A stretch of DNA of 64,000 nucleotides from assembly GCF_037949285.1 (NCBI RefSeq), contig NZ_CP149928.1, forward strand, positions 248,001 through 312,000. The letters run 5' to 3'. Shown one piece after another: positions 1 through 64,000 of the stretch. Below the pieces are notes generated by a model. That model was not told the DNA's origin. It did no database searches and saw nothing but the letters and a program-made list of their open reading frames with translations. Source of the stretch: Thioclava sp. GXIMD4216. GTDB taxonomy: Bacteria > Pseudomonadota > Alphaproteobacteria > Rhodobacterales > Rhodobacteraceae. Each line of letters starts with the position of its first letter. Positions within the stretch are counted from its first letter, which is position 1. The position numbers were made by a program, and so were the translations under genes.

Positions 1-318
1 CGTGAAAGGCTGGCTTTCGCGCAAGACCAGCAGGCCCGCCACATGATCGATATCGCCATTGGTCACCAGAACCGAGCGCAATGGCAGCTCCCGCAGCCCT
101 GTCGGATGCAGTTCGGGTGTGGCCGCCAGCTGCGTACGGATGTCGGGAGAGGCATTCAGCACCGCCCAATCCCGCCCGTTCCCGCTGACCGCGACCGAGC
201 TTTGCGTCTGTGGCGCAATGCGGCCTTCACGTGCCGCATTGCAATTATCACAACCGCAGTTCCATTGGGGCAAGCCGCCACCGGCTGCCGCACCGAGGAT
301 GCGTAGCTTGATCGACAT
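1..318 (-). CDS. pqqB: PqqB, PQQ biosynthesis protein (partial, cut by window edge)
   Basis: Only the first 106 residues are inside the window; the gene runs off the left edge on the minus strand. The visible part starts MSIKLRILGAAAGGG, followed by the Cys-rich stretch PQWNCGCDNCNAAR and then NGDIDHVAGLL, all typical of PqqB. The family has a metallo-beta-lactamase fold and acts late in pyrroloquinoline quinone synthesis, probably as a hydroxylase of the cross-linked PqqA-derived intermediate. The start is the ATG whose complement ends at base 318. It follows pqqA on the same strand with about 27 bases between them, which is the usual pqqA-pqqB order. The rest of the pqq operon should lie to the left of the window. 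Confidence 0.93.
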   Translation of the reverse strand, partial: MSIKLRILGAAAGGGLPQWNCGCDNCNAAREGRIAPQTQSSVAVSGNGRDWAVLNASPDIRTQLAATPELHPTGLRELPLRSVLVTNGDIDHVAGLLVLRESQPFT

Positions 319-345
319 GGTGCAGGCCCCAGCGTTCAGGCGGAT

Positions 346-444
346 TTAGAACAGAACGCCGCCTTCATCCCCGGAATCCGGGCCGTACATGTTGATTTCC
401 ATGCCGCAATCGATCTCGCGCAGGACAGGTTTCTTCCAAGCCAT
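346..444 (-). CDS. pqqA: PqqA, ribosomally made precursor peptide of PQQ
   Basis: A 32-codon gene starting MAWKKPVLREIDCGMEINMY. PqqA is the peptide substrate from which PQQ is built: the radical SAM enzyme PqqE joins the side chains of a conserved Glu and a Tyr in an E-x3-Y arrangement. Here these are Glu16 and Tyr20. The tail after the tyrosine is acidic and glycine-rich (DSGDEGG). The start is fixed by a strong Shine-Dalgarno sequence, GGGAGGAG, a few bases upstream of the ATG; a longer reading frame extends upstream but has no such site. It lies directly before pqqB. Confidence 0.9.
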   Translation of the reverse strand: MAWKKPVLREIDCGMEINMYGPDSGDEGGVLF

Positions 445-880
445 GATGTCTCCTCCCATAAGGCTCCCGTCTGATGATTTCTGCATATCGGCACTGGCGC
501 GACAATAATACCAAGGTCGCATGTTCGGCTTCACCTTCGGGCAAGGAAATCATGTCGTCCTTCGGAAGATTCGGGGTCATCCCGTGCATGGGCGGTCCGT
601 TGCGCCTGCCTTGACCATCCTGTTACGACGATGTTCCCTCAGGTCATCTGTGGGCATCGGCTTCCTGCAAGGCACGCGGTTCGGCCCGATAGCTGCCGAT
701 TTTTCATGATGAAAGACTTTTTCCAAGCTCTTCGCGGGCATTGTGCCCTGTCGCGCAGGATGCGCCCATGTCTCTAGTTAAGCGGATGATTTGCGGCTTC
801 GCGGCGCAACGTGCGGTGGTCTTACGCTTTGTTCAGCCGCCCCTCTGATCCTGAACCGGATTTCCACGCAGGAGGCTTTC
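445..880. promoter_or_regulatory. Intergenic region between divergent pqqA and the spike cassette
   Basis: About 430 bases with no gene I can support. It must hold the pqqA promoter (minus strand) and that of the spike genes (plus strand). A TATTAT-like -10 hexamer lies on the minus strand at 504-509, without a convincing -35. A short dyad, TTTCAT-G-ATGAAA, lies at 702-714. Open frames here have neither ribosome-binding sites nor recognisable products. Confidence 0.4.
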
Positions 881-1141
881 ATGGCGGACGACTATCACGG
901 AATTACAAGCCTGACCGGACCGGCGCTGAACGGATTTGCGATCGCGCCCGATGACGACGCGGATCTGGCGCAGGTCACACGCGGTATCTATCTGGGGCAG
1001 GGCGGGGATCTACGGGTGACGCTGGCCGGTGGTCAGACCGTGACATTCACCAATATTGCGGCGGGGGGCATTCACGGGTTGCGTATCCGCCGCGTCTGGG
1101 CCAGCGGCACCACTGCCACCGAGATGGTGGGGCTGTACTGA
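881..1141 (+). CDS. Spike base protein, Rcc01079-like (gene transfer agent head spike)
   Basis: An 86-residue protein starting MADDYHGITSLTGPALNG and ending RVWASGTTATEMVGLY. The overall pattern, GDLRVTLAGG then a Thr/Phe-rich strand then RRVWASGTTAT...LY, matches my memory of the Rcc01079 family of Rhodobacter capsulatus. Rcc01079 and Rcc01080 form the head spikes of the gene transfer agent particle that bind the capsule of the recipient cell. The start is the ATG preceded by CAGGAGG; an in-frame upstream extension is unlikely. The stop overlaps the next start (TGATG), so the two genes are translationally coupled. No capsid, portal or tail gene is nearby, so this is a detached cassette of a GTA or phage. 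No database comparison was made. Confidence 0.72.
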   Translation: MADDYHGITSLTGPALNGFAIAPDDDADLAQVTRGIYLGQGGDLRVTLAGGQTVTFTNIAAGGIHGLRIRRVWASGTTATEMVGLY

Positions 1142-3438
1142 TGATCGGGATCGGATCTGGATTTATGTCGGGCGGCGCGGGCGTGTCGTTGCGCCGCAAC
1201 GGGGATGGCACGGTGACGGTCGGCGGGGCGGGGCTGGGGTTCCGCTGGTCGGTCGATGGGGGCGGCAGCTGGACCGAGGAAACCACCCTGCCCTTGACCC
1301 TTCCGGTCGCGGCCCATCAGGAAGTGCGGGTCGTCGCGTTGGGACCGCCGCGTGTTCTCTCGGCGCAGCAGGTGCCTGTGTTCCTGCTGTTGGGGCAATC
1401 CAATATGGTCGGGCGCAACCTCTATGACGGGCTCGGGCGGTTCCCTGCGGGGGTGCGCCAATGGACAAGGGCGGGGGAACTGGCTCTGGTCGAGGAGACG
1501 TCCGAGCTGGATTTCGATGACCCGTGGTTGTCGAATGGCGAGGTTTTCGGTCCTGCGGTGACCTTTGCCCGCGCCTATATGGCGGCAAACCCGCGCGAGC
1601 CGCTTGTGCTGGTGCCGCGGGCGGTGGGCAATACCGGCTTTGTCGATAATCGCTGGAATCCCGACGATGATCTTTATGCGGCGACGGTGGCCGATACCAA
1701 TGCGCTTTTTGCGGCACATCCCGAATGCGTGCTGGCGGGGGTTTTGTGGCATCAGGGCGAAAGCGATGCGCAGGCTGCGGCGGCGGCCACCGCCTATGAG
1801 GCCCGCTTTGATGCCATGCTGGCGGGGTTGCAAAGCGAGATCACCGTGATGGAGGCCCGCACGCCGGTCATCGTGGGCGGGTTCTCCTCGGCGGTGGGCA
1901 GCGGCTGGCCCTATCTGTCGCAGATTGCCGCGATCCATGCGGATCTGCCCAACCGGCGGTCCTATAGCGCTTATGTCGACGCCTCGGATCTGACGCTGAA
2001 AACGGATGGCATCCATCTGGACGCGGCTTCGAGCCGTGTGCTGGGTGCCCGCTATGCGCAGGCCCTGACCCGCGCGCAGAGCCATCAGATCACGCTGGTT
2101 GCCGAAGCCGAGGCCGATGCTGTGGCGCATTATCTCTTTGGGGAGGATAATGTGGCCGATACCGATTTGCGGGGCGCCAATGCGCTGAGCGAAACACCGG
2201 GGGCGCGGGCGCAGGGCTATATCAGCACCCGCACGGGCGATGGGGGCGGGCTGAAAACGCCGCTGGCCGAGACGGCGCAGATGACGCTGTGTGCTGTGAT
2301 CCGCAACCCGTCAAGCGATCCTTCTACCGTCTATTTCGGCACTCTCGGGTCCAACACCACCTTGGGCGAGGGGTTCAACGGGGCGGGGCTGTTTGACAAT
2401 GGGGCGGCCTCGGCGCTGTATCTCAACCAGAAGAACGATGCGGGCGGCAATACCCTCATGCCGCTGGCCACGCCGACGCCTTTTGTCGAGAACGGCTGGA
2501 ACTTTGTGGCGATGGTGCTCGATGCGGCCAGCATGTCGGCCTATCTGCATGATGGGACCGCTGCGCAATTTGCCACGCAGGCCATCGCGCGGGCAACGCC
2601 TACGGGGAAAGCCATCGCGATCGGGTCGCGCTATTATACGGGTATCAGCGATGCGGTCGATGTGGCGGAGTTTCTGGTCTATGACCGTGCGCTGTCCGAG
2701 GCCGAACTGGAGGCGTTGGCGGCACGCTCGACCGCCCGTCTGGCGGCGCGCGGGGTCACGATCGGTGTCGTACAGCAGAGCCTGCCGCTGGAGACGGCGG
2801 CCACAGCGCATTACCTTTTTGGCGCAGACAATCCCGGCCACAGCGATATCGCGGGCGCAAACCCGCTTCTGACAGCCCCCGCATCCGTGTCGCAAAGCCA
2901 TATCACCACCATGCAGGGTGATAATGGCGGCGTCGAGACACCGGTTCTGGATGCGGAGAGCTTCACGCTCTGTCTGGCGTTACGGGCGACAAGCGGGGCC
3001 AGTGGTCAGGGCATTCTGGGCGGTTCGCTGTCCGGCCCCGGGACGGGCAATCACGGCTGGGGCATGTTCGAGAATGGCGGGGCGCTGTATTTTAACGCCA
3101 AGACTGCGGGGGCCAATGATGCCATCGTTGCCGAGGCGGCATCGCCGCTTGTGACCGAAGGGTGGAGTTTTGTCGCCATGACCGTGTCTCCCACGGGCAA
3201 GAGCTATTTCCGTGGGTCTTCGGGCGGGGCGGTGTTCAAAAGCGATACGCAGACCCGTGACATTGCCACCATTGCCACAATCGGGCTGGGGCCGCTGCGC
3301 TATGCCGGATTTGCGGATGCCTATGATATTGCCGAGGCGATCCTGTTCCAAGGGCAGGCGCTGGATCAGGCAGGGTTGCAGGCGGTCTATGAGCGTTCGG
3401 TGGCACGTCTGGGCGCGCGTGGGGTGACGCTGGGCTGA
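1141..3438 (+). CDS. Large spike protein: SGNH/sialate O-acetylesterase domain plus two LamG-like repeats
   Basis: A 765-residue protein coupled to the spike base gene. Residues about 1-75 form a Gly-rich beta segment, probably for attachment. Residues about 78-315 are an SGNH hydrolase of the sialate O-acetylesterase type: nucleophile block LLLGQSNM with Ser87, the WHQGESD block at 203-209, and the Asp/His block DGIH at 289-292. The rest is two similar units of about 215 residues (about 325-542 and 549-765). Each opens with HYLFG-x-DN and ends with a close version of ARL-x-ARGVT(I/L)G, and both look like concanavalin/LamG-type jelly rolls. The partner and position suggest a receptor-binding spike that trims acetyl groups from surface polysaccharide. 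The esterase assignment rests on motifs; the spike role rests on the neighbour. Confidence 0.7.
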   Translation: MIGIGSGFMSGGAGVSLRRNGDGTVTVGGAGLGFRWSVDGGGSWTEETTLPLTLPVAAHQEVRVVALGPPRVLSAQQVPVFLLLGQSNMVGRNLYDGLGRFPAGVRQWTRAGELALVEETSELDFDDPWLSNGEVFGPAVTFARAYMAANPREPLVLVPRAVGNTGFVDNRWNPDDDLYAATVADTNALFAAHPECVLAGVLWHQGESDAQAAAAATAYEARFDAMLAGLQSEITVMEARTPVIVGGFSSAVGSGWPYLSQIAAIHADLPNRRSYSAYVDASDLTLKTDGIHLDAASSRVLGARYAQALTRAQSHQITLVAEAEADAVAHYLFGEDNVADTDLRGANALSETPGARAQGYISTRTGDGGGLKTPLAETAQMTLCAVIRNPSSDPSTVYFGTLGSNTTLGEGFNGAGLFDNGAASALYLNQKNDAGGNTLMPLATPTPFVENGWNFVAMVLDAASMSAYLHDGTAAQFATQAIARATPTGKAIAIGSRYYTGISDAVDVAEFLVYDRALSEAELEALAARSTARLAARGVTIGVVQQSLPLETAATAHYLFGADNPGHSDIAGANPLLTAPASVSQSHITTMQGDNGGVETPVLDAESFTLCLALRATSGASGQGILGGSLSGPGTGNHGWGMFENGGALYFNAKTAGANDAIVAEAASPLVTEGWSFVAMTVSPTGKSYFRGSSGGAVFKSDTQTRDIATIATIGLGPLRYAGFADAYDIAEAILFQGQALDQAGLQAVYERSVARLGARGVTLG

Positions 3439-3507
3439 GTGTTGGTGACAGGAAGAGCGGGTCTCCTCCCGCAGGGCATTGCCGGCCCTGCGGGAGGATC
3501 GTCCTTT

Positions 3508-4314
3508 TCAGGGGGCGCTTGCGGCGTCGGGCAGGGCCGCCAGTGCGGCCTGCGCCTTGGGGTTGCCGAAGGCCGCAGCCTTCGTGTAAAGCGCCTTGGC
3601 CCGTGCCGGATCTTGCGCCACACCCAGTCCGCGTGCGTAAAGCCCCGCTTCTCCGACCATGCCATCGGAGCCGATCAGATCCTCGCGTGCGGCGGATTTC
3701 CGATACCAGTAAAGCGCCTGCGTGTAGTCTTGCGGGACACCTGCGCCCGTTTCATAGGCCTGCCCGAGATAGAACTGGCTGGTGATATCCCCTGCCTCGG
3801 CCGCTTCCGCAAACCATGTGGCGGCGGTTTTGTCATCGCCTTCAGCCTTGGCGATAAGCCCCAGATAACGCGGAGCTTTCATGTCACCGGCTGCCTCGCC
3901 CTTGTGGAAATAGTCCTTGGCTTTGGCGGTGTCCACGGGCACGCCCAACCCGTCCATATAGATCTTGCCAAGATAGAGATAGCCACGGCTATCCCCGCCC
4001 TGTGCAGCGCGTTCCGCCCAGTCTGCGGCGGCTGCATAATCGGGGGTCAGGCCGGTCCCGCCCTCCAGATACAGGCGGGCCAGCTCGCTTGCGGCACTGG
4101 CCTGTCCCTGATCTGCGGCCTCTTTATACAGCGTCACCGCCTGCGCCAGATCTCCCTGATCCGTTGCGGTTTTGGCCGCGCGCATGGTCGGATCCGAGGG
4201 CGTGCGCATATCGGCCAGAGCAGGGGTGGCCAGGCTGACCAGCACGGGGACGAAGACCGGCACCAGTACGCGCACCAGTATGCGGGAGGGGGGATCAATC
4301 GCGAAAGCTTTCAT
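3508..4314 (-). CDS. Secreted Sel1/TPR-like repeat protein
   Basis: A 268-residue protein with an N-terminal hydrophobic export signal (about 1-34, ending SLATPALA). It is followed by a chain of Sel1-type alpha-helical repeats of about 36 residues. The repeat hallmark A-x2-G-x3-A-x2-x-L-x4 is visible in blocks such as GDSRGYLYLGKIYMDGLGV and GDITSQFYLGQAYETGAGV. Such proteins are periplasmic scaffolds and carry no enzyme motif. The start is the ATG at 4314; the longer frame upstream runs into the preceding gene. That gene ends only about 8 bases before this start (TGAGGCCGAACATG), so the two are co-transcribed and probably coupled. The function in this pair is unknown. Confidence 0.75.
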   Translation of the reverse strand: MKAFAIDPPSRILVRVLVPVFVPVLVSLATPALADMRTPSDPTMRAAKTATDQGDLAQAVTLYKEAADQGQASAASELARLYLEGGTGLTPDYAAAADWAERAAQGGDSRGYLYLGKIYMDGLGVPVDTAKAKDYFHKGEAAGDMKAPRYLGLIAKAEGDDKTAATWFAEAAEAGDITSQFYLGQAYETGAGVPQDYTQALYWYRKSAAREDLIGSDGMVGEAGLYARGLGVAQDPARAKALYTKAAAFGNPKAQAALAALPDAASAP

Positions 4315-4322
4315 GTTCGGCC

Positions 4323-5636
4323 TCATATATCGGTGCGCATGATCCATGCGCGGATCGGCGCGATGGAATAGGCCAGTCGCCATGTGTTGCGATGACCGGC
4401 GGCGCCCTGCCCGTTATCGGTTGCGGGAATGACGGTGCCTTTGGCAAAGCTGACATAATTGATCCGTGCCCCCTGCGCGATCAGCGCATCGAAGGCGAAC
4501 TGGAACTGGTCGTCATCCCAGCGGCCATCCCAGATGGCGCGGGCCACATGCGCCCCTGCGGCTTCCAGGGCTTCCGTGTCGGCATTCTGGCCGGGGAACG
4601 CGCCCGGGTCATCTTGCGAGGTCACGATAAACAGCCGGTTCTGCGCCATAGGGGCAACAAGTTCCGGCCCCCACTGACAGGCAACAAGGAAACTTGCCGC
4701 GAAGAAATCGGGATATTTGATATTCATCGCCATGGACAGCATGCCACCGCCGGACTGCCCCGTTGTGTAGCGCCGCGCAGGGTCGATCGGGAATTCCTCG
4801 CCCAAAGCCTTGATCAGATTGAGCGTGGTCTCCAGCATGGACGACGTCCGGTTGTCATCATCCGCGATGATTTCCGCATATTGCGGGGCCAGCACAAAGG
4901 CAGGCCGTGCCGCCTGATCTTCCGGCGAGGCCCAGCTGATGGCCCCCAGCCCCTGTTTCAGCGTCATCAGCGGATCGGTGCTGGTGGCCCCTGCATCGGG
5001 CATGAAATTGACCAGAGGATAGGTCTTGGCGGGGTCATAGTCTTTGGGGATGAACAGGTTATAGGGCAGGCTATCGCCTGTCTCGGGGTCGTTCCAGACC
5101 CGTTGTTCGAACGCATCCAGAACCAGATTGACGACGCCAGAGGTCGTGACATCCCCTTCGGGCGTGGCAATGGTGGCCTGCGGAGTGGCCCATGTGACGC
5201 CGCTGTCATTGGGGTCGCCTGCCGACCAGTGCGGCTTCTTGCCCGCGGCGGCTGCCCCGTCGGTCTGGGAGGCCGCCGCAGGCATGGCTTGGGGTTGGTC
5301 TTCCTGTTTCAGGCGGGCGGCCGCATCATCAGGGGACAGTGCGATGATGAGGAACTTGCCGCTCTGGCTGCGGCTGTCCGGATCTGCGGCCGTGGCGGGG
5401 AACACATCGGTAATATTGCGCCCCTCGACGGAGAATTCCGATGCCTTGATCATATCGGCGCTGAGGCTTTGCGGATATTCCAGCGCGATGGCGACAAATC
5501 GCAGACCGTCACCATAGACTTTCGTGATCGCAATGGCTTTAAGCGGGGCGGGAGTGCCGGCCAGAGCCGGAAGCGAAAGGCTGGTGACAAGGCCGCTTGC
5601 ACCAAGGCCGATAAGAAAGTTACGACGTGTCGTCAT
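4323..5636 (-). CDS. Tat-exported alpha/beta-hydrolase (esterase/predicted peptidase type)
   Basis: A 437-residue protein. The N-terminus MTTRRNFLIGLGASGL is a twin-arginine signal, so the product is exported folded. Residues about 30-105 look like the small Ig-like N-terminal domain found in secreted esterases of the EstA/COG4099 group. The catalytic domain covers about 185-437. The nucleophile elbow is GQSGGG with Ser295; Asp342/343 (TSQDDPG) and His415 (AAGHRNTW) are likely partners. It resembles feruloyl-esterase or PHB-depolymerase-like hydrolases, but the substrate cannot be read from the sequence. The start at 5636 follows an AAAGGACC-type site, whereas the upstream frame lacks a signal peptide. 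It is divergent from a TetR gene across a short palindrome, so that regulator probably controls it. Confidence 0.78.
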   Translation of the reverse strand: MTTRRNFLIGLGASGLVTSLSLPALAGTPAPLKAIAITKVYGDGLRFVAIALEYPQSLSADMIKASEFSVEGRNITDVFPATAADPDSRSQSGKFLIIALSPDDAAARLKQEDQPQAMPAAASQTDGAAAAGKKPHWSAGDPNDSGVTWATPQATIATPEGDVTTSGVVNLVLDAFEQRVWNDPETGDSLPYNLFIPKDYDPAKTYPLVNFMPDAGATSTDPLMTLKQGLGAISWASPEDQAARPAFVLAPQYAEIIADDDNRTSSMLETTLNLIKALGEEFPIDPARRYTTGQSGGGMLSMAMNIKYPDFFAASFLVACQWGPELVAPMAQNRLFIVTSQDDPGAFPGQNADTEALEAAGAHVARAIWDGRWDDDQFQFAFDALIAQGARINYVSFAKGTVIPATDNGQGAAGHRNTWRLAYSIAPIRAWIMRTDI

Positions 5637-5689
5637 GCTGGGTCCTTTCCAAACCGTGTCAGGCCGACCGGCTACCACCTGAATAAACC

Positions 5690-5706
5690 GGAACCTGATC
5701 GGTTCC
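5690..5706. promoter_or_regulatory. Candidate TetR operator between divergent esterase and regulator genes
   Basis: The dyad GGAACC-TGATC-GGTTCC occupies the gap between the two divergent genes, just upstream of the tetR start. Perfect 6-base arms around a 5-base centre are typical of operators for dimeric TetR proteins. Binding is inferred, not shown. Confidence 0.5.
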
Positions 5707-5710
5707 TTAA

Positions 5711-6400
5711 ATGAGGGACATAGAAACGATGTCAATGGGCGGCGAGGATGGGGCGAAGGCCAAAACAGCCTCGCGCGGGCGTCCCAAAAAACGTTCGGAC
5801 GAGGCCCGACAGGAGCAGATCCTTGCGGCGGCCATGTCAGCGTTTATCGATAAGGGGTTTGCCCGTGCCACCATGTCCGATATCGCGCGGCAGGCGGGCA
5901 TGTCGAAGCGCGATCTTTACAAGCAATTCTCTGATAAACAGGCGCTTTTTGCCGCCACGATCGAGTCCCGCCGCCATCTGATCCTTGGTCTGCCCCGTCC
6001 TGACGGAGAGACCCTGCCATTGCGCGACCTGCTGCGGCGGGTGTTCCGGCTGGATCTTGACGCGCGCAATGCTGACGAAAGAGATACGCTTATGGCATTG
6101 ATCCATCGCGAAAGTTTGATGCTGCCCACGCTGAACGCGCTGCTTTACGACGGCCGGATCCTGCAGTTTCGCGAAACGCTTGTGGTCTGGCTGAAAGACG
6201 AGATGCAGACCGGACGGGTGGCGCAGGCGCAGCCCGAGCGGGTGGCAGGGATGATGCTGGATCTGGTGTTCGGGGTGCTGTTGCCCAAACGCCGCCCCAC
6301 TGTCCCCGTGGATCGCCACATGCAGGCCGAAGAGATCCTTGACCGGCTGGAGATCCTGCTGGCGGGGCTGGCGGCCCGTTCGGCGCAAAAAACCGTGTGA
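5711..6400 (+). CDS. TetR/AcrR family transcriptional regulator
   Basis: A 229-residue protein with a classic TetR N-terminal domain. Its helix-turn-helix lies at about residues 50-72 (ATMSDIARQAGMSKRDLYKQ), preceded by RGRPKK. The remaining all-helical part is a ligand-binding domain with an AefR-like C-terminal half. Two starts are possible: 5711, or ATG at 5729, which has GAGGGA about 11 bases upstream. The longer form was kept. It is divergent from the exported esterase gene with a palindrome in the gap, so it probably represses that gene and itself. The ligand is unknown. Confidence 0.85.
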   Translation: MRDIETMSMGGEDGAKAKTASRGRPKKRSDEARQEQILAAAMSAFIDKGFARATMSDIARQAGMSKRDLYKQFSDKQALFAATIESRRHLILGLPRPDGETLPLRDLLRRVFRLDLDARNADERDTLMALIHRESLMLPTLNALLYDGRILQFRETLVVWLKDEMQTGRVAQAQPERVAGMMLDLVFGVLLPKRRPTVPVDRHMQAEEILDRLEILLAGLAARSAQKTV

Positions 6401-6417
6401 CGGGCGGTGTGGGAACA

Positions 6418-6446
6418 AAGGCCCCGCACCGGCTGGCGGGGGCCTT
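6418..6446. terminator. Bidirectional terminator between convergent genes
   Basis: The hairpin arms AAGGCCCCGC and GCGGGGGCCTT pair with one bulged G and lie between the convergent tetR and binding-protein genes. There is no long T-run, so efficiency is uncertain. Confidence 0.6.
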
Positions 6447-6460
6447 CGATCTAGAGGGGT

Positions 6461-7780
6461 TTAGTAGCCTGCGCGTTTCATCTCGCGTTCGGTCAGGGTC
6501 TGGGCCTGCGACAGCGCCTGTTCTGCCGTGATCTGGCCGGACAGCGCCGAAGAGAAGACCTGCCCAACCGCCGTGCCGATGCCCTGGAACTCGGGGATAC
6601 CGACCCATTGCGTGCCAAGATAGGGCACGTCCTGCACCGAGGGATGTTTGACATCGACCGCTTTGATCGAGTCCAGCGTCACATCCGCGAAAGGTGCGGA
6701 TTTGCGGTATTCGGGATTGGCATAAAGCGACTGGCGGGTGCCGGGCGGAGCATGGCCCCAGCCATCCTCGCGGGCTACCAGATCGGTGTAGTCCTTCGAC
6801 GTGACCCAGCTGATAAAGGTTTCGGCGGCCTGTGCGTGTTTGGAGCTTGCCGGAACCGACAGGGTCCACGCCCAGAGCCAGCTGCCGTAATTGTCCACGC
6901 CGTCTTTATGCGGGAAGCGCGCAAAACCGACATCCTTCGCGAATTTCGCCTCTTTCGGATCGGTGATCACCGAAGCACCGACGCTGGCATCGATCCAGAT
7001 GGCGCATTTGCCGGTCTCGAACAGCGCGAGATTGTCGTTGAATTCATTGCCCACGGCGCCGGGCGGGCCGTAGTTTTTCATCAGCTCCAGATATTTATCC
7101 AAAGCCTCTTCCCATTCGGGGCTGTCGAATTGCGGTTTCCAGTCCATATCGAACCAGCGTCCGCCATAGGAATTGGTCATGGAGGTCAGGAAGGACGTGT
7201 TGATCCCCCAGCCCGGTTTGCCGCGCAGACAGATGCCGTAGACCCCTGCCGACGGATCGTTCATCGCCTTTGCCGCCGCGGTGATTTCGGCCCATGTCGG
7301 CTTTTCGGGGATGGTGACGCCCGCTTTCTTCGCCAGATCGGTGCGATACATCGTGATCGAGGATTCCGCATAGAAGGGCAGCCCGTAGAGCTTGTCCTCG
7401 TAGGAGGCGCTGGCCGCAACCGACGGGATCAGGTCATCGACATCATAGCTTGCCGGAAGGTCGTCCAGCGGCTTCAACCATCCCTGCTTGGCCCAGATCG
7501 GAACCTCGTAATTGCCGATGGTCACCACATCGAACTGGCCGCCATTGGTGGCGATATCCTGTGTGACGCGCTGGCGCAGGAGGTTTTCCTCGAGGACCAC
7601 CCAGTTGATGTGGATATCGGGGTGTTCTTTGTTGAAGACGCCGGTCAGCCGCTGCATACGCGTGACATCGGCGTTATTGACGGTGGCAATGGTGATCGTT
7701 TCTTCGGCAGAGGCCATGCCGGCCCCCAGAAGGACGAGCGCGGTTGTAACAAGCCCGAGATGGGGCATGCGAAGGGTCAT
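6461..7780 (-). CDS. Sugar-alcohol ABC transporter substrate-binding protein (SmoE-like)
   Basis: A 439-residue periplasmic binding protein of extracellular solute-binding family 1. It has a clear signal peptide (MTLRMPHLG ... GMASA) followed by ETITIATVNNADVTRMQ. The length, the block WAKQGWLKPLDDLP and the C-terminal SWVTSKDYTDLVA resemble SmoE/MtlE-type sorbitol or mannitol binders. The start at 7780 has GGGAGGATAT before it. It is transcribed away from the ROK regulator, while the matching permeases lie on the other side of the regulator on the opposite strand. A copy of the shared operator (7908-7930) sits upstream. The substrate is probably a hexitol or pentitol; which one is not decidable here. 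Confidence 0.85.
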   Translation of the reverse strand: MTLRMPHLGLVTTALVLLGAGMASAEETITIATVNNADVTRMQRLTGVFNKEHPDIHINWVVLEENLLRQRVTQDIATNGGQFDVVTIGNYEVPIWAKQGWLKPLDDLPASYDVDDLIPSVAASASYEDKLYGLPFYAESSITMYRTDLAKKAGVTIPEKPTWAEITAAAKAMNDPSAGVYGICLRGKPGWGINTSFLTSMTNSYGGRWFDMDWKPQFDSPEWEEALDKYLELMKNYGPPGAVGNEFNDNLALFETGKCAIWIDASVGASVITDPKEAKFAKDVGFARFPHKDGVDNYGSWLWAWTLSVPASSKHAQAAETFISWVTSKDYTDLVAREDGWGHAPPGTRQSLYANPEYRKSAPFADVTLDSIKAVDVKHPSVQDVPYLGTQWVGIPEFQGIGTAVGQVFSSALSGQITAEQALSQAQTLTEREMKRAGY

Positions 7781-7907
7781 TGGTAATATCCTCCCTGATA
7801 TATCGTGACAGGTGATCCGCTTCGGGCTGGCATATAGCAGGCTATATGCGGCCCAAGGCTCCTCCGGATCAGACTGTCGGGTCGTTGTTCGCCTCTTTAC
7901 GCTATTG

Positions 7908-7930
7908 TTTGTTGCTTTTTGACGCAAATA
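7908..7930. promoter_or_regulatory. ROK-type operator, copy 1
   Basis: TTTGTTGC, an 8-base spacer, then GCAAATA. The same layout with the same spacer recurs at 9287-9309 and, less exactly, at 12420-12442. This copy lies between the divergent binding-protein and ROK genes and could control both. Confidence 0.62.
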
Positions 7931-8049
7931 AAAAATAACGTCTGGTGTGATTTAAAAATATGACTGAAATTCTTGACTTTTGTCGCTATGAGCGGTGAGT
8001 GAATGCTATTCATAACTCAAATTATGCATATCTCTTTAAAGGGGAACTG

Positions 8050-9258
8050 ATGATGCAACAAATATCCAGCTCTCCGAAGCGAATCCGTCAGACCAATATT
8101 CTGGGGGCCTTGCAGGCCTTGCACGAGCACCGCTCGATGAGTCGCGCGGATCTGGCACGGCTCATGGGCCTGAACCGGTCCTCTTCGGGCAAGATCATTG
8201 GTGACATGATCGCGCGGGGGCTTGTCCGCGAGGTCCGCGCCACCGCCACGGCAGAGCCGCGCGCGCAGGCCGGGCGTCCGGGGATCTTGCTGGAGCTGAT
8301 CCCCGAGGCGCTTTGGGTTCTGGGGGTCGAGATTGGTGTCGAGCATATCACAACGGTGCAGGTCGATTTCACCGGCGCGCTGCGCCACTGCCGGACAGAG
8401 CCGTTCGAGGGGGACAGGGTTGGTCCGGCAGATGCGGTGCGCCAGTCGATCGCGCAATTACTTGAAGATTTCGATCCGGCTCTGATGGAGCGCTGTGCGG
8501 GGGTGGGGATCTCGGTTCCGGCCCAGCTGACCACCGAAGGCGACAGCCGCAAGGTCCGCTCGGCGGCCCTGCTGAAATGGGAAAATGTCGACCTGCGGGA
8601 ATTGGCGCTGTCCAGCCTTCCGGAATGTTTTCCAAAGACAATTCCGGTGGCCGTCGAAAATGACGCCAATGCATTTGCCATCGGCACGTCCTATTCTACC
8701 CCCGATGCGGCCAGTGGTGTCACCTTGTTTCTGCTCCTCGAAGCGGGGATTGGCGGCGGCCTTCTGGTCGAGGGAGAGTTGCTGCGGGGGGGGCATGGGC
8801 TGGCGGGCGAGATCGGCCATTTGCATATGCCTGACAGTGTGTTGAACCTGGAGCAAACGATCGGGCGCGCTGCGGTTCTGCGCCGCTTCCGAGAGGTTTC
8901 GGGGCTGGCAGAGGCGGATCTTGCGACATTGGAGCAGGAGGTGCGCGACAGGGTGCCCCGCGCCGTGGAGATCGCAGAGGACTGGGCGCGCGGTCTGGCT
9001 TGGGCGATCGTGCAGGCCAGCCGGTTGATCGATCCCAATCAGGTGGTGCTGGGGGGATCGCTGGCCTTGCTCTATCCATTGATTGCGGCGCGCGTGCTGG
9101 CCCATATTCGCGATCTGCAGGGCGAGGACTTTCCGGTTCCGGCGATTCATCTGAATGACAAGGCGATGGCCGGATCTGCATTCGGGGCGGCCTGTATGAT
9201 GCATAAGGCGATCTTCACAAATGCCGAAGAGCGCCCGGCCATTTTGCTAGACAGTTGA
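8050..9258 (+). CDS. ROK-family transcriptional repressor of the polyol regulon
   Basis: A 402-residue ROK (repressor, ORF, kinase) protein. The N-terminal winged helix (about residues 10-60, with MSRADLARLMGLNRSSSGKI) is followed by a sugar-kinase-like fold: VGISVPAQ, the acid in VENDANAFA, and GGGLLVEG. The cysteine zinc motif of Mlc/NagC (C-x-C-G-x2-G-C) is absent; the region after GEIGHLHMP has no Cys, as in other XylR-like members. The ATG at 8050 follows AAAGGGGA. A GTG at 7999 could extend the protein but has no ribosome site. It sits between the binding-protein gene and the permease operon, with operator-like dyads on both sides. Confidence 0.85.
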   Translation: MMQQISSSPKRIRQTNILGALQALHEHRSMSRADLARLMGLNRSSSGKIIGDMIARGLVREVRATATAEPRAQAGRPGILLELIPEALWVLGVEIGVEHITTVQVDFTGALRHCRTEPFEGDRVGPADAVRQSIAQLLEDFDPALMERCAGVGISVPAQLTTEGDSRKVRSAALLKWENVDLRELALSSLPECFPKTIPVAVENDANAFAIGTSYSTPDAASGVTLFLLLEAGIGGGLLVEGELLRGGHGLAGEIGHLHMPDSVLNLEQTIGRAAVLRRFREVSGLAEADLATLEQEVRDRVPRAVEIAEDWARGLAWAIVQASRLIDPNQVVLGGSLALLYPLIAARVLAHIRDLQGEDFPVPAIHLNDKAMAGSAFGAACMMHKAIFTNAEERPAILLDS

Positions 9259-9286
9259 AACGGAACGTTTTTTAGCATAAAAAATA

Positions 9287-9309
9287 TTTGTTGCTAAAAG
9301 ATGCAAATA
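9287..9309. promoter_or_regulatory. ROK-type operator, copy 2
   Basis: TTTGTTGC, 8 bases, GCAAATA: identical half-sites and spacer to copy 1. It overlaps a likely -10 (TATAGT) upstream of the permease operon, as expected of a repressor site. Confidence 0.65.
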
Positions 9310-9453
9310 TAGTCATGCTACGTCCCGCGAATGGAGGAATTCGCGAGGGGGGAAGGCCGGAGCGACAGATGCGTGGCATCTTGTCGGTCGGTGCGGCATG
9401 CAGAAATCGTCGACCCCTCTATCAGACAGATAAGCCTGAGGAGGACTGCCGCC

Positions 9454-9567
9454 ATGACAGCCTACGCCCCTTGCCATCGGCATTTCGGGTGTCGCGACCG
9501 GCGCGATATAAGATCTTGCTTCTATCCCGCGCGGCACTGGCGCATCCTTGCAGGAGGGATGCGCTAA
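9454..9567 (+). CDS. Possible 37-residue leader peptide upstream of the permease genes
   Basis: The short frame begins MTAYAPCHRHFGCRDRR and ends ILAGGMR. A strong AGGAGG lies about 11 bases before its ATG, and its stop is followed after one base by the permease ATG. The composition is odd (many Cys, His, Arg), with no known relative. It may be a translated leader that couples to the permease start, or chance. Confidence 0.25.
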   Translation: MTAYAPCHRHFGCRDRRDIRSCFYPARHWRILAGGMR

Positions 9568-9568
9568 G

Positions 9569-10441
9569 ATGGCCACGAAGCATTCCCGCGCCGCTGCGAG
9601 GTTGATGATTTCTCCTGCCGTTATTCTTCTTCTCGGCTGGATGATCGTCCCTCTGGCGATGACGCTCTACTTCTCCTTCCTGCGATACAACCTTCTCATG
9701 CCCGGCATGGAAGAATGGACAGGCTTCCTCAATTACGAGTTCTTTGTCACGGATCCTGCCTTTATCACGGCGCTGCTTAACACCGTGTTACTGGTGGTGG
9801 GGGTTCTGGCAATCACCATCGTGGGGGGCATTCTTCTGGCGCTGCTGCTGGACCAGCCCTTCTTCGGGCAGGGGATCGTGCGCATTCTGGTGATCGCGCC
9901 GTTCTTCGTGATGCCCACCGTCTCGGCGCTGGTGTGGAAGAACATGTTCCTCAATCCGGTCAACGGGCTGTTTGCGCATATCGCGCATCTCTTCGGGCTT
10001 CCGGCCTATGATTTTCTGGCTCAGGCGCCGCTGGCCTCGATCATCGGGATCGTCTCGTGGCAATGGCTGCCCTTTGCGACGCTGATCCTGCTGACGGCCC
10101 TGCAATCGCTTGATCAGGAACAGCTGGAAGCGGCCGAGATGGACGGGGCCTCGAAACTGGCGCGGTTTTTCTACATCATGCTGCCGCACCTGTCGCGGGC
10201 GATCACCGTGGTGATCCTGATCCAGACCATCTTCCTGCTGTCGATCTTTGCCGAGATCCTGGTAACCACCAATGGCGGTCCGGGCGTGGCCTCGACCAAC
10301 CTGACCTATATGATCTATGTGCAGTCGCTGCTGCAATTCGATGTCGGCGGCGGCTCGGCGGGCGGTGTCATCGCGATCATTCTGGCCAATATCGTTGCGA
10401 TCTTCCTGATGCGGATGATCGGCAAGAATCTGGAGGCCTGA
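9569..10441 (+). CDS. Sugar-alcohol ABC transporter permease, MalF type (SmoF-like)
   Basis: A 290-residue inner-membrane protein with six predicted membrane spans, the first at about residues 17-40. The EAA loop that docks on the ATPase is EAAEMDGAS followed by a Leu-Pro. It belongs to the MalF/UgpA class of carbohydrate importer permeases. The start at 9569 is preceded by CAGGAGGG at a slightly long spacing. It pairs with the next gene (one base apart) and the ATPase downstream, and with the binding protein encoded beyond the ROK gene. Confidence 0.87.
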   Translation: MATKHSRAAARLMISPAVILLLGWMIVPLAMTLYFSFLRYNLLMPGMEEWTGFLNYEFFVTDPAFITALLNTVLLVVGVLAITIVGGILLALLLDQPFFGQGIVRILVIAPFFVMPTVSALVWKNMFLNPVNGLFAHIAHLFGLPAYDFLAQAPLASIIGIVSWQWLPFATLILLTALQSLDQEQLEAAEMDGASKLARFFYIMLPHLSRAITVVILIQTIFLLSIFAEILVTTNGGPGVASTNLTYMIYVQSLLQFDVGGGSAGGVIAIILANIVAIFLMRMIGKNLEA

Positions 10442-10442
10442 G

Positions 10443-11273
10443 ATGTCCCGTATCGTCACTCCCCGCCGCAAGGCGCTGACCACCGTGCTTGCCTGGGCTG
10501 TGGGCATTGCGATCTTCTTCCCGATCCTGTGGATCTTCATCCTGTCGTTCAAGACGGAAGGGAATGCGATCGCCTCGCCGCTCAAGGTGCTCTTCTCGGG
10601 CTGGACGCTGGAAAGCTACCATACCGTGCTCGAACGCTCGAACTACCCGCTATTCTTCATGAATTCGGTCATCATCTCGGTCGGTTCGACCCTGCTGGCG
10701 CTGATCATCGCGGTGCCCGCCGCCTGGGCGATGGCCTTTGTGCCGGGCCGTCGGACCAAGGATATCCTGATGTGGATGCTGTCCACCAAGATGCTGCCGC
10801 CGGTGGGGGTTCTGGTGCCGATCTACCTGATCTTCCGCGATCTGGGACTGCTGGACAGCCGCATCGGTCTGGTCGTCGTGCTGACGCTGATCAACCTGCC
10901 GATCATCGTCTGGATGCTGTTCACCTATTTCAAGGAGATCCCCGGCGAGATCCTGGAGGCGGCGCGCATGGATGGCGCGGGGCTGAAGGAAGAGGTGCTT
11001 TACGTGCTGACGCCGATGGCGGTCCCGGGCATGGCCTCGACGGTGCTGCTCAACATCATCCTCGCCTGGAACGAGGCCTTCTGGACGCTCAACCTCACGG
11101 CTTCCAAAGCCGCGCCGCTGACGCAGTTCATCGCCTCCTATTCCTCGCCCGAGGGCCTCTTCTACGCAAAACTCTCTGCCGCCTCGATCATGGCCATCGC
11201 GCCGATCCTGATCATGGGCTGGTTCAGCCAGAAACAACTTGTCCGCGGCCTGACCTTCGGCGCGGTGAAATAA
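10443..11273 (+). CDS. Sugar-alcohol ABC transporter permease, MalG type (SmoG-like)
   Basis: A 276-residue permease with six spans, an N-terminal anchor at about 15-35, and the MalG-class EAA loop EAARMDGAG. It is the second half of the heterodimeric channel. Its ATG is one base after the stop of the partner permease (TGAGATG), so it is translationally coupled. The length and the conserved TKMLPPVGVLVPIYL segment agree with SmoG/MtlG. Confidence 0.87.
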   Translation: MSRIVTPRRKALTTVLAWAVGIAIFFPILWIFILSFKTEGNAIASPLKVLFSGWTLESYHTVLERSNYPLFFMNSVIISVGSTLLALIIAVPAAWAMAFVPGRRTKDILMWMLSTKMLPPVGVLVPIYLIFRDLGLLDSRIGLVVVLTLINLPIIVWMLFTYFKEIPGEILEAARMDGAGLKEEVLYVLTPMAVPGMASTVLLNIILAWNEAFWTLNLTASKAAPLTQFIASYSSPEGLFYAKLSAASIMAIAPILIMGWFSQKQLVRGLTFGAVK

Positions 11274-11284
11274 GGACATAAGTC

Positions 11285-12292
11285 ATGGGACAAATCACTC
11301 TGAAGGGCGTGCGCAAGACCTTTGGCGAAGTCGAAGTCATTCCGCCGCTGGATCTGGATATCAAGGACGGCGAATTCGTGGTCTTCGTGGGCCCGTCGGG
11401 CTGCGGCAAATCCACCCTGCTGCGTCTGATCGCGGGGCTCGAGGATCTTTCGGGCGGGCAGATCATGATCGACGGCACGGATGCCACCGAGGCCCCCCCC
11501 GCCAAGCGCGGCCTCGCGATGGTGTTCCAGAGCTACGCGCTTTACCCGCATATGTCGGTGAAGAAAAACATCGCCTTCCCGATGAAGATGGCCGGTGTGC
11601 CCACCGACGAGCAAGAGCGCCGCATCGCATCGGCGGCCGAGGCGCTCAACCTCACCGATTACCTGCACCGCAAGCCCGGCCAGCTCTCGGGCGGCCAGCG
11701 CCAGCGGGTGGCCATCGGGCGGGCTATCGTGCGCGAACCGGCCGCCTTCCTGTTTGACGAGCCGCTCTCGAACCTTGACGCGGCGTTGCGGGTGAACATG
11801 CGCCTCGAGATCTCGGAGCTGCATCAGAAGCTCAAGACCACGATGATCTATGTGACCCATGATCAGGTCGAGGCGATGACCATGGCCGACAAGATCGTGG
11901 TGCTGCGCGCAGGCCGCATCGAGCAGGTGGGCAGCCCGCTCGATCTCTACCGCAACCCCGATAACCGCTTTGTCGCGGGCTTCATCGGCAGCCCCAAGAT
12001 GAACTTCATCGAAGGCGAGCGCGCCGCGGCCCGCGGGGCCCATGCCATCGGCATCCGCCCCGAGCATATCGACCTCTCGACCACGCCGGTCGACGGCGCG
12101 ATCGAGGGTCTGGTTGGCGTCTCCGAGCACCTTGGTTCGGACACCTATGCCCATGTGCAGGTCGAAGGCATCGGCCAGTTCAACGTCCGCGTCTCGGGCG
12201 AGGTCGATGTCCATGCCGGCGACACCGTCTGGCTCACCCCCCAAGAGCATAACATCCACCGCTTCGACGAAAACGGTAAAGCGATCCGGTAA
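11285..12292 (+). CDS. Sugar ABC transporter ATP-binding protein, MalK type (SmoK-like)
   Basis: A 335-residue CUT1-family ATPase. Walker A is GPSGCGKST (about 37-45), the signature is LSGGQRQR, Walker B is [11 protein letters not shown], and the switch His is in [10 protein letters not shown]-terminal TOBE-type regulatory domain (about 240-335) is present, including GIRPEHIDL. It energises the two permeases just upstream. The gap after this gene holds a strong inverted repeat before the catabolic genes. Confidence 0.9.
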
Positions 12293-12315
12293 ACGTATCG
12301 CCTTACGGAAAACAT

Positions 12316-12348
12316 GCATATGCCGTTTGCAACAAAACCGGCATATGC
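12316..12348 (+). repeat. Inverted repeat between transporter and catabolic genes
   Basis: The perfect 10-base arms GCATATGCCG and CGGCATATGC flank a 13-base loop that contains GCAACAAA, the reverse of the operator half-site. A third, looser GCATATGCC copy follows at 12375-12383. There is no T-run, so it is more likely a processing or stabilising hairpin than a full terminator. Confidence 0.6.
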
Positions 12349-12419
12349 GTCGTGCTGCCTGATCTTTAGAAAGCGCATATGCCAGGTTTCTGGCAAAAAT
12401 TTTCCGATCCTCTTTCTTA

Positions 12420-12442
12420 TTTGTTGCTAGAAGAAACAAAAA
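12420..12442. promoter_or_regulatory. ROK-type operator, copy 3 (one half degenerate)
   Basis: TTTGTTGC, 8 bases, then ACAAAAA in place of GCAAATA. It has the same left half and spacer as copies 1 and 2, about 45 bases upstream of the epimerase start, and suggests that the catabolic genes have their own regulated promoter. Confidence 0.55.
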
Positions 12443-12486
12443 GAGGCACAACCTGTTCTGACATGTGATTCAGGGAGGCACTGAAC

Positions 12487-13371
12487 ATGAGACGACTTGG
12501 TATCCACTCTTTCGTATGGACCAACGGCCAGACCCAAGAAGGGCTGGAAATGGCGCTTGATAAGACAGCCGAGCATGGCTACCGCATGATCGAATTCGCC
12601 TATCTGCGCCCCGAACTCTTCGATCTGGACCGGTTGGCCCGGAAGGCGAAGGCGCTGGATGTCGATATCGTGGTGACGATGGGCCTGCCTGCGGCGGCAG
12701 ATGTCTCCAGTGACGACAAGGCGGTTGTGGCCAAAGGCCGTCAGCTTCTGTCCGATGCGGTCAAGGCGGTGCGCGATATCGGTGGCATCCGTCTGGGTGG
12801 TATCCTTTACTCGATGCATGGCAAATATGACAGCATGCCGACCCGCACCGGCTGGATGCATAGCGCCGAGTCCATCGCGGCCACTGCCGAGATCGCCAAG
12901 GATTGCGGTGTCGAGATCGCGCTTGAAGTGGTCAACCGCTTTGAATCGAACCTTCTCAATACCACGGCACAGGGTCTGCAGTTCATCAAGGATACGGGCC
13001 GCGATGACGTGTTCCTGCATCTGGATTCCTTCCACGCCAATATCGAGGAAGCCGACCCCGCTGCCGCGATCCGCATGGCGGGTGACAAATGCACCTATTA
13101 CCATTTCAACGAGAACTATCGCGGTTTCCTCGGCACCGGCACGATCGACTTCGCGTCGATCTTCAGCGCCCTTGTCGATATCAACTACGACCGCGACATC
13201 GTGTTCGAAAGCTTCTCCAGCGCAATCGTCGACGAGAGCCTGTCGCGCACCTGCGGGATCTGGCGCGATACGTGGACCGATAACAACCCGCTGGCCGCGC
13301 ATGCCAAGCAGTTCATCGAGCAACGTTGGGCCGAGGCGCAGCGCAAGCGCGAGGTCAATATCACGGCGTAA
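12487..13371 (+). CDS. Ketose 3-epimerase-like TIM-barrel protein (tagatose/psicose 3-epimerase family)
   Basis: A 294-residue member of the xylose-isomerase-like TIM barrels. The four metal ligands of the D-tagatose/D-psicose 3-epimerase group are in place: Glu147 in ALEVVNRFE, Asp180 in HLDSFH, His206 in YYHFNEN and Glu241 in VFESFS. The family inverts C3 of free ketoses (D-fructose/D-psicose, D-tagatose/D-sorbose, or L-forms). The start follows AGGGAGG. It heads the catabolic half of the island, followed by kinase, GatZ-like and dehydrogenase genes, which fits ketose interconversion after polyol oxidation. The exact sugar is not decidable. Confidence 0.8.
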   Translation: MRRLGIHSFVWTNGQTQEGLEMALDKTAEHGYRMIEFAYLRPELFDLDRLARKAKALDVDIVVTMGLPAAADVSSDDKAVVAKGRQLLSDAVKAVRDIGGIRLGGILYSMHGKYDSMPTRTGWMHSAESIAATAEIAKDCGVEIALEVVNRFESNLLNTTAQGLQFIKDTGRDDVFLHLDSFHANIEEADPAAAIRMAGDKCTYYHFNENYRGFLGTGTIDFASIFSALVDINYDRDIVFESFSSAIVDESLSRTCGIWRDTWTDNNPLAAHAKQFIEQRWAEAQRKREVNITA

Positions 13372-13443
13372 GGCCGTCGGGACCGTCGGAACAGGGCAGG
13401 GGCTTCGGGCCTTGCCCGTTCTTCGCACAGGAGGAGCTATGCG

Positions 13444-14427
13444 ATGAACAATTCTCATCTTGCGCCCGATGCTTTGGGGCCGACCCTTTGTATCGGCGAG
13501 ATATTGGTGGAAATCGTGGCGACCATGCCGGGGGAGGGGTTTCGCAACGCCCTGCCGCTGATCGGCCCGTTTCCCAGTGGCGCACCGGCGATTTTCATCG
13601 ACCAGTGCGGGCGTATCGGCGGGCAGGCCGCAATGATCGGCGCGGTCGGTCGCGATGATTTCGGTCAGGTCAATATCGACCGGCTGGTCCGCGATGGCGT
13701 CGATGTCTCGGGGATCGCGATCGATCCCGATTATCCCACGGGCAGTGCCTTCGTGCGGTATCGCGAGGATGGATCGCGCGATTTCGTTTTCAATATCGAA
13801 CGCTCGGCTGCGGCGCGTTTCGGCTGGACGCCTGCGGTTGCGACGCTGGCCGCGCGGGCGGGACATCTGCATGTCATGGGGTCGGCCCTGTCGATTTCCG
13901 GCGCGTGGGAGGTGATCCGGCAGGTGCTGGCGCAGGTCAAGGCGCGCGGTGGCACCCTGTCGCTCGACCCGAACCTGCGCAAAGAGCTGACACAGGACGT
14001 CGAAACGCGCGAACGCTTCCTGTGGCTGGTGGGGCAGGCCGACCTGCTTCTGCCCTCGGGCGAGGAGCTGGAAGATGCGGCGGGCGTGGCCGGAGAGGAG
14101 GCCGCTCTTGCCGCCCTGTTCGCGCGGGGCATCAAGGAGATCGTGCTCAAACGCGGCGAGGCAGGGGCAAGCTGCTTCCTGTCCGATGGCCGCCGCATCG
14201 ATGCGCCGTCTTTCGTGGTCGATGCGGTCGATCCCACAGGGGCGGGCGACTGTTTCGGTGGGGCCTATCTGACCTGCCGCAGGCTCGGCCAGCCTGTGGA
14301 GAGTGCGCTTGACTATGGCTGTGCCGCAGGTGCGCGCAATGCCACTCTGCGCGGCCCGATGGAGGGCGCAGGCACCCGCGAGGAGCTGGATGCCTTTATC
14401 GCAACCACCCAAAGGAGAGCATCATGA
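13444..14427 (+). CDS. PfkB-family sugar kinase (tagatose/fructose kinase candidate)
   Basis: A 327-residue ribokinase-fold kinase. The PfkB signature near the C-terminus is DPTGAGDCFGGAY, with catalytic Asp269; the N-terminal GG-type motif is CGRIGGQAAMIGAVGRD. Such enzymes phosphorylate a sugar hydroxymethyl group with ATP. The start has AGGAGGAG upstream. The last bases overlap the next start by 4 (ATGA), so kinase and GatZ-like protein are made together. The setting suggests a free ketose such as D-tagatose or D-fructose as substrate; D-tagatose kinases in comparable Agrobacterium loci belong to this family. Confidence 0.85.
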   Translation: MNNSHLAPDALGPTLCIGEILVEIVATMPGEGFRNALPLIGPFPSGAPAIFIDQCGRIGGQAAMIGAVGRDDFGQVNIDRLVRDGVDVSGIAIDPDYPTGSAFVRYREDGSRDFVFNIERSAAARFGWTPAVATLAARAGHLHVMGSALSISGAWEVIRQVLAQVKARGGTLSLDPNLRKELTQDVETRERFLWLVGQADLLLPSGEELEDAAGVAGEEAALAALFARGIKEIVLKRGEAGASCFLSDGRRIDAPSFVVDAVDPTGAGDCFGGAYLTCRRLGQPVESALDYGCAAGARNATLRGPMEGAGTREELDAFIATTQRRAS

Positions 14428-15692
14428 ATGTCATGCTGCAAGATCTGGCCCCGTCGCGGGCGGCGGGACATCCGGTCGGAATAAGCTCGATCTGTTCGGC
14501 CCATCCTGTTGTTCTGCGCGCGGCCCTGCGTCATGGCGCGCGGACGCGGGCGACGGTTCTCATCGAGGCGACCTGCAATCAGGTCAATCATCTTGGCGGC
14601 TATACCGGTATGACACCGGCGGATTTCGCCGAAATGGTCTACCGGATTGCCGCCGAGGAAAACTGCCCCGAGGATCTGATCCTGTTGGGGGGGGACCATC
14701 TTGGCCCCAATCCGTGGCGCGACCAAGACGCGGAAACCGCGATGGCCGAAGCCGAGAAGATGGTGGCGGCCTATGTGGAGGCGGGCTTCCGCAAGATCCA
14801 TCTGGACGCCTCTATGGGCTGTCGCGGCGAACCCGTCGCGCTGGATGACCATCAGACGGCGGATCGGGCCGCGCGTCTGGCGGCTGTGGCCGAAAGAACC
14901 GCGTCGGGTGCGGCGGGGCCGATGCCCCTTTATGTGATCGGCACGGAGGTTCCGCCTCCCGGTGGTGCCGATCACGCGCTGGAGGCCATCACCCCCACCG
15001 CGCCCGACGCGGCCAAGACGACCTTGGCCGTCCACCGCGAAATCTTCGCCGCCCGTGGTCTGGACGCGGCCCTGTCGCGCGTGATCGCGATTGTGGTGCA
15101 GCCGGGGGTGGAATTTGGCAATCATAACGTCATCGCCTATGACCCCGCACCGGCGAGGCCGCTGATCGATGTCCTGCCGGCGCTGGACGGGCTGGTTTTC
15201 GAGGCCCATTCGACCGATTATCAGGGGACCGCGCCCTTGGCACAACTGGTGCAGGACGGCTTTGCTATCCTGAAAGTCGGGCCGGAGCTGACCTTTGCGC
15301 TGCGCGAGGCGCTATATGCGCTGGATCTGATCGCCTCGGATCTGCTGCCCGACTATGGCGCGCGGCCTCTGAAAGTGGCGCTTGAGGCGCTGATGTTGGA
15401 AAAACCCGCTAACTGGGCGCGTCATTACGGCGGCAATGCGGCCGAGCAGGGTGTCTTGCGGCATTATTCGCTGTCGGATCGTATCCGCTATTACTGGGCC
15501 GAGCCGCAGGCACAGGCCGCTGTTGCCGCCCTTCTCGAGGCGCTGCAGGGGCAGGTCGTGCCATTGCCGCTGATGTGGCAGCACCTGCCTGCCGCGACAG
15601 CTTTTGCCGATAGGCCGCTCGACCCCGAGGCCCTGCTTCTCTGGCGGGTCGAAGAGGTGATCCGCAGCTATCATACGGCCTGTGCCGTTTGA
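14424..15692 (+). CDS. GatZ/KbaZ-family protein, possible D-tagatose-6-phosphate 4-epimerase
   Basis: A 422-residue protein of the GatZ/KbaZ family (barrel fold). Recognisable blocks are GISSICSAHPVVLRAAL, IEATCNQVNHLGGYTGM, LGGDHLGPNPW, HLDASMGC, VQPGVEFG and FEAHSTDYQ. In enterobacteria GatZ/KbaZ is the non-catalytic partner of tagatose-bisphosphate aldolase (GatY/KbaY). No GatY/KbaY gene is in this cluster. A relative in Agrobacterium fabrum is D-tagatose-6-phosphate 4-epimerase (EC 5.1.3.40), giving fructose 6-phosphate, and that role fits the neighbouring kinase better. The function is inferred from context. Confidence 0.82.
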   Translation: MNVMLQDLAPSRAAGHPVGISSICSAHPVVLRAALRHGARTRATVLIEATCNQVNHLGGYTGMTPADFAEMVYRIAAEENCPEDLILLGGDHLGPNPWRDQDAETAMAEAEKMVAAYVEAGFRKIHLDASMGCRGEPVALDDHQTADRAARLAAVAERTASGAAGPMPLYVIGTEVPPPGGADHALEAITPTAPDAAKTTLAVHREIFAARGLDAALSRVIAIVVQPGVEFGNHNVIAYDPAPARPLIDVLPALDGLVFEAHSTDYQGTAPLAQLVQDGFAILKVGPELTFALREALYALDLIASDLLPDYGARPLKVALEALMLEKPANWARHYGGNAAEQGVLRHYSLSDRIRYYWAEPQAQAAVAALLEALQGQVVPLPLMWQHLPAATAFADRPLDPEALLLWRVEEVIRSYHTACAV

Positions 15693-15827
15693 GGCCTGCC
15701 CGCTGCACGGCGCGCAAACGGGCGCCGCGCGGGGCTTTGTCATTTGCACAGGCACGGGGCTTGTGCCAACACCGCTTGATCCGCGTCCCGATCGGGGCGG
15801 AAAGGGAAAAACGTGGAGGAGATGAAG

Positions 15828-16559
15828 ATGAGCAATGAACTAAGCGGCAAGGTCGCCGCAGTGACGGGTGCGGCCTCGGGGATCGGTCTTGCCAGTGCGC
15901 AGATGATGCTGGAGGCAGGCGCTACGGTGGTCTTTGTGGACCGTGATGGTGCCGCATTGAAGGCCGTGACCGAAAAGCTGGGCGAGAAAGCCCTGCCGCT
16001 GGTCATCGACCTGCTGGACCCCGAAAGCTGTGCCTCGCTTCTGTCGGGCGTGATGGAACTGGCGGGGCGGATCGATATTCTGCACTGCAATGCGGGCAGC
16101 TATATCGGTGGCGATCTGGTCGAGGTCACGGACCCCGCTGCGATTGACCGTATGCTCAATCTGAATGTGAACGCGGTCATGAAGAACGTTCATAACGTGA
16201 TCCCGCAGATGATCGCGCAGGGCTGTGGCGATATCATCGTCACATCGTCGGTGGCAGGGCATACGGCTGTGCCGTGGGAGCCGGTCTATTCGGCCTCGAA
16301 ATGGGCGATGACCAGCTTTGTCCAGACCATGCGACGCCAGCTGAACAAACATGGCATCCGTGTGGGCTCGGTCTCGCCCGGTCCGGTGGTTTCGGCCCTG
16401 CTGGCCGACTGGCCCGAGGAAAACCTGCGCAAGGCCAGGGAAAACGGCGCGCTGATCGAGCCGTCGGATATCGCCGAGGCGATCCTGTTCATGCTGAGCC
16501 GTCCGCGCACGGTCACCATCCGCGATGTCGTGATTTTGCCCAGCAATTTCGATATCTGA
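15828..16559 (+). CDS. Short-chain dehydrogenase/reductase, polyol dehydrogenase type
   Basis: A 243-residue classical SDR. The cofactor motif is TGAASGIG (13-20), with Asp38 after the second strand favouring NAD(H). Further hallmarks are the NAG motif at 88-90, Ser140/141, Tyr154 and Lys158 (YSASK). It resembles ribitol/galactitol 2-dehydrogenases. The start at 15828 is favoured because GGAGGAG lies 8 bases ahead; GTG 15813 and ATG 15822 overlap that site. It is separated from the GatZ-like gene by about 135 bases. It most likely oxidises the imported polyol to the ketose used by the epimerase and kinase. Confidence 0.83.
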   Translation: MSNELSGKVAAVTGAASGIGLASAQMMLEAGATVVFVDRDGAALKAVTEKLGEKALPLVIDLLDPESCASLLSGVMELAGRIDILHCNAGSYIGGDLVEVTDPAAIDRMLNLNVNAVMKNVHNVIPQMIAQGCGDIIVTSSVAGHTAVPWEPVYSASKWAMTSFVQTMRRQLNKHGIRVGSVSPGPVVSALLADWPEENLRKARENGALIEPSDIAEAILFMLSRPRTVTIRDVVILPSNFDI

Positions 16560-16567
16560 CAGGATCT

Positions 16568-16600
16568 CCCCGCCGCAGCCGTCATCCGGTTGCGGCGGGG
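16568..16600. terminator. Strong hairpin terminator between convergent genes
   Basis: The perfect arms CCCCGCCGCA and TGCGGCGGGG surround a 13-base loop. It closes the polyol island on the plus strand and the metal-chelate ATPase gene on the minus strand. Confidence 0.75.
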
Positions 16601-16616
16601 ACTGTCTTTCGGGCGC

Positions 16617-17366
16617 TCAGCGATGCGCCAGCATATGCGGCACGAACACCGCATTGTTCTCGCTGTCGCGCAGCCATTCCGGTGCGACTTTCCAGAACCG
16701 GCGGATCGCGGGCGCGTTCAGCGCCCGTTCCGGCGTCTCCTCGCAGATCAGACGCCCTTCGGCCAGAAGAAGGGCATGGGTGCAAAACCGCGCGGCAAGG
16801 TTCAGATCGTGTAGCGACAGCACTACGGCAGTACCGGTGCGTTCGGCGAAATCGCGCAGATAGCCCAGAACCGCCAGCTGGTGGTGCAGATCAAGCGCCG
16901 ATGTCGGCTCGTCAAGCGCCATCACCCGTCCGCCCCGAAACAGCCGCTGCGCCAGCAGGACCCGCTGTTGCTGCCCGCCCGAGAGTGCCGACATCGCCCG
17001 CGTTGCCAGATCCCCCAGCCCCAGACGATCAAGAAGGCTGCGGGCCTGTGTGACCGCCTGTTGCGGCACCCGCAGCCCCAGCCGTTCGCGCTGTCCCAGA
17101 ATGACGCAGTCCAGCACGCTGAGTTCGGAGACCACCGCAAAGGCCTGCGGCAGGTAGCAGATGTCGCGCGGGCCAAGCTGCCTGCGCCCGTCAAGGATCT
17201 GCGCCCCCGCGGCCTTGCCCCGCGAAAGCGCCTGTAGCAACGTGGATTTGCCCGCGCCATTCGGGCCGAGAACGGCGGTCAGGCGACCGCAGGGCAGGCT
17301 GAAACGCATCGGGGCCAGAATGGTGCGTCGCCCGCGGGTTTGTTGCTCGAGGCTTACATTCAGCAT
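16617..17366 (-). CDS. Iron-chelate/cobalamin-type ABC transporter ATP-binding protein (FecE/BtuD-like)
   Basis: A 249-residue ATPase: Walker A GPNGAGKST, signature LSGGQQQR, Walker B VMALDEPTSALD and switch LSLHDLN. The subfamily is that of FecE/FhuC/BtuD, importing siderophores, haem or cobalamin. The start at 17366 overlaps the end of the permease gene (ATGCTGA), which rules out the longer upstream frame. It is the last gene of a binding protein-permease-ATPase operon. The last 25 residues (SENNAVFVPHMLAHR) extend past the core domain. Confidence 0.85.
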   Translation of the reverse strand: MLNVSLEQQTRGRRTILAPMRFSLPCGRLTAVLGPNGAGKSTLLQALSRGKAAGAQILDGRRQLGPRDICYLPQAFAVVSELSVLDCVILGQRERLGLRVPQQAVTQARSLLDRLGLGDLATRAMSALSGGQQQRVLLAQRLFRGGRVMALDEPTSALDLHHQLAVLGYLRDFAERTGTAVVLSLHDLNLAARFCTHALLLAEGRLICEETPERALNAPAIRRFWKVAPEWLRDSENNAVFVPHMLAHR

Positions 17367-18418
17367 CCGCGATCTCCGTGACGCAGGATCACCACGGCCA
17401 GCATCGGAATGCCGGCAATGGCGGTGACGATGCCCACCGGAATGGCGGCACCGCTGGACAGAAGCTTGGCGGCCACCGATGCCGAACACAGGATCAGTGC
17501 GCCGATCACGGCGGCCAATGGCAGCCCGAAGCGGTGATCCTCGCCCACCATTGCCCGCGCCACATGCGGCGCGATCAGGCCGACAAAGCCGATGGTGCCG
17601 GTAAATGCCACGGCGGCGGCGGTGAGTGCTGCGGTCAGCAGGAAGACCCGTCGCCGCAAGGCATCGGTGTCCAGCCCCAGACTTTCGGCATTGGCCTCAC
17701 CCATGCGCAGCGTGGTCAGCGCCCATGTGTCTCTGGCGATAAAAGGCAGGCATAGCAGTACGATGCAGCCCGAGACTTTCACCGCCGTCCAATTCGCCTT
17801 CAGCAACGACCCGAACAGCCAGAACACGATTTGCTGCAAGACCTCCGGCGAGGCCATGAACTGCACAAGAGACAGCATCGACTGGAAGAAGAACAGCACC
17901 GCAATCCCCGCCAGCACGAGGAGCTCCGGTTTGGACCCCTTGAGCCGCGCGACGGCCCAGATCATTGCCGTAGCGCCGAGTGTCGCCAGAAAGGCGCAGG
18001 CCGGTGTCAGCAGCCAAGGCGGCACCGGCAGGGCAAGGCGGGTGCCGAACAGGATGGCCAGCGCCGCGCCGAACCCCGAGGCTGCCGAGAACCCTAGCGT
18101 GAAGGGCGAGGCCAGCGGATTGGCGAGGATGGTCTGCATCATCAGCCCCGAAATCCCCAAGGCCGCACCCACGATCAGCGCCAGCACGGTTTGCGGCAGC
18201 CGGATCTGGAACAGGATCACCGCCGACGCCCTGTCGGCCCCGTCCGGCCCGTCCAGCAGGGTCTGCCACAATTTGGCAGGCCCCATACCCGACGGGCCGG
18301 TGCCCAGATCCGCCAGCACCAGAAGCCCCAGCACAACACAGGCAAGCCCCAATGCGAGGCGGCGCTTGCGGGCACGGATTTCCCATGCCCGCCAGACAGT
18401 TGTTGCCGCGCTGGTCAT
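17360..18418 (-). CDS. FecCD-family ABC transporter permease
   Basis: A 352-residue, very hydrophobic protein with about ten predicted spans. It contains typical FecCD/BtuC blocks such as RLPQTVLALIVGAALGISG, ANPLASPFTLG, GTIGFVGLIAPHVAR and IPVGIVTAIAGIPM. It forms the membrane channel of a metal-chelate or vitamin importer. It overlaps both the binding-protein gene upstream and the ATPase gene downstream by a few bases, a tight operon. A single permease gene implies a homodimer. Confidence 0.88.
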   Translation of the reverse strand: MTSAATTVWRAWEIRARKRRLALGLACVVLGLLVLADLGTGPSGMGPAKLWQTLLDGPDGADRASAVILFQIRLPQTVLALIVGAALGISGLMMQTILANPLASPFTLGFSAASGFGAALAILFGTRLALPVPPWLLTPACAFLATLGATAMIWAVARLKGSKPELLVLAGIAVLFFFQSMLSLVQFMASPEVLQQIVFWLFGSLLKANWTAVKVSGCIVLLCLPFIARDTWALTTLRMGEANAESLGLDTDALRRRVFLLTAALTAAAVAFTGTIGFVGLIAPHVARAMVGEDHRFGLPLAAVIGALILCSASVAAKLLSSGAAIPVGIVTAIAGIPMLAVVILRHGDRGC

Positions 18419-19509
18419 GGCATCTTCGTGATGAAGGTGCCCTGCGCCTCGATCGGCATCCAGTCATGATAATAGGCGCGCAGCTCCTCGGCAGGGTCGA
18501 TATCGGCAAACAGTTTCGGATAGAGGGCTTTGGCAATGGCCCGCGCATAGACGAAATCCGACAGGGTGCGGTTGCCGCCGTGATAGATGCCATACACCTC
18601 ATGCTGGCGCACTGCGGGCAGGTCGGACCAGCCGGGGCGGGTGAGATAGGCCGCCAGACGGGTCTGGGCCAAGGCCTCCTGTGCGCCGAAACCCAAGCTG
18701 ACCGCCTGCGGCGCATTGCGCCATTCCGACCCTGCCAGCAAGATCACATCCGGTTGCTGGGCAAGGACATATTCGGGCGAAAGCGGCCCCCAATTCTCGA
18801 TCTGCCCTTTGGCGATATTCTGGCCGCCTACCAGATCAATCACCCCCGCCCACATGCCGGAGCCATAGGAATTGCCAATGGTTTCCGGGCCTTTCTGGGC
18901 CAGTTCCACATAGATCTTCTTATGCGACGGGCCTGCTGTGGCAATGCGCGCCAGCGTGTCGCGGGTTTTCGTCTCGTAAAGATGCACAAGCCTCTCGGCA
19001 CGTTCGGGCTGGCCCATGACAGCCCCGAGAACACGGGTCGAAAGGACATGGCGCTCCAATGTCTGGGCGTTGTAATCCAGCGCCACCACCGGAATGCCTG
19101 CCGCTTCGATCTGTGCCACTCCGGCCTGCCCCAAGGCAGCGGTCTGCCAGCTTGACAGGATCGCCACATCGGGGTGGGTGGCAATCAGCGCCTCGGCGGA
19201 CAGGGTGTTATCATCGGCATTGCCGAAATCCGGCACCTGTTCAAGGGCCGGAAACCTTGCGGTATAGGCCGCCCATTGGTTCGGGCGCCAATCGGCCCAG
19301 GGCGCGCGCGACAGAGCGACGATCTTATCGGCTGCGCCCGCACCGGCAACCGCCAGATAATCCTCGTAGTAAAACCCCAATGCGACACGTTCGGGCACAT
19401 GTTCCAGATGGATTTCACGCCCGTCGAGATCGGTCACGGTAATGTCGGCCTGTGCCACAAGCGGGCAGAGGGCAAGTGCGGCAAACGCCGCAAAGAAAGT
19501 CGTTTTCAT
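18415..19509 (-). CDS. Periplasmic binding protein of iron-chelate/haem-type importer
   Basis: A 364-residue helical-backbone (cluster A) binding protein with a signal peptide MKTTFFAAFAALALCPLVAQA. The mature part starts with the typical ITVTDLDGREIHL block. Later blocks are HPDVAILSSWQ, GIPVVALDYNAQTLERHV and AYLTRPGWSDLPAVRQHEV. The start at 19509 places the signal peptide at the N-terminus; the upstream in-frame extension is basic and unlikely. It overlaps the permease start by 4 bases. The ligand (ferric siderophore, haem or corrinoid) cannot be chosen; no TonB receptor is in the window. Confidence 0.83.
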   Translation of the reverse strand: MKTTFFAAFAALALCPLVAQADITVTDLDGREIHLEHVPERVALGFYYEDYLAVAGAGAADKIVALSRAPWADWRPNQWAAYTARFPALEQVPDFGNADDNTLSAEALIATHPDVAILSSWQTAALGQAGVAQIEAAGIPVVALDYNAQTLERHVLSTRVLGAVMGQPERAERLVHLYETKTRDTLARIATAGPSHKKIYVELAQKGPETIGNSYGSGMWAGVIDLVGGQNIAKGQIENWGPLSPEYVLAQQPDVILLAGSEWRNAPQAVSLGFGAQEALAQTRLAAYLTRPGWSDLPAVRQHEVYGIYHGGNRTLSDFVYARAIAKALYPKLFADIDPAEELRAYYHDWMPIEAQGTFITKMP

Positions 19510-19632
19510 ATTGAGTTCCAAACCTGTTGCGCAGACCCGCAGATCCGCATGCCAAAACCTGCCGCAGGGCCGCAGACCCGAAACGGCGGTGCCAGAAGAC
19601 AGCGGAATGCCGCGCAGCACGGCCTTCCGCGA

Positions 19633-20070
19633 TCAGGCGGCGCGCGGTGGTGCACGCGGCTGGACCGGCGCATACAGGCGCAGGATCACAGGCGGCGCGG
19701 GGGCAGGGGCGGGACGATAACGGCTGAATTCGGCGGTGCTGAACATCAATTCCGGCACGGCCTGCACCGCAGCCAGAGACAGCGACACGGCAAGGCAGGT
19801 CGAGACCTTATGGCGTTGCGGCGCGGGGGCATCGGGGTCTTTGACCGAGCCGTCAGGCAGCATCACCAGTTCTTTGGGGCCTTCGCCGGTGCACAGCACA
19901 AGCGTCGTGCCTTCCGCATCGGGGTTGCGCATCATGTCCTGCGGTACGATCCCCGAGAGAAACAGCGCGCAGAGCAGGCACAGACGCAGCAGCCAGACGC
20001 CCGCCCCCGCAGAACATGCGGAGCGGCCTCCTGGGGCGCGGGGCGGAGAAGATCGGCCGGACTGCATCAT
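19633..20070 (-). CDS. Small membrane/exported protein, DUF2946-like
   Basis: About 145 residues from the ATG pair near 20070. A basic N-terminus and one hydrophobic segment (VWLLRLCLLCALFLSGIVP) are followed by LVLCTGEGPKELVMLPDG, which recalls DUF2946 proteins often found near metal and haem uptake genes. The C-terminal third is Pro/Ala-rich. It precedes the chelate binding-protein gene by about 120 bases on the same strand. No clear ribosome site marks the start, and an upstream start at 20145 is possible. Family placement is tentative. Confidence 0.5.
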   Translation of the reverse strand: MMQSGRSSPPRAPGGRSACSAGAGVWLLRLCLLCALFLSGIVPQDMMRNPDAEGTTLVLCTGEGPKELVMLPDGSVKDPDAPAPQRHKVSTCLAVSLSLAAVQAVPELMFSTAEFSRYRPAPAPAPPVILRLYAPVQPRAPPRAA

Positions 20071-20218
20071 GGGGGCATCTATAGCGGGCAGGTGGGGCCG
20101 AGCAAAACGGTTTTTACCTGCCGGAGACTGTGACGGAGGGTGCAAAATGCCGCAGGGGATAAGGCGCGTCCCGAACTGGCCTGTCGAGCGCGGCTTCCGT
20201 CCGGACGGGGGCCATACG

Positions 20219-20248
20219 AAAAACGCGAGCCCATCAGGGGGGCTCGCG
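20219..20248 (-). terminator. Rho-independent terminator after the yqiK gene
   Basis: Read on the minus strand, CGCGAGCCC and GGGCTCGCG pair and are followed by five T. It lies about 11 bases after the flotillin stop. Confidence 0.8.
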
Positions 20249-20258
20249 CGGAGAGGTC

Positions 20259-21911
20259 TCAGACGTCTTGCGCCGGTTGTGCGGCAGGGGCTGCCGCGCT
20301 GGCCTCGGGCGGGGCAGAAGGTTTGGGCATCACCTCGTCGAACAGCCCGCTCATGCCCTTTTCCATATTCAGCCCGACCTGCTTGCCGATGCTGTCCAGC
20401 GCCGGAAGCTGGAAAGCCATCTTGCGCATCTCGTCAAAGGCCTGATTGACCAGCCCGTCACCGCCCGAGGCCTTGGCCCCTTCGGCCGCCGTGGACGCAT
20501 TGCCCAGACCATCGACCTTATGGATGGTGATGCCGCCGATCTTCTCTGCGGGTTTGACCATCTCGGCCACGATCTTCGGCATCGCCTCCAGACGCGCCTG
20601 CGCCAGACGGTATTCGACAATCGCCTCCGACAGACCGTTCTCGGCCTCGGCCAATGCGCGGGTGCCTTCGGCCTCGGCCAACTTGCGCGCGCGCATCCCC
20701 TCGGCCTCGGCCAGAGCCTCTTTCTTGGCGGCTTCGGCGCGGATGGTGATCTGGTCGGCCTCGGCCTGCGCCAGTTCGCGCATGGCGGCGGCGCGGTCAT
20801 CGGCGGCCTCGCGTTCGGCCTTGGCGGCCACGCGGATCGAGGTTGCCTGACGCTCGGCCTCTTCCTGCGCGGCAAGAATGGTCAGGCGCTTCTGACGCTC
20901 ACCCTCGGCCACGCGGCGCTCAGTCTCGATCGCCTCGGTCGCTTTGATAGCCTCGGCTTTGGCCAGATCGGCACGGGCGCGGGCCTGGCTTTCGGCCTCG
21001 GATTTCTCGGAGACGGCAATCTGGCGGTCCTGCTCGGCCACTTCGATGGCCTTTTCACGGGCGATACGGGCCTGTTGTGCGGCCATCTCGGCCTCTTCGT
21101 GCTGGCGGGCTTTCTCGGCCTCTTCGCGGGCGGCCAGCTCTTCCATCTTCACACGCTGGGCAACACGGGCCTCTTCCTGCTCGCGCTCGACCTCATAGCG
21201 TTTGACCTCCGCCTCCTGACGCGAGCGGGCGACCGCGACCTCGGCATCCGCCTCGATGGCGGCGCGCTGTTTGCGGCTTTGGGCGATGCGCTCGGCCTGG
21301 TTCTTCATCCCTTCGGCGTTGAAGACGTTATTCTCGTCCAGCCCGCTCAGCGGGGTCTGGTCCAGCGCGGTCAGCGAGACGGATTCCAGTTCAAGGCCGT
21401 TCTTGCGCAGATCCTCGGTAACCGTCTGCTGCACCTGCTGCACGAAATTGGCGCGGTTCTCGTGCAGATCGTCCAGATCCATCTTGGCGGCCACAGCGCG
21501 CAGACCATCGACCAGCTTGCCTTCCACCATCTCGCGCAGGGCGCGTTCGTCAAAGGTGCGGTCGCCCAGCGTCTGGGCCGCGCGCGCGATGCCCTCTTCG
21601 GTGGCCTGAACGGTGACGTAGAATTCCACGCCCACATCGACCCGCATCCGGTCTTTGGTGATCAGCGCGGAATTGCCGTCACGACGCACTTCCAGACGGG
21701 TGGTGCGCATATTGATCCGCGTCACTTCATGCAGCACCGGAATGACCAGCGTGCCACCGTCGATGATGACCTTGCGCCCGCCTGTGCCGGTTTTCACAAG
21801 GCTGACCTCGCGGGTCGAACGATTATACATCCGTGAGAAAATCATCGCGATCACCAGAAAGGCCACCACAATCAGTAGCACAGGGATCGCTACACCTAGA
21901 ATGAGAGTCAT
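20259..21911 (-). CDS. yqiK: Flotillin-like SPFH protein, YqiK family
   Basis: A 550-residue protein. It has one N-terminal membrane span (about 4-26), an SPFH/band 7 domain (about 30-200), then a very long Ala/Glu/Arg-rich coiled coil (about 205-440). The tail after it (about 440-550) ends in a Pro/Ala-rich stretch. The domain order and size match bacterial flotillin YqiK, which organises membrane microdomains. The coiled coil contains many short AEAE-type repeats. The YqiJ-like gene lies just upstream on the same strand, the usual pairing. Confidence 0.9.
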   Translation of the reverse strand: MTLILGVAIPVLLIVVAFLVIAMIFSRMYNRSTREVSLVKTGTGGRKVIIDGGTLVIPVLHEVTRINMRTTRLEVRRDGNSALITKDRMRVDVGVEFYVTVQATEEGIARAAQTLGDRTFDERALREMVEGKLVDGLRAVAAKMDLDDLHENRANFVQQVQQTVTEDLRKNGLELESVSLTALDQTPLSGLDENNVFNAEGMKNQAERIAQSRKQRAAIEADAEVAVARSRQEAEVKRYEVEREQEEARVAQRVKMEELAAREEAEKARQHEEAEMAAQQARIAREKAIEVAEQDRQIAVSEKSEAESQARARADLAKAEAIKATEAIETERRVAEGERQKRLTILAAQEEAERQATSIRVAAKAEREAADDRAAAMRELAQAEADQITIRAEAAKKEALAEAEGMRARKLAEAEGTRALAEAENGLSEAIVEYRLAQARLEAMPKIVAEMVKPAEKIGGITIHKVDGLGNASTAAEGAKASGGDGLVNQAFDEMRKMAFQLPALDSIGKQVGLNMEKGMSGLFDEVMPKPSAPPEASAAAPAAQPAQDV

Positions 21912-21965
21912 TTAAACATTTCCCGTCTCTTACAAACTTTGACGGCAGAAAGCTCTGCCGGAATT

Positions 21966-22700
21966 TTACGCAATAGGTACCAGACGCAGATCGCCGCCCG
22001 GAAGTTTCAGAACCAGCACCTCGGTGCCTTGCGCGATGACATCGCTTTCCGATAGCGGTTCCAGCATGGCATAATGGGTGTTGCCGAAACTGTCGGTCAC
22101 CCGCACCTGCGCGGGGCTGCCGCGCCGTGCCTCGCCCACCGTGACGACACCGCGCCGCCGCCCCAGACTGCGCTCCGAGATCGCGCTGGTTTCGTCGCGT
22201 GGCAGCAGACGGGCGATGACCGATGACAGCCCCCGCGTCAGCGCCAGGGCCGGAACCGCGATCACCGGCACGGCCAGAAGGCGCGGCATGGCCTGCCCGA
22301 CGATCTGCCACAGGCCGGTCTGGACCGCCAGCCCGAGCCCCGCGAAGAGCGCGCAGAACAGGGTCAGCCAGATTGTGAGCGGCAGTTTGTTCAGCCCCAG
22401 CATATCGGTCATGATACCGCCCGCAGAGGGTGTGGCCTCCAGGGCGGCAGGCGAATGGCCGTCAAACGCGCCTTCGATCTGGACCGCGACCTCGGTAGGC
22501 AGATCAAGCTCGGCGGCAATTTCGGGGGCGCTCAGTCCGATCAGGTCGGCATCGGCCTCCATATCCAAAGCCAGATCGCCGCTGTCACCCGTTGTCGACA
22601 GGCCGGTGAGAAGCATCACCACCTCAAGCAGGAGAAGGGCCACCACAAGGCCTGCGGCAATCAAAAACGGGGTAAGCCCCGGATCATAGAGTAAAGTCAT
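21966..22700 (-). CDS. yqiJ: YqiJ-like membrane protein with C-terminal OB-fold (NfeD-related), partner of flotillin
   Basis: A 244-residue protein. It has membrane spans at about 12-34, 106-128 and 133-155, an acidic loop between the first two, then a soluble beta-rich domain (about 180-244: RGVVTVGEARRGSPAQVRVTD ... ALVLKLPGGD-like ending). The layout is that of YqiJ/NfeD proteins encoded next to flotillins. The ATG at 22700 was chosen; a TTG upstream at 22733 has no ribosome site. The 54-base gap to yqiK suggests co-transcription. Confidence 0.8.
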   Translation of the reverse strand: MTLLYDPGLTPFLIAAGLVVALLLLEVVMLLTGLSTTGDSGDLALDMEADADLIGLSAPEIAAELDLPTEVAVQIEGAFDGHSPAALEATPSAGGIMTDMLGLNKLPLTIWLTLFCALFAGLGLAVQTGLWQIVGQAMPRLLAVPVIAVPALALTRGLSSVIARLLPRDETSAISERSLGRRRGVVTVGEARRGSPAQVRVTDSFGNTHYAMLEPLSESDVIAQGTEVLVLKLPGGDLRLVPIA

Positions 22701-22819
22701 GGATACAAAAGCCAGAAGAGTTGTGCGGTACAATCGCGAAAGATGCCCGCGGGTTCAAGGCAAAACTCTGGCAGGTCACGGGCGGGTTTCCGCCTTTGGT
22801 AGAACACAAGGCCATCCGC

Positions 22820-24256
22820 TCATCCCATGCGGGCCAGAAGCGCGCAGAGGCGGCGGGCCGCGTCCCCGAGCGTATCCTCGTCAAACCCCGCATAGCCCAG
22901 AAGCAGGGCTTCTGGTCCGTGCGGCAGGCTGCAATGATCGGAGAGGGCGGCCACGCATAGCCCTGCCTTGGCGGCCTCGGCACTGATCTCGCGGTCGCTG
23001 ACCCGCCCGTGCAGCTTTGGTCCGAGCCCCGCGCAAAGATGCATCCCGCCCGCATCGGGCGCGAGCTCTACAAACCCCTGCGCCGGTGCCATCGCCGAGA
23101 GCAGATAGGCCTGCCGGCGCGCATAAACCCGTCGCATCCGGCGCAGATGCAGCGCGAATTCACCGCTTTCCATGAAACTGGCGAGCGCGGGCTGCGGGGT
23201 CAGCGAGGCCTGCCCCCCGACCGCGTCGAAATACGCCGCGATCTGTGGCAGCATGCGCTGGGGCACCACCATATAGCCGATCCGCAGGGCGGCGCTGAGC
23301 AGTTTCGAGAAGCTGCCCAGATACAGGACATTCTCCAGCCGGTCGAGCCCCGCCAATGCTGGCAGCGGCTGGCCACGATAGCGGAATTCGCTGTCATAAT
23401 CATCCTCGATCACCACCCCGCCGGAGCGACCGGCCCATTCCAGAAGCGCCAGCCTGCTGGACAGGGGCATGCTGCGACCCGTCGGGTAATGGCGCGAGGG
23501 CGTCACTATCGCGGCTCTGGCGCGGGCGGGGATCTGCGCGGGGTCCAGCCCCTCGGGGCCGATGCGGACCGGATGGGCGCGCGCTCCGCACGACATCAGG
23601 GTGCGCGCCATTTTCGGCCAGCAGGGATCTTCGATGGCCACGGTGGTTTTGGGCGGCAAAAGCGCGCGGAAGATGATCTCGAAGGCGTCGCGCGCCCCCG
23701 AGGTGATCACCACCTGCTGCGGGTCGCAGGCAAGCTGACGCCATGCCAGAAGGTGATCGGCGATTGCAGCGCGCAGCGGATACCACCCCAGCGGGTCGGG
23801 GCGGGCCAGCAGATCGGCCGAGGGCGCGCGCCAGGCGCGGTCCAGATGACGCGCCCATTGGGCATGGGGCATCAGGGCCGGATCGGGCAGGGCGCTTTGA
23901 AAGGGCCGCCAGCTGGCGACCGGTGCGGGCGGGTGACGCGGCACGCTGGCCACCCGTGACAGATGCGGCAGTTCCTGCGCGACAAATGTGCCTGCCCCCT
24001 GTCTGGTGACCAGATAGCCCTCGGAAATCAACTGGTCATAGACAATCTGCACTGTCGTACGCGAGACCGATAATTCGGCCGCCAGAACGCGGCTTGCCGG
24101 AAGCCTGACGCCGCAAAAGGCGTTGGAGGACAGGATCTTGCGCCGTAGCCCGTCCAGAAGCTGGGCCTGCAGGCTTTCGGCGGCCGCAGGGTCCAGCAGC
24201 AGTGCAAACAGGGCGCTGTCCAGATTGGACTGATATGATTTATCGGAATTGGCCAT
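22820..24256 (-). CDS. MocR/PdxR-type regulator (GntR helix-turn-helix fused to aminotransferase fold)
   Basis: A 478-residue protein. The N-terminal winged helix (about 25-95) includes LPASRVLAAELSVSRTTVQ and YLVTRQGAGTFVA. The C-terminal part (about 120-478) is a fold-type I aminotransferase domain, with the PLP lysine in YLGSFSKLLSAALRIGY and an acidic block EDDYDSEFRY. MocR regulators sense PLP or amino-acid adducts and activate a divergent gene. The divergent neighbour encodes a flavin/FMN-binding protein of the pyridoxamine-oxidase fold, a frequent partner. Neither gene has a clear ribosome site in the 61-base gap. Confidence 0.88.
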   Translation of the reverse strand: MANSDKSYQSNLDSALFALLLDPAAAESLQAQLLDGLRRKILSSNAFCGVRLPASRVLAAELSVSRTTVQIVYDQLISEGYLVTRQGAGTFVAQELPHLSRVASVPRHPPAPVASWRPFQSALPDPALMPHAQWARHLDRAWRAPSADLLARPDPLGWYPLRAAIADHLLAWRQLACDPQQVVITSGARDAFEIIFRALLPPKTTVAIEDPCWPKMARTLMSCGARAHPVRIGPEGLDPAQIPARARAAIVTPSRHYPTGRSMPLSSRLALLEWAGRSGGVVIEDDYDSEFRYRGQPLPALAGLDRLENVLYLGSFSKLLSAALRIGYMVVPQRMLPQIAAYFDAVGGQASLTPQPALASFMESGEFALHLRRMRRVYARRQAYLLSAMAPAQGFVELAPDAGGMHLCAGLGPKLHGRVSDREISAEAAKAGLCVAALSDHCSLPHGPEALLLGYAGFDEDTLGDAARRLCALLARMG

Positions 24257-24317
24257 TTATAAAATACCAATATGCCGCCAGACCTGAGGCGGCAAGTTCA
24301 ATTTCGGATCTCTTCCC

Positions 24318-24968
24318 ATGTCAGATACCCTGCCCGTCACCGAGCGCACCCGCCTTCGCCGCAGCCATGAGCGCGGCTGTTTCGACCGCGAGGCCATTTA
24401 TGCCATCCTTGACGCGCAGCCGATGTGCAGCGTCGGCTATGTAATTGATGGAAAACCCTTTGTTACGCCCACGCTGCAATGGCGCGAGGGCAATCATGTC
24501 TACTGGCATGGCTCCTCTGCCAGCCGTGCGCTGCGCCATTCCCGCGATGCCGACGTGTGTCTGAGCGTCGCCATTCTGGACGGGTTCGTGCTGGCGCGCT
24601 CGGGGATGCACCATTCGGTCAATTCGCGTTCGGTCACGCTATACGGGCGGGCGTTCAAGGTGGAAGACCCTGCCGAGAAGCACGCGAAACTGGGGCGTTT
24701 TGTCGATACGCTCTTTCCGGGCCGTTATGGCACCCTGCGCCCCGATCATGCGCAGGATCTGAAAGCGACGATGGTGCTGGGGCTGGAGATCGCCGAGGGC
24801 AGCGCGAAGACGCGGAGCGGCGGTCCGAAGGACGAGGATGCCGATTACGAGCTGCCGATCTGGGCGGGCGTCCTTCCGGTGCGCAGCGTGGTGGGGGCCC
24901 CCGAACCCGATCCGCGCAATCTGCCGGGGGTCGAGATGCCAGCGCATGTGAGGGGGTTCCGGCTCTGA
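24318..24968 (+). CDS. Pyridoxamine 5'-phosphate oxidase-fold flavin-binding protein
   Basis: A 216-residue split-barrel protein. Blocks RRSHERGCFDREAIYAILD, PTLQWREGNHVYWHGSS and CLSVAILDGFVLARSG-MHH are those of the FMN-binding family often annotated as pyridoxamine 5'-phosphate oxidase-like. True PdxH signature residues are not obvious, so a vitamin B6 role is unproven. It is divergent from a MocR gene, which probably controls it. A Gly/Lys-rich insert (KTRSGGPKDEDADYELPIW) near residue 165 precedes the C-terminal strand. Confidence 0.8.
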   Translation: MSDTLPVTERTRLRRSHERGCFDREAIYAILDAQPMCSVGYVIDGKPFVTPTLQWREGNHVYWHGSSASRALRHSRDADVCLSVAILDGFVLARSGMHHSVNSRSVTLYGRAFKVEDPAEKHAKLGRFVDTLFPGRYGTLRPDHAQDLKATMVLGLEIAEGSAKTRSGGPKDEDADYELPIWAGVLPVRSVVGAPEPDPRNLPGVEMPAHVRGFRL

Positions 24969-25079
24969 GCTTTGGGCCCGCCTGCCGGTTACGGATCGCG
25001 GTGGGCCTGAGGACGCATTTTGGTGAGCCACTGCGGAAGCCTCTTGCCGGACAGGGGGGGCGCATTGTAGCGAACGGGA

Positions 25080-25580
25080 ATGCAGATCGATATTGATATT
25101 GACGATTCCCGCTGGGCGGAGCTCGGGCTTGAGGCGCTTTGTGAAAAGGCGACAGAGGCCGTATGCGCGGCGCTTGGTCTTGAGGCTGACCTTTGCGAGC
25201 TGTCGGTGCTGGGCTGCGATGATGCCCGCATCAAGGAACTGAATGCGGAATTCAGGGCAAAGGACAAGGCCACCAATGTGCTGAGCTGGCCTGCCGAAGA
25301 ACGGGGGGCCGAAACCGAGGGCGATGTGCCACAGGTGCCGGAGCCCGATATGTTCGGCACGATTGCGCTGGGAGATCTGGCTCTGGCCTATGAAACCTGC
25401 ATCCGTGAAGCCACAGAGCAGCAGAAATCCGCGCAAGATCACGTTCTTCATCTGATTATTCACGGGTTATTGCATCTTTTGGGCTACGATCACGTGAGGG
25501 ATGCAGATGCGGTCTTGATGGAAGCGCTGGAAATCCGCATCCTTGAAAAGCAGGGTATCGCAAACCCATATGAATTTTGA
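25080..25580 (+). CDS. ybeY: YbeY endoribonuclease (16S rRNA maturation)
   Basis: A 166-residue protein with the YbeY zinc motif HGLLHLLGYDH (H-x3-H-x5-H) near residue 128 and the upstream block FRAKDKATNVLSWP. YbeY processes the 3' end of 16S rRNA and takes part in ribosome quality control. It is followed by corC, lnt and metK, its usual neighbours; phoH, normally just upstream in this group, is 30 kb away at 55.5 kb. The start is the ATG at 25080 with a weak GGGA site. Confidence 0.93.
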   Translation: MQIDIDIDDSRWAELGLEALCEKATEAVCAALGLEADLCELSVLGCDDARIKELNAEFRAKDKATNVLSWPAEERGAETEGDVPQVPEPDMFGTIALGDLALAYETCIREATEQQKSAQDHVLHLIIHGLLHLLGYDHVRDADAVLMEALEIRILEKQGIANPYEF

Positions 25581-25615
25581 GGCCGCCAGGCGCGGTGTAA
25601 TTTTGGAAAGGACGA

Positions 25616-26506
25616 ATGGGACAGGCCGCTGACGGAGCTCTCTCCGCCGAAAGCCCGGTTTCCGAAGAGGAACCGGGAGAAAATTCCGAACCCCGATCGC
25701 GGGGTTTTCTTGGACGTTTGTTCGGGGGCTCTGCCGCGGTCGAAGACGCGGTGTATGACGAACCTGCGCAAACACCGCAACACGCCCCGCTTGGCTTGGG
25801 CAATCTGCGCCGCATGCGTGTCGGCGATATTGCCATTCCCAAAGTCGAAATCGTGGCCGTTCCGGACGATATCCCGCCCGCAGAACTGGTCGCTGTTTTC
25901 CGCGAACATGGTTATTCCCGCCTGCCGGTTTTCCACGAGACATTGGATCAGCCTCTTGGCCTGATCCACCTCAAGGATCTTGCCTTGCAATACGGGTTCA
26001 ACGATCATCAACCCGATCATGTGGTGATGCAGGATCTGATGCGCCCGCTGCTTTATGTGCCGCCCTCGATGCCGATCGGGGTGCTTTTGCAGAAGATGCA
26101 GGTGCAGCGCATCCATATGGCTCTGGTGATCGACGAATATGGCGGGGTAGACGGCCTTCTCACGCTGGAGGATCTGATCGAACAGGTCATTGGCGAGATC
26201 GAGGACGAACATGACGAGGTCGAAGGCGGAATGTGGCGGCAGGAAAAGCCCGGCCAATGGGTCGTGCTGGCCCGTGCGCCGCTCAGCGATTTCGAGGCCG
26301 AGATCGGGCATGTGCTGGCCGATCCGGAAGAAGAGCAGGAGATTGACAGTCTGGGGGGGCTGGTCTTCATGCAGATCGGGCGTGTTCCGGCACGGGGCGA
26401 AGTGATCGTGGCCGAAAGCGGGGTCGAATTCGAAGTGCTCGATGCCGACCCGCGCCGCATCAAACGTCTGCGTGTACGCCTGCCCGGAGTGGCTCCGGCA
26501 GAGTGA
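25616..26506 (+). CDS. corC: CorC/HlyC-family protein with tandem CBS domains
   Basis: A 296-residue cytosolic protein. A Gly/Glu-rich N-terminus (about 1-60) leads into two CBS domains (about 70-195, with VDEYGGVDGLLTLEDLIEQ-type block) and a C-terminal CorC/HlyC transporter-associated domain (about 210-290). The family helps magnesium and cobalt efflux, though many members are called hemolysin-like. AAAGGA precedes the ATG. It sits between ybeY and lnt in the conserved order, 35 bases after ybeY. Confidence 0.88.
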   Translation: MGQAADGALSAESPVSEEEPGENSEPRSRGFLGRLFGGSAAVEDAVYDEPAQTPQHAPLGLGNLRRMRVGDIAIPKVEIVAVPDDIPPAELVAVFREHGYSRLPVFHETLDQPLGLIHLKDLALQYGFNDHQPDHVVMQDLMRPLLYVPPSMPIGVLLQKMQVQRIHMALVIDEYGGVDGLLTLEDLIEQVIGEIEDEHDEVEGGMWRQEKPGQWVVLARAPLSDFEAEIGHVLADPEEEQEIDSLGGLVFMQIGRVPARGEVIVAESGVEFEVLDADPRRIKRLRVRLPGVAPAE

Positions 26507-26545
26507 ATGTGCTGGATTAAGATCGGCAGGTAAGGTCAGGATTTC

Positions 26546-28084
26546 TTGCGTATTTTCGGTTTCATGAGATCTCCGGCCCGACCGGTCTGGAACGTGTTGG
26601 GTCTGGCCTTTCTGGCCGGTTGTGGCATCGGTCTGGGGCAGGTTCCTGTGAGCCTGTGGCCGGTGGCAATCCTCGCTTTGGGGCTGCTGCTGCGCTTTTT
26701 GTCGCGCCAGCGCCCCGCCCATGTCGCTTGGGCCGCCTTCATGGCGGGGGTCGGCCATACCTGTGTGACGATGTACTGGATCACCGAGCCGTTCTTTGTC
26801 GAGCCCGAGGTTTTCGGCTGGATGGCCCCTTTCGCGCTGGCGCTGATGGGGGCGGGGTTCGGGGCGTTCTGGGCGGCGGGGGCCGGTCTGGGGGCGCGGC
26901 TCGGGCATGGGCCGGTGACACGGGCTTTGGGGATTGCGCTGGGGCTGGGGCTGACCGATGCGATCCGCAGCTACGCGTTCACCGGCTTTCCCTGGGTGCT
27001 GTTCGGCCATATCTGGATCGGAACGCCGGTGGCGCAACTGGCCTCTCTTACGGGGCAACTGGGGCTGAGCTGTGTCACCCTGCTGCTGGCGGTCACGCTG
27101 TCTTTCCCGGGCCGCAAAGGGGGCTTGGGCGCGGGGCTGTGTCTGTGGCTGGGCGCGGCGGCGATCTGGGGCTGGGGGCAGGCGCGACTGGCCACCCCTG
27201 TCGACTATCCCGCCCGCCCCGCCGAAATCCGCATTGTCCAACCCAATGCCGAGCAGAAGCTGAAATGGCTGCCAAAATATCGCGCCCTGTTCTTCCAGCG
27301 CCTGCTGGACCAGTCCTCGGCCCCCGCCAAGACGCCGCTGGATCTGATCGTCTGGCCCGAGACCTCGGTGCCCTTCTTGCTCAACTGGCCCGGCGATGGT
27401 CTGGAGATGGTGGCGCAGTCGGGCAAGGGGGTGCCGATTGCGCTGGGGATCCAGCGCAGTGACGGGGACCGTTATTACAATTCCCTTGCCGTGCTGGACG
27501 GGCAGGCAAGGATCACCGCGCTTTACGACAAGGTGCATCTGGTGCCGTTCGGGGAATATATCCCCTTCGGGGATGCATTGGCGAAGCTGGGGATCAGCGC
27601 CTTTGCCGCGCAAGAGGGCAATGGCTATTCGGCAGGGCGCGCCGAAACCGTGCTTGATCTCGGACCGGCAGGGCAGGTGCAACCGCTGATCTGCTACGAG
27701 GCGGTGTTCCCGCAGGATATCCGCCATGCGCCCGAACGGCCCGACTGGATCATGCAGATCACCAATGATGCGTGGTTTGGCCAGCTGTCGGGGCCGCGCC
27801 AGCATCTGAGTCTGTCCCAGATGCGCGCGATCGAATTCGGGCTGCCGGTGGTGCGCGCGGCCAATACCGGCATTTCGGGACTGATCGACCCCTATGGGCG
27901 CCTGCGGGAGCGTATCGGTATGAACCGCGAGGGGCATCTGGATGTTGCCGTGCCTAAGGCCTTGCCCGTAACGGTTTATGCCCGTCTGGGGGATTGGCCC
28001 AGCATTACGGCGATGCTTGTGGCTTTACTTCTCTTAAGGGGTTTGGGGCTAATTATCGTTGACCGGCCCCGCGCAGAGGTCTAG
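26546..28084 (+). CDS. lnt: Apolipoprotein N-acyltransferase
   Basis: A 512-residue inner-membrane enzyme that adds the third acyl chain to lipoproteins. The N-terminal half has about six spans. The C-terminal nitrilase domain carries the catalytic triad: Glu in IVWPETSVPF, Lys in LYDKVHLVPFGEY and Cys in PLICYEAVFP. A last span (about 490-505) closes the protein. Two starts are possible: TTG 26546, with CAGGA just before it, and ATG 26564, without a site; the TTG was taken. It ends 14 bases before the metK riboswitch. Confidence 0.92.
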   Translation: MRIFGFMRSPARPVWNVLGLAFLAGCGIGLGQVPVSLWPVAILALGLLLRFLSRQRPAHVAWAAFMAGVGHTCVTMYWITEPFFVEPEVFGWMAPFALALMGAGFGAFWAAGAGLGARLGHGPVTRALGIALGLGLTDAIRSYAFTGFPWVLFGHIWIGTPVAQLASLTGQLGLSCVTLLLAVTLSFPGRKGGLGAGLCLWLGAAAIWGWGQARLATPVDYPARPAEIRIVQPNAEQKLKWLPKYRALFFQRLLDQSSAPAKTPLDLIVWPETSVPFLLNWPGDGLEMVAQSGKGVPIALGIQRSDGDRYYNSLAVLDGQARITALYDKVHLVPFGEYIPFGDALAKLGISAFAAQEGNGYSAGRAETVLDLGPAGQVQPLICYEAVFPQDIRHAPERPDWIMQITNDAWFGQLSGPRQHLSLSQMRAIEFGLPVVRAANTGISGLIDPYGRLRERIGMNREGHLDVAVPKALPVTVYARLGDWPSITAMLVALLLLRGLGLIIVDRPRAEV

Positions 28085-28098
28085 GCAACGGTATCGAA

Positions 28099-28147
28099 CC
28101 ATCACAACGGCTTCCTGGCGTGGTGGGGATATAACCAACGGAGCACG
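28099..28147 (+). ncRNA. SAM/SAH riboswitch upstream of metK
   Basis: The core CACAACGGCTTCCTGGCGTG is the hallmark of the SAM/SAH (SAM-SAH) class, known from Rhodobacterales upstream of metK. The stem CCATCAC (28099-28105) pairs with GTGGTGG (28120-28126). The downstream GGAGCAC (from 28141) supplies the pseudoknot and includes the metK ribosome-binding site, so ligand binding should block translation start. Confidence 0.9.
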
Positions 28148-28153
28148 TCTTTC

Positions 28154-29320
28154 ATGACACGTAAGAACTATATTTTCACCTCCGAGTCGGTCTCCGAAGG
28201 CCACCCGGACAAGGTATGTGATCGCATTTCCGACGCCATTCTGGATGCGTTTCTCTCGGAAGAGAAAAACGCGCGGGTCGCTTGCGAAACCTTCGCCACC
28301 ACCAATCAGGTTGTTGTTGGCGGCGAGGTCGGGCTGACCGACAAAGCCAAACTGGCGCTTTATATGGAAAAGGTTGATGGTCTTGTGCGCGATTGCGTAA
28401 AAGACATCGGCTATGAACAAGACGAGTTCCATTGGGCCACTTTGAAGGTCGCCAATTTCCTGCATCCGCAATCGGCGCATATCGCGCAGGGCGTGGATAA
28501 GGATGGCGCGGGCGATCAGGGGATCATGTTCGGCCATGCGGTCGACGAGACCCCCGAGCTGATGCCGGCGCCTATCCATTACAGCCACGCGATTCTGCGC
28601 CGTCTGGCGGAGGCCCGCAAATCCGGTGCCGAGCCGACCCTGCGGCCCGATGCCAAATCCCAACTCTCGGTGCGCTATGAAAACGGCAAACCGGTCGGGG
28701 TGACCTCGATCGTGCTGTCGACGCAGCATGCAAGCGAAAGCCAGAGCTCGGATGATATCCGCGCGATTGTCGAGCCCTATATCCGCGAAGTCCTGCCCGA
28801 GGGCTGGATCTCGCCCGAGACTGAATGGTGGGTCAACCCGACCGGTACCTTCGTGATCGGGGGCCCCGATGGGGATGCGGGTCTGACAGGGCGCAAGATC
28901 ATCGTGGATACCTATGGCGGCGCGGCCCCGCATGGGGGCGGTGCCTTCTCGGGGAAAGACCCGACCAAGGTGGACCGTTCGGCGGCTTATGCCGCGCGCT
29001 ATCTGGCGAAAAACGTGGTGGCGGCCGGGCTTGCGCGCAAATGCACCATCCAGCTGAGCTATGCGATCGGTGTGGCCAAGCCGCTTTCGGTCTATGTGGA
29101 CACTTTCGGCACCGGTCAGGTGCCGGACGAGGTGATTGAACAGGCGCTGGTGCAATGTATGGACCTGACGCCTCTGGGCATCCGCACCCATCTGGATCTG
29201 TGCAAACCGATCTATGCCCGCACGGCAGCCTATGGTCATTTCGGCCGCGCGCCCGAAGCCGATGGCGGTTTCAGCTGGGAAAAAACGGACCTTGTCGAGG
29301 CGCTCAAGAAGGCGGTTTGA
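28154..29320 (+). CDS. metK: S-adenosylmethionine synthetase
   Basis: A 388-residue MetK, which makes SAM from methionine and ATP. The N-terminal [16 protein letters not shown] block, the [10 protein letters not shown] loop and [19 protein letters not shown] are invariant family features. The start lies 9 bases after GGAG, which is part of the SAM/SAH riboswitch, so the gene is feedback-controlled at translation. A strong terminator follows. In related genomes trmB tends to be the next gene; here four paralogous genes stand between. Confidence 0.97.
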
Positions 29321-29340
29321 TCTTTGGTCGGAAAAGACGC

Positions 29341-29379
29341 TAATAAAACGCGCCTCCAATGTGGGGCGCGTTTTTATTA
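29341..29379 (+). terminator. Rho-independent terminator after metK
   Basis: The arms TAATAAAACGCGCC and GGCGCGTTTTTATTA pair almost fully, with a T-run in the second arm. The next start codon is only 11 bases beyond, with AGGA on the edge of the hairpin. Confidence 0.85.
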
Positions 29380-29389
29380 GGATGATTAC

Positions 29390-30571
29390 ATGATCAACGA
29401 TTTGACCAAGTTGATGGAAGCCATGCGGACGCCGTTTCTCCCGAAGGAGGACATGTCCGCGCAAAAACGGCGTCTGGAGGACGAACAGCGGCTACGGACC
29501 CTGTTTGCAGACAGCTCTCCCGCAGCCAGCAAGGGCCGGTATTCCGCCTTCGAACTGGAACTCCATCACCGCTACCACCGCTATGGCGAGCGGGCGGTCG
29601 CGTTGCTGTCTGCTGTGATTATGACCGATGAAGTCTGCGCGATGCTGTTTCGGGCGGGGCGATACCCCGACATGCCCGAGATCGAGAGCGATACCGCGGA
29701 AAGCTTCCTTGCGGATTTCGAGGCTTGTCTGGCCGAACCGCTCGCGCATCTGTTGTCGCTCGAGCCTGCACCCGATCTGAACTGGCTTCTTTGCGATCTG
29801 TTCGACTGGCCGCAGCGGCCGCAGACAGATCCGCTTGAATTCGCCCCCGAGCGCATCAAACCTCTGGCCGAGCAGTTTATTGCCCGCTTCCCGCGTCACG
29901 GCGGCGAGGCTCTCAGCCATTTCTTCAACCAGTTGCCGGACGAGATTGCGATTGATCTGGTGCTGGATGTCGAGGTGGAAGATGCCGCGCTTGCGTGGCT
30001 TCGGCTCGAACTGGCCGATTTTGCCCTGCTTTACGAAGCATACGAGGCGGAAAACTGCGATCTTCCGGGCTATTGGATCGTGCATCAGAGGCATTGGGCC
30101 CTTTCGCAATTCTGGCCGCGTTCGTCGTCTGGCAGGATGGATCTGCCCGACGATGTGTCCGGCCTGTGGTTCCGCAAGGTGCCGGAGGCGGGCCTGCCTG
30201 CGGCCCATTTCATCCTGTGGCATCTGGTCGAGACGCGGCCCTATTGTGCCGAAATGCAGGTCTCGTCCGAGCACGTTGCCCATCTGGTGGTGCATGACGC
30301 GGACGTTTATCATATGGCGCTCGAGGAGGCCTTTGCCGCCTATGATCCCTCGCGCCCCGAGGAGGAGGCATTTGAGCGGGCCTTTGCCGCGATAGACGCC
30401 CTGCCGCATCCCGAACCTGTGGCCGAACCGGAGGCCGATCCGGTTTCCGTGCCCCCAACACCGGCGGCGCAGTCCAGACCGGATCGCTCCTCCCCCCGCC
30501 TTATCTGGCTGGCCCTGCTGGCCGTAGGCTGCCTCGCCCTGGCGCTGGCGCTTCTGTCCGTGAATTGGTGA
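29390..30571 (+). CDS. Tail-anchored protein of unknown family, paralogue 1 of 4
   Basis: A 393-residue protein I do not recognise. It is predicted to be helical and soluble for about 365 residues, ending in one hydrophobic segment (about 371-390, LIWLALLAVGCLALALALL) and three more residues, so it is probably C-terminally anchored with the bulk in the cytosol. No signal peptide is seen. Shared landmarks with the next three genes are a first helix with a conserved Arg/Phe (R13, F16), LLCDLFDW (133-140), FIARFPRHGGEAL (163-175), WLRLELADFALLYEA (203-217), GLWF (258-261) and a Pro/Ala-rich linker before the membrane. It is nearest to paralogue 2. The start lies just after the metK terminator. 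The function is unknown. Confidence 0.75.
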   Translation: MINDLTKLMEAMRTPFLPKEDMSAQKRRLEDEQRLRTLFADSSPAASKGRYSAFELELHHRYHRYGERAVALLSAVIMTDEVCAMLFRAGRYPDMPEIESDTAESFLADFEACLAEPLAHLLSLEPAPDLNWLLCDLFDWPQRPQTDPLEFAPERIKPLAEQFIARFPRHGGEALSHFFNQLPDEIAIDLVLDVEVEDAALAWLRLELADFALLYEAYEAENCDLPGYWIVHQRHWALSQFWPRSSSGRMDLPDDVSGLWFRKVPEAGLPAAHFILWHLVETRPYCAEMQVSSEHVAHLVVHDADVYHMALEEAFAAYDPSRPEEEAFERAFAAIDALPHPEPVAEPEADPVSVPPTPAAQSRPDRSSPRLIWLALLAVGCLALALALLSVNW

Positions 30572-30575
30572 TCTC

Positions 30576-31781
30576 ATGACCTCATTGAACGCGCTTTTAG
30601 CTGCGAACCGCCATTGTTTCGCGCTACCCGATCCGCATTTCCGCACGGAAACCGAGGCTCTGCTGCGCCAGCTTCTGGATGCGCCCGATCCGGCAGGGGC
30701 GGAGCTGCGCTATACGCCCTTGGAAATTGATTTCGCAAAGAATTTCCGGTCCGAAGGCCAGAAGGCCGCAGCCCTTCTGGCGGCTTTTTTACAAGCGACA
30801 CCCGATTTTGCTTTCCTCTTCCCCCTCGGGCGGCCCGCCGAAGCGCTGGCCGGCACGCCTCCGGCCACTGCAAAAGAGACAAAGAATCTTACATCGGTGT
30901 TCGAGGATCGCTACCTCAGAATGATGGCCTATGCGCTCTATGAGGACACAGAGGGCGACCTCGACAAGATGCTCGCCAATATGTGCGATTGGCCGGCCCC
31001 CGATGATGATTTTTATATTGATGCGTATAAAAATCCCGAATGGCCGCCCGAAGTTGATCGGCTGTGCGAGGAGTTCCGTGCCCTGTTTCCTGAGCACGGC
31101 GGCGAAGCGCTGGATTACTTTTTAGGTGCGTTGTTTCAAAGCGCAGAAGATCCGGACGGCGCGCCTATCGAGGATTCCGCAACCTCTATGGCGGTTCAGG
31201 CGTGGCTCCGGCTGGAACTGGTCGGGCTGGCGGTGCTGTGCGAGGCAATGCGCATCGAAGAGGACGATATTCTGGGCTATTGGCCCGCTGCCTTGTGGGA
31301 ATATAGCCTGCTGGATGTCTGGGTCGGGCCGGTGCTGCCAAAACCCGATGCGCATGATGCGGTTGTCGCGCTGTGGTACGAGCGCGCCGCAGAGATCGGC
31401 ATCCGCCCCGCGCGCGAGATTTTCGGCATGGTGAAGACGACGATGCCTTGGCTCTTTGCCCCCGAGGCCCCTTTGGAGCACGGGCAGATGCCTTTGCAGG
31501 CCGAGCATGCCAAGGCCTATCGCATAGCCTTCGAGGCCGCCGTCGCAGCCTATCGCGGCGCCGACACCCAAGAGGAGGGCCTTGCCAAGGCGCAAGCCGT
31601 GCTCAGCAGCCAGCCCCGCCCCGCCCAGACCAGCTACACCCGCGCCGAGGTCCATAAGGTTGCTGCAAAACCGGCCCCTCGTGCCGTACAGCCTGCTGCA
31701 GGTGGCATGGGCATGGCGTTCATGCTGGGGTTCGCGGTGCTCTGCCTTGTGGCGGCTGGCGTATTTTTGCTGGCGTTCTAA
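30576..31781 (+). CDS. Tail-anchored protein of unknown family, paralogue 2 of 4
   Basis: A 401-residue relative of the preceding gene and spaced only 4 bases from its stop, so probably co-translated. Landmarks: NRHCF at 11-15, KMLANMCDWP (131-140), FRALFPEHGGEALDYF (167-182), WLRLELVGLAVLCEAMRIEE (210-229), ALWYERAAEIGI (265-276). A Pro/Ala/Lys-rich linker (about 345-375) precedes the membrane segment (about 379-400). No catalytic or nucleotide-binding motif was found in it. The shared FP-x-HGGEAL block is identical in paralogue 1. The function is unknown. Confidence 0.75.
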   Translation: MTSLNALLAANRHCFALPDPHFRTETEALLRQLLDAPDPAGAELRYTPLEIDFAKNFRSEGQKAAALLAAFLQATPDFAFLFPLGRPAEALAGTPPATAKETKNLTSVFEDRYLRMMAYALYEDTEGDLDKMLANMCDWPAPDDDFYIDAYKNPEWPPEVDRLCEEFRALFPEHGGEALDYFLGALFQSAEDPDGAPIEDSATSMAVQAWLRLELVGLAVLCEAMRIEEDDILGYWPAALWEYSLLDVWVGPVLPKPDAHDAVVALWYERAAEIGIRPAREIFGMVKTTMPWLFAPEAPLEHGQMPLQAEHAKAYRIAFEAAVAAYRGADTQEEGLAKAQAVLSSQPRPAQTSYTRAEVHKVAAKPAPRAVQPAAGGMGMAFMLGFAVLCLVAAGVFLLAF

Positions 31782-31791
31782 GGAGATCAAA

Positions 31792-32982
31792 GTGATCCGG
31801 CAAAAACCCTTGGAAGAGGTTCTGGAGCAGAATCGCGCGTATTTCGATCTCTACAGGGACGCTGGATTTGAAAAAGACAGATCTCGTGTCAGTCAGCTTT
31901 TCAGTGAAGCGCGACCGACGTATCAAACGGTCGCGCATCCGCAGATAGAGCCCGAGTTCATCGCGCGTATCGCGCCTCTCGGCGCGCGCGGGGTGGATCT
32001 TTTGGCCGCTTGTCTACAGGTGCCTGAATTCGCAAGGCTTGTCAGGTTTGGCATAGACCCGAGGGATGATCGCCAATGGTGCAGCGCCGACAAAGAGCTG
32101 CGTGCGCTTGCGCCATTTCTGGACCGGATGGTGTCGGCGCTTCAAAGGACGCCTGAGCAGTCGTTGAACGATATGCTCTCTGCGGTGTTTAGCTGGACGC
32201 CAGTCGAAATGGTCAAGCCGGACGATACGATGCCGCTCTGGGCCTTGCAACGTGAATTTATCGAGCTTTTCCCTGCAAATGGCGCGCCGCTATTGGGACA
32301 GTTCTACCATATGTATCTACAGGACGGGCAGCAGGAATGTAGTGGCGAACTTCACTGGCGCGCCGAAGTGATCGCCTTTGCGGATTGGTGCCAGAGGATC
32401 GAACTCAATCACTATCACTGGCCGTCCCAATGGGTGCTTCAGCAGTGGCGCTTCAAGTTCATTTCGAAATGTGTCGAAACAGAGCTTGGGCCGGTCGAAA
32501 GCGGGGAAACTCCCAGCCTGTGGTTTGAACTGGCGGAGAATATCGGTTTCGAAGCGGCGGAACAGGTGCTTCACTATATTAAGGAAGATCGCTCCGACCT
32601 TCTTCTCAATAACAAAATGGCCTTCAATACTCCCCTTCGGCTGAAAAGCGGCACTGCACGCCAATATGCTCTTCTTCTAAAACGGGCGGAGCTGGCCTTT
32701 GGTCTTGATCCGCAGGTAGAGAGAGGTCTGGCGCTTGCGCGGTTGATCATCGGCACGCCGACGGTTGAGGATCTTCAGGCGGCACGGATAGTCCCAGCGG
32801 CCAGAAATCCCCAAACCATGCCGCCGCTCGAAAACCGGGCAGCGGATGATGGCTCGAACCAGACCAGTCTGAAGCCAACCGACTTGCTGATCATCCTGCT
32901 TATGCTGGCGGTCGTCTGTGGCACGCTCTACGGGATTGTCGCGATGGTCGCCAAAGTCATTCTGGCTTCGATTATGGCATGA
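31792..32982 (+). CDS. Tail-anchored protein of unknown family, paralogue 3 of 4
   Basis: A 396-residue protein whose GTG start at 31792 has AGGAG right after the previous stop; a longer in-frame reading would overlap paralogue 2 and lacks a site. Landmarks: NRAYF (14-18), LLAACLQVP (70-78), DMLSAVFSW (127-135), FIELFPANGAPLL (156-168), WRAEVIAFADWCQRIEL (189-205), SLWFELAENIGF (242-253). The end is hydrophobic, about 364-391, with ...CGTLYGIVAMVAKVIL. This tail is strongly like that of paralogue 4, so the two form a subgroup. Base composition looks less GC-rich than the surrounding core genes. Confidence 0.75.
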   Translation: MIRQKPLEEVLEQNRAYFDLYRDAGFEKDRSRVSQLFSEARPTYQTVAHPQIEPEFIARIAPLGARGVDLLAACLQVPEFARLVRFGIDPRDDRQWCSADKELRALAPFLDRMVSALQRTPEQSLNDMLSAVFSWTPVEMVKPDDTMPLWALQREFIELFPANGAPLLGQFYHMYLQDGQQECSGELHWRAEVIAFADWCQRIELNHYHWPSQWVLQQWRFKFISKCVETELGPVESGETPSLWFELAENIGFEAAEQVLHYIKEDRSDLLLNNKMAFNTPLRLKSGTARQYALLLKRAELAFGLDPQVERGLALARLIIGTPTVEDLQAARIVPAARNPQTMPPLENRAADDGSNQTSLKPTDLLIILLMLAVVCGTLYGIVAMVAKVILASIMA

Positions 32983-33141
32983 GGATACGCCACCATATTC
33001 CTGTTTTACGTATGGCAGGTTTGTGCGTATGGGGCCTTCCCCGTGCCCATCGGCTGCCGCGTGTTTATAGCCGCTGCGATATTCGTAAACCTTGGAGGAA
33101 TGCGTTGTCATCGTGATAACGTGCCGTTGAATGGACGCACC

Positions 33142-34272
33142 ATGTCTGAAACGCTCATCGAACTTGCACATGCCAATCGTCCGTATTTCGATGCCCATTT
33201 CACCTATCGGTTAGACGCGGATCGTATAATATATCGGGAGAATATATACAGATGGCGCATGGCCTATGCGCATGGTGGCTACCCCGACGATATCGTCGAA
33301 ATCAGCCAGTCAATCTTGGATACGGACCGCGTTGGCATTGATTTGCTTCTGGCGTGTCTACAAGTGCCGTCTTTCTCCGACGTCTTCCTTTGCCCGTCGG
33401 AACTGGCAAGGGGGCGCGTCACAGAGGTCCCCAAAAGGAAGGCCATTGTTGCTATCTATGCCCAAAGGATACGGACCGTTCTCGAAGAAGAACCACGTAG
33501 ATCGCTGCCGGATATGCTGTGTCAGGTTTTCGGTTGGAAACGGATAAAGCAGCCCTCACCATATCTATGGCAACGCGGCGAGGGGCGCGACTTTCTGAAC
33601 CAGTTTATGGCACGTTTCCCAGAACGAGGCACCGAAATTCTGGCTCTTTTTGCGGCGCAGTTCGAGGCGGGGCGTAGCGGAACTGGCATCTCGTATTTAC
33701 GGTTTCGGGCGGAGCTGGCTGGGCTTTTAGCGTGGTGCGAGAGGATCGACCTGAACCGGATGAACTGGCCTGCGCAATGGGTCATGGCGCAGTGGACACC
33801 AGCTTTCAGTGCCTTCGATCTTAAATGCGACATCGGTTCGCCAGAGGCCGAGGAAGCCGCTGATCTGTGGTTTGCTATGGGCGAACGCATAGGCTTTGCG
33901 CCTGCCGCAGATATGTTTCGTTTTGTGCAGGCCCATCGGCCGTGGCTGTTTTTCACGGATAGTATGTGTTCAGATGGTCACCCGAAGCTCAAGATGGGCG
34001 CTGCACCGGAATATATGCAAACGCTCAGACGGGCAGAGCTGGCCTTCTGCTTGGAGGATGATATCTCGAAGGAGCTTTATCGGGCAGAGTGGGCAGTCAC
34101 GCAGCCTTCGGGTCTCGATCTACAGGCTTTGCGCGCAAGCACACGCAATAGCCTGCCGTCCCGTTTTCTGGAATGTGTCATGGCGATTGTCTTCGGTGTG
34201 CTCTTCTGCGCCGCGCTCTACGGCATTGTTGCCGCCATCGCCAAGGCCGTGGTCGCAGCGGCTGGCGCATGA
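33142..34272 (+). CDS. Tail-anchored protein of unknown family, paralogue 4 of 4
   Basis: A 376-residue protein closest to paralogue 3. Landmarks: NRPYF (12-16), LLLACLQVP (68-76), DMLCQVFGW (124-132), FMARFPERGTEIL (155-167), FRAELAGLLAWCERIDL (188-204), DLWFAMGERIGF (241-252) and a C-terminal membrane segment ending in LYGIVAAIAKAVV. The start at 33142 aligns with the N-termini of the other copies. Upstream, GGAGGA abuts an ATG at 33100 and is too close to serve it. The 33210-33260 stretch is notably AT-rich for this genome. The function is unknown. Confidence 0.72.
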   Translation: MSETLIELAHANRPYFDAHFTYRLDADRIIYRENIYRWRMAYAHGGYPDDIVEISQSILDTDRVGIDLLLACLQVPSFSDVFLCPSELARGRVTEVPKRKAIVAIYAQRIRTVLEEEPRRSLPDMLCQVFGWKRIKQPSPYLWQRGEGRDFLNQFMARFPERGTEILALFAAQFEAGRSGTGISYLRFRAELAGLLAWCERIDLNRMNWPAQWVMAQWTPAFSAFDLKCDIGSPEAEEAADLWFAMGERIGFAPAADMFRFVQAHRPWLFFTDSMCSDGHPKLKMGAAPEYMQTLRRAELAFCLEDDISKELYRAEWAVTQPSGLDLQALRASTRNSLPSRFLECVMAIVFGVLFCAALYGIVAAIAKAVVAAAGA

Positions 34273-34303
34273 TGGGCCTTGACCAGAGGGCATGGCATTG
34301 GCT

Positions 34304-35080
34304 ATGCGCGCGGGCATGAGCGATGATATCAAAACCCCGGATCACCCCGAACGCGGCTGGCGCAACTTCTATGGTCGCCGCCACGGACCGACGCTGAACA
34401 AGGCCCAGAAGGATTATCTGGATGAAGACCTCGAGGCTCTGTCTCCGGGGGCGGTGGATTGGGATGTGAACCCCGAGCGCACGCCTATCGACATGGCCAC
34501 CCGTTTCAAGGGCAAGCCGGTCTGGCTTGAGGTGGGCTTTGGCGGTGGCGAGCATATGATCCATATGGCCGAGACCTATCCTGAGGTCGAGATCATCGGC
34601 TGCGAGCCCTATATCAACGGCGTTGCGATGCTTTTGGGCAAGATCCGGCGGATGGCGGTGCAGAATGTCGCGGTCCATCCCGGCGATGCGCGCGATGTGA
34701 TGGATATCCTGCCCGCAGGCAGTATCTCGAAAGCCTTCCTTAACTATCCCGATCCGTGGCCCAAGACCCGCCATCACCGCCGCCGTTTCGTGACGCAGGA
34801 ACATCTGGTGCCTTTGTTCGAGGCGCTGGCCCCCGGGTCCGAATTCCGCATTGCCACCGATATCTGTGACTATGTCCGTCAGGCAGTGCAGGAGGTCCCG
34901 AAGGCGGGCTTTATCCCGCAATTCGAGGTGCCCGCGGCTTTTGATTATGACGATCCGCAGGAAGTCTCGGGCGATTGGGACACGCCTTGGGATGACTGGC
35001 TGTCGACGCGCTATGAGCAGAAGGCTCTGCGCGAAGGCCGCAAGCCGCATTACCTGACCTATCGCAAGCCCGAGGCATAA
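34304..35080 (+). CDS. trmB: tRNA (guanine-N7)-methyltransferase
   Basis: A 258-residue SAM-dependent enzyme that methylates G46 of tRNA. The SAM-binding block is WLEVGFGGGEHM; the catalytic region is NYPDPWPKTRHHRRRF; the ending YEQKALREGRKPHYL is typical. The start is uncertain: ATG codons at 34292, 34304 and 34316 are in frame. AGAGGG directly abuts the first, so 34304 or 34316 is more likely. The gene ends about 70 bases before aroA. In relatives it would be close to metK. Confidence 0.93.
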   Translation: MRAGMSDDIKTPDHPERGWRNFYGRRHGPTLNKAQKDYLDEDLEALSPGAVDWDVNPERTPIDMATRFKGKPVWLEVGFGGGEHMIHMAETYPEVEIIGCEPYINGVAMLLGKIRRMAVQNVAVHPGDARDVMDILPAGSISKAFLNYPDPWPKTRHHRRRFVTQEHLVPLFEALAPGSEFRIATDICDYVRQAVQEVPKAGFIPQFEVPAAFDYDDPQEVSGDWDTPWDDWLSTRYEQKALREGRKPHYLTYRKPEA

Positions 35081-35149
35081 GCGCCCAAACCCGTTGCCTG
35101 CCGCCCTGTCATGCGCTAGCAGAGGGGCGACAAGACAAGGGAGGTCCAT

Positions 35150-36493
35150 ATGTCCGGCCATGGTGATCCGATCCGTATGAGTTCGCAGAAATGCGGGCCG
35201 CTTTCTGGTGTGGCCGAGGTGCCCGGTGACAAGTCGATCAGCCATCGCGCGCTGATCCTTGGGGCACTGTCTGTGGGCGAGACCAAGATCACCGGCCTGC
35301 TGGAAGGCGAGGATGTGCTGGATACCGCCAAGGCGATGCGGGCTTTCGGGGCGACCGTGACCCAGCATGGGCCGGGCGAATGGTCCGTGCAGGGCGTGGG
35401 GGTTGGCGGCTTTGCCGAGCCCGAGCAGGTGATTGATTGTGGCAACTCGGGCACGGGTGTGCGGCTGATCATGGGCTGCATGGCGACCTCGGATATCACC
35501 GCGACCTTCACGGGCGATGGCTCTTTGCGCAAGCGTCCGATGGGCCGTGTGACCGACCCGATCGCTCTGTTCGGGGCCAAGGCCTATGGCCGTCAGGGCG
35601 GGCGTCTGCCGATGACGGTGGTGGGGGCGCCCGACCCCGCGCCTGTGACCTACACCACGCCCATGGCCTCGGCGCAGGTGAAATCGGCGGTGCTTCTGGC
35701 GGGGCTGAATGCGCCCGGACAGACGGTGGTGATCGAGAAGGTCGCCACCCGTGACCATACCGAACGCATGCTGCGCGGCTTTGGCGCAGACGTGACCGTG
35801 GAAGACACGAACGAGGGCCATAAGATCACCCTGCAGGGCCGCCCCGAGCTGGTGGCGCAAACCGTGGCCGTGCCGCGTGATCCGTCTTCGGCGGCATTCC
35901 CCGTCTGTGCAGCGCTGATCGTGCCGGGGTCCGACATCACGGTGCCCGGTGTCAGCCAGAACCCGACCCGCAATGGGCTGTTCACCACGCTCAAGGAGAT
36001 GGGCGGCGATATCGAGTTCCTGAACGAGCGCGAAGAGGGCGGCGAGCCTGTGGCCGACCTGCGTGTGCGTCACTCGGCGCTGCATGGCATCGAGGTGCCG
36101 GAAGACCGTGCGGCCTCGATGATCGACGAATATCCGGTGCTCTCGGTCGTGGCCGCCTTTGCGACGGGCAAGACCGTGATGAAGGGCGTGCATGAGCTGC
36201 GCGTGAAGGAAAGCGACCGGATCGACGCGATGGCACGCGGGCTTGAGGCCAATGGCATCACGATCGAGGAAGATGAAGACACGCTGATCGTCCACGGCAT
36301 GGGCCAAGATGGCGTGCCGGGTGGCGGGGTGGCGGCAACCCATCTGGACCACCGCATCGCCATGAGCTTCATGATCCTTGGCCTGGCCGCGCAAAAGCCG
36401 GTCTCGGTGGATGATGGTTCGCCGATTGCGACCTCTTTCCCGATCTTCGAGCCGCTTCTCAATGGCCTTGGCGCCAAGATCACGCGGGACTGA
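35150..36493 (+). CDS. aroA: 3-phosphoshikimate 1-carboxyvinyltransferase (EPSP synthase)
   Basis: A 447-residue shikimate-pathway enzyme joining shikimate 3-phosphate and PEP. The substrate-binding block [11 protein letters not shown] lies near residues 25-35. [11 protein letters not shown] and the later [14 protein letters not shown] are also diagnostic. An Ala-rich [12 protein letters not shown] block, as in class II-like enzymes, is present. The start follows GGGAGGTCC. It overlaps no gene; cmk starts one base after its stop, an arrangement that couples them. Confidence 0.96.
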
Positions 36494-36494
36494 T

Positions 36495-37088
36495 ATGAGC
36501 TTTACCGTCGCCATTGATGGCCCCGCCGCCGCCGGTAAAGGCACGATCTCCAAGGCCGTGTCCGCGCATTTCGGCTTTGCCCATCTGGATACGGGGCTTT
36601 TGTACCGTGCCGTGGGCGCGAAAGTGGCCGAGGGGCAGGACCCGTTCCGCGCCGCCGAAGGGCTGGTGCCCGAGGATCTGCAACGTTCGGACCTGCGCAC
36701 TTTGGGCGCGGGGCAGGCGGCCTCGCGGGTGGCGGCCCTGCCGACGGTGCGGGTGGCTCTGGTTGATTTCCAGCGCCGCTTTGCCGAAAGCCCCGAGGGC
36801 GCAGTGCTGGACGGGCGCGACATTGGCACGGTGATCTGCCCGCGCGCGCAGGTGAAGCTGTTTGTGACGGCCTCGCCCGAGGTGCGCGCCCATCGTCGCT
36901 GGCTGGAAGTTGGCGGGGATGAGGCGCAGGTTCTGGCCGAGGTCATCGAGCGCGACGAGCGCGACATGAACCGCACGGACGCGCCACTGCGCCCCGCGCC
37001 GGATGCGCATCTGCTGGACACCTCCGATCTGAGCATCGAGGACGCCATCGCCCAAGCTATCGCCCTGATCGAGGCCAAGCGCGGTTAG
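36495..37088 (+). CDS. cmk: Cytidylate kinase
   Basis: A 197-residue kinase phosphorylating CMP and dCMP. The P-loop [12 protein letters not shown] is at the N-terminus; [17 protein letters not shown] and RRWLEV follow. The start at 36495 lies one base after the aroA stop (TGATATG). aroA-cmk-rpsA is a common order; here about 1.5 kb with three other items separates cmk from rpsA. Confidence 0.95.
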
Positions 37089-37129
37089 CGCCGGGGGGCC
37101 AAGGTTGCAGGCTTTGGCGGGGTTCGTCG

Positions 37130-37360
37130 ATGAAAAATTGTCTTAAATGGCTCGCCAAGGCTGTAGCCGAAAATTTGTTAAACTGGGCGCAGCTGATTGC
37201 GGCGGTGGTGCTCGTGCTGGTCTTCGGGCCTGAAGACCCTGATCCTCTGACCTTCTTTTTGGCCATTATAGGAGTGACGGTCGCGCTGGCTATCCTGACG
37301 GGTCTGCTTTGGGGCTTTTGTCACAAGCTATGGTCAGCAGGTAAACGCCGAGACAGCTAG
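37130..37360 (+). CDS. Small membrane protein of unknown function
   Basis: A 76-residue protein with two predicted membrane segments (about 17-33 and 43-62), a basic N-terminus MKNCLKWLAKAV and a basic tail. It has no recognised family and no clear ribosome site. It lies 41 bases after cmk on the same strand. The hydrophobic pattern is what supports it as real. Confidence 0.42.
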   Translation: MKNCLKWLAKAVAENLLNWAQLIAAVVLVLVFGPEDPDPLTFFLAIIGVTVALAILTGLLWGFCHKLWSAGKRRDS

Positions 37361-37401
37361 GCCGGATTGCCAGCATATGGCACTTGGGTCATCCTGCCCA
37401 T

Positions 37402-37842
37402 ATGCGCCTGATCCTCCTTCTTTGTCTGCGTGCATCGCCCCTTCGTGCCGAGACGCCCGAACCCCCCGAGGGTTGATGGCCTACCATAGCGATCTGCCGC
37501 GCAGCTTTCCGTTGATCGTGAAGACCCCTCCGGAACGGGATGTCTATATCGAGCTGTCCTCCTCTGCCAGCGGCGCGCTTGTGCTGGGTGCGGACCCTCG
37601 TCCAGCAACCGGCTGAACCGCTTGATTTCGCGGTCGCGGGGATCTCGTGCAAGGAGGGGTGGGTGCCGGATCTGGCCACCCCCGACAGCCGCCGTCCTGT
37701 CGCCATCTGTCCACGCTATCGCCTTGCACGAACGCGGTTCAAGGCCGGTCGTCGCCCGCGCCCGCATGCGCCCGATAAGCGGGAAACAGCCGAATGCGAC
37801 GGAGCATCACATTTGAGGCGTTACAAACGCATCTGCGAGTGA
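37402..37842 (+). pseudogene. Decayed gene for a small secreted protein (frameshifted)
   Basis: Three frame pieces look like parts of one protein. The first, from ATG 37402, is a signal-peptide-like stretch (MRLILLLCLRASPLRAETP) that stops at 37474-37476. The second, in another frame from 37476, reads MAYHSDLPRSFPLIVKTPP then ERDVYIELSSSASG and stops at 37616. The third, back in the first frame, has RTLVQQPAEPLDFAVAG-ISCKEG. Such even, protein-like text split over two frames suggests two frameshifts. The family is not recognised; the pieces together would be roughly 110-150 residues. Sequencing error is an alternative. Confidence 0.38.
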
Positions 37843-37908
37843 AATAATTTTCACATAGAGGTGAACCATGCGTGAGATTTTGCGTTAGATGACGAAGGAG
37901 ATCGGATT

Positions 37909-38475
37909 ATGCGCAAAGTTGTTTACGGCGTTATCGGGCTTTTCATGCTGATCGGCTTCGCTCTCAGTGCTACGGGTGCCGCCGTTTCCGCCAGTTCGCG
38001 CAGTCCGATGCCTGATGTGACATTTCAGGGGATCGAAGGGCAGAATTTCCGCCTTGCGGATTGGTCGGACAAGGTCGTGCTGGTGGTGAATACCGCCTCC
38101 CGTTGCGGCTATGCGGGCCAGTTCGAGGAGATGCAGGAGCTTCTGGACCGCTATGCCGATCAGGGCTTCACGGTGCTGGCGGTGCCCTCGGATGATTTCC
38201 GTCAGGAGCTTCCGACCAATGAGGAGGTGCGCCGCTATTGCGTGATGGCCTTCGGGATCGAGGATATGCCGATGGCGCAGATTACCGCGATCACCGGCAC
38301 CAAGGCGCATCCTTTCTATGCCTGGCTGCGCGACCGGTATCACTTCGAACCGGACTGGAATTTCAATAAAGTGCTGCTGGGACGCGGTGGCGAGGTGCTG
38401 CGCACCTATCGCGCCTCCGATGCGCCGATGTCCGAGGCGATGCGCCGTGATATCGAAACCGCGCTGAAAGGCTAG
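37909..38475 (+). CDS. Periplasmic glutathione peroxidase family protein
   Basis: A 188-residue thiol peroxidase. An N-terminal hydrophobic export or anchor segment (about 4-24) precedes the domain. The catalytic tetrad of the family can be placed: Cys66 in NTASRCGY, Gln99 in DDFRQELP, Trp150 and Asn151 in DWNFNK. The usual N-Q-F-x-x-Q-E-P-G motif is diverged (PSDDFRQELPTN). A further Cys111 could be the resolving cysteine of a thioredoxin-dependent enzyme. It reduces hydroperoxides; export and divergence set it apart from cytosolic BtuE/Gpo. AAGGAG stands before the ATG. Confidence 0.82.
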   Translation: MRKVVYGVIGLFMLIGFALSATGAAVSASSRSPMPDVTFQGIEGQNFRLADWSDKVVLVVNTASRCGYAGQFEEMQELLDRYADQGFTVLAVPSDDFRQELPTNEEVRRYCVMAFGIEDMPMAQITAITGTKAHPFYAWLRDRYHFEPDWNFNKVLLGRGGEVLRTYRASDAPMSEAMRRDIETALKG

Positions 38476-38548
38476 GGCGGACAGGGCTGCGGGCCGTATT
38501 CAGGCTTGCCTGAAAAGGAAAATGCGCTTATATGGGCGCGTCCGAACT

Positions 38549-38576
38549 GGGGGGCGAGTCTGTCGCGCCCCTTTTT
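38549..38576 (+). terminator. Hairpin terminator between the peroxidase gene and rpsA
   Basis: GGGG..GCGA pairs with TCGC.CCCC around one mismatch and is followed by five T. It separates the peroxidase gene from the rpsA leader. Confidence 0.65.
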
Positions 38577-38648
38577 GACTATCCAACGACAAGACCGGTG
38601 GAGCCAACCATCAGGCCTGAATAAATCTGTAAAGGAAACTCTAAACGC

Positions 38649-40328
38649 ATGTCGCATAACGCATCCATGGACGAATTCGAAGCGCTTCTTAACGAAAGCC
38701 TCGAAATCGACACCCCGAACGAAGGTTCGGTTGTTAAAGGTAAGGTCATCGCAATCGAAGCGGGCCAAGCCATCATCGACGTCGGCTACAAAATGGAAGG
38801 CCGCGTTGATCTTAAAGAATTCGCAAACCCGGGCGAAGCTCCGCAGATCGAAGTCGGCGACGAAGTCGAAGTCTTCCTCGATCGCGTTGAAAACGCACGT
38901 GGTGAAGCTGTTATCTCGCGCGACAAGGCTCGCCGCGAAGCAGCTTGGGACCGTCTCGAAGCAGCCTACGCAAAAGAAGAGCGCGTCGAAGGCGCTATCT
39001 TCGGTCGCGTCAAAGGCGGTTTCACCGTGGATCTGGGCGGCGCAGTTGCGTTCCTTCCGGGCTCTCAGGTCGATGTGCGCCCCGTGCGCGATGCCGGCCC
39101 GCTGATGGGTCTGAAGCAGCCCTTCCAAATCCTGAAAATGGACCGTCGCCGTGGCAACATCGTTGTGTCGCGTCGTGCGATCCTCGAAGAGTCGCGTGCT
39201 GAACAGCGTGCCGAAGTCATCGCGAACCTCACCGAAGGTCAGGTTGTCGAAGGCGTGGTCAAGAACATCACCGAATACGGTGCCTTCGTTGATCTGGGCG
39301 GCGTTGACGGCCTGCTGCACGTCACCGACATGGCATGGCGCCGTGTGAACCACCCGTCCGAGATCCTGACGATCGGCGAGACCGTGAAGGTCCAGGTTGT
39401 CAAGATCAACAAAGACACCCACCGCATCTCGCTGGGCATGAAGCAGCTGCAAGCGGATCCGTGGGATTCGGTCGAAGCGAAGTTCCCGCTGGGTTCGGTG
39501 CACTCGGGCCGCGTGACCAACATCACCGATTACGGTGCATTCGTCGAGCTGGAAGCAGGCGTCGAAGGTCTGGTTCACGTGTCCGAAATGTCCTGGACCA
39601 AGAAAAACGTCCACCCCGGCAAAATCGTTTCGACGAGCCAGGAAGTCGACGTCATGGTTCTGGAAATCGACACCCAGAAGCGCCGCGTTTCGCTTGGCCT
39701 CAAGCAAACCATGCGTAACCCGTGGGAAGTCTTCGCAGAGACCCATCCGGTCGGCACCCAGATCGAAGGCGAAGTCAAGAACATCACCGAATTCGGTCTG
39801 TTCATCGGCCTCGACAACGACATCGACGGCATGGTTCACCTGTCTGACCTGTCGTGGGAACAGCGCGGCGAAGACGCGATCCAGAACTACCGCAAAGGCG
39901 ATATGGTTTCGGCCGTTGTCACCGAAGTGGACATCGAGAAAGAGCGTATCTCGCTCTCGATCAAAGCTCTGGACGCAGACACCTTCTCCGACGCAGTTGA
40001 CGGCGTGAAGCGTGGTTCGGTGATCACCGTGAACGTGACCGCGATCGAAGATGGCGGCATCGAAGTCGAATATAACGGCATGAAATCCTTCATCCGTCGT
40101 TCGGACCTCGCACGTGACCGCGCTGACCAGCGCCCCGAGCGTTTCCAAGTTGGCGATCACGTCGATGTGCGCGTGACCAATGTCGACTCGAAAACCCGTC
40201 GTCTGGGCGTCTCGATCAAAGCGCGCGAGATCGCAGAAGAGAAAGAAGCCGTGGAACAGTACGGTTCGTCCGATTCGGGCGCATCGCTGGGCGATATCCT
40301 CGGCGCAGCTCTGAAGGGCGAGGAGTAA
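38649..40328 (+). CDS. rpsA: 30S ribosomal protein S1
   Basis: A 559-residue protein with six S1 RNA-binding domains of about 70 residues, recognisable by repeats of V-x-G-x-V-x(3)-G-(A/F)-F-V-(D/E)-L (VKGKVIAIEAGQAI, VVKNITEYGAFVDLGG, VTNITDYGAFVELEAG, VKNITEFGLFIGLDND). It loads mRNA onto the 30S subunit. AAAGGAAA precedes the ATG. Codon use is more biased than in neighbours (mostly GAA for Glu), as expected of a highly expressed gene. A strong terminator follows. Confidence 0.97.
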   Translation: MSHNASMDEFEALLNESLEIDTPNEGSVVKGKVIAIEAGQAIIDVGYKMEGRVDLKEFANPGEAPQIEVGDEVEVFLDRVENARGEAVISRDKARREAAWDRLEAAYAKEERVEGAIFGRVKGGFTVDLGGAVAFLPGSQVDVRPVRDAGPLMGLKQPFQILKMDRRRGNIVVSRRAILEESRAEQRAEVIANLTEGQVVEGVVKNITEYGAFVDLGGVDGLLHVTDMAWRRVNHPSEILTIGETVKVQVVKINKDTHRISLGMKQLQADPWDSVEAKFPLGSVHSGRVTNITDYGAFVELEAGVEGLVHVSEMSWTKKNVHPGKIVSTSQEVDVMVLEIDTQKRRVSLGLKQTMRNPWEVFAETHPVGTQIEGEVKNITEFGLFIGLDNDIDGMVHLSDLSWEQRGEDAIQNYRKGDMVSAVVTEVDIEKERISLSIKALDADTFSDAVDGVKRGSVITVNVTAIEDGGIEVEYNGMKSFIRRSDLARDRADQRPERFQVGDHVDVRVTNVDSKTRRLGVSIKAREIAEEKEAVEQYGSSDSGASLGDILGAALKGEE

Positions 40329-40360
40329 TCCTGCTCTCCGGATCTGGTTTCAGATCTTTA

Positions 40361-40392
40361 CCCCGTCCGGTTGTACCGGGCGGGGTTTTTAT
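40361..40392 (+). terminator. Rho-independent terminator after rpsA
   Basis: CCCCGTCCGG and CCGGGCGGGG pair over 10 bases with a 5-base loop, followed by a run of T. Confidence 0.9.
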
Positions 40393-40518
40393 TTATAAAA
40401 GCTTCACATGTGCAGATTTTGCCCAAGGAAAAGGCATTTGGGGAAGGGAAGACAGGTAAATTTTCGCGCGCAAGGCCGCTTGATCGCTAATCAGGTAGTT
40501 ATTACAGTGCTTTGCTGT

Positions 40519-40546
40519 TTGTCATGCCGAAAATTCTGCCTATAGT
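40519..40546 (+). promoter_or_regulatory. Sigma-70-type promoter for ihfB
   Basis: TTGTCA (-35), a 16-base spacer and TATAGT (-10) lie about 40 bases before the ihfB start. Each hexamer has five of six consensus bases. Confidence 0.6.
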
Positions 40547-40585
40547 CAGAACAGCACCGCCAATTCTCGCAGGGGGAATTCTTAC

Positions 40586-40876
40586 ATGATCCGGTCCGAG
40601 CTGATCGCAAAAATTGCCGAAGATAATCCGCATCTCTTCCAACGCGATGTCGAGAGGATCGTGAATACGATTTTCGAGGAGATCATCGAAGCGATGGCCC
40701 GTGGAGACCGGGTCGAGCTGCGCGGTTTCGGTGCCTTTTCCGTCAAGAAACGGGATGCACGCACGGGACGGAACCCGCGCACTGGCGATTCCGTTGATGT
40801 CAACGAGAAACATGTCCCCTTCTTCAAGACCGGCAAGCTGCTGCGCGACCGTCTGAACGGGGTGGAGGAAGAATAA
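40586..40876 (+). CDS. ihfB: Integration host factor subunit beta
   Basis: A 96-residue DNA-bending protein of the HU/IHF family. [17 protein letters not shown] opens it, and [21 protein letters not shown] is the DNA-binding arm. It pairs with IhfA. AGGGGGAA stands before the ATG. The rpsA-ihfB order is conserved; here a terminator and promoter lie between, so ihfB is separately expressed. The next gene starts two bases after its stop. Confidence 0.95.
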
Positions 40877-40878
40877 AC

Positions 40879-41241
40879 ATGATCCGCGCCCTGCGTTACG
40901 CCATCCTTGCGATCCTTGCGGTCGTTCTTATCGTCATCGCTCTGTCGAACACGCAGATCGTCACGCTGCGTCTGCTGCCGGAAGAAACGGCAGGGGTGCT
41001 GGGATTTGGCTGGTCGGTACAGGTGCCGTTGTTTGTGGCGATCATGACGGGCGTTCTGCTGGGGCTCTTGATCGGCTTCGTGTGGGAATGGGCGCGGGAA
41101 TACCGCATCCGCTCGCGCGGCGCACAAGAGGCCCGTAAGGCCAAGGCGCTGGAGCGTGAGCTGGGGCATCTCAAGCAGCGCCATGAAGGCCCGCAGGATG
41201 ATGTTCTGGCGGTTCTGGAGCGCGCGCCCTCGGCCCGCTGA
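40879..41241 (+). CDS. lapA: LapA-domain (DUF1049) membrane protein
   Basis: A 120-residue protein with two membrane spans (about 5-24 and 42-67) separated by a short beta loop (NTQIVTLRLLPEE). It ends in a charged cytosolic helix (ARKAKALERELGHLKQRHE). This is the LapA/YciS pattern, which in enteric bacteria helps control LPS synthesis. It begins right after ihfB and ends 6 bases before trpF, so the three form one transcript. Confidence 0.83.
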   Translation: MIRALRYAILAILAVVLIVIALSNTQIVTLRLLPEETAGVLGFGWSVQVPLFVAIMTGVLLGLLIGFVWEWAREYRIRSRGAQEARKAKALERELGHLKQRHEGPQDDVLAVLERAPSAR

Positions 41242-41247
41242 TCCTCT

Positions 41248-41889
41248 ATGGCACCCCGCGTCAAAATCTGCGGTCTTAGCAAGCCCGCCCATGTCGAGGC
41301 CGTATCCCGGAGTGGTGCGGCCTATGCTGGTTTTGTCTTCTTCCCGAAGTCGCCGCGCAATGTGACGATTGCTCAGGCGCGCGAGCTGGCGCTGATGGTG
41401 CCGCTGGGCGTGGCCAAGGTCGCGCTGGTGGTCAATGCAACAGATGCCGAGCTTGATGCCATCACGGCGCAAGTTCCCCTTGATATGCTCCAGCTTCACG
41501 GCAAGGAAACGCCCGAGCGTGTGGCTGAGATACGTGCCCGCTATGGTCTGCCGGTGATGAAGGCTCTGGGCGTGGCCGAGCCTTCGGACCTAGAGGCGAT
41601 CCCCGCCTATGAGGCCGTGGCCGACCAGATCCTTGTGGATGCCAAAGCCCCGAAAGGGGCCGCTTTGCCCGGCGGTAACGGGCTGTCGTTCGACTGGACG
41701 CTGATTGCAGGACGCAAATGGTCCAAGCCGTGGATGCTGGCGGGCGGGCTGACCCCCGAGAATGTCGCCTTGGCGATTGCGCGCACAGGGGCCAATCAGC
41801 TGGATGTGTCTTCGGGTGTCGAGTCCGCGCCTGGAGTGAAAGAGGCGTCTCTTATCAAAGACTTCGTTGCGGCGGCGGGCGCTGCCTGA
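41248..41889 (+). CDS. trpF: Phosphoribosylanthranilate isomerase
   Basis: A 213-residue TIM barrel of tryptophan synthesis that isomerises N-(5-phosphoribosyl)anthranilate. Active-site Cys in VKICGLS near residue 7, QLHGKETPE and the phosphate-binding [10 protein letters not shown] are present, with [11 protein letters not shown] at the end of the barrel. It follows lapA by 6 bases, as is usual in Rhodobacterales (trpB often follows, but not here). Confidence 0.93.
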
Positions 41890-41965
41890 GCGGTTTTGGC
41901 CAGCCTTGCACAGCGCCAATCTGTGAATAGCCATTGACGGCGCATCTTATTTCGGCAAATCTCCG

Positions 41966-43979
<2,014 letters not shown>

Positions 43980-43988
43980 CGCCTAAAA

Positions 43989-44020
43989 CTGTGGGCGCAG
44001 AAATTTTTGTGCGCCCACAG
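43989..44020. terminator. Perfect inverted repeat after thiC (probable terminator)
   Basis: CTGTGGGCGCA and TGCGCCCACAG are an 11-base perfect dyad with a loop rich in T. No T-run follows the second arm, so termination is likely but not certain. Confidence 0.55.
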
Positions 44021-44207
44021 TGCCGCATTCGAAATATTGCTCTCGTTTTTATGACTGAGGCGCAGGTTTTCTGTGCGCCAGATCACGGCTGCCCGCCTTG
44101 CGAAGGCTTCCGTTAGGCGCTAACGCTGCGTTCAGGCCCTTTGGGCATTCTATTTCACGCGGCCACGCAAGGGCGTGATCCGCCAGACGAGACGCAGGAG
44201 ACGAAAA

Positions 44208-45410
44208 ATGGACTGGACGAAAGTGCTCGCACGCCGCGCGGGCCGGATGAAAGCCTCGGAGATCCGTGAGCTGCTGAAACTTCTCGACCAGCCCGATATC
44301 ATCTCTTTCGCGGGCGGTATTCCCGACCCCGATCTCTTCCCCAGCGCGGCCTATTCCGACGCTTTTGCCGCCACGATGGCCGATAATAACGGCCATGCGG
44401 CGTTGCAATATTCGGTCTCCGAAGGCTATCGCCCGCTGCGCGAATGGCTTGTGGGCGAGATGGAAAAGATCGGCGTGCCCTGTGCCGTTGACAATATCAT
44501 GATCACCTCCGGTTCGCAGCAGGCGCTGGATTATCTGGGCAAGCTGTTCCTGACCGAAAACGATACCGCCGCCGTGATGCGCCCGACCTATCTGGGCGCT
44601 TTGGGAGCGTTCAACGCCTATGAGCCGCGTTATATTCCGCTGGATCCGATGTCGAATATCGACCCCGAGACCCTGAAGACGGAGGCCAAGGCCGCCGGCG
44701 GCGCGGTAAAATTTGCCTATCTCTCGGCAGATTTTGCCAACCCGACGGGCGAGACCCTGCCCCGTGACGGGCGCGAGCGTCTGCTGGATCAGGCCGAGGC
44801 GCTGGATTGCGCGATCATCGAGGATGGCGCCTATCAGAACCTGCGTTTCGATGGCGAGGCGATCCCGCCGATCCTTGCGCTGGACATCGAACGCAAGGGC
44901 GGTATCGAGAACACCCGCACCATCTATTGCGGGTCTTTCTCGAAAACGCTGGCGCCCGGTCTGCGCGTGGGCTGGGTTGTGGCGGCAAAGCCGGTGATCG
45001 ACCGTCTGGTGCTGATGAAACAGGCCGCCGACCTGCATTCGCCGACCCTCAACCAGATCGTGACGAACCATGTGGCGCGCGCGATCTTCCACGAGCATGT
45101 GGCCAAGATCAAGGCGGTCTATGCCAGCCGTCGCGACCGGATGCTGGCCGCGCTCGAGCGCGAGATGCCGGCATCGGTCAGCTTCACCCGTCCCGAAGGG
45201 GGCATGTTCATCTGGCTGACCTTCGACCCCAAACTCGACGGGGCCGATCTGCTGGCGAAAGCGGTACGCGATGAAAAAGTCGCCTTCGTCCCGGGCGGGG
45301 CGTTCTTTGCCGATGGCTCGGGCCAGAACACCCTGCGGCTCAGCTATTCCTGCGCGACCGATGCCCAGATCGACGAAGGGATCGCACGGATCGGCCGCAT
45401 CCTGCGCTAA
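44208..45410 (+). CDS. PLP-dependent aminotransferase, class I/II (2-aminoadipate/MocR-like type)
   Basis: A 400-residue fold-type I enzyme without a DNA-binding domain. The PLP lysine lies in CGSFSKTLAPGLRVGW. Other blocks are ISFAGGIPDPDLFP, SGSQQALDYLGKLF, ANPTGETLPRDGRERLL and IIEDGAYQNLRFDG. It resembles LysN-type and other broad aminotransferases; the substrate is undecided. The start at 44208 has CAGGAGACG before it. It stands alone, with a terminator right after. Confidence 0.88.
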   Translation: MDWTKVLARRAGRMKASEIRELLKLLDQPDIISFAGGIPDPDLFPSAAYSDAFAATMADNNGHAALQYSVSEGYRPLREWLVGEMEKIGVPCAVDNIMITSGSQQALDYLGKLFLTENDTAAVMRPTYLGALGAFNAYEPRYIPLDPMSNIDPETLKTEAKAAGGAVKFAYLSADFANPTGETLPRDGRERLLDQAEALDCAIIEDGAYQNLRFDGEAIPPILALDIERKGGIENTRTIYCGSFSKTLAPGLRVGWVVAAKPVIDRLVLMKQAADLHSPTLNQIVTNHVARAIFHEHVAKIKAVYASRRDRMLAALEREMPASVSFTRPEGGMFIWLTFDPKLDGADLLAKAVRDEKVAFVPGGAFFADGSGQNTLRLSYSCATDAQIDEGIARIGRILR

Positions 45411-45431
45411 GCCATTACCAGACAAACGAAA

Positions 45432-45466
45432 CCCCCTGCCATCCATCGATGGCGGGGGATTTTTTA
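45432..45466 (+). terminator. Rho-independent terminator after the aminotransferase gene
   Basis: CCCCCTGCCATC pairs with GATGGCGGGGG with one bulged T, followed by ATTTTTTA. Confidence 0.85.
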
Positions 45467-45667
45467 TTTGGGGTGCAGGCGGCTTTGCCGACAGAAATTT
45501 CCTTGGGTCATCTTCACGCGAGCGTGTTTTGACAGGTCTTTGCCAAGGGCGCAGAAGCCATTGGTAAGTAAATTGGTCAGGAATTCAGGGCCAATCCGGT
45601 ATCTCGCAGGAGGGATGTGTCTGACGGCCCAGACCCGTCCTTCCGGCCAAGTCGAAAGGTCTGGTCG

Positions 45668-47257
45668 ATGTTGGCAACCTTGGTAATCGCGCTGCGTGAA
45701 GGGCTTGAGGCCTCGCTGATCGTGGGGATCATCGCGGCTTTCCTGCGTCGCAACGGGGTTGGCTTGGGGGCGATGTGGACCGGCGTTATTGCCGCACTCG
45801 TGCTGTCACTGGCGGTAGGGCTCGGGCTGAACCATCTGGAACAGAGCCTGCCGCAGGCCCGACAGGAGGCGCTGGAAACCGTCATCGGGGCGGTGGCGAT
45901 TGTCTTCGTGACCGGCATGATCTTGTGGATGGACAAGCATGGCCGCGATATGCGCAGCAGTCTGGAAAGCGAGGCTGCGGCAGCCCTTGGCGGGCGGCGG
46001 GCCTTCGCCCTTGCGCTGATGGCCTTTCTGGCCGTGCTGAAAGAGGGGTTCGAAACTGCCGTCTTCTTTCTGGCAACCTTTTCTGCGGCACAATCCACAT
46101 TCTGGGCCGCCTGCGGGGCGGTGATCGGGCTGGGTCTGGCGGTGGCCATCGGCTGGGGCATCTATGCCGGCGGAGTGCGCCTGAACCTGTCGCGGTTTTT
46201 CCGTGTGACGGGGGCATTCCTGCTATTGGTGGCGGCGGGCCTGTGCGTGACCGCGCTGCGCACCGCGCATGAGGCGGGTTGGATCAATGCGGGCCAGCAG
46301 CTTGTCGTCAACCTGTCTTGGCTGGTGCAGCCGGGCACGGTGCGGGCGGCGTTGATGACCGGCGTTCTGGGTATCCCTGCCGATCCGCGTCTGATCGAGG
46401 TGCTGGGTTGGCTGGCCTATCTGGGTCCGGTGGCGCTGATGGTCTACTGGCCCAAATCGCGTCCGCTTGCACCCCGGACCGCGGCGCGTCTCAAACTTGG
46501 TGCGGGGGCGGTTCTGGCGCTGGTCGGGGTCGGGCTTCTGCTGACGCCGCAACCGCGGGCCCGTCTGCGCCAGACCGCACCGCTTACAACGATACAGGGC
46601 GATATGTCCGGTGAGTTGCGCCTTGCCCATGCCGATCTTCTGGTCCGTTTCGGTACGGCCGAGCTGCGCCTTGCCCCGATCCGCAGTCAAGATGCCAGCC
46701 ATAACGGGCAGGCGCTGAATATAGGCGATTACGCCGCGACCCTAGCAATCCCGACAGCGCCCGATAGCGTCAGCTTTGCCGATCTGGTGGCACTGAATGG
46801 CGGGCGCAGGCCGATCGGGTTGAACCCCACGCGCTATCCCGGACCCTATGCGGCACAATGGCAGGCCGATATCCAGGCACAGGCCACAAGCGGGCAGGGG
46901 GCTGTTGTGGCCGCGCAGGCCCGTAGCAGCGTCAGCGTCACCCTGTCGGGCGGCGGGCTACAGACCCCGCGCAGCCTGCGTGTGCGCGAGGTGCCGGACG
47001 CCGTGCAAAAGGCCATCGGCCCCGCCCGCTGGGCCATCCCCGAAACCTACACGACCCAAGCCAAAGCCGCCTATCGCGATTTCGGGGCGGCCTTGCAGGA
47101 ATGGCAGTTCTGGTGCCGCCAGTTTCCGCTTGTTCTTCTGGGGGCGGCGCTTGCCTGCGTGTTGCGCGGTGCACGTCAGCGCCGCCGCCTTTCTCCCGAA
47201 TCTTTCCACTCTACAGCCGGCGCACGCGCCGAACCCGCAGCAAAAGGAATGCCGTAA
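45668..47257 (+). CDS. efeU: FTR1-family iron permease EfeU with C-terminal extracytoplasmic extension
   Basis: A 529-residue membrane protein. Residues about 1-280 form the FTR1 core with the two iron motifs REGLE (10-14) and KEGFE (125-129) and about seven spans. Unlike E. coli EfeU (about 276 residues), a further soluble domain follows (about 310-490; rich in beta blocks, with AWNG-like SFADLVALNGGRRPIGLNP) and one last span (about 499-516). The ATG at 45668 puts REGLE where it belongs; a GTG at 45617 is in frame but too close to AGGAGGG. efeO overlaps its stop by one base (TAATG). Confidence 0.88.
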   Translation: MLATLVIALREGLEASLIVGIIAAFLRRNGVGLGAMWTGVIAALVLSLAVGLGLNHLEQSLPQARQEALETVIGAVAIVFVTGMILWMDKHGRDMRSSLESEAAAALGGRRAFALALMAFLAVLKEGFETAVFFLATFSAAQSTFWAACGAVIGLGLAVAIGWGIYAGGVRLNLSRFFRVTGAFLLLVAAGLCVTALRTAHEAGWINAGQQLVVNLSWLVQPGTVRAALMTGVLGIPADPRLIEVLGWLAYLGPVALMVYWPKSRPLAPRTAARLKLGAGAVLALVGVGLLLTPQPRARLRQTAPLTTIQGDMSGELRLAHADLLVRFGTAELRLAPIRSQDASHNGQALNIGDYAATLAIPTAPDSVSFADLVALNGGRRPIGLNPTRYPGPYAAQWQADIQAQATSGQGAVVAAQARSSVSVTLSGGGLQTPRSLRVREVPDAVQKAIGPARWAIPETYTTQAKAAYRDFGAALQEWQFWCRQFPLVLLGAALACVLRGARQRRRLSPESFHSTAGARAEPAAKGMP

Positions 47258-48453
47258 TGCCGTTTTCCCGCCCGTCCTCTCTTGTCCTTCCGCTTGTCGC
47301 AACGCTGGCCGCCAGCACGGCTTACGCACAGACGGCACAGAAAAACGATGCTGGTGCCGCACAGGTTGCCATCACCCTGACCGGCGATAATGGCGGCACC
47401 TGCGCCCTGAGCGCCAAGGAAGCCGTTGCGGGTCCGGTCACGTTCACCGTCACCAACCAGACAGCTACAGCCCTGACCGAAGTCGAGCTTCTGTCCGGCA
47501 ATCGCATCATCGGTGAAAAAGAGAACCTCGCCCCCGGTCTGCCGCCCGTGTCCTTTACCGTGACCCTTGGCGGCGGCGATTACGAGATCTACTGCCCCGG
47601 CGCGGCAGAGCAGAAGGTGGCCTTCAGCGTCAAGGGCCAGTTGGCACAGCGCCCGCAAGGCAGCGCCTCCGAACTGCTGGCAAAGGGCACCAAAGACTAC
47701 AATGCCTATGTCAACGAGACCGTTGATGCGATGCTGGTTGCGGTGACCAAACTCAAAACCGATATCGATGCCGGAAATCTTGAGGCCGCCAAGATCGATT
47801 ATGCGCGGGCCCGCCCGTTTTACGAGCGGATCGAATCCGATGTGGACGGGTTCGTGATGGACGGGTTCGATGCCACGGACAACCACGGCAATCTCGATTA
47901 CCTCATCGATATGCGGGCCTCGAATGAAGACCCCGCCGTGGGCTGGTCGGGCTATCACGCGATCGAGCGCGATCTGTTCGAACGTGGCGCCATTACCGAG
48001 GACACTAAGACGCTTGCGGCGGATCTGGTGAAGAATGTCACGCTGCTGGACAAGCTTGCCCCCAGCCTCGATTTCTGGCCCGAGGATCTGGCCAACGGGG
48101 CTGCAGACTTGCTGGAAGAGGTCCAGAGCAGCAAGATCAGCGGCGAGGAAGAAGCCTATAGCCACATCGATCTGGCCGATTTCGCGGGCAATGTGGAAGG
48201 GGCGGAACAGGCCTTTGCCTATCTGCAACCGGGTATGGAGCAGATCGACCCCGATCTGACCGCGCGTGTCAGCGACGAATTTGCCAAGGTCCGCGCCCTG
48301 CTGGACCAGTATCGCGACAATTCGGTGCCCGGTGGGTATGTGCTGTATACGCAAGAGCTGAAAGCGTCGGATAAGGTCAAGCTCAGCAAAGCCATCCAGT
48401 CGTTGCAGGAACCGCTGTCGCGCGTGGCCGAGAAGGTCGCGACCGCAGGCTAA
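47257..48453 (+). CDS. efeO: EfeO, periplasmic iron-uptake protein (cupredoxin plus M75 imelysin-like domain)
   Basis: A 398-residue exported protein. Signal peptide MPFSRPSSLVLPLVATLAAS...AYA is followed by a cupredoxin-like domain (about 35-140, with GTCALSAKEAVAGPVTFTV and YEIYCPG). The M75 domain (about 150-398) carries the metal motif GYHAIERDL (His234, Glu237). EfeO delivers iron to EfeU. Its start overlaps the efeU stop. Cys in TCALS and IYCPG may bind a metal or form a disulfide. Confidence 0.92.
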   Translation: MPFSRPSSLVLPLVATLAASTAYAQTAQKNDAGAAQVAITLTGDNGGTCALSAKEAVAGPVTFTVTNQTATALTEVELLSGNRIIGEKENLAPGLPPVSFTVTLGGGDYEIYCPGAAEQKVAFSVKGQLAQRPQGSASELLAKGTKDYNAYVNETVDAMLVAVTKLKTDIDAGNLEAAKIDYARARPFYERIESDVDGFVMDGFDATDNHGNLDYLIDMRASNEDPAVGWSGYHAIERDLFERGAITEDTKTLAADLVKNVTLLDKLAPSLDFWPEDLANGAADLLEEVQSSKISGEEEAYSHIDLADFAGNVEGAEQAFAYLQPGMEQIDPDLTARVSDEFAKVRALLDQYRDNSVPGGYVLYTQELKASDKVKLSKAIQSLQEPLSRVAEKVATAG

Positions 48454-48546
48454 GACGCATCTGGGGGCGGGTGGCCTTGTGCCGGCCCGCCCCGTGAGAC
48501 ATCTGTCAGACCGCCTTCTCCCAGCCTGACTTGCAAAGGAGACATC

Positions 48547-49782
48547 ATGGACATCCCCGATTCCCGCCGCCGTGGCCTTCTGTTCGGCGCGGCGCTTTCA
48601 CCTTTTGCCGCCCCCGCGCTGGTGTCCGCCGCGCAAGCGAGCGATGACCCCCAAGACCCGCCCACAGACCAGATAGACCTGACCCATGCTTATCCGTTTT
48701 ACGGGCCGGGACCGCAGGCGGGCATCGCGACACCGCCGCAGCGCCATATCGTCTATATGACCTTCGATCTGACCTCGACCGACCCGCGCGATTTGCAGAT
48801 ATTGCTGGCCCGCTGGTCGGCCTCGATCGCCCAGATGATGAAGGGCGAGCCGATCAGCAAGGTCGATCCGGGGCGGCCCAATGCCGGTGCGCTGGATACG
48901 GGCGAGGCGCTGGATCTGGCACCGGCCTCGCTGAGTGTGACCGTGGGCTTGGGGCCGGGGGTGTTCGATGACAGGCTGGGATTGCAGGCCTTCCGTCCCA
49001 AAGCCTTGCGCCCGCTCAAACGTCTGCCCGGAGACGCGCTTTTGCCCGAGATTTCGGGGGGCGATCTTTCGCTACAGGCCTGTGCGGATGATCCGCAGGT
49101 GGCCTATCATGCGGTGCGGGTGCTGGCACGGCTGGCCAAATCCACCGGAACGGCGGCCACTCGCTGGGCGATCATGGGGTTCGGTCGGGCTTCGGCAGGG
49201 GTCGGGCAGAGCACACCGCGCAATCTTCTGGGGTTTCGGGATGGCACCCGCAATATCGTCACCGAGCAGGACCGCGCGAAATTCGTGTGGTCCGACAATC
49301 CCGGCTGGGGGGCGGGGGGCAGCTATCAGGTGGTGCGTAAAATCCGGATGTTCATCGAAAGCTGGGATACCGACCGCGTGGATGACCAGAACGAGGTCTT
49401 TGGCCGTTTCAAGGTGTCGGGAGCGCCGCTGACCGGCACGCATGAATTCGATACGCCCGATTTCAAGGCACAGGGGCCGCATGGGCCCGTGATTCCGGCC
49501 AATGCACATATGCGTCTTGCGGCGCATGAGCATCATAACGGGCTGAAGATCCTGCGGCGCGGGTATAACTATACCGACGGGATCAACAGTCTGGGCATGC
49601 TGGATGCGGGGTTGTTGTTCCTGTCCTACCAGAATGATCCGCATGCGTTCGAGACGCTACAGACCCGTCTGGGGGCGTCGGACGCGCTGAACGAATATAT
49701 CTCGCATATCGCATCGGGCGTGTTCTTCGTGCCGCCCGCCCCGCCCGAGGGCAGCTATATCGGTGCGCATATGTTTGCGTGA
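48547..49782 (+). CDS. efeB: EfeB, Tat-exported DyP-type haem peroxidase/deferrochelatase
   Basis: A 411-residue DyP peroxidase. The N-terminus SRRRGLLFGAALSPFAAPALVSA is a twin-arginine-type signal. The diagnostic GFRDGT is at 229-234 (Asp232 distal), with a likely axial His in GTHEFDTPDFK or nearby. It is the third gene of efeUOB and probably oxidises Fe(II) or extracts iron from haem in the periplasm. AAAGGAGACATC precedes the ATG. A terminator follows. Confidence 0.92.
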   Translation: MDIPDSRRRGLLFGAALSPFAAPALVSAAQASDDPQDPPTDQIDLTHAYPFYGPGPQAGIATPPQRHIVYMTFDLTSTDPRDLQILLARWSASIAQMMKGEPISKVDPGRPNAGALDTGEALDLAPASLSVTVGLGPGVFDDRLGLQAFRPKALRPLKRLPGDALLPEISGGDLSLQACADDPQVAYHAVRVLARLAKSTGTAATRWAIMGFGRASAGVGQSTPRNLLGFRDGTRNIVTEQDRAKFVWSDNPGWGAGGSYQVVRKIRMFIESWDTDRVDDQNEVFGRFKVSGAPLTGTHEFDTPDFKAQGPHGPVIPANAHMRLAAHEHHNGLKILRRGYNYTDGINSLGMLDAGLLFLSYQNDPHAFETLQTRLGASDALNEYISHIASGVFFVPPAPPEGSYIGAHMFA

Positions 49783-49809
49783 GCGAAGCACCTTCCCCTG
49801 CGGCATAAA

Positions 49810-49839
49810 CCCCGCGGCGGCCTGTCGCGGGGTCTTTTT
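49810..49839 (+). terminator. Rho-independent terminator after efeB
   Basis: CCCCGCG and CGCGGGG pair with a 9-base loop, followed by TCTTTTTG. Confidence 0.8.
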
Positions 49840-49946
49840 GAGAGACGCGCGGGGGATGTGGGGGCGCAGGGCCGCTGCCCGCACCGTGCCAGAGCAGAAT
49901 GCGGGCTCGCCTTCCGTTGCGCGCCGTCTGTCACGGCGCGGGGGGA

Positions 49947-50354
49947 TCAGCGTTGCGGCTTGGGGGGTGTCATCTTCGCCAGAAAGGCTTTGAATTCCTT
50001 TTTGGAAATGATGCCATCGTGGTTGCGGTCCAGTTCTGCGCCGCTGGGCGGTCGGGGATGGTCGGCCTTGCCTTTGGGGGCCGCGCCCTTGGGAGCCGCA
50101 TGGCCGGATTTGGAAGGCGGCGGGCCATCGGGGCGGGGGGCATGTTCGGCCATGAACATGTCGAATTCCTTTACCGTGACCCGTCCGTCATGGTTGCGGT
50201 CCATCTCTTTCAGGCTCGGCGGGCGGGGCGGTTCGTCTGCCTCTCTGGCCGGCGGCTTGGTCTGGGCTAGGGCCTGTGTGCTGACGACCGGCCCGCAGGC
50301 CAGAAGCGCGGCCAGAGCCACGGTGCCAAAGGGGAGAACACCCGACTGTTTCAT
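49947..50354 (-). CDS. Exported EF-hand calcium-binding protein
   Basis: A 135-residue protein with a signal peptide (about 1-31, ending TQALA). It has two canonical EF-hand loops: DRNHDGRVTVKEF (about 52-64) and DRNHDGIISKKEF (about 109-121). Between them lies a Pro/Lys/Gly-rich linker. The two loops are close copies, so the second arose by internal duplication. It belongs to the EF-hand proteins of the bacterial envelope; the role is unknown. It sits between efeB and the MFS gene but on the opposite strand to efeB. Confidence 0.85.
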   Translation of the reverse strand: MKQSGVLPFGTVALAALLACGPVVSTQALAQTKPPAREADEPPRPPSLKEMDRNHDGRVTVKEFDMFMAEHAPRPDGPPPSKSGHAAPKGAAPKGKADHPRPPSGAELDRNHDGIISKKEFKAFLAKMTPPKPQR

Positions 50355-50461
50355 GCGTTAATCCTATATGCTTCGACATCCGGCCTTTGTCAGACAAAGG
50401 CCGTCTTTTCCGAACGGAACGGGCAGGGGCTTCCGTCGGGCCGGACCGGCCCATCTGGCTG

Positions 50462-51655
50462 TTAGCGATGGCGGATCAGTAAACTCAGCGCGAGCAGGCA
50501 GAGGGCGGTTGCCAGAACGGCAAAACCCGTTGCCAGCGGTGCCAGCGGCAAGGCCAGTGTCAGCAGGCCGAAAATTACCACGGGTACCGAGATCGCCAGA
50601 TAGCTCACCACGAAATACAGCGAGATCACTCCGGCGCGGTCGGTGTCCGGTGCCGCCGCTCCGATGGCCGCCAGACCGGAGCGGAAGGCGAGGCCATGCC
50701 CGAGACCGGCGACCAGCGTGGCCAGAAGGAGCAGCGGCAGGTTCTGCATCTGGAAGGCAAAGGCCATGATCGTCGTGCCTGCGCCCAGCACCAGACAGCC
50801 CAGTGGCCCGCGCCAGCCTGCGCCGATATGGCCGACCAAGGCCTGCCCGAGGGTCGAGGCAAGGAAAATGAACCCCGCGACGAAGCCGATCAGAAGCGGG
50901 CTGTGATAGCCCATGATCTGCCCCAGAAATCCGGGAATGACGGCCGAGTAGAAGCCGAACACCATGAACCCCGCCACGGCGGCAATCGCGGCGGGCAGGA
51001 AGGCGCGGCGCACTTCGGGGGGGAGTGCGAGCGATTGTGGCGACCAGTCCGGACGGGCCGCTTTCGTGACGCGTTCGGGCACATGGCGGAAACAGAGCGC
51101 AGCCAGACAGATCAGCGCCAGATGCAGCAGATAGGGTGTCAGCAAGGGCAAAGGCATCAGCAGGGCGGCGGCTCCGGCCAGCAACGGGCCCGCGCCGAGC
51201 CCGCCCATATTGGCGGCGGTCGCGACCAGCACGCCCAGCTTCACATGGCGGGGCGGCGCAAGGTCCATGACGGTTGCGGTGGCCGTCGAGGCAAAGATCC
51301 CCGCCGACAGCCCCGAGATCATCCGCGCCAGCAGAACCAGCCAGAGCTGCCCTGCCAGACAGAAGACCAGATCGCTTGCCACCGAAAGACCGACACCGGC
51401 ATAGAGCATCGGTTTGCGCCCGATCTGGTCGGACCAGCGCCCCGTCAGTACCAATGCGGCAATCACCCCGCCCGCATAGACCGCAAAGATCACGGTGATC
51501 ATCGCCTGCGACAGATCCATCTGCTGCCGGTAAAGCGTGTAAAGCGGCGTCGGCAGGGTGGTGCCCGACATCGCACAGAAGAACAGCAGGGCCGCAATCA
51601 GGAACAGGCCGATGCCTGCGCGCGCGTCGCGGGGGGAAGAAACGGCATCGGTCAT
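50462..51655 (-). CDS. MFS transporter (drug/solute efflux type)
   Basis: A 397-residue, 12-span major facilitator protein. The loop after span 2 is GRWSDQIGRKPML, a match to the MFS motif G-x3-D-x2-G-R-(K/R). Other conserved blocks are RMISGLSAGIFASTATA and GAGTTIMAF. The start at 51655 has GAGGA upstream. The neighbour on the left is the EF-hand gene on the same strand. The substrate is unknown; the family includes arabinose and drug exporters. Confidence 0.83.
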   Translation of the reverse strand: MTDAVSSPRDARAGIGLFLIAALLFFCAMSGTTLPTPLYTLYRQQMDLSQAMITVIFAVYAGGVIAALVLTGRWSDQIGRKPMLYAGVGLSVASDLVFCLAGQLWLVLLARMISGLSAGIFASTATATVMDLAPPRHVKLGVLVATAANMGGLGAGPLLAGAAALLMPLPLLTPYLLHLALICLAALCFRHVPERVTKAARPDWSPQSLALPPEVRRAFLPAAIAAVAGFMVFGFYSAVIPGFLGQIMGYHSPLLIGFVAGFIFLASTLGQALVGHIGAGWRGPLGCLVLGAGTTIMAFAFQMQNLPLLLLATLVAGLGHGLAFRSGLAAIGAAAPDTDRAGVISLYFVVSYLAISVPVVIFGLLTLALPLAPLATGFAVLATALCLLALSLLIRHR

Positions 51656-51724
51656 CAGGCGTCCTCGCATGGGGAGGGTCAGCATGACCTAGCTTATCAT
51701 TTCGGGCAAGCGGTTCCGATGCGC

Positions 51725-52597
51725 CTAGAACCACTGGCCCGGTTCGATCAGCCCCAGATCGAGAAGCTGCTGCGAGTTCCACTGGAAGGGCTCGGCATTA
51801 TACCAGCGGAAATCCTGAATGGCCCAGGACGAACCGGGATTGGTTTTCAGCGCTTTGGCCGCGCGGAAGGACAGGATCGCGCCGGTCAGGTTATGATGCC
51901 ACGGGCAGGAATAGGTGTTGTATTCCTCGTCGCTGAAGGTGTGATCGGCACGCAGCGTCAGCCCCTGTGCCGCCGAGAACAGGCCGATGCGGTCGATCTT
52001 GCGACGGTTCTCGCGCACATGTTCCTCGAAGCGCCAGCGCAACCCGCCAAAGAAATCGAGCTGCCGCTCCTTGGGGTGATTGTGGTTTTCGGGGTCGAGC
52101 CGTGCCAGCGCGTAATAGCCCGCGCGGTCCAGCATCGCATCCTCGCGGCTGACGCCATTGGGATTGGCCTCCAGATCGGCGGTATAAAGGTCGATCACAT
52201 AGGTCAGCATCGCGGGACGCCGCTCTTCGGTATGGAAGGCCAGCATTTCGCCCACGCGGCGGGTCTCGCTGAACGGATAGAAGAGATATTCGGCGTTATA
52301 GCAATAATACAACCAGACCTTGGGCGGGGTCAGGCTGATGGCCAGATTGACCGCCGCCACCGTCGCACCCGGTTCATGGGTGTCGTAATCGACTCTGTGA
52401 ACCCGCGCCTCGAACCCTTCGGGCAGGGGTAGGGCCTGCGGCATGAAGGCGATCACCTCTCGGAAGCCACAGTTCAGATGATGGGCCAGCGTGCTGTCCA
52501 GCTCGACCTCGTCCTCGACAAGAATCAAGGCCACCGGCCCTTTGGCAAACAGGGACTGGCCCTTGCTGGCAAGATCATCAAGAGAAGAAAATAGCAT
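51725..52597 (-). CDS. Conserved protein of unknown function, glycosyltransferase-like
   Basis: A 290-residue soluble protein. An N-terminal block GPVALILVEDEVELDSTLAHH resembles the opening strand of family 2-type glycosyltransferases, and FFGGLRWRFEEHVRENRRKIDR and CPWHHNLTGAILSFRAAKAL look conserved. No complete DxD-type motif is evident. Similar proteins occur across Rhodobacteraceae by recollection. It lies divergent from miaB. Glycosyltransferase is a guess and the function is unknown. Confidence 0.55.
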   Translation of the reverse strand: MLFSSLDDLASKGQSLFAKGPVALILVEDEVELDSTLAHHLNCGFREVIAFMPQALPLPEGFEARVHRVDYDTHEPGATVAAVNLAISLTPPKVWLYYCYNAEYLFYPFSETRRVGEMLAFHTEERRPAMLTYVIDLYTADLEANPNGVSREDAMLDRAGYYALARLDPENHNHPKERQLDFFGGLRWRFEEHVRENRRKIDRIGLFSAAQGLTLRADHTFSDEEYNTYSCPWHHNLTGAILSFRAAKALKTNPGSSWAIQDFRWYNAEPFQWNSQQLLDLGLIEPGQWF

Positions 52598-52839
52598 GGA
52601 GCGTCCGGTCTTTTGCGCCAGATTTCCCCAAGAGGCAGGTGATTACAAGAGCGTGATCGCCCGAGCCTGCGGCGCGGGGCATTCTTGCACCACCTACCAT
52701 TGCCTTTCTGGTCTGTGAAAACATCACTTTTGGCCGCAGCTTGACGGGCGATGCTTGCTCCATAGGGCAATCTCCGGTATCGGGCAGGCTGCCGATCCGC
52801 CACATCCGCCCCCAATCTGTCCGCCAGGAGGTTTCTCTG

Positions 52840-54198
52840 ATGCCCGATTCCAAGCTTGATACCGTTGAGACGCCCGCCGTTCCGGTGCTGAAGAAGCTGC
52901 ATATCAAGACCTACGGCTGCCAGATGAACGTCTATGACAGCGAGCGTATGGCCGAGGCGATGGGCGGCGAGGGCTATGTCCTGACCGACAGCCCCGAAGA
53001 GGCCGATATGGTGCTGCTGAACACCTGCCACATCCGCGAGAAGGCCGCCGAGAAGGTCTATCACGAGCTGGGCCGCCTGCGTCCGCTCAAAGAGGCCAAC
53101 CCGAACCTGAAGATCGGGGTGGCGGGCTGTGTGGCGCAGGCCGAGGGCGAAGAGATCCGCCGCCGCATGCCGCTGGTGGATATGGTGGTGGGCTCGCAAA
53201 GCTATCACAAACTGCCTGCGATGACCCGCGCGGTGGATCGCGGCGAGAAGCCGGTGGATACCGACTTCCCCGTCGAGGATAAATTCGAACATCTTCCCGA
53301 GCGCCCCGTGCAGGCGCGCCCCACCGCCTTTCTGACGGTGCAGGAAGGGTGCGACAAGTTCTGCGCCTTCTGCGTGGTGCCCTATACCCGCGGGGCCGAG
53401 GTCTCGCGCCCTGTGGCCCGCATCTTGGGCGAGGCGCGCAAGCTGGTCGAGAAGGGCGTGCGCGAGATCACCCTTCTGGGTCAGAACGTCAACGCCTATC
53501 ACGGCGAGGGCGAGGAGGGCACCTGGTCTCTGGCGCGTCTGGTGCGCGAATTGGCCAAGATCGAGGGGCTGGACCGGATCCGCTATACCACCTCGCATCC
53601 GAATGACATGGAAGATGATCTGATCGCCGCCCACGGCGATGAACCCAAGCTGATGCCCTATCTGCATCTGCCGGTGCAATCGGGCTCCGACCGTATTCTG
53701 AAGGCGATGAACCGCAAGCATACGGCGGCGGAATATATCCGCCTGATCGAGCGTATCCGTGCCGCCCGCCCCGATCTGGTGCTTTCGGGCGATTTTATCG
53801 TGGGCTTCCCCGGCGAGACCGATCAGGATTTCGAGGATACGATGGAGCTGGTGCGCAAGGTGGGCTATGGCGCGGCCTATTCGTTCAAATATTCCGCCCG
53901 TCCGGGCACGCCTGCGGCAGATCGCACCGATGCCGTGCCTGCCGAGGTGGCCGATGAGCGTCTGCAACGTCTGCAGGCGCTGATCACCCAGCAGCAGCGC
54001 GCCACCCAAGAGGCGATGGTCGGGCGCGAATGTTTCGTGCTGTTCGAAAAGCCGGGCCGTCAGGAAGGCCAGTGGGTCGGCAAGTCGGATTATCTGCAAG
54101 CGGTTCACGTTAAAGGTGAAAATATCCGCCCCGGCACATTGGCACGGGTCCGCATTACGGCGTCGGGCCCCAATTCGCTTGCCGGAGAGCTGATCTGA
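52840..54198 (+). CDS. miaB: tRNA-2-methylthio-N6-dimethylallyladenosine synthase
   Basis: A 452-residue radical SAM methylthiotransferase acting on A37 of tRNA. The N-terminal MTTase cluster cysteines include Cys27 in TYGCQMN, one in [11 protein letters not shown] and one in AGCVAQ. The radical SAM motif is Cys171-x3-Cys175-x2-Cys178 in [15 protein letters not shown] domain closes the protein (about 385-448). The start at 52840 follows CAGGAGG. phoH is normally close by; here two envelope genes come between them, and ybeY is 28 kb away. Confidence 0.96.
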
Positions 54199-54414
54199 TA
54201 AACCGGTTTTGGCGGATCACGTAAAAACCATGCGAATCCGCCAAAATAGAAACAATCCGTGGTTTTTGGGGGACTTGTTTCCATAATCACTACTACATCT
54301 TGCGTCTTTACCCTTCCATTGCGTCACTTTTTTGCTAATCTGCCGTGAGTTGGACATTTTGCCGCCCGCTGCATGGAAAATGCCGCTCGGGATGGCATTT
54401 AGGGGGACGAGACG

Positions 54415-54978
54415 GTGATCAGCACTCTCTTGCAAAAAATGAAGCCGGTGGCCGGCTTTGCCCTGGCGGCTGGCATGGTTTTCGCCATTGGCTTTGCCCC
54501 GGCACAGGCGCAGCAGACGCGCGCCGAAAAATATATTCCCGGCATCTGGATCGACCCCGATGGCTGCGAGCACTGGGTCATGGATGACGGTGCCGAAGGG
54601 TATATGGACAACCGCATCACCCGCGACGGGCGTCCGGTCTGCCACCGCAATGTCTGCGGCATCATTCCGACCGATACGCTGTTTGCCACCGACCGTTCTG
54701 CGATCTCGGTTGCGGGGCGTGAATATCTGCGCAACTTCTTCCGCACCGCGCAGGCGCGCAGCTTCATCATTACGGGGCATACCGACAGCCGCGCCTCTGA
54801 CGAGTATAACATGAAGCTTTCCAAGCGCCGCGCCGAAGCCGTGGCGGGTGTCGCCCGCGAGGTCGGCGCGCCGGTGCTGGCCGTGAACTGGTATGGCGAG
54901 CGCCAGCCGCGCGCGACCAATGCCACCCGCGAAGGCATGGCGCAGAACCGCCGCGTTGAAATCATCTGTGTGAAATAA
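54415..54978 (+). CDS. OmpA-family outer-envelope protein with short N-terminal domain
   Basis: A 187-residue exported protein with a signal peptide (about 1-33, ending APAQA). A short Cys-containing domain (about 43-77: GIWIDPDGCEHWVMDDGAEG) follows. The OmpA C-terminal peptidoglycan-binding domain (about 85-187) has FIITGHTDSRAS and RAEAVAGVAREV and ends NRRVEIICVK. The GTG start at 54415 follows AGGGGGACGAG. The short domain is repeated in the next gene, a lipoprotein, which suggests the two work together at the outer membrane. Confidence 0.82.
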   Translation: MISTLLQKMKPVAGFALAAGMVFAIGFAPAQAQQTRAEKYIPGIWIDPDGCEHWVMDDGAEGYMDNRITRDGRPVCHRNVCGIIPTDTLFATDRSAISVAGREYLRNFFRTAQARSFIITGHTDSRASDEYNMKLSKRRAEAVAGVAREVGAPVLAVNWYGERQPRATNATREGMAQNRRVEIICVK

Positions 54979-54990
54979 GGGGCCGGTATC

Positions 54991-55299
54991 ATGACTGCCA
55001 TAAAGACACTCGTGCTGCTGGGGCTGGTGGGGGCAATGGGCGCCTGTACCGCCGTCGGTCCGGACAAAAGCCGTGACCGCGGTTGGGGGTCGAAAGATCT
55101 CAGCCAGTTGAAAGCCGGTATCTGGATCGATCCGGAAGGCTGTGACCACTGGATCATCGATGACGGTGTCGAGGGCTATCTCTCGGCGCGGCTTGATGAT
55201 TACGGCAAGCCGATCTGCTCGGGAGCTGGCCCTGCCGCCACGGCTGTCGGTCCGTTCAAATCGGGCTCGGATATTCCCGACCCGACGCCGGGCTACTGA
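54991..55299 (+). CDS. Small lipoprotein sharing a domain with the OmpA-like neighbour
   Basis: A 102-residue lipoprotein. Signal peptide and lipobox are LVGAMGAC. The mature part has GIWIDPEGCDHWIIDDGVEG, then YLSARLDDYGKPIC, aligning with residues about 43-77 of the preceding OmpA-family protein. The gap between the two genes is 12 bases, so they are co-transcribed. A strong terminator follows at 55347. The function is unknown; a periplasmic binding or folding element is likely. Confidence 0.78.
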   Translation: MTAIKTLVLLGLVGAMGACTAVGPDKSRDRGWGSKDLSQLKAGIWIDPEGCDHWIIDDGVEGYLSARLDDYGKPICSGAGPAATAVGPFKSGSDIPDPTPGY

Positions 55300-55346
55300 T
55301 TCTGTATGACTTTGCCGGAACTTTCGGGGTCCGGCGCGCAATTCTT

Positions 55347-55377
55347 GAACCGCACGCCTGTCGTGCGGTTCTTTTTT
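55347..55377 (+). terminator. Rho-independent terminator after the lipoprotein gene
   Basis: GAACCGCACG and CGTGCGGTTC form a 10-base stem with a 5-base loop, followed by six T. Confidence 0.92.
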
Positions 55378-55491
55378 GTCTCAGATTGATGAAATCTCGC
55401 GGCATGGATCGTTGCAGACAAAAAGCAAGACTTGCGCAACACACATCTTGGGGGCACCATATTTACTAGGAATCCAGCCAGGAGGATGTAT

Positions 55492-56496
55492 TTGGGCTTC
55501 AGTGCGATAACCCCCCCGCCCAGCTCTCAGGATGCCCGCGAGACACTTCTCGAGTTTCCTGATAATAAACTTCTGATCGATCTTTGCGGCGAGTTTGACC
55601 GCAATCTCGCACGGATCGAACAGGCCTTATCGGTGCATATCCTCCGACGTGGCAACCAGCTTGCCGTCGTGGGTGCACCAGAGGCCCAAGCCCAGGCGGC
55701 TGCGGTTGTGCAGCACTTATACCAGCGGCTGGAAGCCCAGAAACCCATTGAAACCGGCGATATCGATGCCGCCCTGCGCGCCACCGAGCTGGGGGGGACC
55801 ACGAGCTTCGAAGACCAGCTCGAGATGTTCGCCAAAGGGCAATATGAAATCCGCACCCGCAAGAAACAGGTCGAACCCCGCACCGAGGCGCAGAAAGCCT
55901 ATGTGCGCAACCTGTTCGAGAACGAGATGGCCTTTGGCATTGGCCCCGCAGGGACCGGCAAGACCTATCTGGCGGTGGCTGTGGGTGTGACCATGCTGAT
56001 CTCGGGCGAGGTCGACAAGATCCTGCTGTCGCGTCCGGCCGTGGAGGCGGGCGAGCGTTTGGGCTTTCTGCCCGGCGATATGAAGGACAAGGTCGACCCT
56101 TATATGCAGCCGCTTTATGACGCGCTGAACGACTTCCTGCCGCAAAAGCAGCTGGCCAAGCTGATGGAAGACAAGCGCATCGAGATCGCGCCTCTGGCCT
56201 TCATGCGCGGTCGCACGCTATCGAATGCCTTTGTGGTGCTGGACGAGGCACAGAACGCCACCACCATGCAGATGAAGATGTTCCTGACCCGTCTGGGGCA
56301 GGGGTCGCGCATGGTGATCACCGGCGACCGCTCTCAGGTCGACCTGCCGCGGGGGATGCCCTCGGGGCTTGCCGATGCCGAGCGTATTCTGGACGGGGTC
56401 GAAGGGATTTCCTTCAATTACTTCACCTCGAAGGATGTGGTGCGCCATCACTTGGTCGCGAAGATCATCAACGCCTATGAAAAAGCCGAAGGCTGA
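55492..56496 (+). CDS. phoH: PhoH-like ATPase
   Basis: A 334-residue PhoH protein: an N-terminal KH-like segment (about 1-100), then the PhoH ATPase with Walker A GPAGTGKTYLAVA and Walker B FVVLDEAQNATT. ATG 55486 lies directly on CAGGAGG (55479-55485) with no spacing, so a TTG at 55492, six bases after it, is the better start. PhoH acts with YbeY in RNA metabolism and the two genes are usually adjacent, but here a terminator follows phoH at once and ybeY is at 25 kb. Confidence 0.92.
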   Translation: MGFSAITPPPSSQDARETLLEFPDNKLLIDLCGEFDRNLARIEQALSVHILRRGNQLAVVGAPEAQAQAAAVVQHLYQRLEAQKPIETGDIDAALRATELGGTTSFEDQLEMFAKGQYEIRTRKKQVEPRTEAQKAYVRNLFENEMAFGIGPAGTGKTYLAVAVGVTMLISGEVDKILLSRPAVEAGERLGFLPGDMKDKVDPYMQPLYDALNDFLPQKQLAKLMEDKRIEIAPLAFMRGRTLSNAFVVLDEAQNATTMQMKMFLTRLGQGSRMVITGDRSQVDLPRGMPSGLADAERILDGVEGISFNYFTSKDVVRHHLVAKIINAYEKAEG

Positions 56497-56521
56497 CGGC
56501 GTCTCTATCACAACCACGAGA

Positions 56522-56544
56522 GCGGGCCAAAGGCCCGCTTTTTT
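56522..56544 (+). terminator. Rho-independent terminator after phoH
   Basis: GCGGGCC-AAA-GGCCCGC followed by six T. It ends the phoH transcript within 50 bases of the stop. Confidence 0.92.
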
Positions 56545-56775
56545 ATGTCCGTAGCCCGCCAGCTTGGCATTGAACAGCGATCAAATCTTGGGCAGTCTTC
56601 CCCTGCCTGCGAAAGAATGCCTAACTTCTCGTAGAAAAGGGACAATCTTCTCTTTCTCGTTATTTGTTATCCGTGGCAGCGTGCAGGGATAAGAACTGTC
56701 ATCTAGACGTCAAAAACGGCGCTTAAACGCGGCGGGGGCAAACCCACGCCACGACCGACTTCGGGGAGAACGACT

Positions 56776-57879
56776 TTGAAACGAGTGATGCAAAAGTCCG
56801 CAATGTTTGCGGCAACCCTGCTGGCCAGCACCGCGCTGGTCCATGCGCAGGACCTGACCGAGCTGGAAGCTGCCGCCAAGAAAGAAGGTATGCTGACCAC
56901 CATCGCCCTGCCGCATAGCTGGTGTGGCTATGGTGACGTGATTGCGGGCTTCAAGGCGAAATATCCCGAAATCGAAGTGAACGAGCTGAACCCCGATGCG
57001 GGCTCCGCAGACGAGCTGGAAGCTGTGCGCGCCAATAAGGGCAATACCGGCCCGCAGGCCCCCGATGTGCTGGATGTGGGGCTGTCTTTTGGTCCGCAGG
57101 CCAAGGACGAGGGGCTGTTGCAGCCCTATAAGGTCTCGACCTGGGACGAGATCCCCGACACGATCAAGGATGCCGACGGCTACTGGTATGGCGATTACTA
57201 CGGCGTCATGTCCTTCATGATCAACAAGGACCTCATCGACACCAACCCCGAGGACTGGTCCGATCTGCTGAACTCCGACTATGCGGGCTCGGTGGCGTTG
57301 GCGGGTGATCCGCGTGCCTCGAACCAGGCGATCCTGTCGGTTCTGGCGGCCGGTATGGCCGAGGGCGGTGCTGCCGGTAAGGACGCGGGCGAGAAGGGGC
57401 TCGAGTTCTTCAAGAAGATGAACGAGGCGGGCAATTTCGTCCCCGTTATCGGCAAGGCGGGCACGCTGGCACAGGGGGCAACCCCGATCACCATCATGTG
57501 GGACTATAACGCCCTCGCTGCGCGCGACACGCTCAACGGCAACCCGCCGGTTGATGTTGTGGTGCCGAAATCGGGCGTTCTGGCGGGCGTTTATGTGCAG
57601 GGGATTTCGGCCCATGCACCGCACCCGAATGCCGCCAAGCTCTGGATGGAATATCTTTACTCGGACGAGGGGCAGAACCTCTGGCTGAAGGGCTATTGCC
57701 ACCCCGCGCGCTTCAACGCGATGTCGAAGGCGGGCAAGGTGCCGCAAGAGCTTCTGGATGCGCTGCCCCCCGCAGAAGCCTATGAAAAGGCCTATTTCCC
57801 GACCCTTGACGAACAGGCGGGCAATAAGGATGCCGTGGTGGGCGGCTGGGATAGCGTCGTTGGCTCCAACGTCCAGTAA
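56776..57879 (+). CDS. ABC transporter substrate-binding protein, AfuA/family 1 type
   Basis: A 367-residue periplasmic binding protein with a signal peptide (about 1-24, ending VHA). The TTG start has GGGGAG 7 bases upstream. A repeat of PDVLDVGLSFG and YYGVMSFMINKDL is typical of class 1 binders for iron or small polyols. Cys50 (HSWCGYGD) and a later Cys in LKGYCHPARF may form a disulfide. It heads a four-gene importer. The ligand (ferric ion, polyamine or phosphonate) is not decidable. Confidence 0.83.
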   Translation: MKRVMQKSAMFAATLLASTALVHAQDLTELEAAAKKEGMLTTIALPHSWCGYGDVIAGFKAKYPEIEVNELNPDAGSADELEAVRANKGNTGPQAPDVLDVGLSFGPQAKDEGLLQPYKVSTWDEIPDTIKDADGYWYGDYYGVMSFMINKDLIDTNPEDWSDLLNSDYAGSVALAGDPRASNQAILSVLAAGMAEGGAAGKDAGEKGLEFFKKMNEAGNFVPVIGKAGTLAQGATPITIMWDYNALAARDTLNGNPPVDVVVPKSGVLAGVYVQGISAHAPHPNAAKLWMEYLYSDEGQNLWLKGYCHPARFNAMSKAGKVPQELLDALPPAEAYEKAYFPTLDEQAGNKDAVVGGWDSVVGSNVQ

Positions 57880-57947
57880 GCATTGATCTGTGATGCCCCT
57901 GCACCTGTAGCGCGGGGGCATCCACCTGTTTCGAAATCGGAAAACCT

Positions 57948-58817
57948 GTGGCCGACCACTCTCCTGCCAAACGCCGGATCCGCCTGACATGGCTGGGGCT
58001 TTTGCCCTTTATCGCCTTTATCGTGCTGTTTCTGGCCCTGCCGACGATGAAGATCGTCATCGGTGCCTTCCAGCGCCCCGATGGCAGCTTCACCCTGTCA
58101 AACCTTGCGGGGCTGTTTACGCCCACAATCCTCAACTCCTACTGGATCTCGATCAAGATCTCGCTGGCCTCCTCGGCCATCGGCTGTCTGGTGGGCTTTC
58201 TGATGGCGGCGGGGATGGTGCTGGGTGGCTTGCCCAAGGCGATCCGCGCGCCGCTTCTGACCTTCTCGGGCGTGGCCTCGAACTTTGCCGGTGTGCCGCT
58301 GGCTTTCGCCTTTCTGGCCACCCTCGGGCCGCTGGGCCTTGTGACCATGTTCCTGCGCCATGAATTCGGCATCAATCTGCGCGCGATGGGGTTCAACATC
58401 CTCAGCTTCTGGGGCCTGACGATCACCTATCTCTTCTTCCAGATCCCGCTGATGATCCTGATCATTACCCCCGCGCTGGATGGCCTGAAACGCGAATGGC
58501 GCGAGGCGGCCTCCTGCCTTGGCGCGACAGGAGCGCAATACTGGCGCATCGTGGCGCTGCCGATCCTCTTCCCGACGATCCTTGGCACTTTCGCGCTGCT
58601 CTTTGCCAATGCCTTTGGGGCTGTGGCCACCGCCATCGCGCTCACCGGCTCCTCGCTCAACATCGTGCCGATCATGCTCTTTGCACAGATCCGCGGTGAT
58701 GTGCTGGGCGACCCGCATTTGGGCTATGCGATGGCCTTCGGGATGATCCTCGTCACGGGGCTGGCCAATGTGATCTATATCGTGCTGCGCATGCGTTCCG
58801 AGAGGTGGCTCAAATGA
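57948..58817 (+). CDS. ABC transporter permease 1, PotB/FbpB type
   Basis: A 289-residue inner-membrane protein with six spans, the first at about 15-37. The EAA-type docking loop is REAASCLGATGAQYWRIV. It is GTG-started, separated from the binding-protein gene by about 70 bases. Its stop overlaps the next start (ATGA), so permeases 1 and 2 are coupled. Confidence 0.85.
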   Translation: MADHSPAKRRIRLTWLGLLPFIAFIVLFLALPTMKIVIGAFQRPDGSFTLSNLAGLFTPTILNSYWISIKISLASSAIGCLVGFLMAAGMVLGGLPKAIRAPLLTFSGVASNFAGVPLAFAFLATLGPLGLVTMFLRHEFGINLRAMGFNILSFWGLTITYLFFQIPLMILIITPALDGLKREWREAASCLGATGAQYWRIVALPILFPTILGTFALLFANAFGAVATAIALTGSSLNIVPIMLFAQIRGDVLGDPHLGYAMAFGMILVTGLANVIYIVLRMRSERWLK

Positions 58818-59596
58818 CCAAGGCAGCCTCATGGGCTATCATGATCCTCGGCCTTCTTTATTTCATCCTGCCGCTCTGGGGGATGGTCGAGTTCTCGCTC
58901 TCGATGCGGCGCGGCGTCTATAGTTTCGACGCCTATGCCGCCGTGCTCTCGGACCCGCAATTCCGCCAGACCTTCAGCTATTCGGTGCTGATGGCGCTTC
59001 TGACCATCCTCTTCGGCATCCTGCTGGTGGTGCCCACGGCGTTCTGGGTGCAGCTCAAACTGCCGCGCCTGCGCCCGCTGATCGAGTTCATCACATTGAT
59101 GCCGCTGGTTATTCCGGCGATCGTCACGGTCTTCGGCTATATCCGGCTTTATAATACATCAAGCTGGCTGCCGCTGACCGGCACCACGCTTGGCACCAAC
59201 TTCCTTCTGGTGATGGGCTATGCCACGCTGTCGCTGCCCTATATGTACCGCGCCGTCGATACGGGGCTGCGCAGCATCGATGTGGCCACGCTGACCGAGG
59301 CCGCGCAATCGCTTGGCGCGGGCTGGGTGCGCATCATCGGGCAGATCATCCTGCCCAATGTGCTGGTGGCGGTGCTCTCGGGCTCGTTTGTGACCTTCGC
59401 GATTGTCATGGGCGAGTTCACGATGGCGGCTCTTTTGAACCGCCCGGCCTTCGGGCCCTATCTGCAGCTTATGGGCGCCAATAAAGCCTATGAGCCCTTT
59501 GCATTGGCGACCATCGCCTTTGTCATCACTTGGGCCTGCATGGGGCTGATCCAGCTGGTCACACGTTTCACCAACCATACCAAGGCGGGTCGATGA
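58814..59596 (+). CDS. ABC transporter permease 2, PotC/FbpB type
   Basis: A 260-residue permease with six spans and the EAA loop TEAAQSLGAGWVRIIGQ. It overlaps permease 1 at its start and the ATPase gene at its end, both by 4 bases. Together they form the heterodimeric channel. Confidence 0.85.
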   Translation: MTKAASWAIMILGLLYFILPLWGMVEFSLSMRRGVYSFDAYAAVLSDPQFRQTFSYSVLMALLTILFGILLVVPTAFWVQLKLPRLRPLIEFITLMPLVIPAIVTVFGYIRLYNTSSWLPLTGTTLGTNFLLVMGYATLSLPYMYRAVDTGLRSIDVATLTEAAQSLGAGWVRIIGQIILPNVLVAVLSGSFVTFAIVMGEFTMAALLNRPAFGPYLQLMGANKAYEPFALATIAFVITWACMGLIQLVTRFTNHTKAGR

Positions 59597-60648
59597 GTTT
59601 CCTGACGATTTCCCATCTGGAGAAAAGCTTCGGCGCGACCCGCGTCGTCAAAGACTTCAATCTCGATATCGAGAAGGGCGAGTTCATCTCGCTTCTCGGG
59701 CCTTCGGGCTGTGGCAAGACGACCGTCTTGCGCATGGTTGCGGGGTTTGAAACGCCCTCGGCGGGTTCAATCACCATCGACGGGCGCGAGGTGTCGTCTC
59801 TCAAGCCCAACCAGCGCAATATCGGCATGGTGTTTCAGGCCTATGCGCTGTTTCCCAACCTGACGGTGGCGCAGAATGTGGGCTTTGGCCTGAAGGTGCA
59901 GGGCGTGCCCGCCCGCGAGATCGCGCCGCGCGTGGCCGAGATGCTTTCGCTTATCGGCCTGCCCGAAATGGGCGAGCGCTATCCCTACCAGCTTTCTGGC
60001 GGCCAACAGCAGCGGGTGGCTCTGGCGCGGGCCCTGGCGCCCAAGCCGCAGGTCCTGTTGCTGGATGAACCGCTTTCGGCGCTTGATGCCAAGGTGCGGG
60101 TGTCTTTGCGCAACGAGATCCGCGCCATCCAGAAAGAGCTGGGCATCACCACCATTTTCGTGACCCATGATCAGGAAGAGGCGCTGTCGATGTCGGACCG
60201 GATCGTGGTCATGCATCAGGGCATCGCGGACCAGATCGGCACACCCTTCGAGATCTACAACACCCCCGCCACCCGCTTTGTGGCGGGCTTTGTAGGCACG
60301 CTGACCACCGTGCAGGCGCAGGTGATCGACGGGCCGTCGGGTCATGTGAAAATCGGCGGGAACGAGATCTGGCTCTACCGCGAGGTAACGGGCTCCGAGG
60401 TGACGCTGGGGCTGCGCCCCGAGATGCTGCGTGTGGGACCGGCCGATTTCAATGCGGGCGAGGCCGCGCTGGCAGGCACCATTCTGGATGTGGATTTTCT
60501 GGGATCGGTCATCCGGTTGCGCGTCGATCTGGGCGGAGAGGTGCTGGCGGTGGATCTGTTCAATATCACCCGCGCGGCCCCGCCTCAGGTGGGCGAGCGG
60601 GTCAGCCTTGCGCTCCACCCGTCGGATGCCTTGGTGATCGGGGCCTGA
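59593..60648 (+). CDS. ABC transporter ATP-binding protein, PotA/FbpC type
   Basis: A 351-residue ATPase: Walker A GPSGCGKTT, signature LSGGQQQR, Walker B LLLDEPLSALD, switch VTHDQEEAL. A C-terminal TOBE-like regulatory domain runs from about 245. It starts inside the stop of permease 2 (ATGA). The class serves importers of polyamines, iron or phosphonates. Confidence 0.88.
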   Translation: MSFLTISHLEKSFGATRVVKDFNLDIEKGEFISLLGPSGCGKTTVLRMVAGFETPSAGSITIDGREVSSLKPNQRNIGMVFQAYALFPNLTVAQNVGFGLKVQGVPAREIAPRVAEMLSLIGLPEMGERYPYQLSGGQQQRVALARALAPKPQVLLLDEPLSALDAKVRVSLRNEIRAIQKELGITTIFVTHDQEEALSMSDRIVVMHQGIADQIGTPFEIYNTPATRFVAGFVGTLTTVQAQVIDGPSGHVKIGGNEIWLYREVTGSEVTLGLRPEMLRVGPADFNAGEAALAGTILDVDFLGSVIRLRVDLGGEVLAVDLFNITRAAPPQVGERVSLALHPSDALVIGA

Positions 60649-60689
60649 CGCCCCGACCCTTGATCCCCCCGCCGTGGGGCTGTGTGATT

Positions 60690-61361
60690 TCAGTGGAACC
60701 GGGTGGGGCGTTCTTCCCAAGGGTCGATGACCAGCAAAAGCCGCGTCTGGCCCGTGCCGGAAATCGGTGGGGAGCGGTGCAAGACGCCGGAGCCTTCCTG
60801 TCCGGGCCAGAGCGTGCCGCGCATCAGCCCGACATCGCCCGTGCCAAGCTGGGCCATGATGTCGGTGGCGGTCCCTTGCGTGCCGGACGCCAGCGCGAAT
60901 TGCGTTGCCTCGCCGCGATAGGTGCACAGCATCCGCGCTTGTAACCGGTCGATATGGAACCGGCGGCAGGCGTCGTTTTCGATGACATCAAGGCGCAGGT
61001 TCAGCCGTGTGACGGGGAACATATCGACAAACACCCCCACCAGATATTCGATATCCGCCTGAAACGCGCGTCGTTCCGGCCCGTCCGGCGTGCGGGCGTC
61101 GGCAAAGCTGCGCTCCAGCACCCGCGTCACATCGCGCAGCGCAAGACATTCGGCGCGCAGGGCGGGCAGGCGCGCGGCCGGCAGGTGGTCCAGCCAGTCC
61201 AGCAGACCCGCCGGCAGGCGACGCTGCCAGAGGCTGGCCCCGACCCCCGGCGCCTTGAGGCTGCGCAGCACGTTCGCGGTGCTGCCCTGCAAGATGCCTT
61301 GTGCCAGATAACGGGCCTCTGGGTCTTCGGTGCTCAGGCGGTCCAGCAGATCATGGGTCAT
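60690..61361 (-). CDS. DUF1826-family protein, probable zinc-starvation gene
   Basis: A 223-residue protein with the DUF1826 blocks RRFHIDRLQARMLCTYRG and HRSPPISGTGQTRLLLVID. The family is known mainly as a predicted Zur target in proteobacteria; the biochemical role is unknown. A dyad like a Zur box lies just upstream of its start. The ATG at 61361 was chosen; an upstream extension would overlap the dyad. Confidence 0.8.
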   Translation of the reverse strand: MTHDLLDRLSTEDPEARYLAQGILQGSTANVLRSLKAPGVGASLWQRRLPAGLLDWLDHLPAARLPALRAECLALRDVTRVLERSFADARTPDGPERRAFQADIEYLVGVFVDMFPVTRLNLRLDVIENDACRRFHIDRLQARMLCTYRGEATQFALASGTQGTATDIMAQLGTGDVGLMRGTLWPGQEGSGVLHRSPPISGTGQTRLLLVIDPWEERPTRFH

Positions 61362-61379
61362 AATAGCCTCGGATTTTAC

Positions 61380-61392
61380 GTTATAGTATAAC
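61380..61392. promoter_or_regulatory. Zur-box-like dyad upstream of the DUF1826 gene
   Basis: GTTATA-G-TATAAC, a perfect 6-base dyad around one base, about 20 bases before the DUF1826 start. It matches the core of alphaproteobacterial Zur operators (TGTTATA...TATAACA type). Confidence 0.6.
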
Positions 61393-61469
61393 ATAACAAA
61401 AGAATCCGGTGAGGCAAGCCCGAAGAAGGGCTGCCTTTGGCTGGGGCGTGCCGGGATCGGGTGGCCCGA

Positions 61470-63332
61470 TCACATCCCGCTGGCCAGAAACCCGCCCGAT
61501 TGCCGCGCCCAGAGACGGGCATAAAGACCGTTCCGCGCCAATAGATCGGCATGGCTGCCCTGTTCCACAATGCGCCCCTGATCCATGATCACAAGCCGGT
61601 CCATCGCAGCGATGGTCGATAGCCGATGGGCAATCGCGATCACCGTCTTGCCCTGCATCAACAGATCCAGACGGGACTGGATCGCGGCTTCCACCTCGCT
61701 GTCCAGCGCGCTGGTGGCCTCGTCAAGGATCAGGATCGGCGCGTCCTTCAAGGCGACCCGTGCAATGGCAATGCGCTGGCGCTGGCCGCCGGACAGCTTC
61801 ACACCGCGTTCCCCCACATGGGCCGCAAGCCCCTTGCGCCCCTGCGCATCCGACAGGCGCGGCACGAAACGATCGGCCTCGGCCATTCGCAAAGCGTGGG
61901 CGATGTCCTCTTCGGAGGCGTCGGGCCTGCCATAGGTGACATTCTCGCGCACCGAGCGATGCAGGAGAGTGCTGTCCTGCGTGACCACCCCGATTGCAGC
62001 GCGCAGGCTTTCCTGCGTCACCTGTGCCACATCCTGCCCGTCAATGGTGATCCGCCCCTCGGGGATATCATGAAAACGCAAAAGCAGGTTGATCAGCGTG
62101 GATTTGCCCGCACCGGACCGTCCCACCAGCCCGACTTTCTCGCCCGCGCGGATGGTCAGGTCCAGGTCGTCCAGCACCGCCAGCGGGCGCGCCCTGTCCT
62201 CCTGCCCGCCCGCGTTCTGCCCGTAGCGGAAGGTCACATGATCAAACCGCACGGCCCCTGCGGTGACCTGCAGCGGCTTGGCATCCGGCCTGTCCTGCAC
62301 CGCGCGCGGCAGCGCAAGGCTGGAGATCCCGTCGCGCACGGTGCCGATATTCTCGAAGAGGGCCGAGAATTCCCACATGATCCAATGGGCCATATTATTG
62401 AGCCGCAGCGCCAGCGGCACCGCAATCGCGACCGCGCCCACGGCCAGTGTGCCCTCGGTCCAGAGCCAGAGCCCCACCCCCGTGACCGAGGCCACCAGCC
62501 AGACATTCAGCAGGCTGAGGGTGATATCCTGAACCTGTGCCAGCCGCATCTGACGGTAAACCGTGTCGAGGAAGCCGTTCATTCCCTCCCGCATCCAGCG
62601 CTCTTCGCGGTCGGAATGGGAAAACAGCTTGACGGTAGCGATATTGGTATAGCTGTCGACCATGCGCCCTGTCATGGCCGAACGTGCATCGGCCTGTTGC
62701 TGTGCCACACGGCCCAGACGCGGCACGATCTTCGACAGCATGAGGGCGTATCCCAGCGCCCAGAGCGCAAAGGGCAGGGCCAGCCGCCAGTCCTGATGGG
62801 CGGCCAGCGCCAAAGCGCCGAGGAAATAGATGACGACATAGCTGCCCACATCCATTAGCTTCATCGCCACTTCGCGCACGCCAAGGGCTGTCTGCATCAG
62901 GCGCTGCGCGATGCGGCCTGCGAACTCATCCTGAAAATACCCGACCGACTGGCGCAGCAGATAGCGATAGGCCAGCCAGCGCACCCTTTGGGGGAAGTTC
63001 CCCAGCAGGGTCTGGTGCATCAGCAGACCGCCCAGCAGGTTCAGCCCCGGCAAAAGCACCAACAGCCCCAGCGCCATCAGGGCCAGCCGTGCCCAATTCT
63101 CGGCCCAGAACGTCTCGCGCGAGGTGTCGGCCAGCCGGTCCACCAGATCCCCCAGCCAGCCATAAAGCGAGACCTCCACCAAGGCGATCGCGCCGGAGGT
63201 CACCCCCAACAGCGCCAGCCAAGGCAGGGCACCACGACTGTAATGGCGCATGAAGGGCCAGAACCTTTCGGGTGGCATCTGCGGCAGCTCTGCCGGATAG
63301 GGATCGATACGCCGCTCGAACCAGGAAAACAT
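61470..63332 (-). CDS. ABC exporter (membrane domain fused to ATPase)
   Basis: A 620-residue half-transporter. Residues about 35-320 are the six-span membrane domain with the usual ABC-exporter topology. The ATPase (about 355-600) has Walker A GRSGAGKST, signature LSGGQRQR, Walker B ILILDEATSALD and switch IAHRLSTI. It would work as a dimer to export lipid, peptide or drug. The start at 63332 has GAGGCGCG upstream. The substrate is unknown. Confidence 0.87.
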   Translation of the reverse strand: MFSWFERRIDPYPAELPQMPPERFWPFMRHYSRGALPWLALLGVTSGAIALVEVSLYGWLGDLVDRLADTSRETFWAENWARLALMALGLLVLLPGLNLLGGLLMHQTLLGNFPQRVRWLAYRYLLRQSVGYFQDEFAGRIAQRLMQTALGVREVAMKLMDVGSYVVIYFLGALALAAHQDWRLALPFALWALGYALMLSKIVPRLGRVAQQQADARSAMTGRMVDSYTNIATVKLFSHSDREERWMREGMNGFLDTVYRQMRLAQVQDITLSLLNVWLVASVTGVGLWLWTEGTLAVGAVAIAVPLALRLNNMAHWIMWEFSALFENIGTVRDGISSLALPRAVQDRPDAKPLQVTAGAVRFDHVTFRYGQNAGGQEDRARPLAVLDDLDLTIRAGEKVGLVGRSGAGKSTLINLLLRFHDIPEGRITIDGQDVAQVTQESLRAAIGVVTQDSTLLHRSVRENVTYGRPDASEEDIAHALRMAEADRFVPRLSDAQGRKGLAAHVGERGVKLSGGQRQRIAIARVALKDAPILILDEATSALDSEVEAAIQSRLDLLMQGKTVIAIAHRLSTIAAMDRLVIMDQGRIVEQGSHADLLARNGLYARLWARQSGGFLASGM

Positions 63333-63415
63333 CGCGCCTCTTTCGGGTTGGGGTGACAGGGGGGCTGTAGCAAACGGCCAACACAGCCGGACCGGCGGCA
63401 TTGGCCTGAGGCCGC

Positions 63416-63862
63416 CTAGGCGCGCGCCTTGCGCACGGCCCGTTCGAGCGCGTCCAGAAAGCGGGACCGATCGGCTTTGGTGAAGCCTTTGTTGCGGCCC
63501 TGCAAGAACGGGTCGGCAGCACGCATATCGGTCATCAGGTCGCGCATCGCCAGCGCCTGCCCGACATTGTTCTCGGTCAGGGCATCGCCATCATGGCGCA
63601 ACACCTGCGCCCCTGCGGCCACGCATTTCGCCGCCAGCGGAATATCATTGGTGATGACGATATCGCCCGCCCCCGCACGTTCGGCGATCCATTTGTCGGC
63701 CACATCAGGGCCGGCATCCACCACGACCGTGTCCACCAACGGGTTTTGCGATGGCCGGATGCCACCATTCGAGACGATCTTCATCGGCACCTTATGGCGC
63801 GTGCCCACCCGTTCCACCTCGGCTTTCACGGGGCAGGCATCGGCATCAACAAATATGGTCAT
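63416..63862 (-). CDS. yaiI: YaiI/YqxD family (UPF0178) protein
   Basis: A 148-residue protein with the family opening MTIFVDADACPVK and the later blocks VDTVVVDAGPDVADKWI and DIVITNDIPLAAKCV. The fold is PIN-like, with acidic residues (Asp6, Asp8) at the expected place, so a nuclease role is possible but unproven. It begins 84 bases upstream of the ABC exporter gene. Beyond it (63863-64000) no gene can be seen. Confidence 0.88.
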   Translation of the reverse strand: MTIFVDADACPVKAEVERVGTRHKVPMKIVSNGGIRPSQNPLVDTVVVDAGPDVADKWIAERAGAGDIVITNDIPLAAKCVAAGAQVLRHDGDALTENNVGQALAMRDLMTDMRAADPFLQGRNKGFTKADRSRFLDALERAVRKARA

Positions 63863-64000
63863 AAGCGGGTCTCCGTGCGGTCTGTGACAGCTCTAGCCGA
63901 AATTCCGCCGCGGGCCAATCCGCCCGAGTAGTGGCGCGAGTAGCGGCGCGCATGGACATCCCCCGCACGGGGTGCGGCAGATTCCGGCAAGGGCGGGGAT

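Follow-up and report, generated by a model that had tools for sequence, protein, structure and literature searches.

The closest described parallels to the locus considered here lie among the T7SS immunity genes, presented in PMC9484751 as tandem, non-identical paralogs with recombination, and among the orphan immunity arrays that PMC5361080 describes for the T6SS of Vibrio cholerae. We analyzed a 64,000-nucleotide window, situated on a 444-kb contig (C3) in the genome of a marine Thioclava, in which four consecutive genes (G1 to G4) occupy the interval between metK and trmB. The initial annotation had described these genes as tandem, tail-anchored paralogs of an unrecognized family. The present analysis adds the strain polymorphism of the cassette: a swapped G1, a mosaic G2, and a broken G3.

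Table 1 Features of the metK-trmB interval, in window coordinates
Feature	Coordinates	Strand	Description
Terminator-like hairpin and T-run	29346-29375	+	metK-G1 gap, ends 14 nt before the G1 start; read from sequence
G1	29390-30571	+	393 aa; predicted cytosolic body, Pro-rich linker, C-terminal hydrophobic tail
Replaced tract	29423-30600		identity to GXIMD4215 falls at G1 codon 12 and recovers at about G2 codon 9
G2	30576-31781	+	401 aa; G1 paralog, about 30% identity
G2 mosaic tract	30676-30975		site runs private in turn to GXIMD4215, the window, and FTW29
G3	31792-32982	+	396 aa; GTG start preceded by AAGGAG; G4 paralog, about 28-32% identity
G3-G4 gap	32983-33141		159 nt
G4	33142-34272	+	376 aa; about 98% identity to the copies in both other strains

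Four paralogous genes and their surroundings

The gene tables, which may be incomplete, name lnt, metK, trmB, and aroA as neighbors of the cassette. The gaps between G1 and G2 (4 nt) and between G2 and G3 (10 nt) are short compared with the 159 nt preceding G4, so that G1 to G3 at least look co-transcribed. The core of the upstream hairpin (29354-29366) is one of nine terminator-like sites listed, against a mean of 5.2 in shuffled sequence, and no sigma-70-like site was found between 29200 and 34400, where shuffles lead one to expect 2.0. G3 and G4 have a GC content of 0.555-0.557, below the 0.60-0.65 of the flanking genes.

All pairs of the four proteins match one another (phmmer E 4.7e-10 to 1.6e-47; blastp E 5e-9 to 1e-49), which confirms that they are true paralogs. 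Chance likeness of the hydrophobic tails was rejected as the source of this similarity, since every pair still matches at E 2.5e-10 or better once the last 45 residues are removed and none of 1000 shuffled controls (250 per protein, with the tail shuffled apart) matches at E ≤ 10. The proteins form two sub-pairs, G1/G2 and G3/G4, each at about 28-32% identity; between the sub-pairs, local alignments reach only about 23-26%. Four of the landmarks listed in the initial annotation, FxxxFPx(H/R/N)G, RxE(L/V), LW(F/Y), and (D/N)x(M/L)L...W, recur in every paralog, but the fifth, NRxxF, is present in three, with MRTPF in G1.

The C-terminal tails can be aligned and share one invariant Cys. The single terminal hydrophobic segment ascribed to all four proteins fits G1 and G2, but G3 and G4 carry a longer stretch of about 32-35 residues with a Lys inside. 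Another hydrophobic window, around residue 65, shows up in the hydropathy of G1, of G4, and of two of the three G2 alleles. Overall, the hydropathy of G1 to G4 is consistent with tail anchoring and a cytosolic bulk.

A family detected in three Thioclava strains

The description of the family as unrecognized is supported: searches of Pfam, NCBIfam, PADLOC, PHROGs, and PDB sequences all ended without a significant match. The first three libraries returned nothing at E ≤ 1 for any of the four proteins, Pfam recognizes no enzyme domain in them, the best PHROGs hit (E 0.018) is not significant, and PDB sequences gave a best E of 0.35 for G2 alone and 0.69 for the family profile. Identity as a Sel1-like/TPR repeat protein, a label given by eye, was rejected on the lack of a Pfam match and on self-alignment with hhalign, which shows no internal repeat. 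Profile positions of about 235-295 do resemble W..KA...G...A repeats in remote genomes, with E down to 4.5e-8 among pre-selected ORFs only, and a remote kinship of this segment to them is possible.

Apart from the source genome, only Thioclava sp. GXIMD4215 and FTW29, whose flanking DNA is about 99% identical, yielded convincing homologs; the family is absent from 15 other Thioclava genomes. The source genome holds only four copies, and in six-frame translations of the whole C3 contig and of GXIMD4215 p3 only four copies score in each, the next best match lying at E 2.8. At E ≤ 0.001, whole-genome searches returned the own genome alone, both among 61 relatives and, at the order level, among 390 genomes. 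Looser limits gave matches, own genome counted, in 7 of 394 genomes of the taxonomic family at E ≤ 0.05 and, at E ≤ 0.01, in 2 of 385 genomes sampled from the class and 12 of 398 from the phylum, these family, class, and phylum sets overlapping. Beyond the own genome, each match is a lone short segment (best E 0.0012), and these matches were set aside. Re-scoring of 16 looser-limit loci gave 13 ORFs at E 4.5e-8 to 1e-3, values that apply to a tiny set; the three whose alignments were inspected all display repeated W..KA..G..A helices.

A protein database search with G2, G4, and alignment A2 returned only the strains' own copies; it needs shared 5-residue words, scores about 8000 candidates, and is blind to relatives at 30% identity (G1 is unlisted for G2). 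Pattern scans of GTDB-species contigs yielded no relative among 156 and 167 stretches, and tblastn of plasmid records with G2, the GXIMD4215 G1, and G4 found two Thioclava records only. These results suggest that the gene pool supplying the G1 alleles lies outside the collections searched.

Repeated duplication at one locus, as first proposed, is not shown: in the relatives nearest by metK the metK-trmB site is empty, so the paralogs may have come in already diverged instead of duplicating in place. Gene conversion among them was also rejected, as there is no long near-identical tract and the best inter-paralog nucleotide match is 75% over 87 nt.

Allele replacement and mosaicism among strains

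Within the replaced tract, identity to GXIMD4215 is 54-77% per 300-base window, and the two G1 alleles are only 53-55% identical. Comparison of C3 with GXIMD4215 p3 gave a median identity of 99.3%, with 4 of 1277 aligned 300-base windows below 80%, all of them on G1; the last of the four also covers 125 bases of G2, and they are bordered by the windows with the next two lowest values. No other part of the aligned replicon diverges as much between the strains as G1, a member of a family without significant matches in the searched libraries. The breakpoints are sharp and lie inside G1 and G2 rather than in the gaps. Because the dS of G1 between the two strains is 1.15, against 0.025-0.115 for lnt, metK, trmB, and aroA, we infer that a diverged allele was imported and not mutated in place. 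The dN/dS ratio of G1 is about 0.1 in core codons 120-200 and 0.5-0.9 in codons 220-320, and two windows around codons 60-120 have a saturated dS; by these ratios, the core is under purifying selection. No G1 or G2 window with finite dS exceeds a dN/dS of 1.

Over its first third, G2 is mosaic across the three strains, the sole strains in this comparison: 101 sites fall into 19 runs, the longest of 25, a length reached in none of 20,000 shuffles. G3 of FTW29 is broken by a 76-nt deletion, and G1, G2, and G4 are open in all three strains. The idea that several versions are under selection, formerly drawn from repeated duplication at the locus, now gains support from the G1 swap between near-identical strains and from the mosaic G2.

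Candidate functions and likeness to known systems

We tentatively favor an array of tail-anchored immunity or recognition proteins, although this reading of the sequences commands well under even confidence. Whole-allele replacement in a tandem array resembles what is seen in immunity arrays, and the G1 swap follows a pattern familiar from genes for friend-foe discrimination or resistance to rivals' toxins. The locus would then be an accessory cassette whose paralogous products are tethered to the inner membrane and serve in recognition, their likeliest identity being orphan immunity proteins. At the membrane, the cytosolic body of each would bind and neutralize a single incoming protein, namely a toxin that a rival delivers, perhaps through a type VI system. 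Toxin variants would be divided among the paralogs, and as the local toxin set changes, recombination would exchange alleles in full (G1) or in blocks smaller than a gene (the 5' part of G2). Membrane topology, protein binding, and toxin target are all things that we infer for G1 to G4.

In favor of this reading, the source genome carries a T6SS VipB/sheath gene, one found in 2 of 16 Thioclava genomes; only a single genome has both T6SS and cassette, however, which does not amount to an association. The source genome also holds seven DUF4123 loci and one PAAR match, and on GXIMD4215 p3 the annotation names a VasX toxin, a TNT-related toxin, and DUF4123. DUF4123 proteins are effector adaptors. 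No cognate toxin turned up; the gene tables place no toxin, adaptor, or PAAR gene near the cassette, and its contig contains none of the seven DUF4123 matches and no PAAR match. Nine stretches around the DUF4123, VipB, and PAAR genes, searched as 1150 six-frame segments, hold no family-like frame (lowest E 0.41 by profile and 0.10 by blastp), so the cassette is no copy of the strain's own immunity genes at those stretches. DUF4123 identity for G1 to G4 themselves was rejected: they have no Pfam match, and the blastp E of G4 against one DUF4123 protein depends on set size, being 0.002 against 7 sequences and 0.10 against the 1150 segments. Two hallmarks of orphan immunity genes were found, namely several non-identical tandem paralogs and allele exchange between close strains (three strains); a third, sequence kinship to an immunity gene beside its cognate effector, was not found in the own genome, the 1150 segments, or plasmid records. 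Immunity families usually have many relatives, and the failure to find any for G1 to G4 counts against the immunity reading, as do the lack of a finite-dS window in G1 or G2 with dN/dS above 1, the comparison of just three strains, and the contrast with the polytopic membrane immunity protein TsaI.

Diversification under phage attack is an improbable source of the same pattern. In that case the four proteins would recognize some cytosolic phage component, exert their effect on the inner membrane, and diversify as phages escape, a scheme that suits an accessory, patchy, allele-swapping cassette with hydrophobic tails and a low GC content in G3 and G4. Against it, PADLOC profiles of known anti-phage systems give no match at E ≤ 1, there is no recognizable enzyme domain, the gene tables name no defense gene beside the cassette, IMG/VR scans hold no relative among 38, 93, and 32 stretches, and phage records give no match to G1 and a single chance match to G4 (E 0.3). 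An equally unlikely account is a hetero-oligomeric membrane complex (scaffold, sensor, or signaling) built of two subunit kinds, G1/G2 and G3/G4. The initial annotation had raised such an assembly, and the co-directional, closely spaced genes, the two sub-pairs, and the conserved tails with their invariant Cys agree with it; yet the broken G3 of FTW29, beside open G1, G2, and G4, makes an obligate four-part complex less likely, and a fixed assembly would not be expected to bear the exchange of just one subunit for a version about 55% identical. That the cassette has no conflict function, G1 having been exchanged by chance at a permissive metK-trmB site, is no more probable: the content and length of this interval vary among other Thioclava, a single import could account for G1 in just three strains, G3 has decayed in one, and no dN/dS exceeds 1, but three genes stay open in all strains, breakpoints fall within genes, several G2 haplotype blocks accompany the G1 swap, and the G1 core is conserved by selection.

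If the cassette does serve immunity or recognition, it would represent a protein class additional to the Pfam, NCBIfam, and PADLOC families, and the G1 allele pair in almost isogenic strains offers a natural experiment for the outcome of encounters with competitors or phages. With slightly less assurance still, G1 to G4 may be a new family of tail-anchored recognition proteins whose stand-alone array, swapping whole-gene alleles from an unseen pool, would form a new molecular class for kin discrimination or acquired immunity, working on the cytosolic side of the inner membrane.

As described in PMC5361080, the V. cholerae arrays are likewise strings of toxin-less immunity genes, acquired horizontally and subject to homologous recombination, but they are located 3' of T6SS clusters and can be matched to known effector-immunity pairs, whereas the cassette lies between metK and trmB and no such match was found. 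The rAID islands of gut Bacteroidales also hold stand-alone, rapidly evolving immunity genes; in the preprint's account they are recombinase-associated and the proteins studied have SUKH domains, whereas G1 to G4 have no Pfam match and the gene tables list no recombinase among their neighbors (PMC12247911). The esaG/tipC T7SS arrays of Firmicutes share tandem non-identical paralogs, within-gene recombination, and variability between close strains. Likened by description, however, their copies have high-similarity blocks in common, while G1 to G4 are only 20-32% identical, recombine with outside alleles and not visibly with one another, and occupy a site that, unlike those arrays, has no toxin gene (PMC9484751). 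The tsaI arrays, directed against TspA, are similarly tandem and encode membrane-bound, strongly diverged immunity proteins; TsaI is characterized there as polytopic with five predicted transmembrane segments, whereas G1 to G4 combine a large, soluble-looking body with a C-terminal tail (PMC9484751).

A family of four tandem paralogues

Four consecutive genes, G1 to G4, lie between metK and trmB, separated by 4 (G1-G2), 10 (G2-G3) and 159 nt (G3-G4). Every pair is homologous by phmmer (E 4.7e-10 to 1.6e-47), also with the last 45 residues cut off, and none of 1000 shuffled control sequences matches any of the four at E ≤ 10; the relatedness proposed in the initial annotation is thus confirmed. 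The closest pairs are G1/G2 and G3/G4 (blastp E 5e-33 and 1e-45). The shared landmarks listed in that annotation are found in all four genes, except that NRxxF is replaced by MRTPF in G1. Its claim of one terminal hydrophobic segment throughout holds for G1 and G2, which stop just after such a segment; G3 and G4 differ in ending with a longer hydrophobic stretch. The tails nevertheless align across all four proteins and contain one invariant Cys. Tail-anchoring is predicted from hydropathy and from Arg/Lys residues preceding the segment, identified by eye, and the orientation of the products in the membrane is likewise putative. A simple scan found no promoter for the cassette.

Features of the window and their coordinates
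Feature	Position	Strand	Description
SAM-SAH riboswitch	28096-28145		Rfam RF01727, 57.2 bits; immediately upstream of metK
G1	29390-30571	+	393-aa ORF
G2	30576-31781	+	401-aa ORF
G3	31792-32982	+	396-aa ORF, GTG start
G4	33142-34272	+	376-aa ORF
Second, milder divergent spot	37235-37600		89% identity to GXIMD4215; downstream of cassette
TPP riboswitch	41964-42084		RF00059, 59 bits

Distribution and genomic setting

The cassette resides on contig C3 (444,349 bases of a 3.84-Mb genome; the window is its bases 248001-312000), whose nearest named matches are plasmid records from two near-identical Thioclava strains, GXIMD4215 (p3, 427,962 bases) and FTW29 (437,164 bases). Because metK, aroA, rpsA, lnt and trmB are present on these replicons as well, they may fairly be called “chromids”. 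In both strains, thiC lies downstream in the part of the replicon that holds the TPP riboswitch. Near the cassette, both strains mostly share 97-100% identity with the window per 200 bases, and the few weaker spots, several kilobases further downstream, fall no lower than 89%; the three strains thus probably represent one species.

The family has only four copies in its own genome. That genome alone gave matches in a set of 61 relatives, which included 15 other Thioclava species, and in a set of 390 genomes from the order. Further samples, drawn from the family, the class and the phylum, added short, weak matches. Outside the three strains, no organism appears to carry the family convincingly, within the reach of protein-database searches that are unable to exclude relatives at 30% identity.

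The metK-trmB interval was inspected in all 15 other Thioclava genomes, and the fetched stretches contain no relative of G1-G4. Both flanking genes are visible in 12; in G002 and G004 the fetched stretch does not include trmB, and the contig of G005 ends inside metK. The two genes are 97 bases apart in G008, the closest genome by metK (97% identical), 185 bases apart in G011 (metK 93% identical) and 705-2022 bases apart in the remaining ten. In all six of these ten for which ORFs were listed, other genes occupy the gap; by eye they include queF-like, DoxX-like and DMT-transporter-like ORFs. With almost no content in two species, a length of 0.7-2.0 kb in ten and different genes in the six inspected, the interval behaves as a variable site. 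The DNA 3′ of metK also differs between the window and G008. The cassette has the look of a species-level insertion here, bounded by a terminator-like hairpin that follows metK and by the trmB start.

Allele replacement and mosaicism

Three strains underlie the comparison of alleles. G1 is 98% identical between the window and FTW29 and 53-55% identical between the window and GXIMD4215. Aligning C3 with p3 in 300-base windows gave scores for 1277 of 1481 (median identity 99.3%), ten of them below 90% and four below 80%. Within this aligned part, which leaves 204 poorly aligned windows unscored (including C3 about 107.6-148.6 and 412.9-435 kb), all four windows below 80% fall on G1 (29501-30700, the last extending 125 bases into G2); the fifth-lowest follows directly in G2, and the sixth straddles the boundary between metK and G1. 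The two large unscored stretches, both outside the window, are non-collinear with p3.

G1 ranks fourth by both dN and dS, and first among unflagged ORFs, in a gene-wise comparison that used a GC-frame rule to call ORFs and covered 272 of 311, skipping 39. The three ORFs above it are read as mis-mapped or false because they have internal stops in the mapped frame. G1 has a dS of 1.15 and a dN of 0.39 against GXIMD4215, compared with a dS of 0.025-0.115 for lnt, metK, trmB and aroA. Such synonymous change is too large for in-place mutation in strains this close, and we infer that the diverged allele was imported. The breakpoints of the replaced tract are sharp: G1 matches GXIMD4215 fully up to codon 11 and loses identity abruptly at codon 12 (29423), and the match returns at about codon 9 of G2 (30600). 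Along G1, dN/dS is near 0.1 for codons 120-200 but 0.5-0.9 for codons 220-320; no finite window value exceeds 1, and dS reaches saturation in two windows near codons 60-120. This profile suggests a constrained core with freer stretches.

Downstream of codon ~9, G2 is a mosaic in which GXIMD4215, the window and FTW29 are each in turn the odd one out in successive blocks. Its 101 sites form 19 runs (longest 25), a pattern reached by none of 20,000 shuffles, and dS is as high as 1.0 in one 40-codon block. G3 and G4 display no mosaic or replacement pattern (97-100% per 200 bases), apart from a 76-nt deletion in FTW29 G3, which is annotated as two pieces. Their dN/dS values between the window and GXIMD4215 are 0.36 and 0.37, or 0.51 and 0.46 on extended-start ORFs, where about 8-9% of 246 ORFs are higher and the median is 0.08.

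Possible functions and known systems

We tentatively favor a role in orphan immunity or in kin recognition, exercised on the cytosolic side of the inner membrane. Accessory status, tandem paralogy, whole-allele import, mosaicism and the loss of a member by one strain suit molecules facing a changing partner, and this reading also draws on type VI secretion (T6SS)-related genes elsewhere. The genome carries a T6SS VipB/sheath gene, which 2 of the 16 Thioclava genomes possess, a count that supports no claim of association with the cassette. It also has seven DUF4123 loci on C1, C2, C4 and C5, none on C3, and the annotations on p3 of GXIMD4215 include VasX toxin, TNT-related toxin and DUF4123 genes. 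Against this reading, no toxin gene lies near the cassette, 1150 six-frame segments from nine DUF4123, VipB and PAAR stretches include no relative of G1-G4, and comparison with proteins of known structure gave no match. Less probable alternatives, roughly equal among themselves, are phage defense, assembly into a fixed complex and an accessory cassette of neutral character.

The p3 toxin and DUF4123 genes lie at about 36.8-75 kb, the counterpart of non-collinear C3 107.6-148.6 kb. The single PAAR gene is on C2. Also on C2, 15-20 kb from the VipB gene, a 300-nt stretch occurs in four direct copies, 98% alike and spaced at exactly 870 nt (8973-11882 of fetched stretch L098), probably as segments of a single large repetitive gene.

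We do not file G1-G4 as members of an immunity array, because the search for a relationship with effector-linked immunity genes found none. A literature search for tail-anchored tandem immunity paralogues in Rhodobacterales returned no paper, which is weak evidence about what has been published. The closest known patterns, which G1-G4 resemble at the level of genome evolution, are tandem immunity arrays, described for T7SS (PMC9484751) and T6SS (PMC5361080), and rAID orphan immunity genes, which evolve rapidly (PMC12247911).
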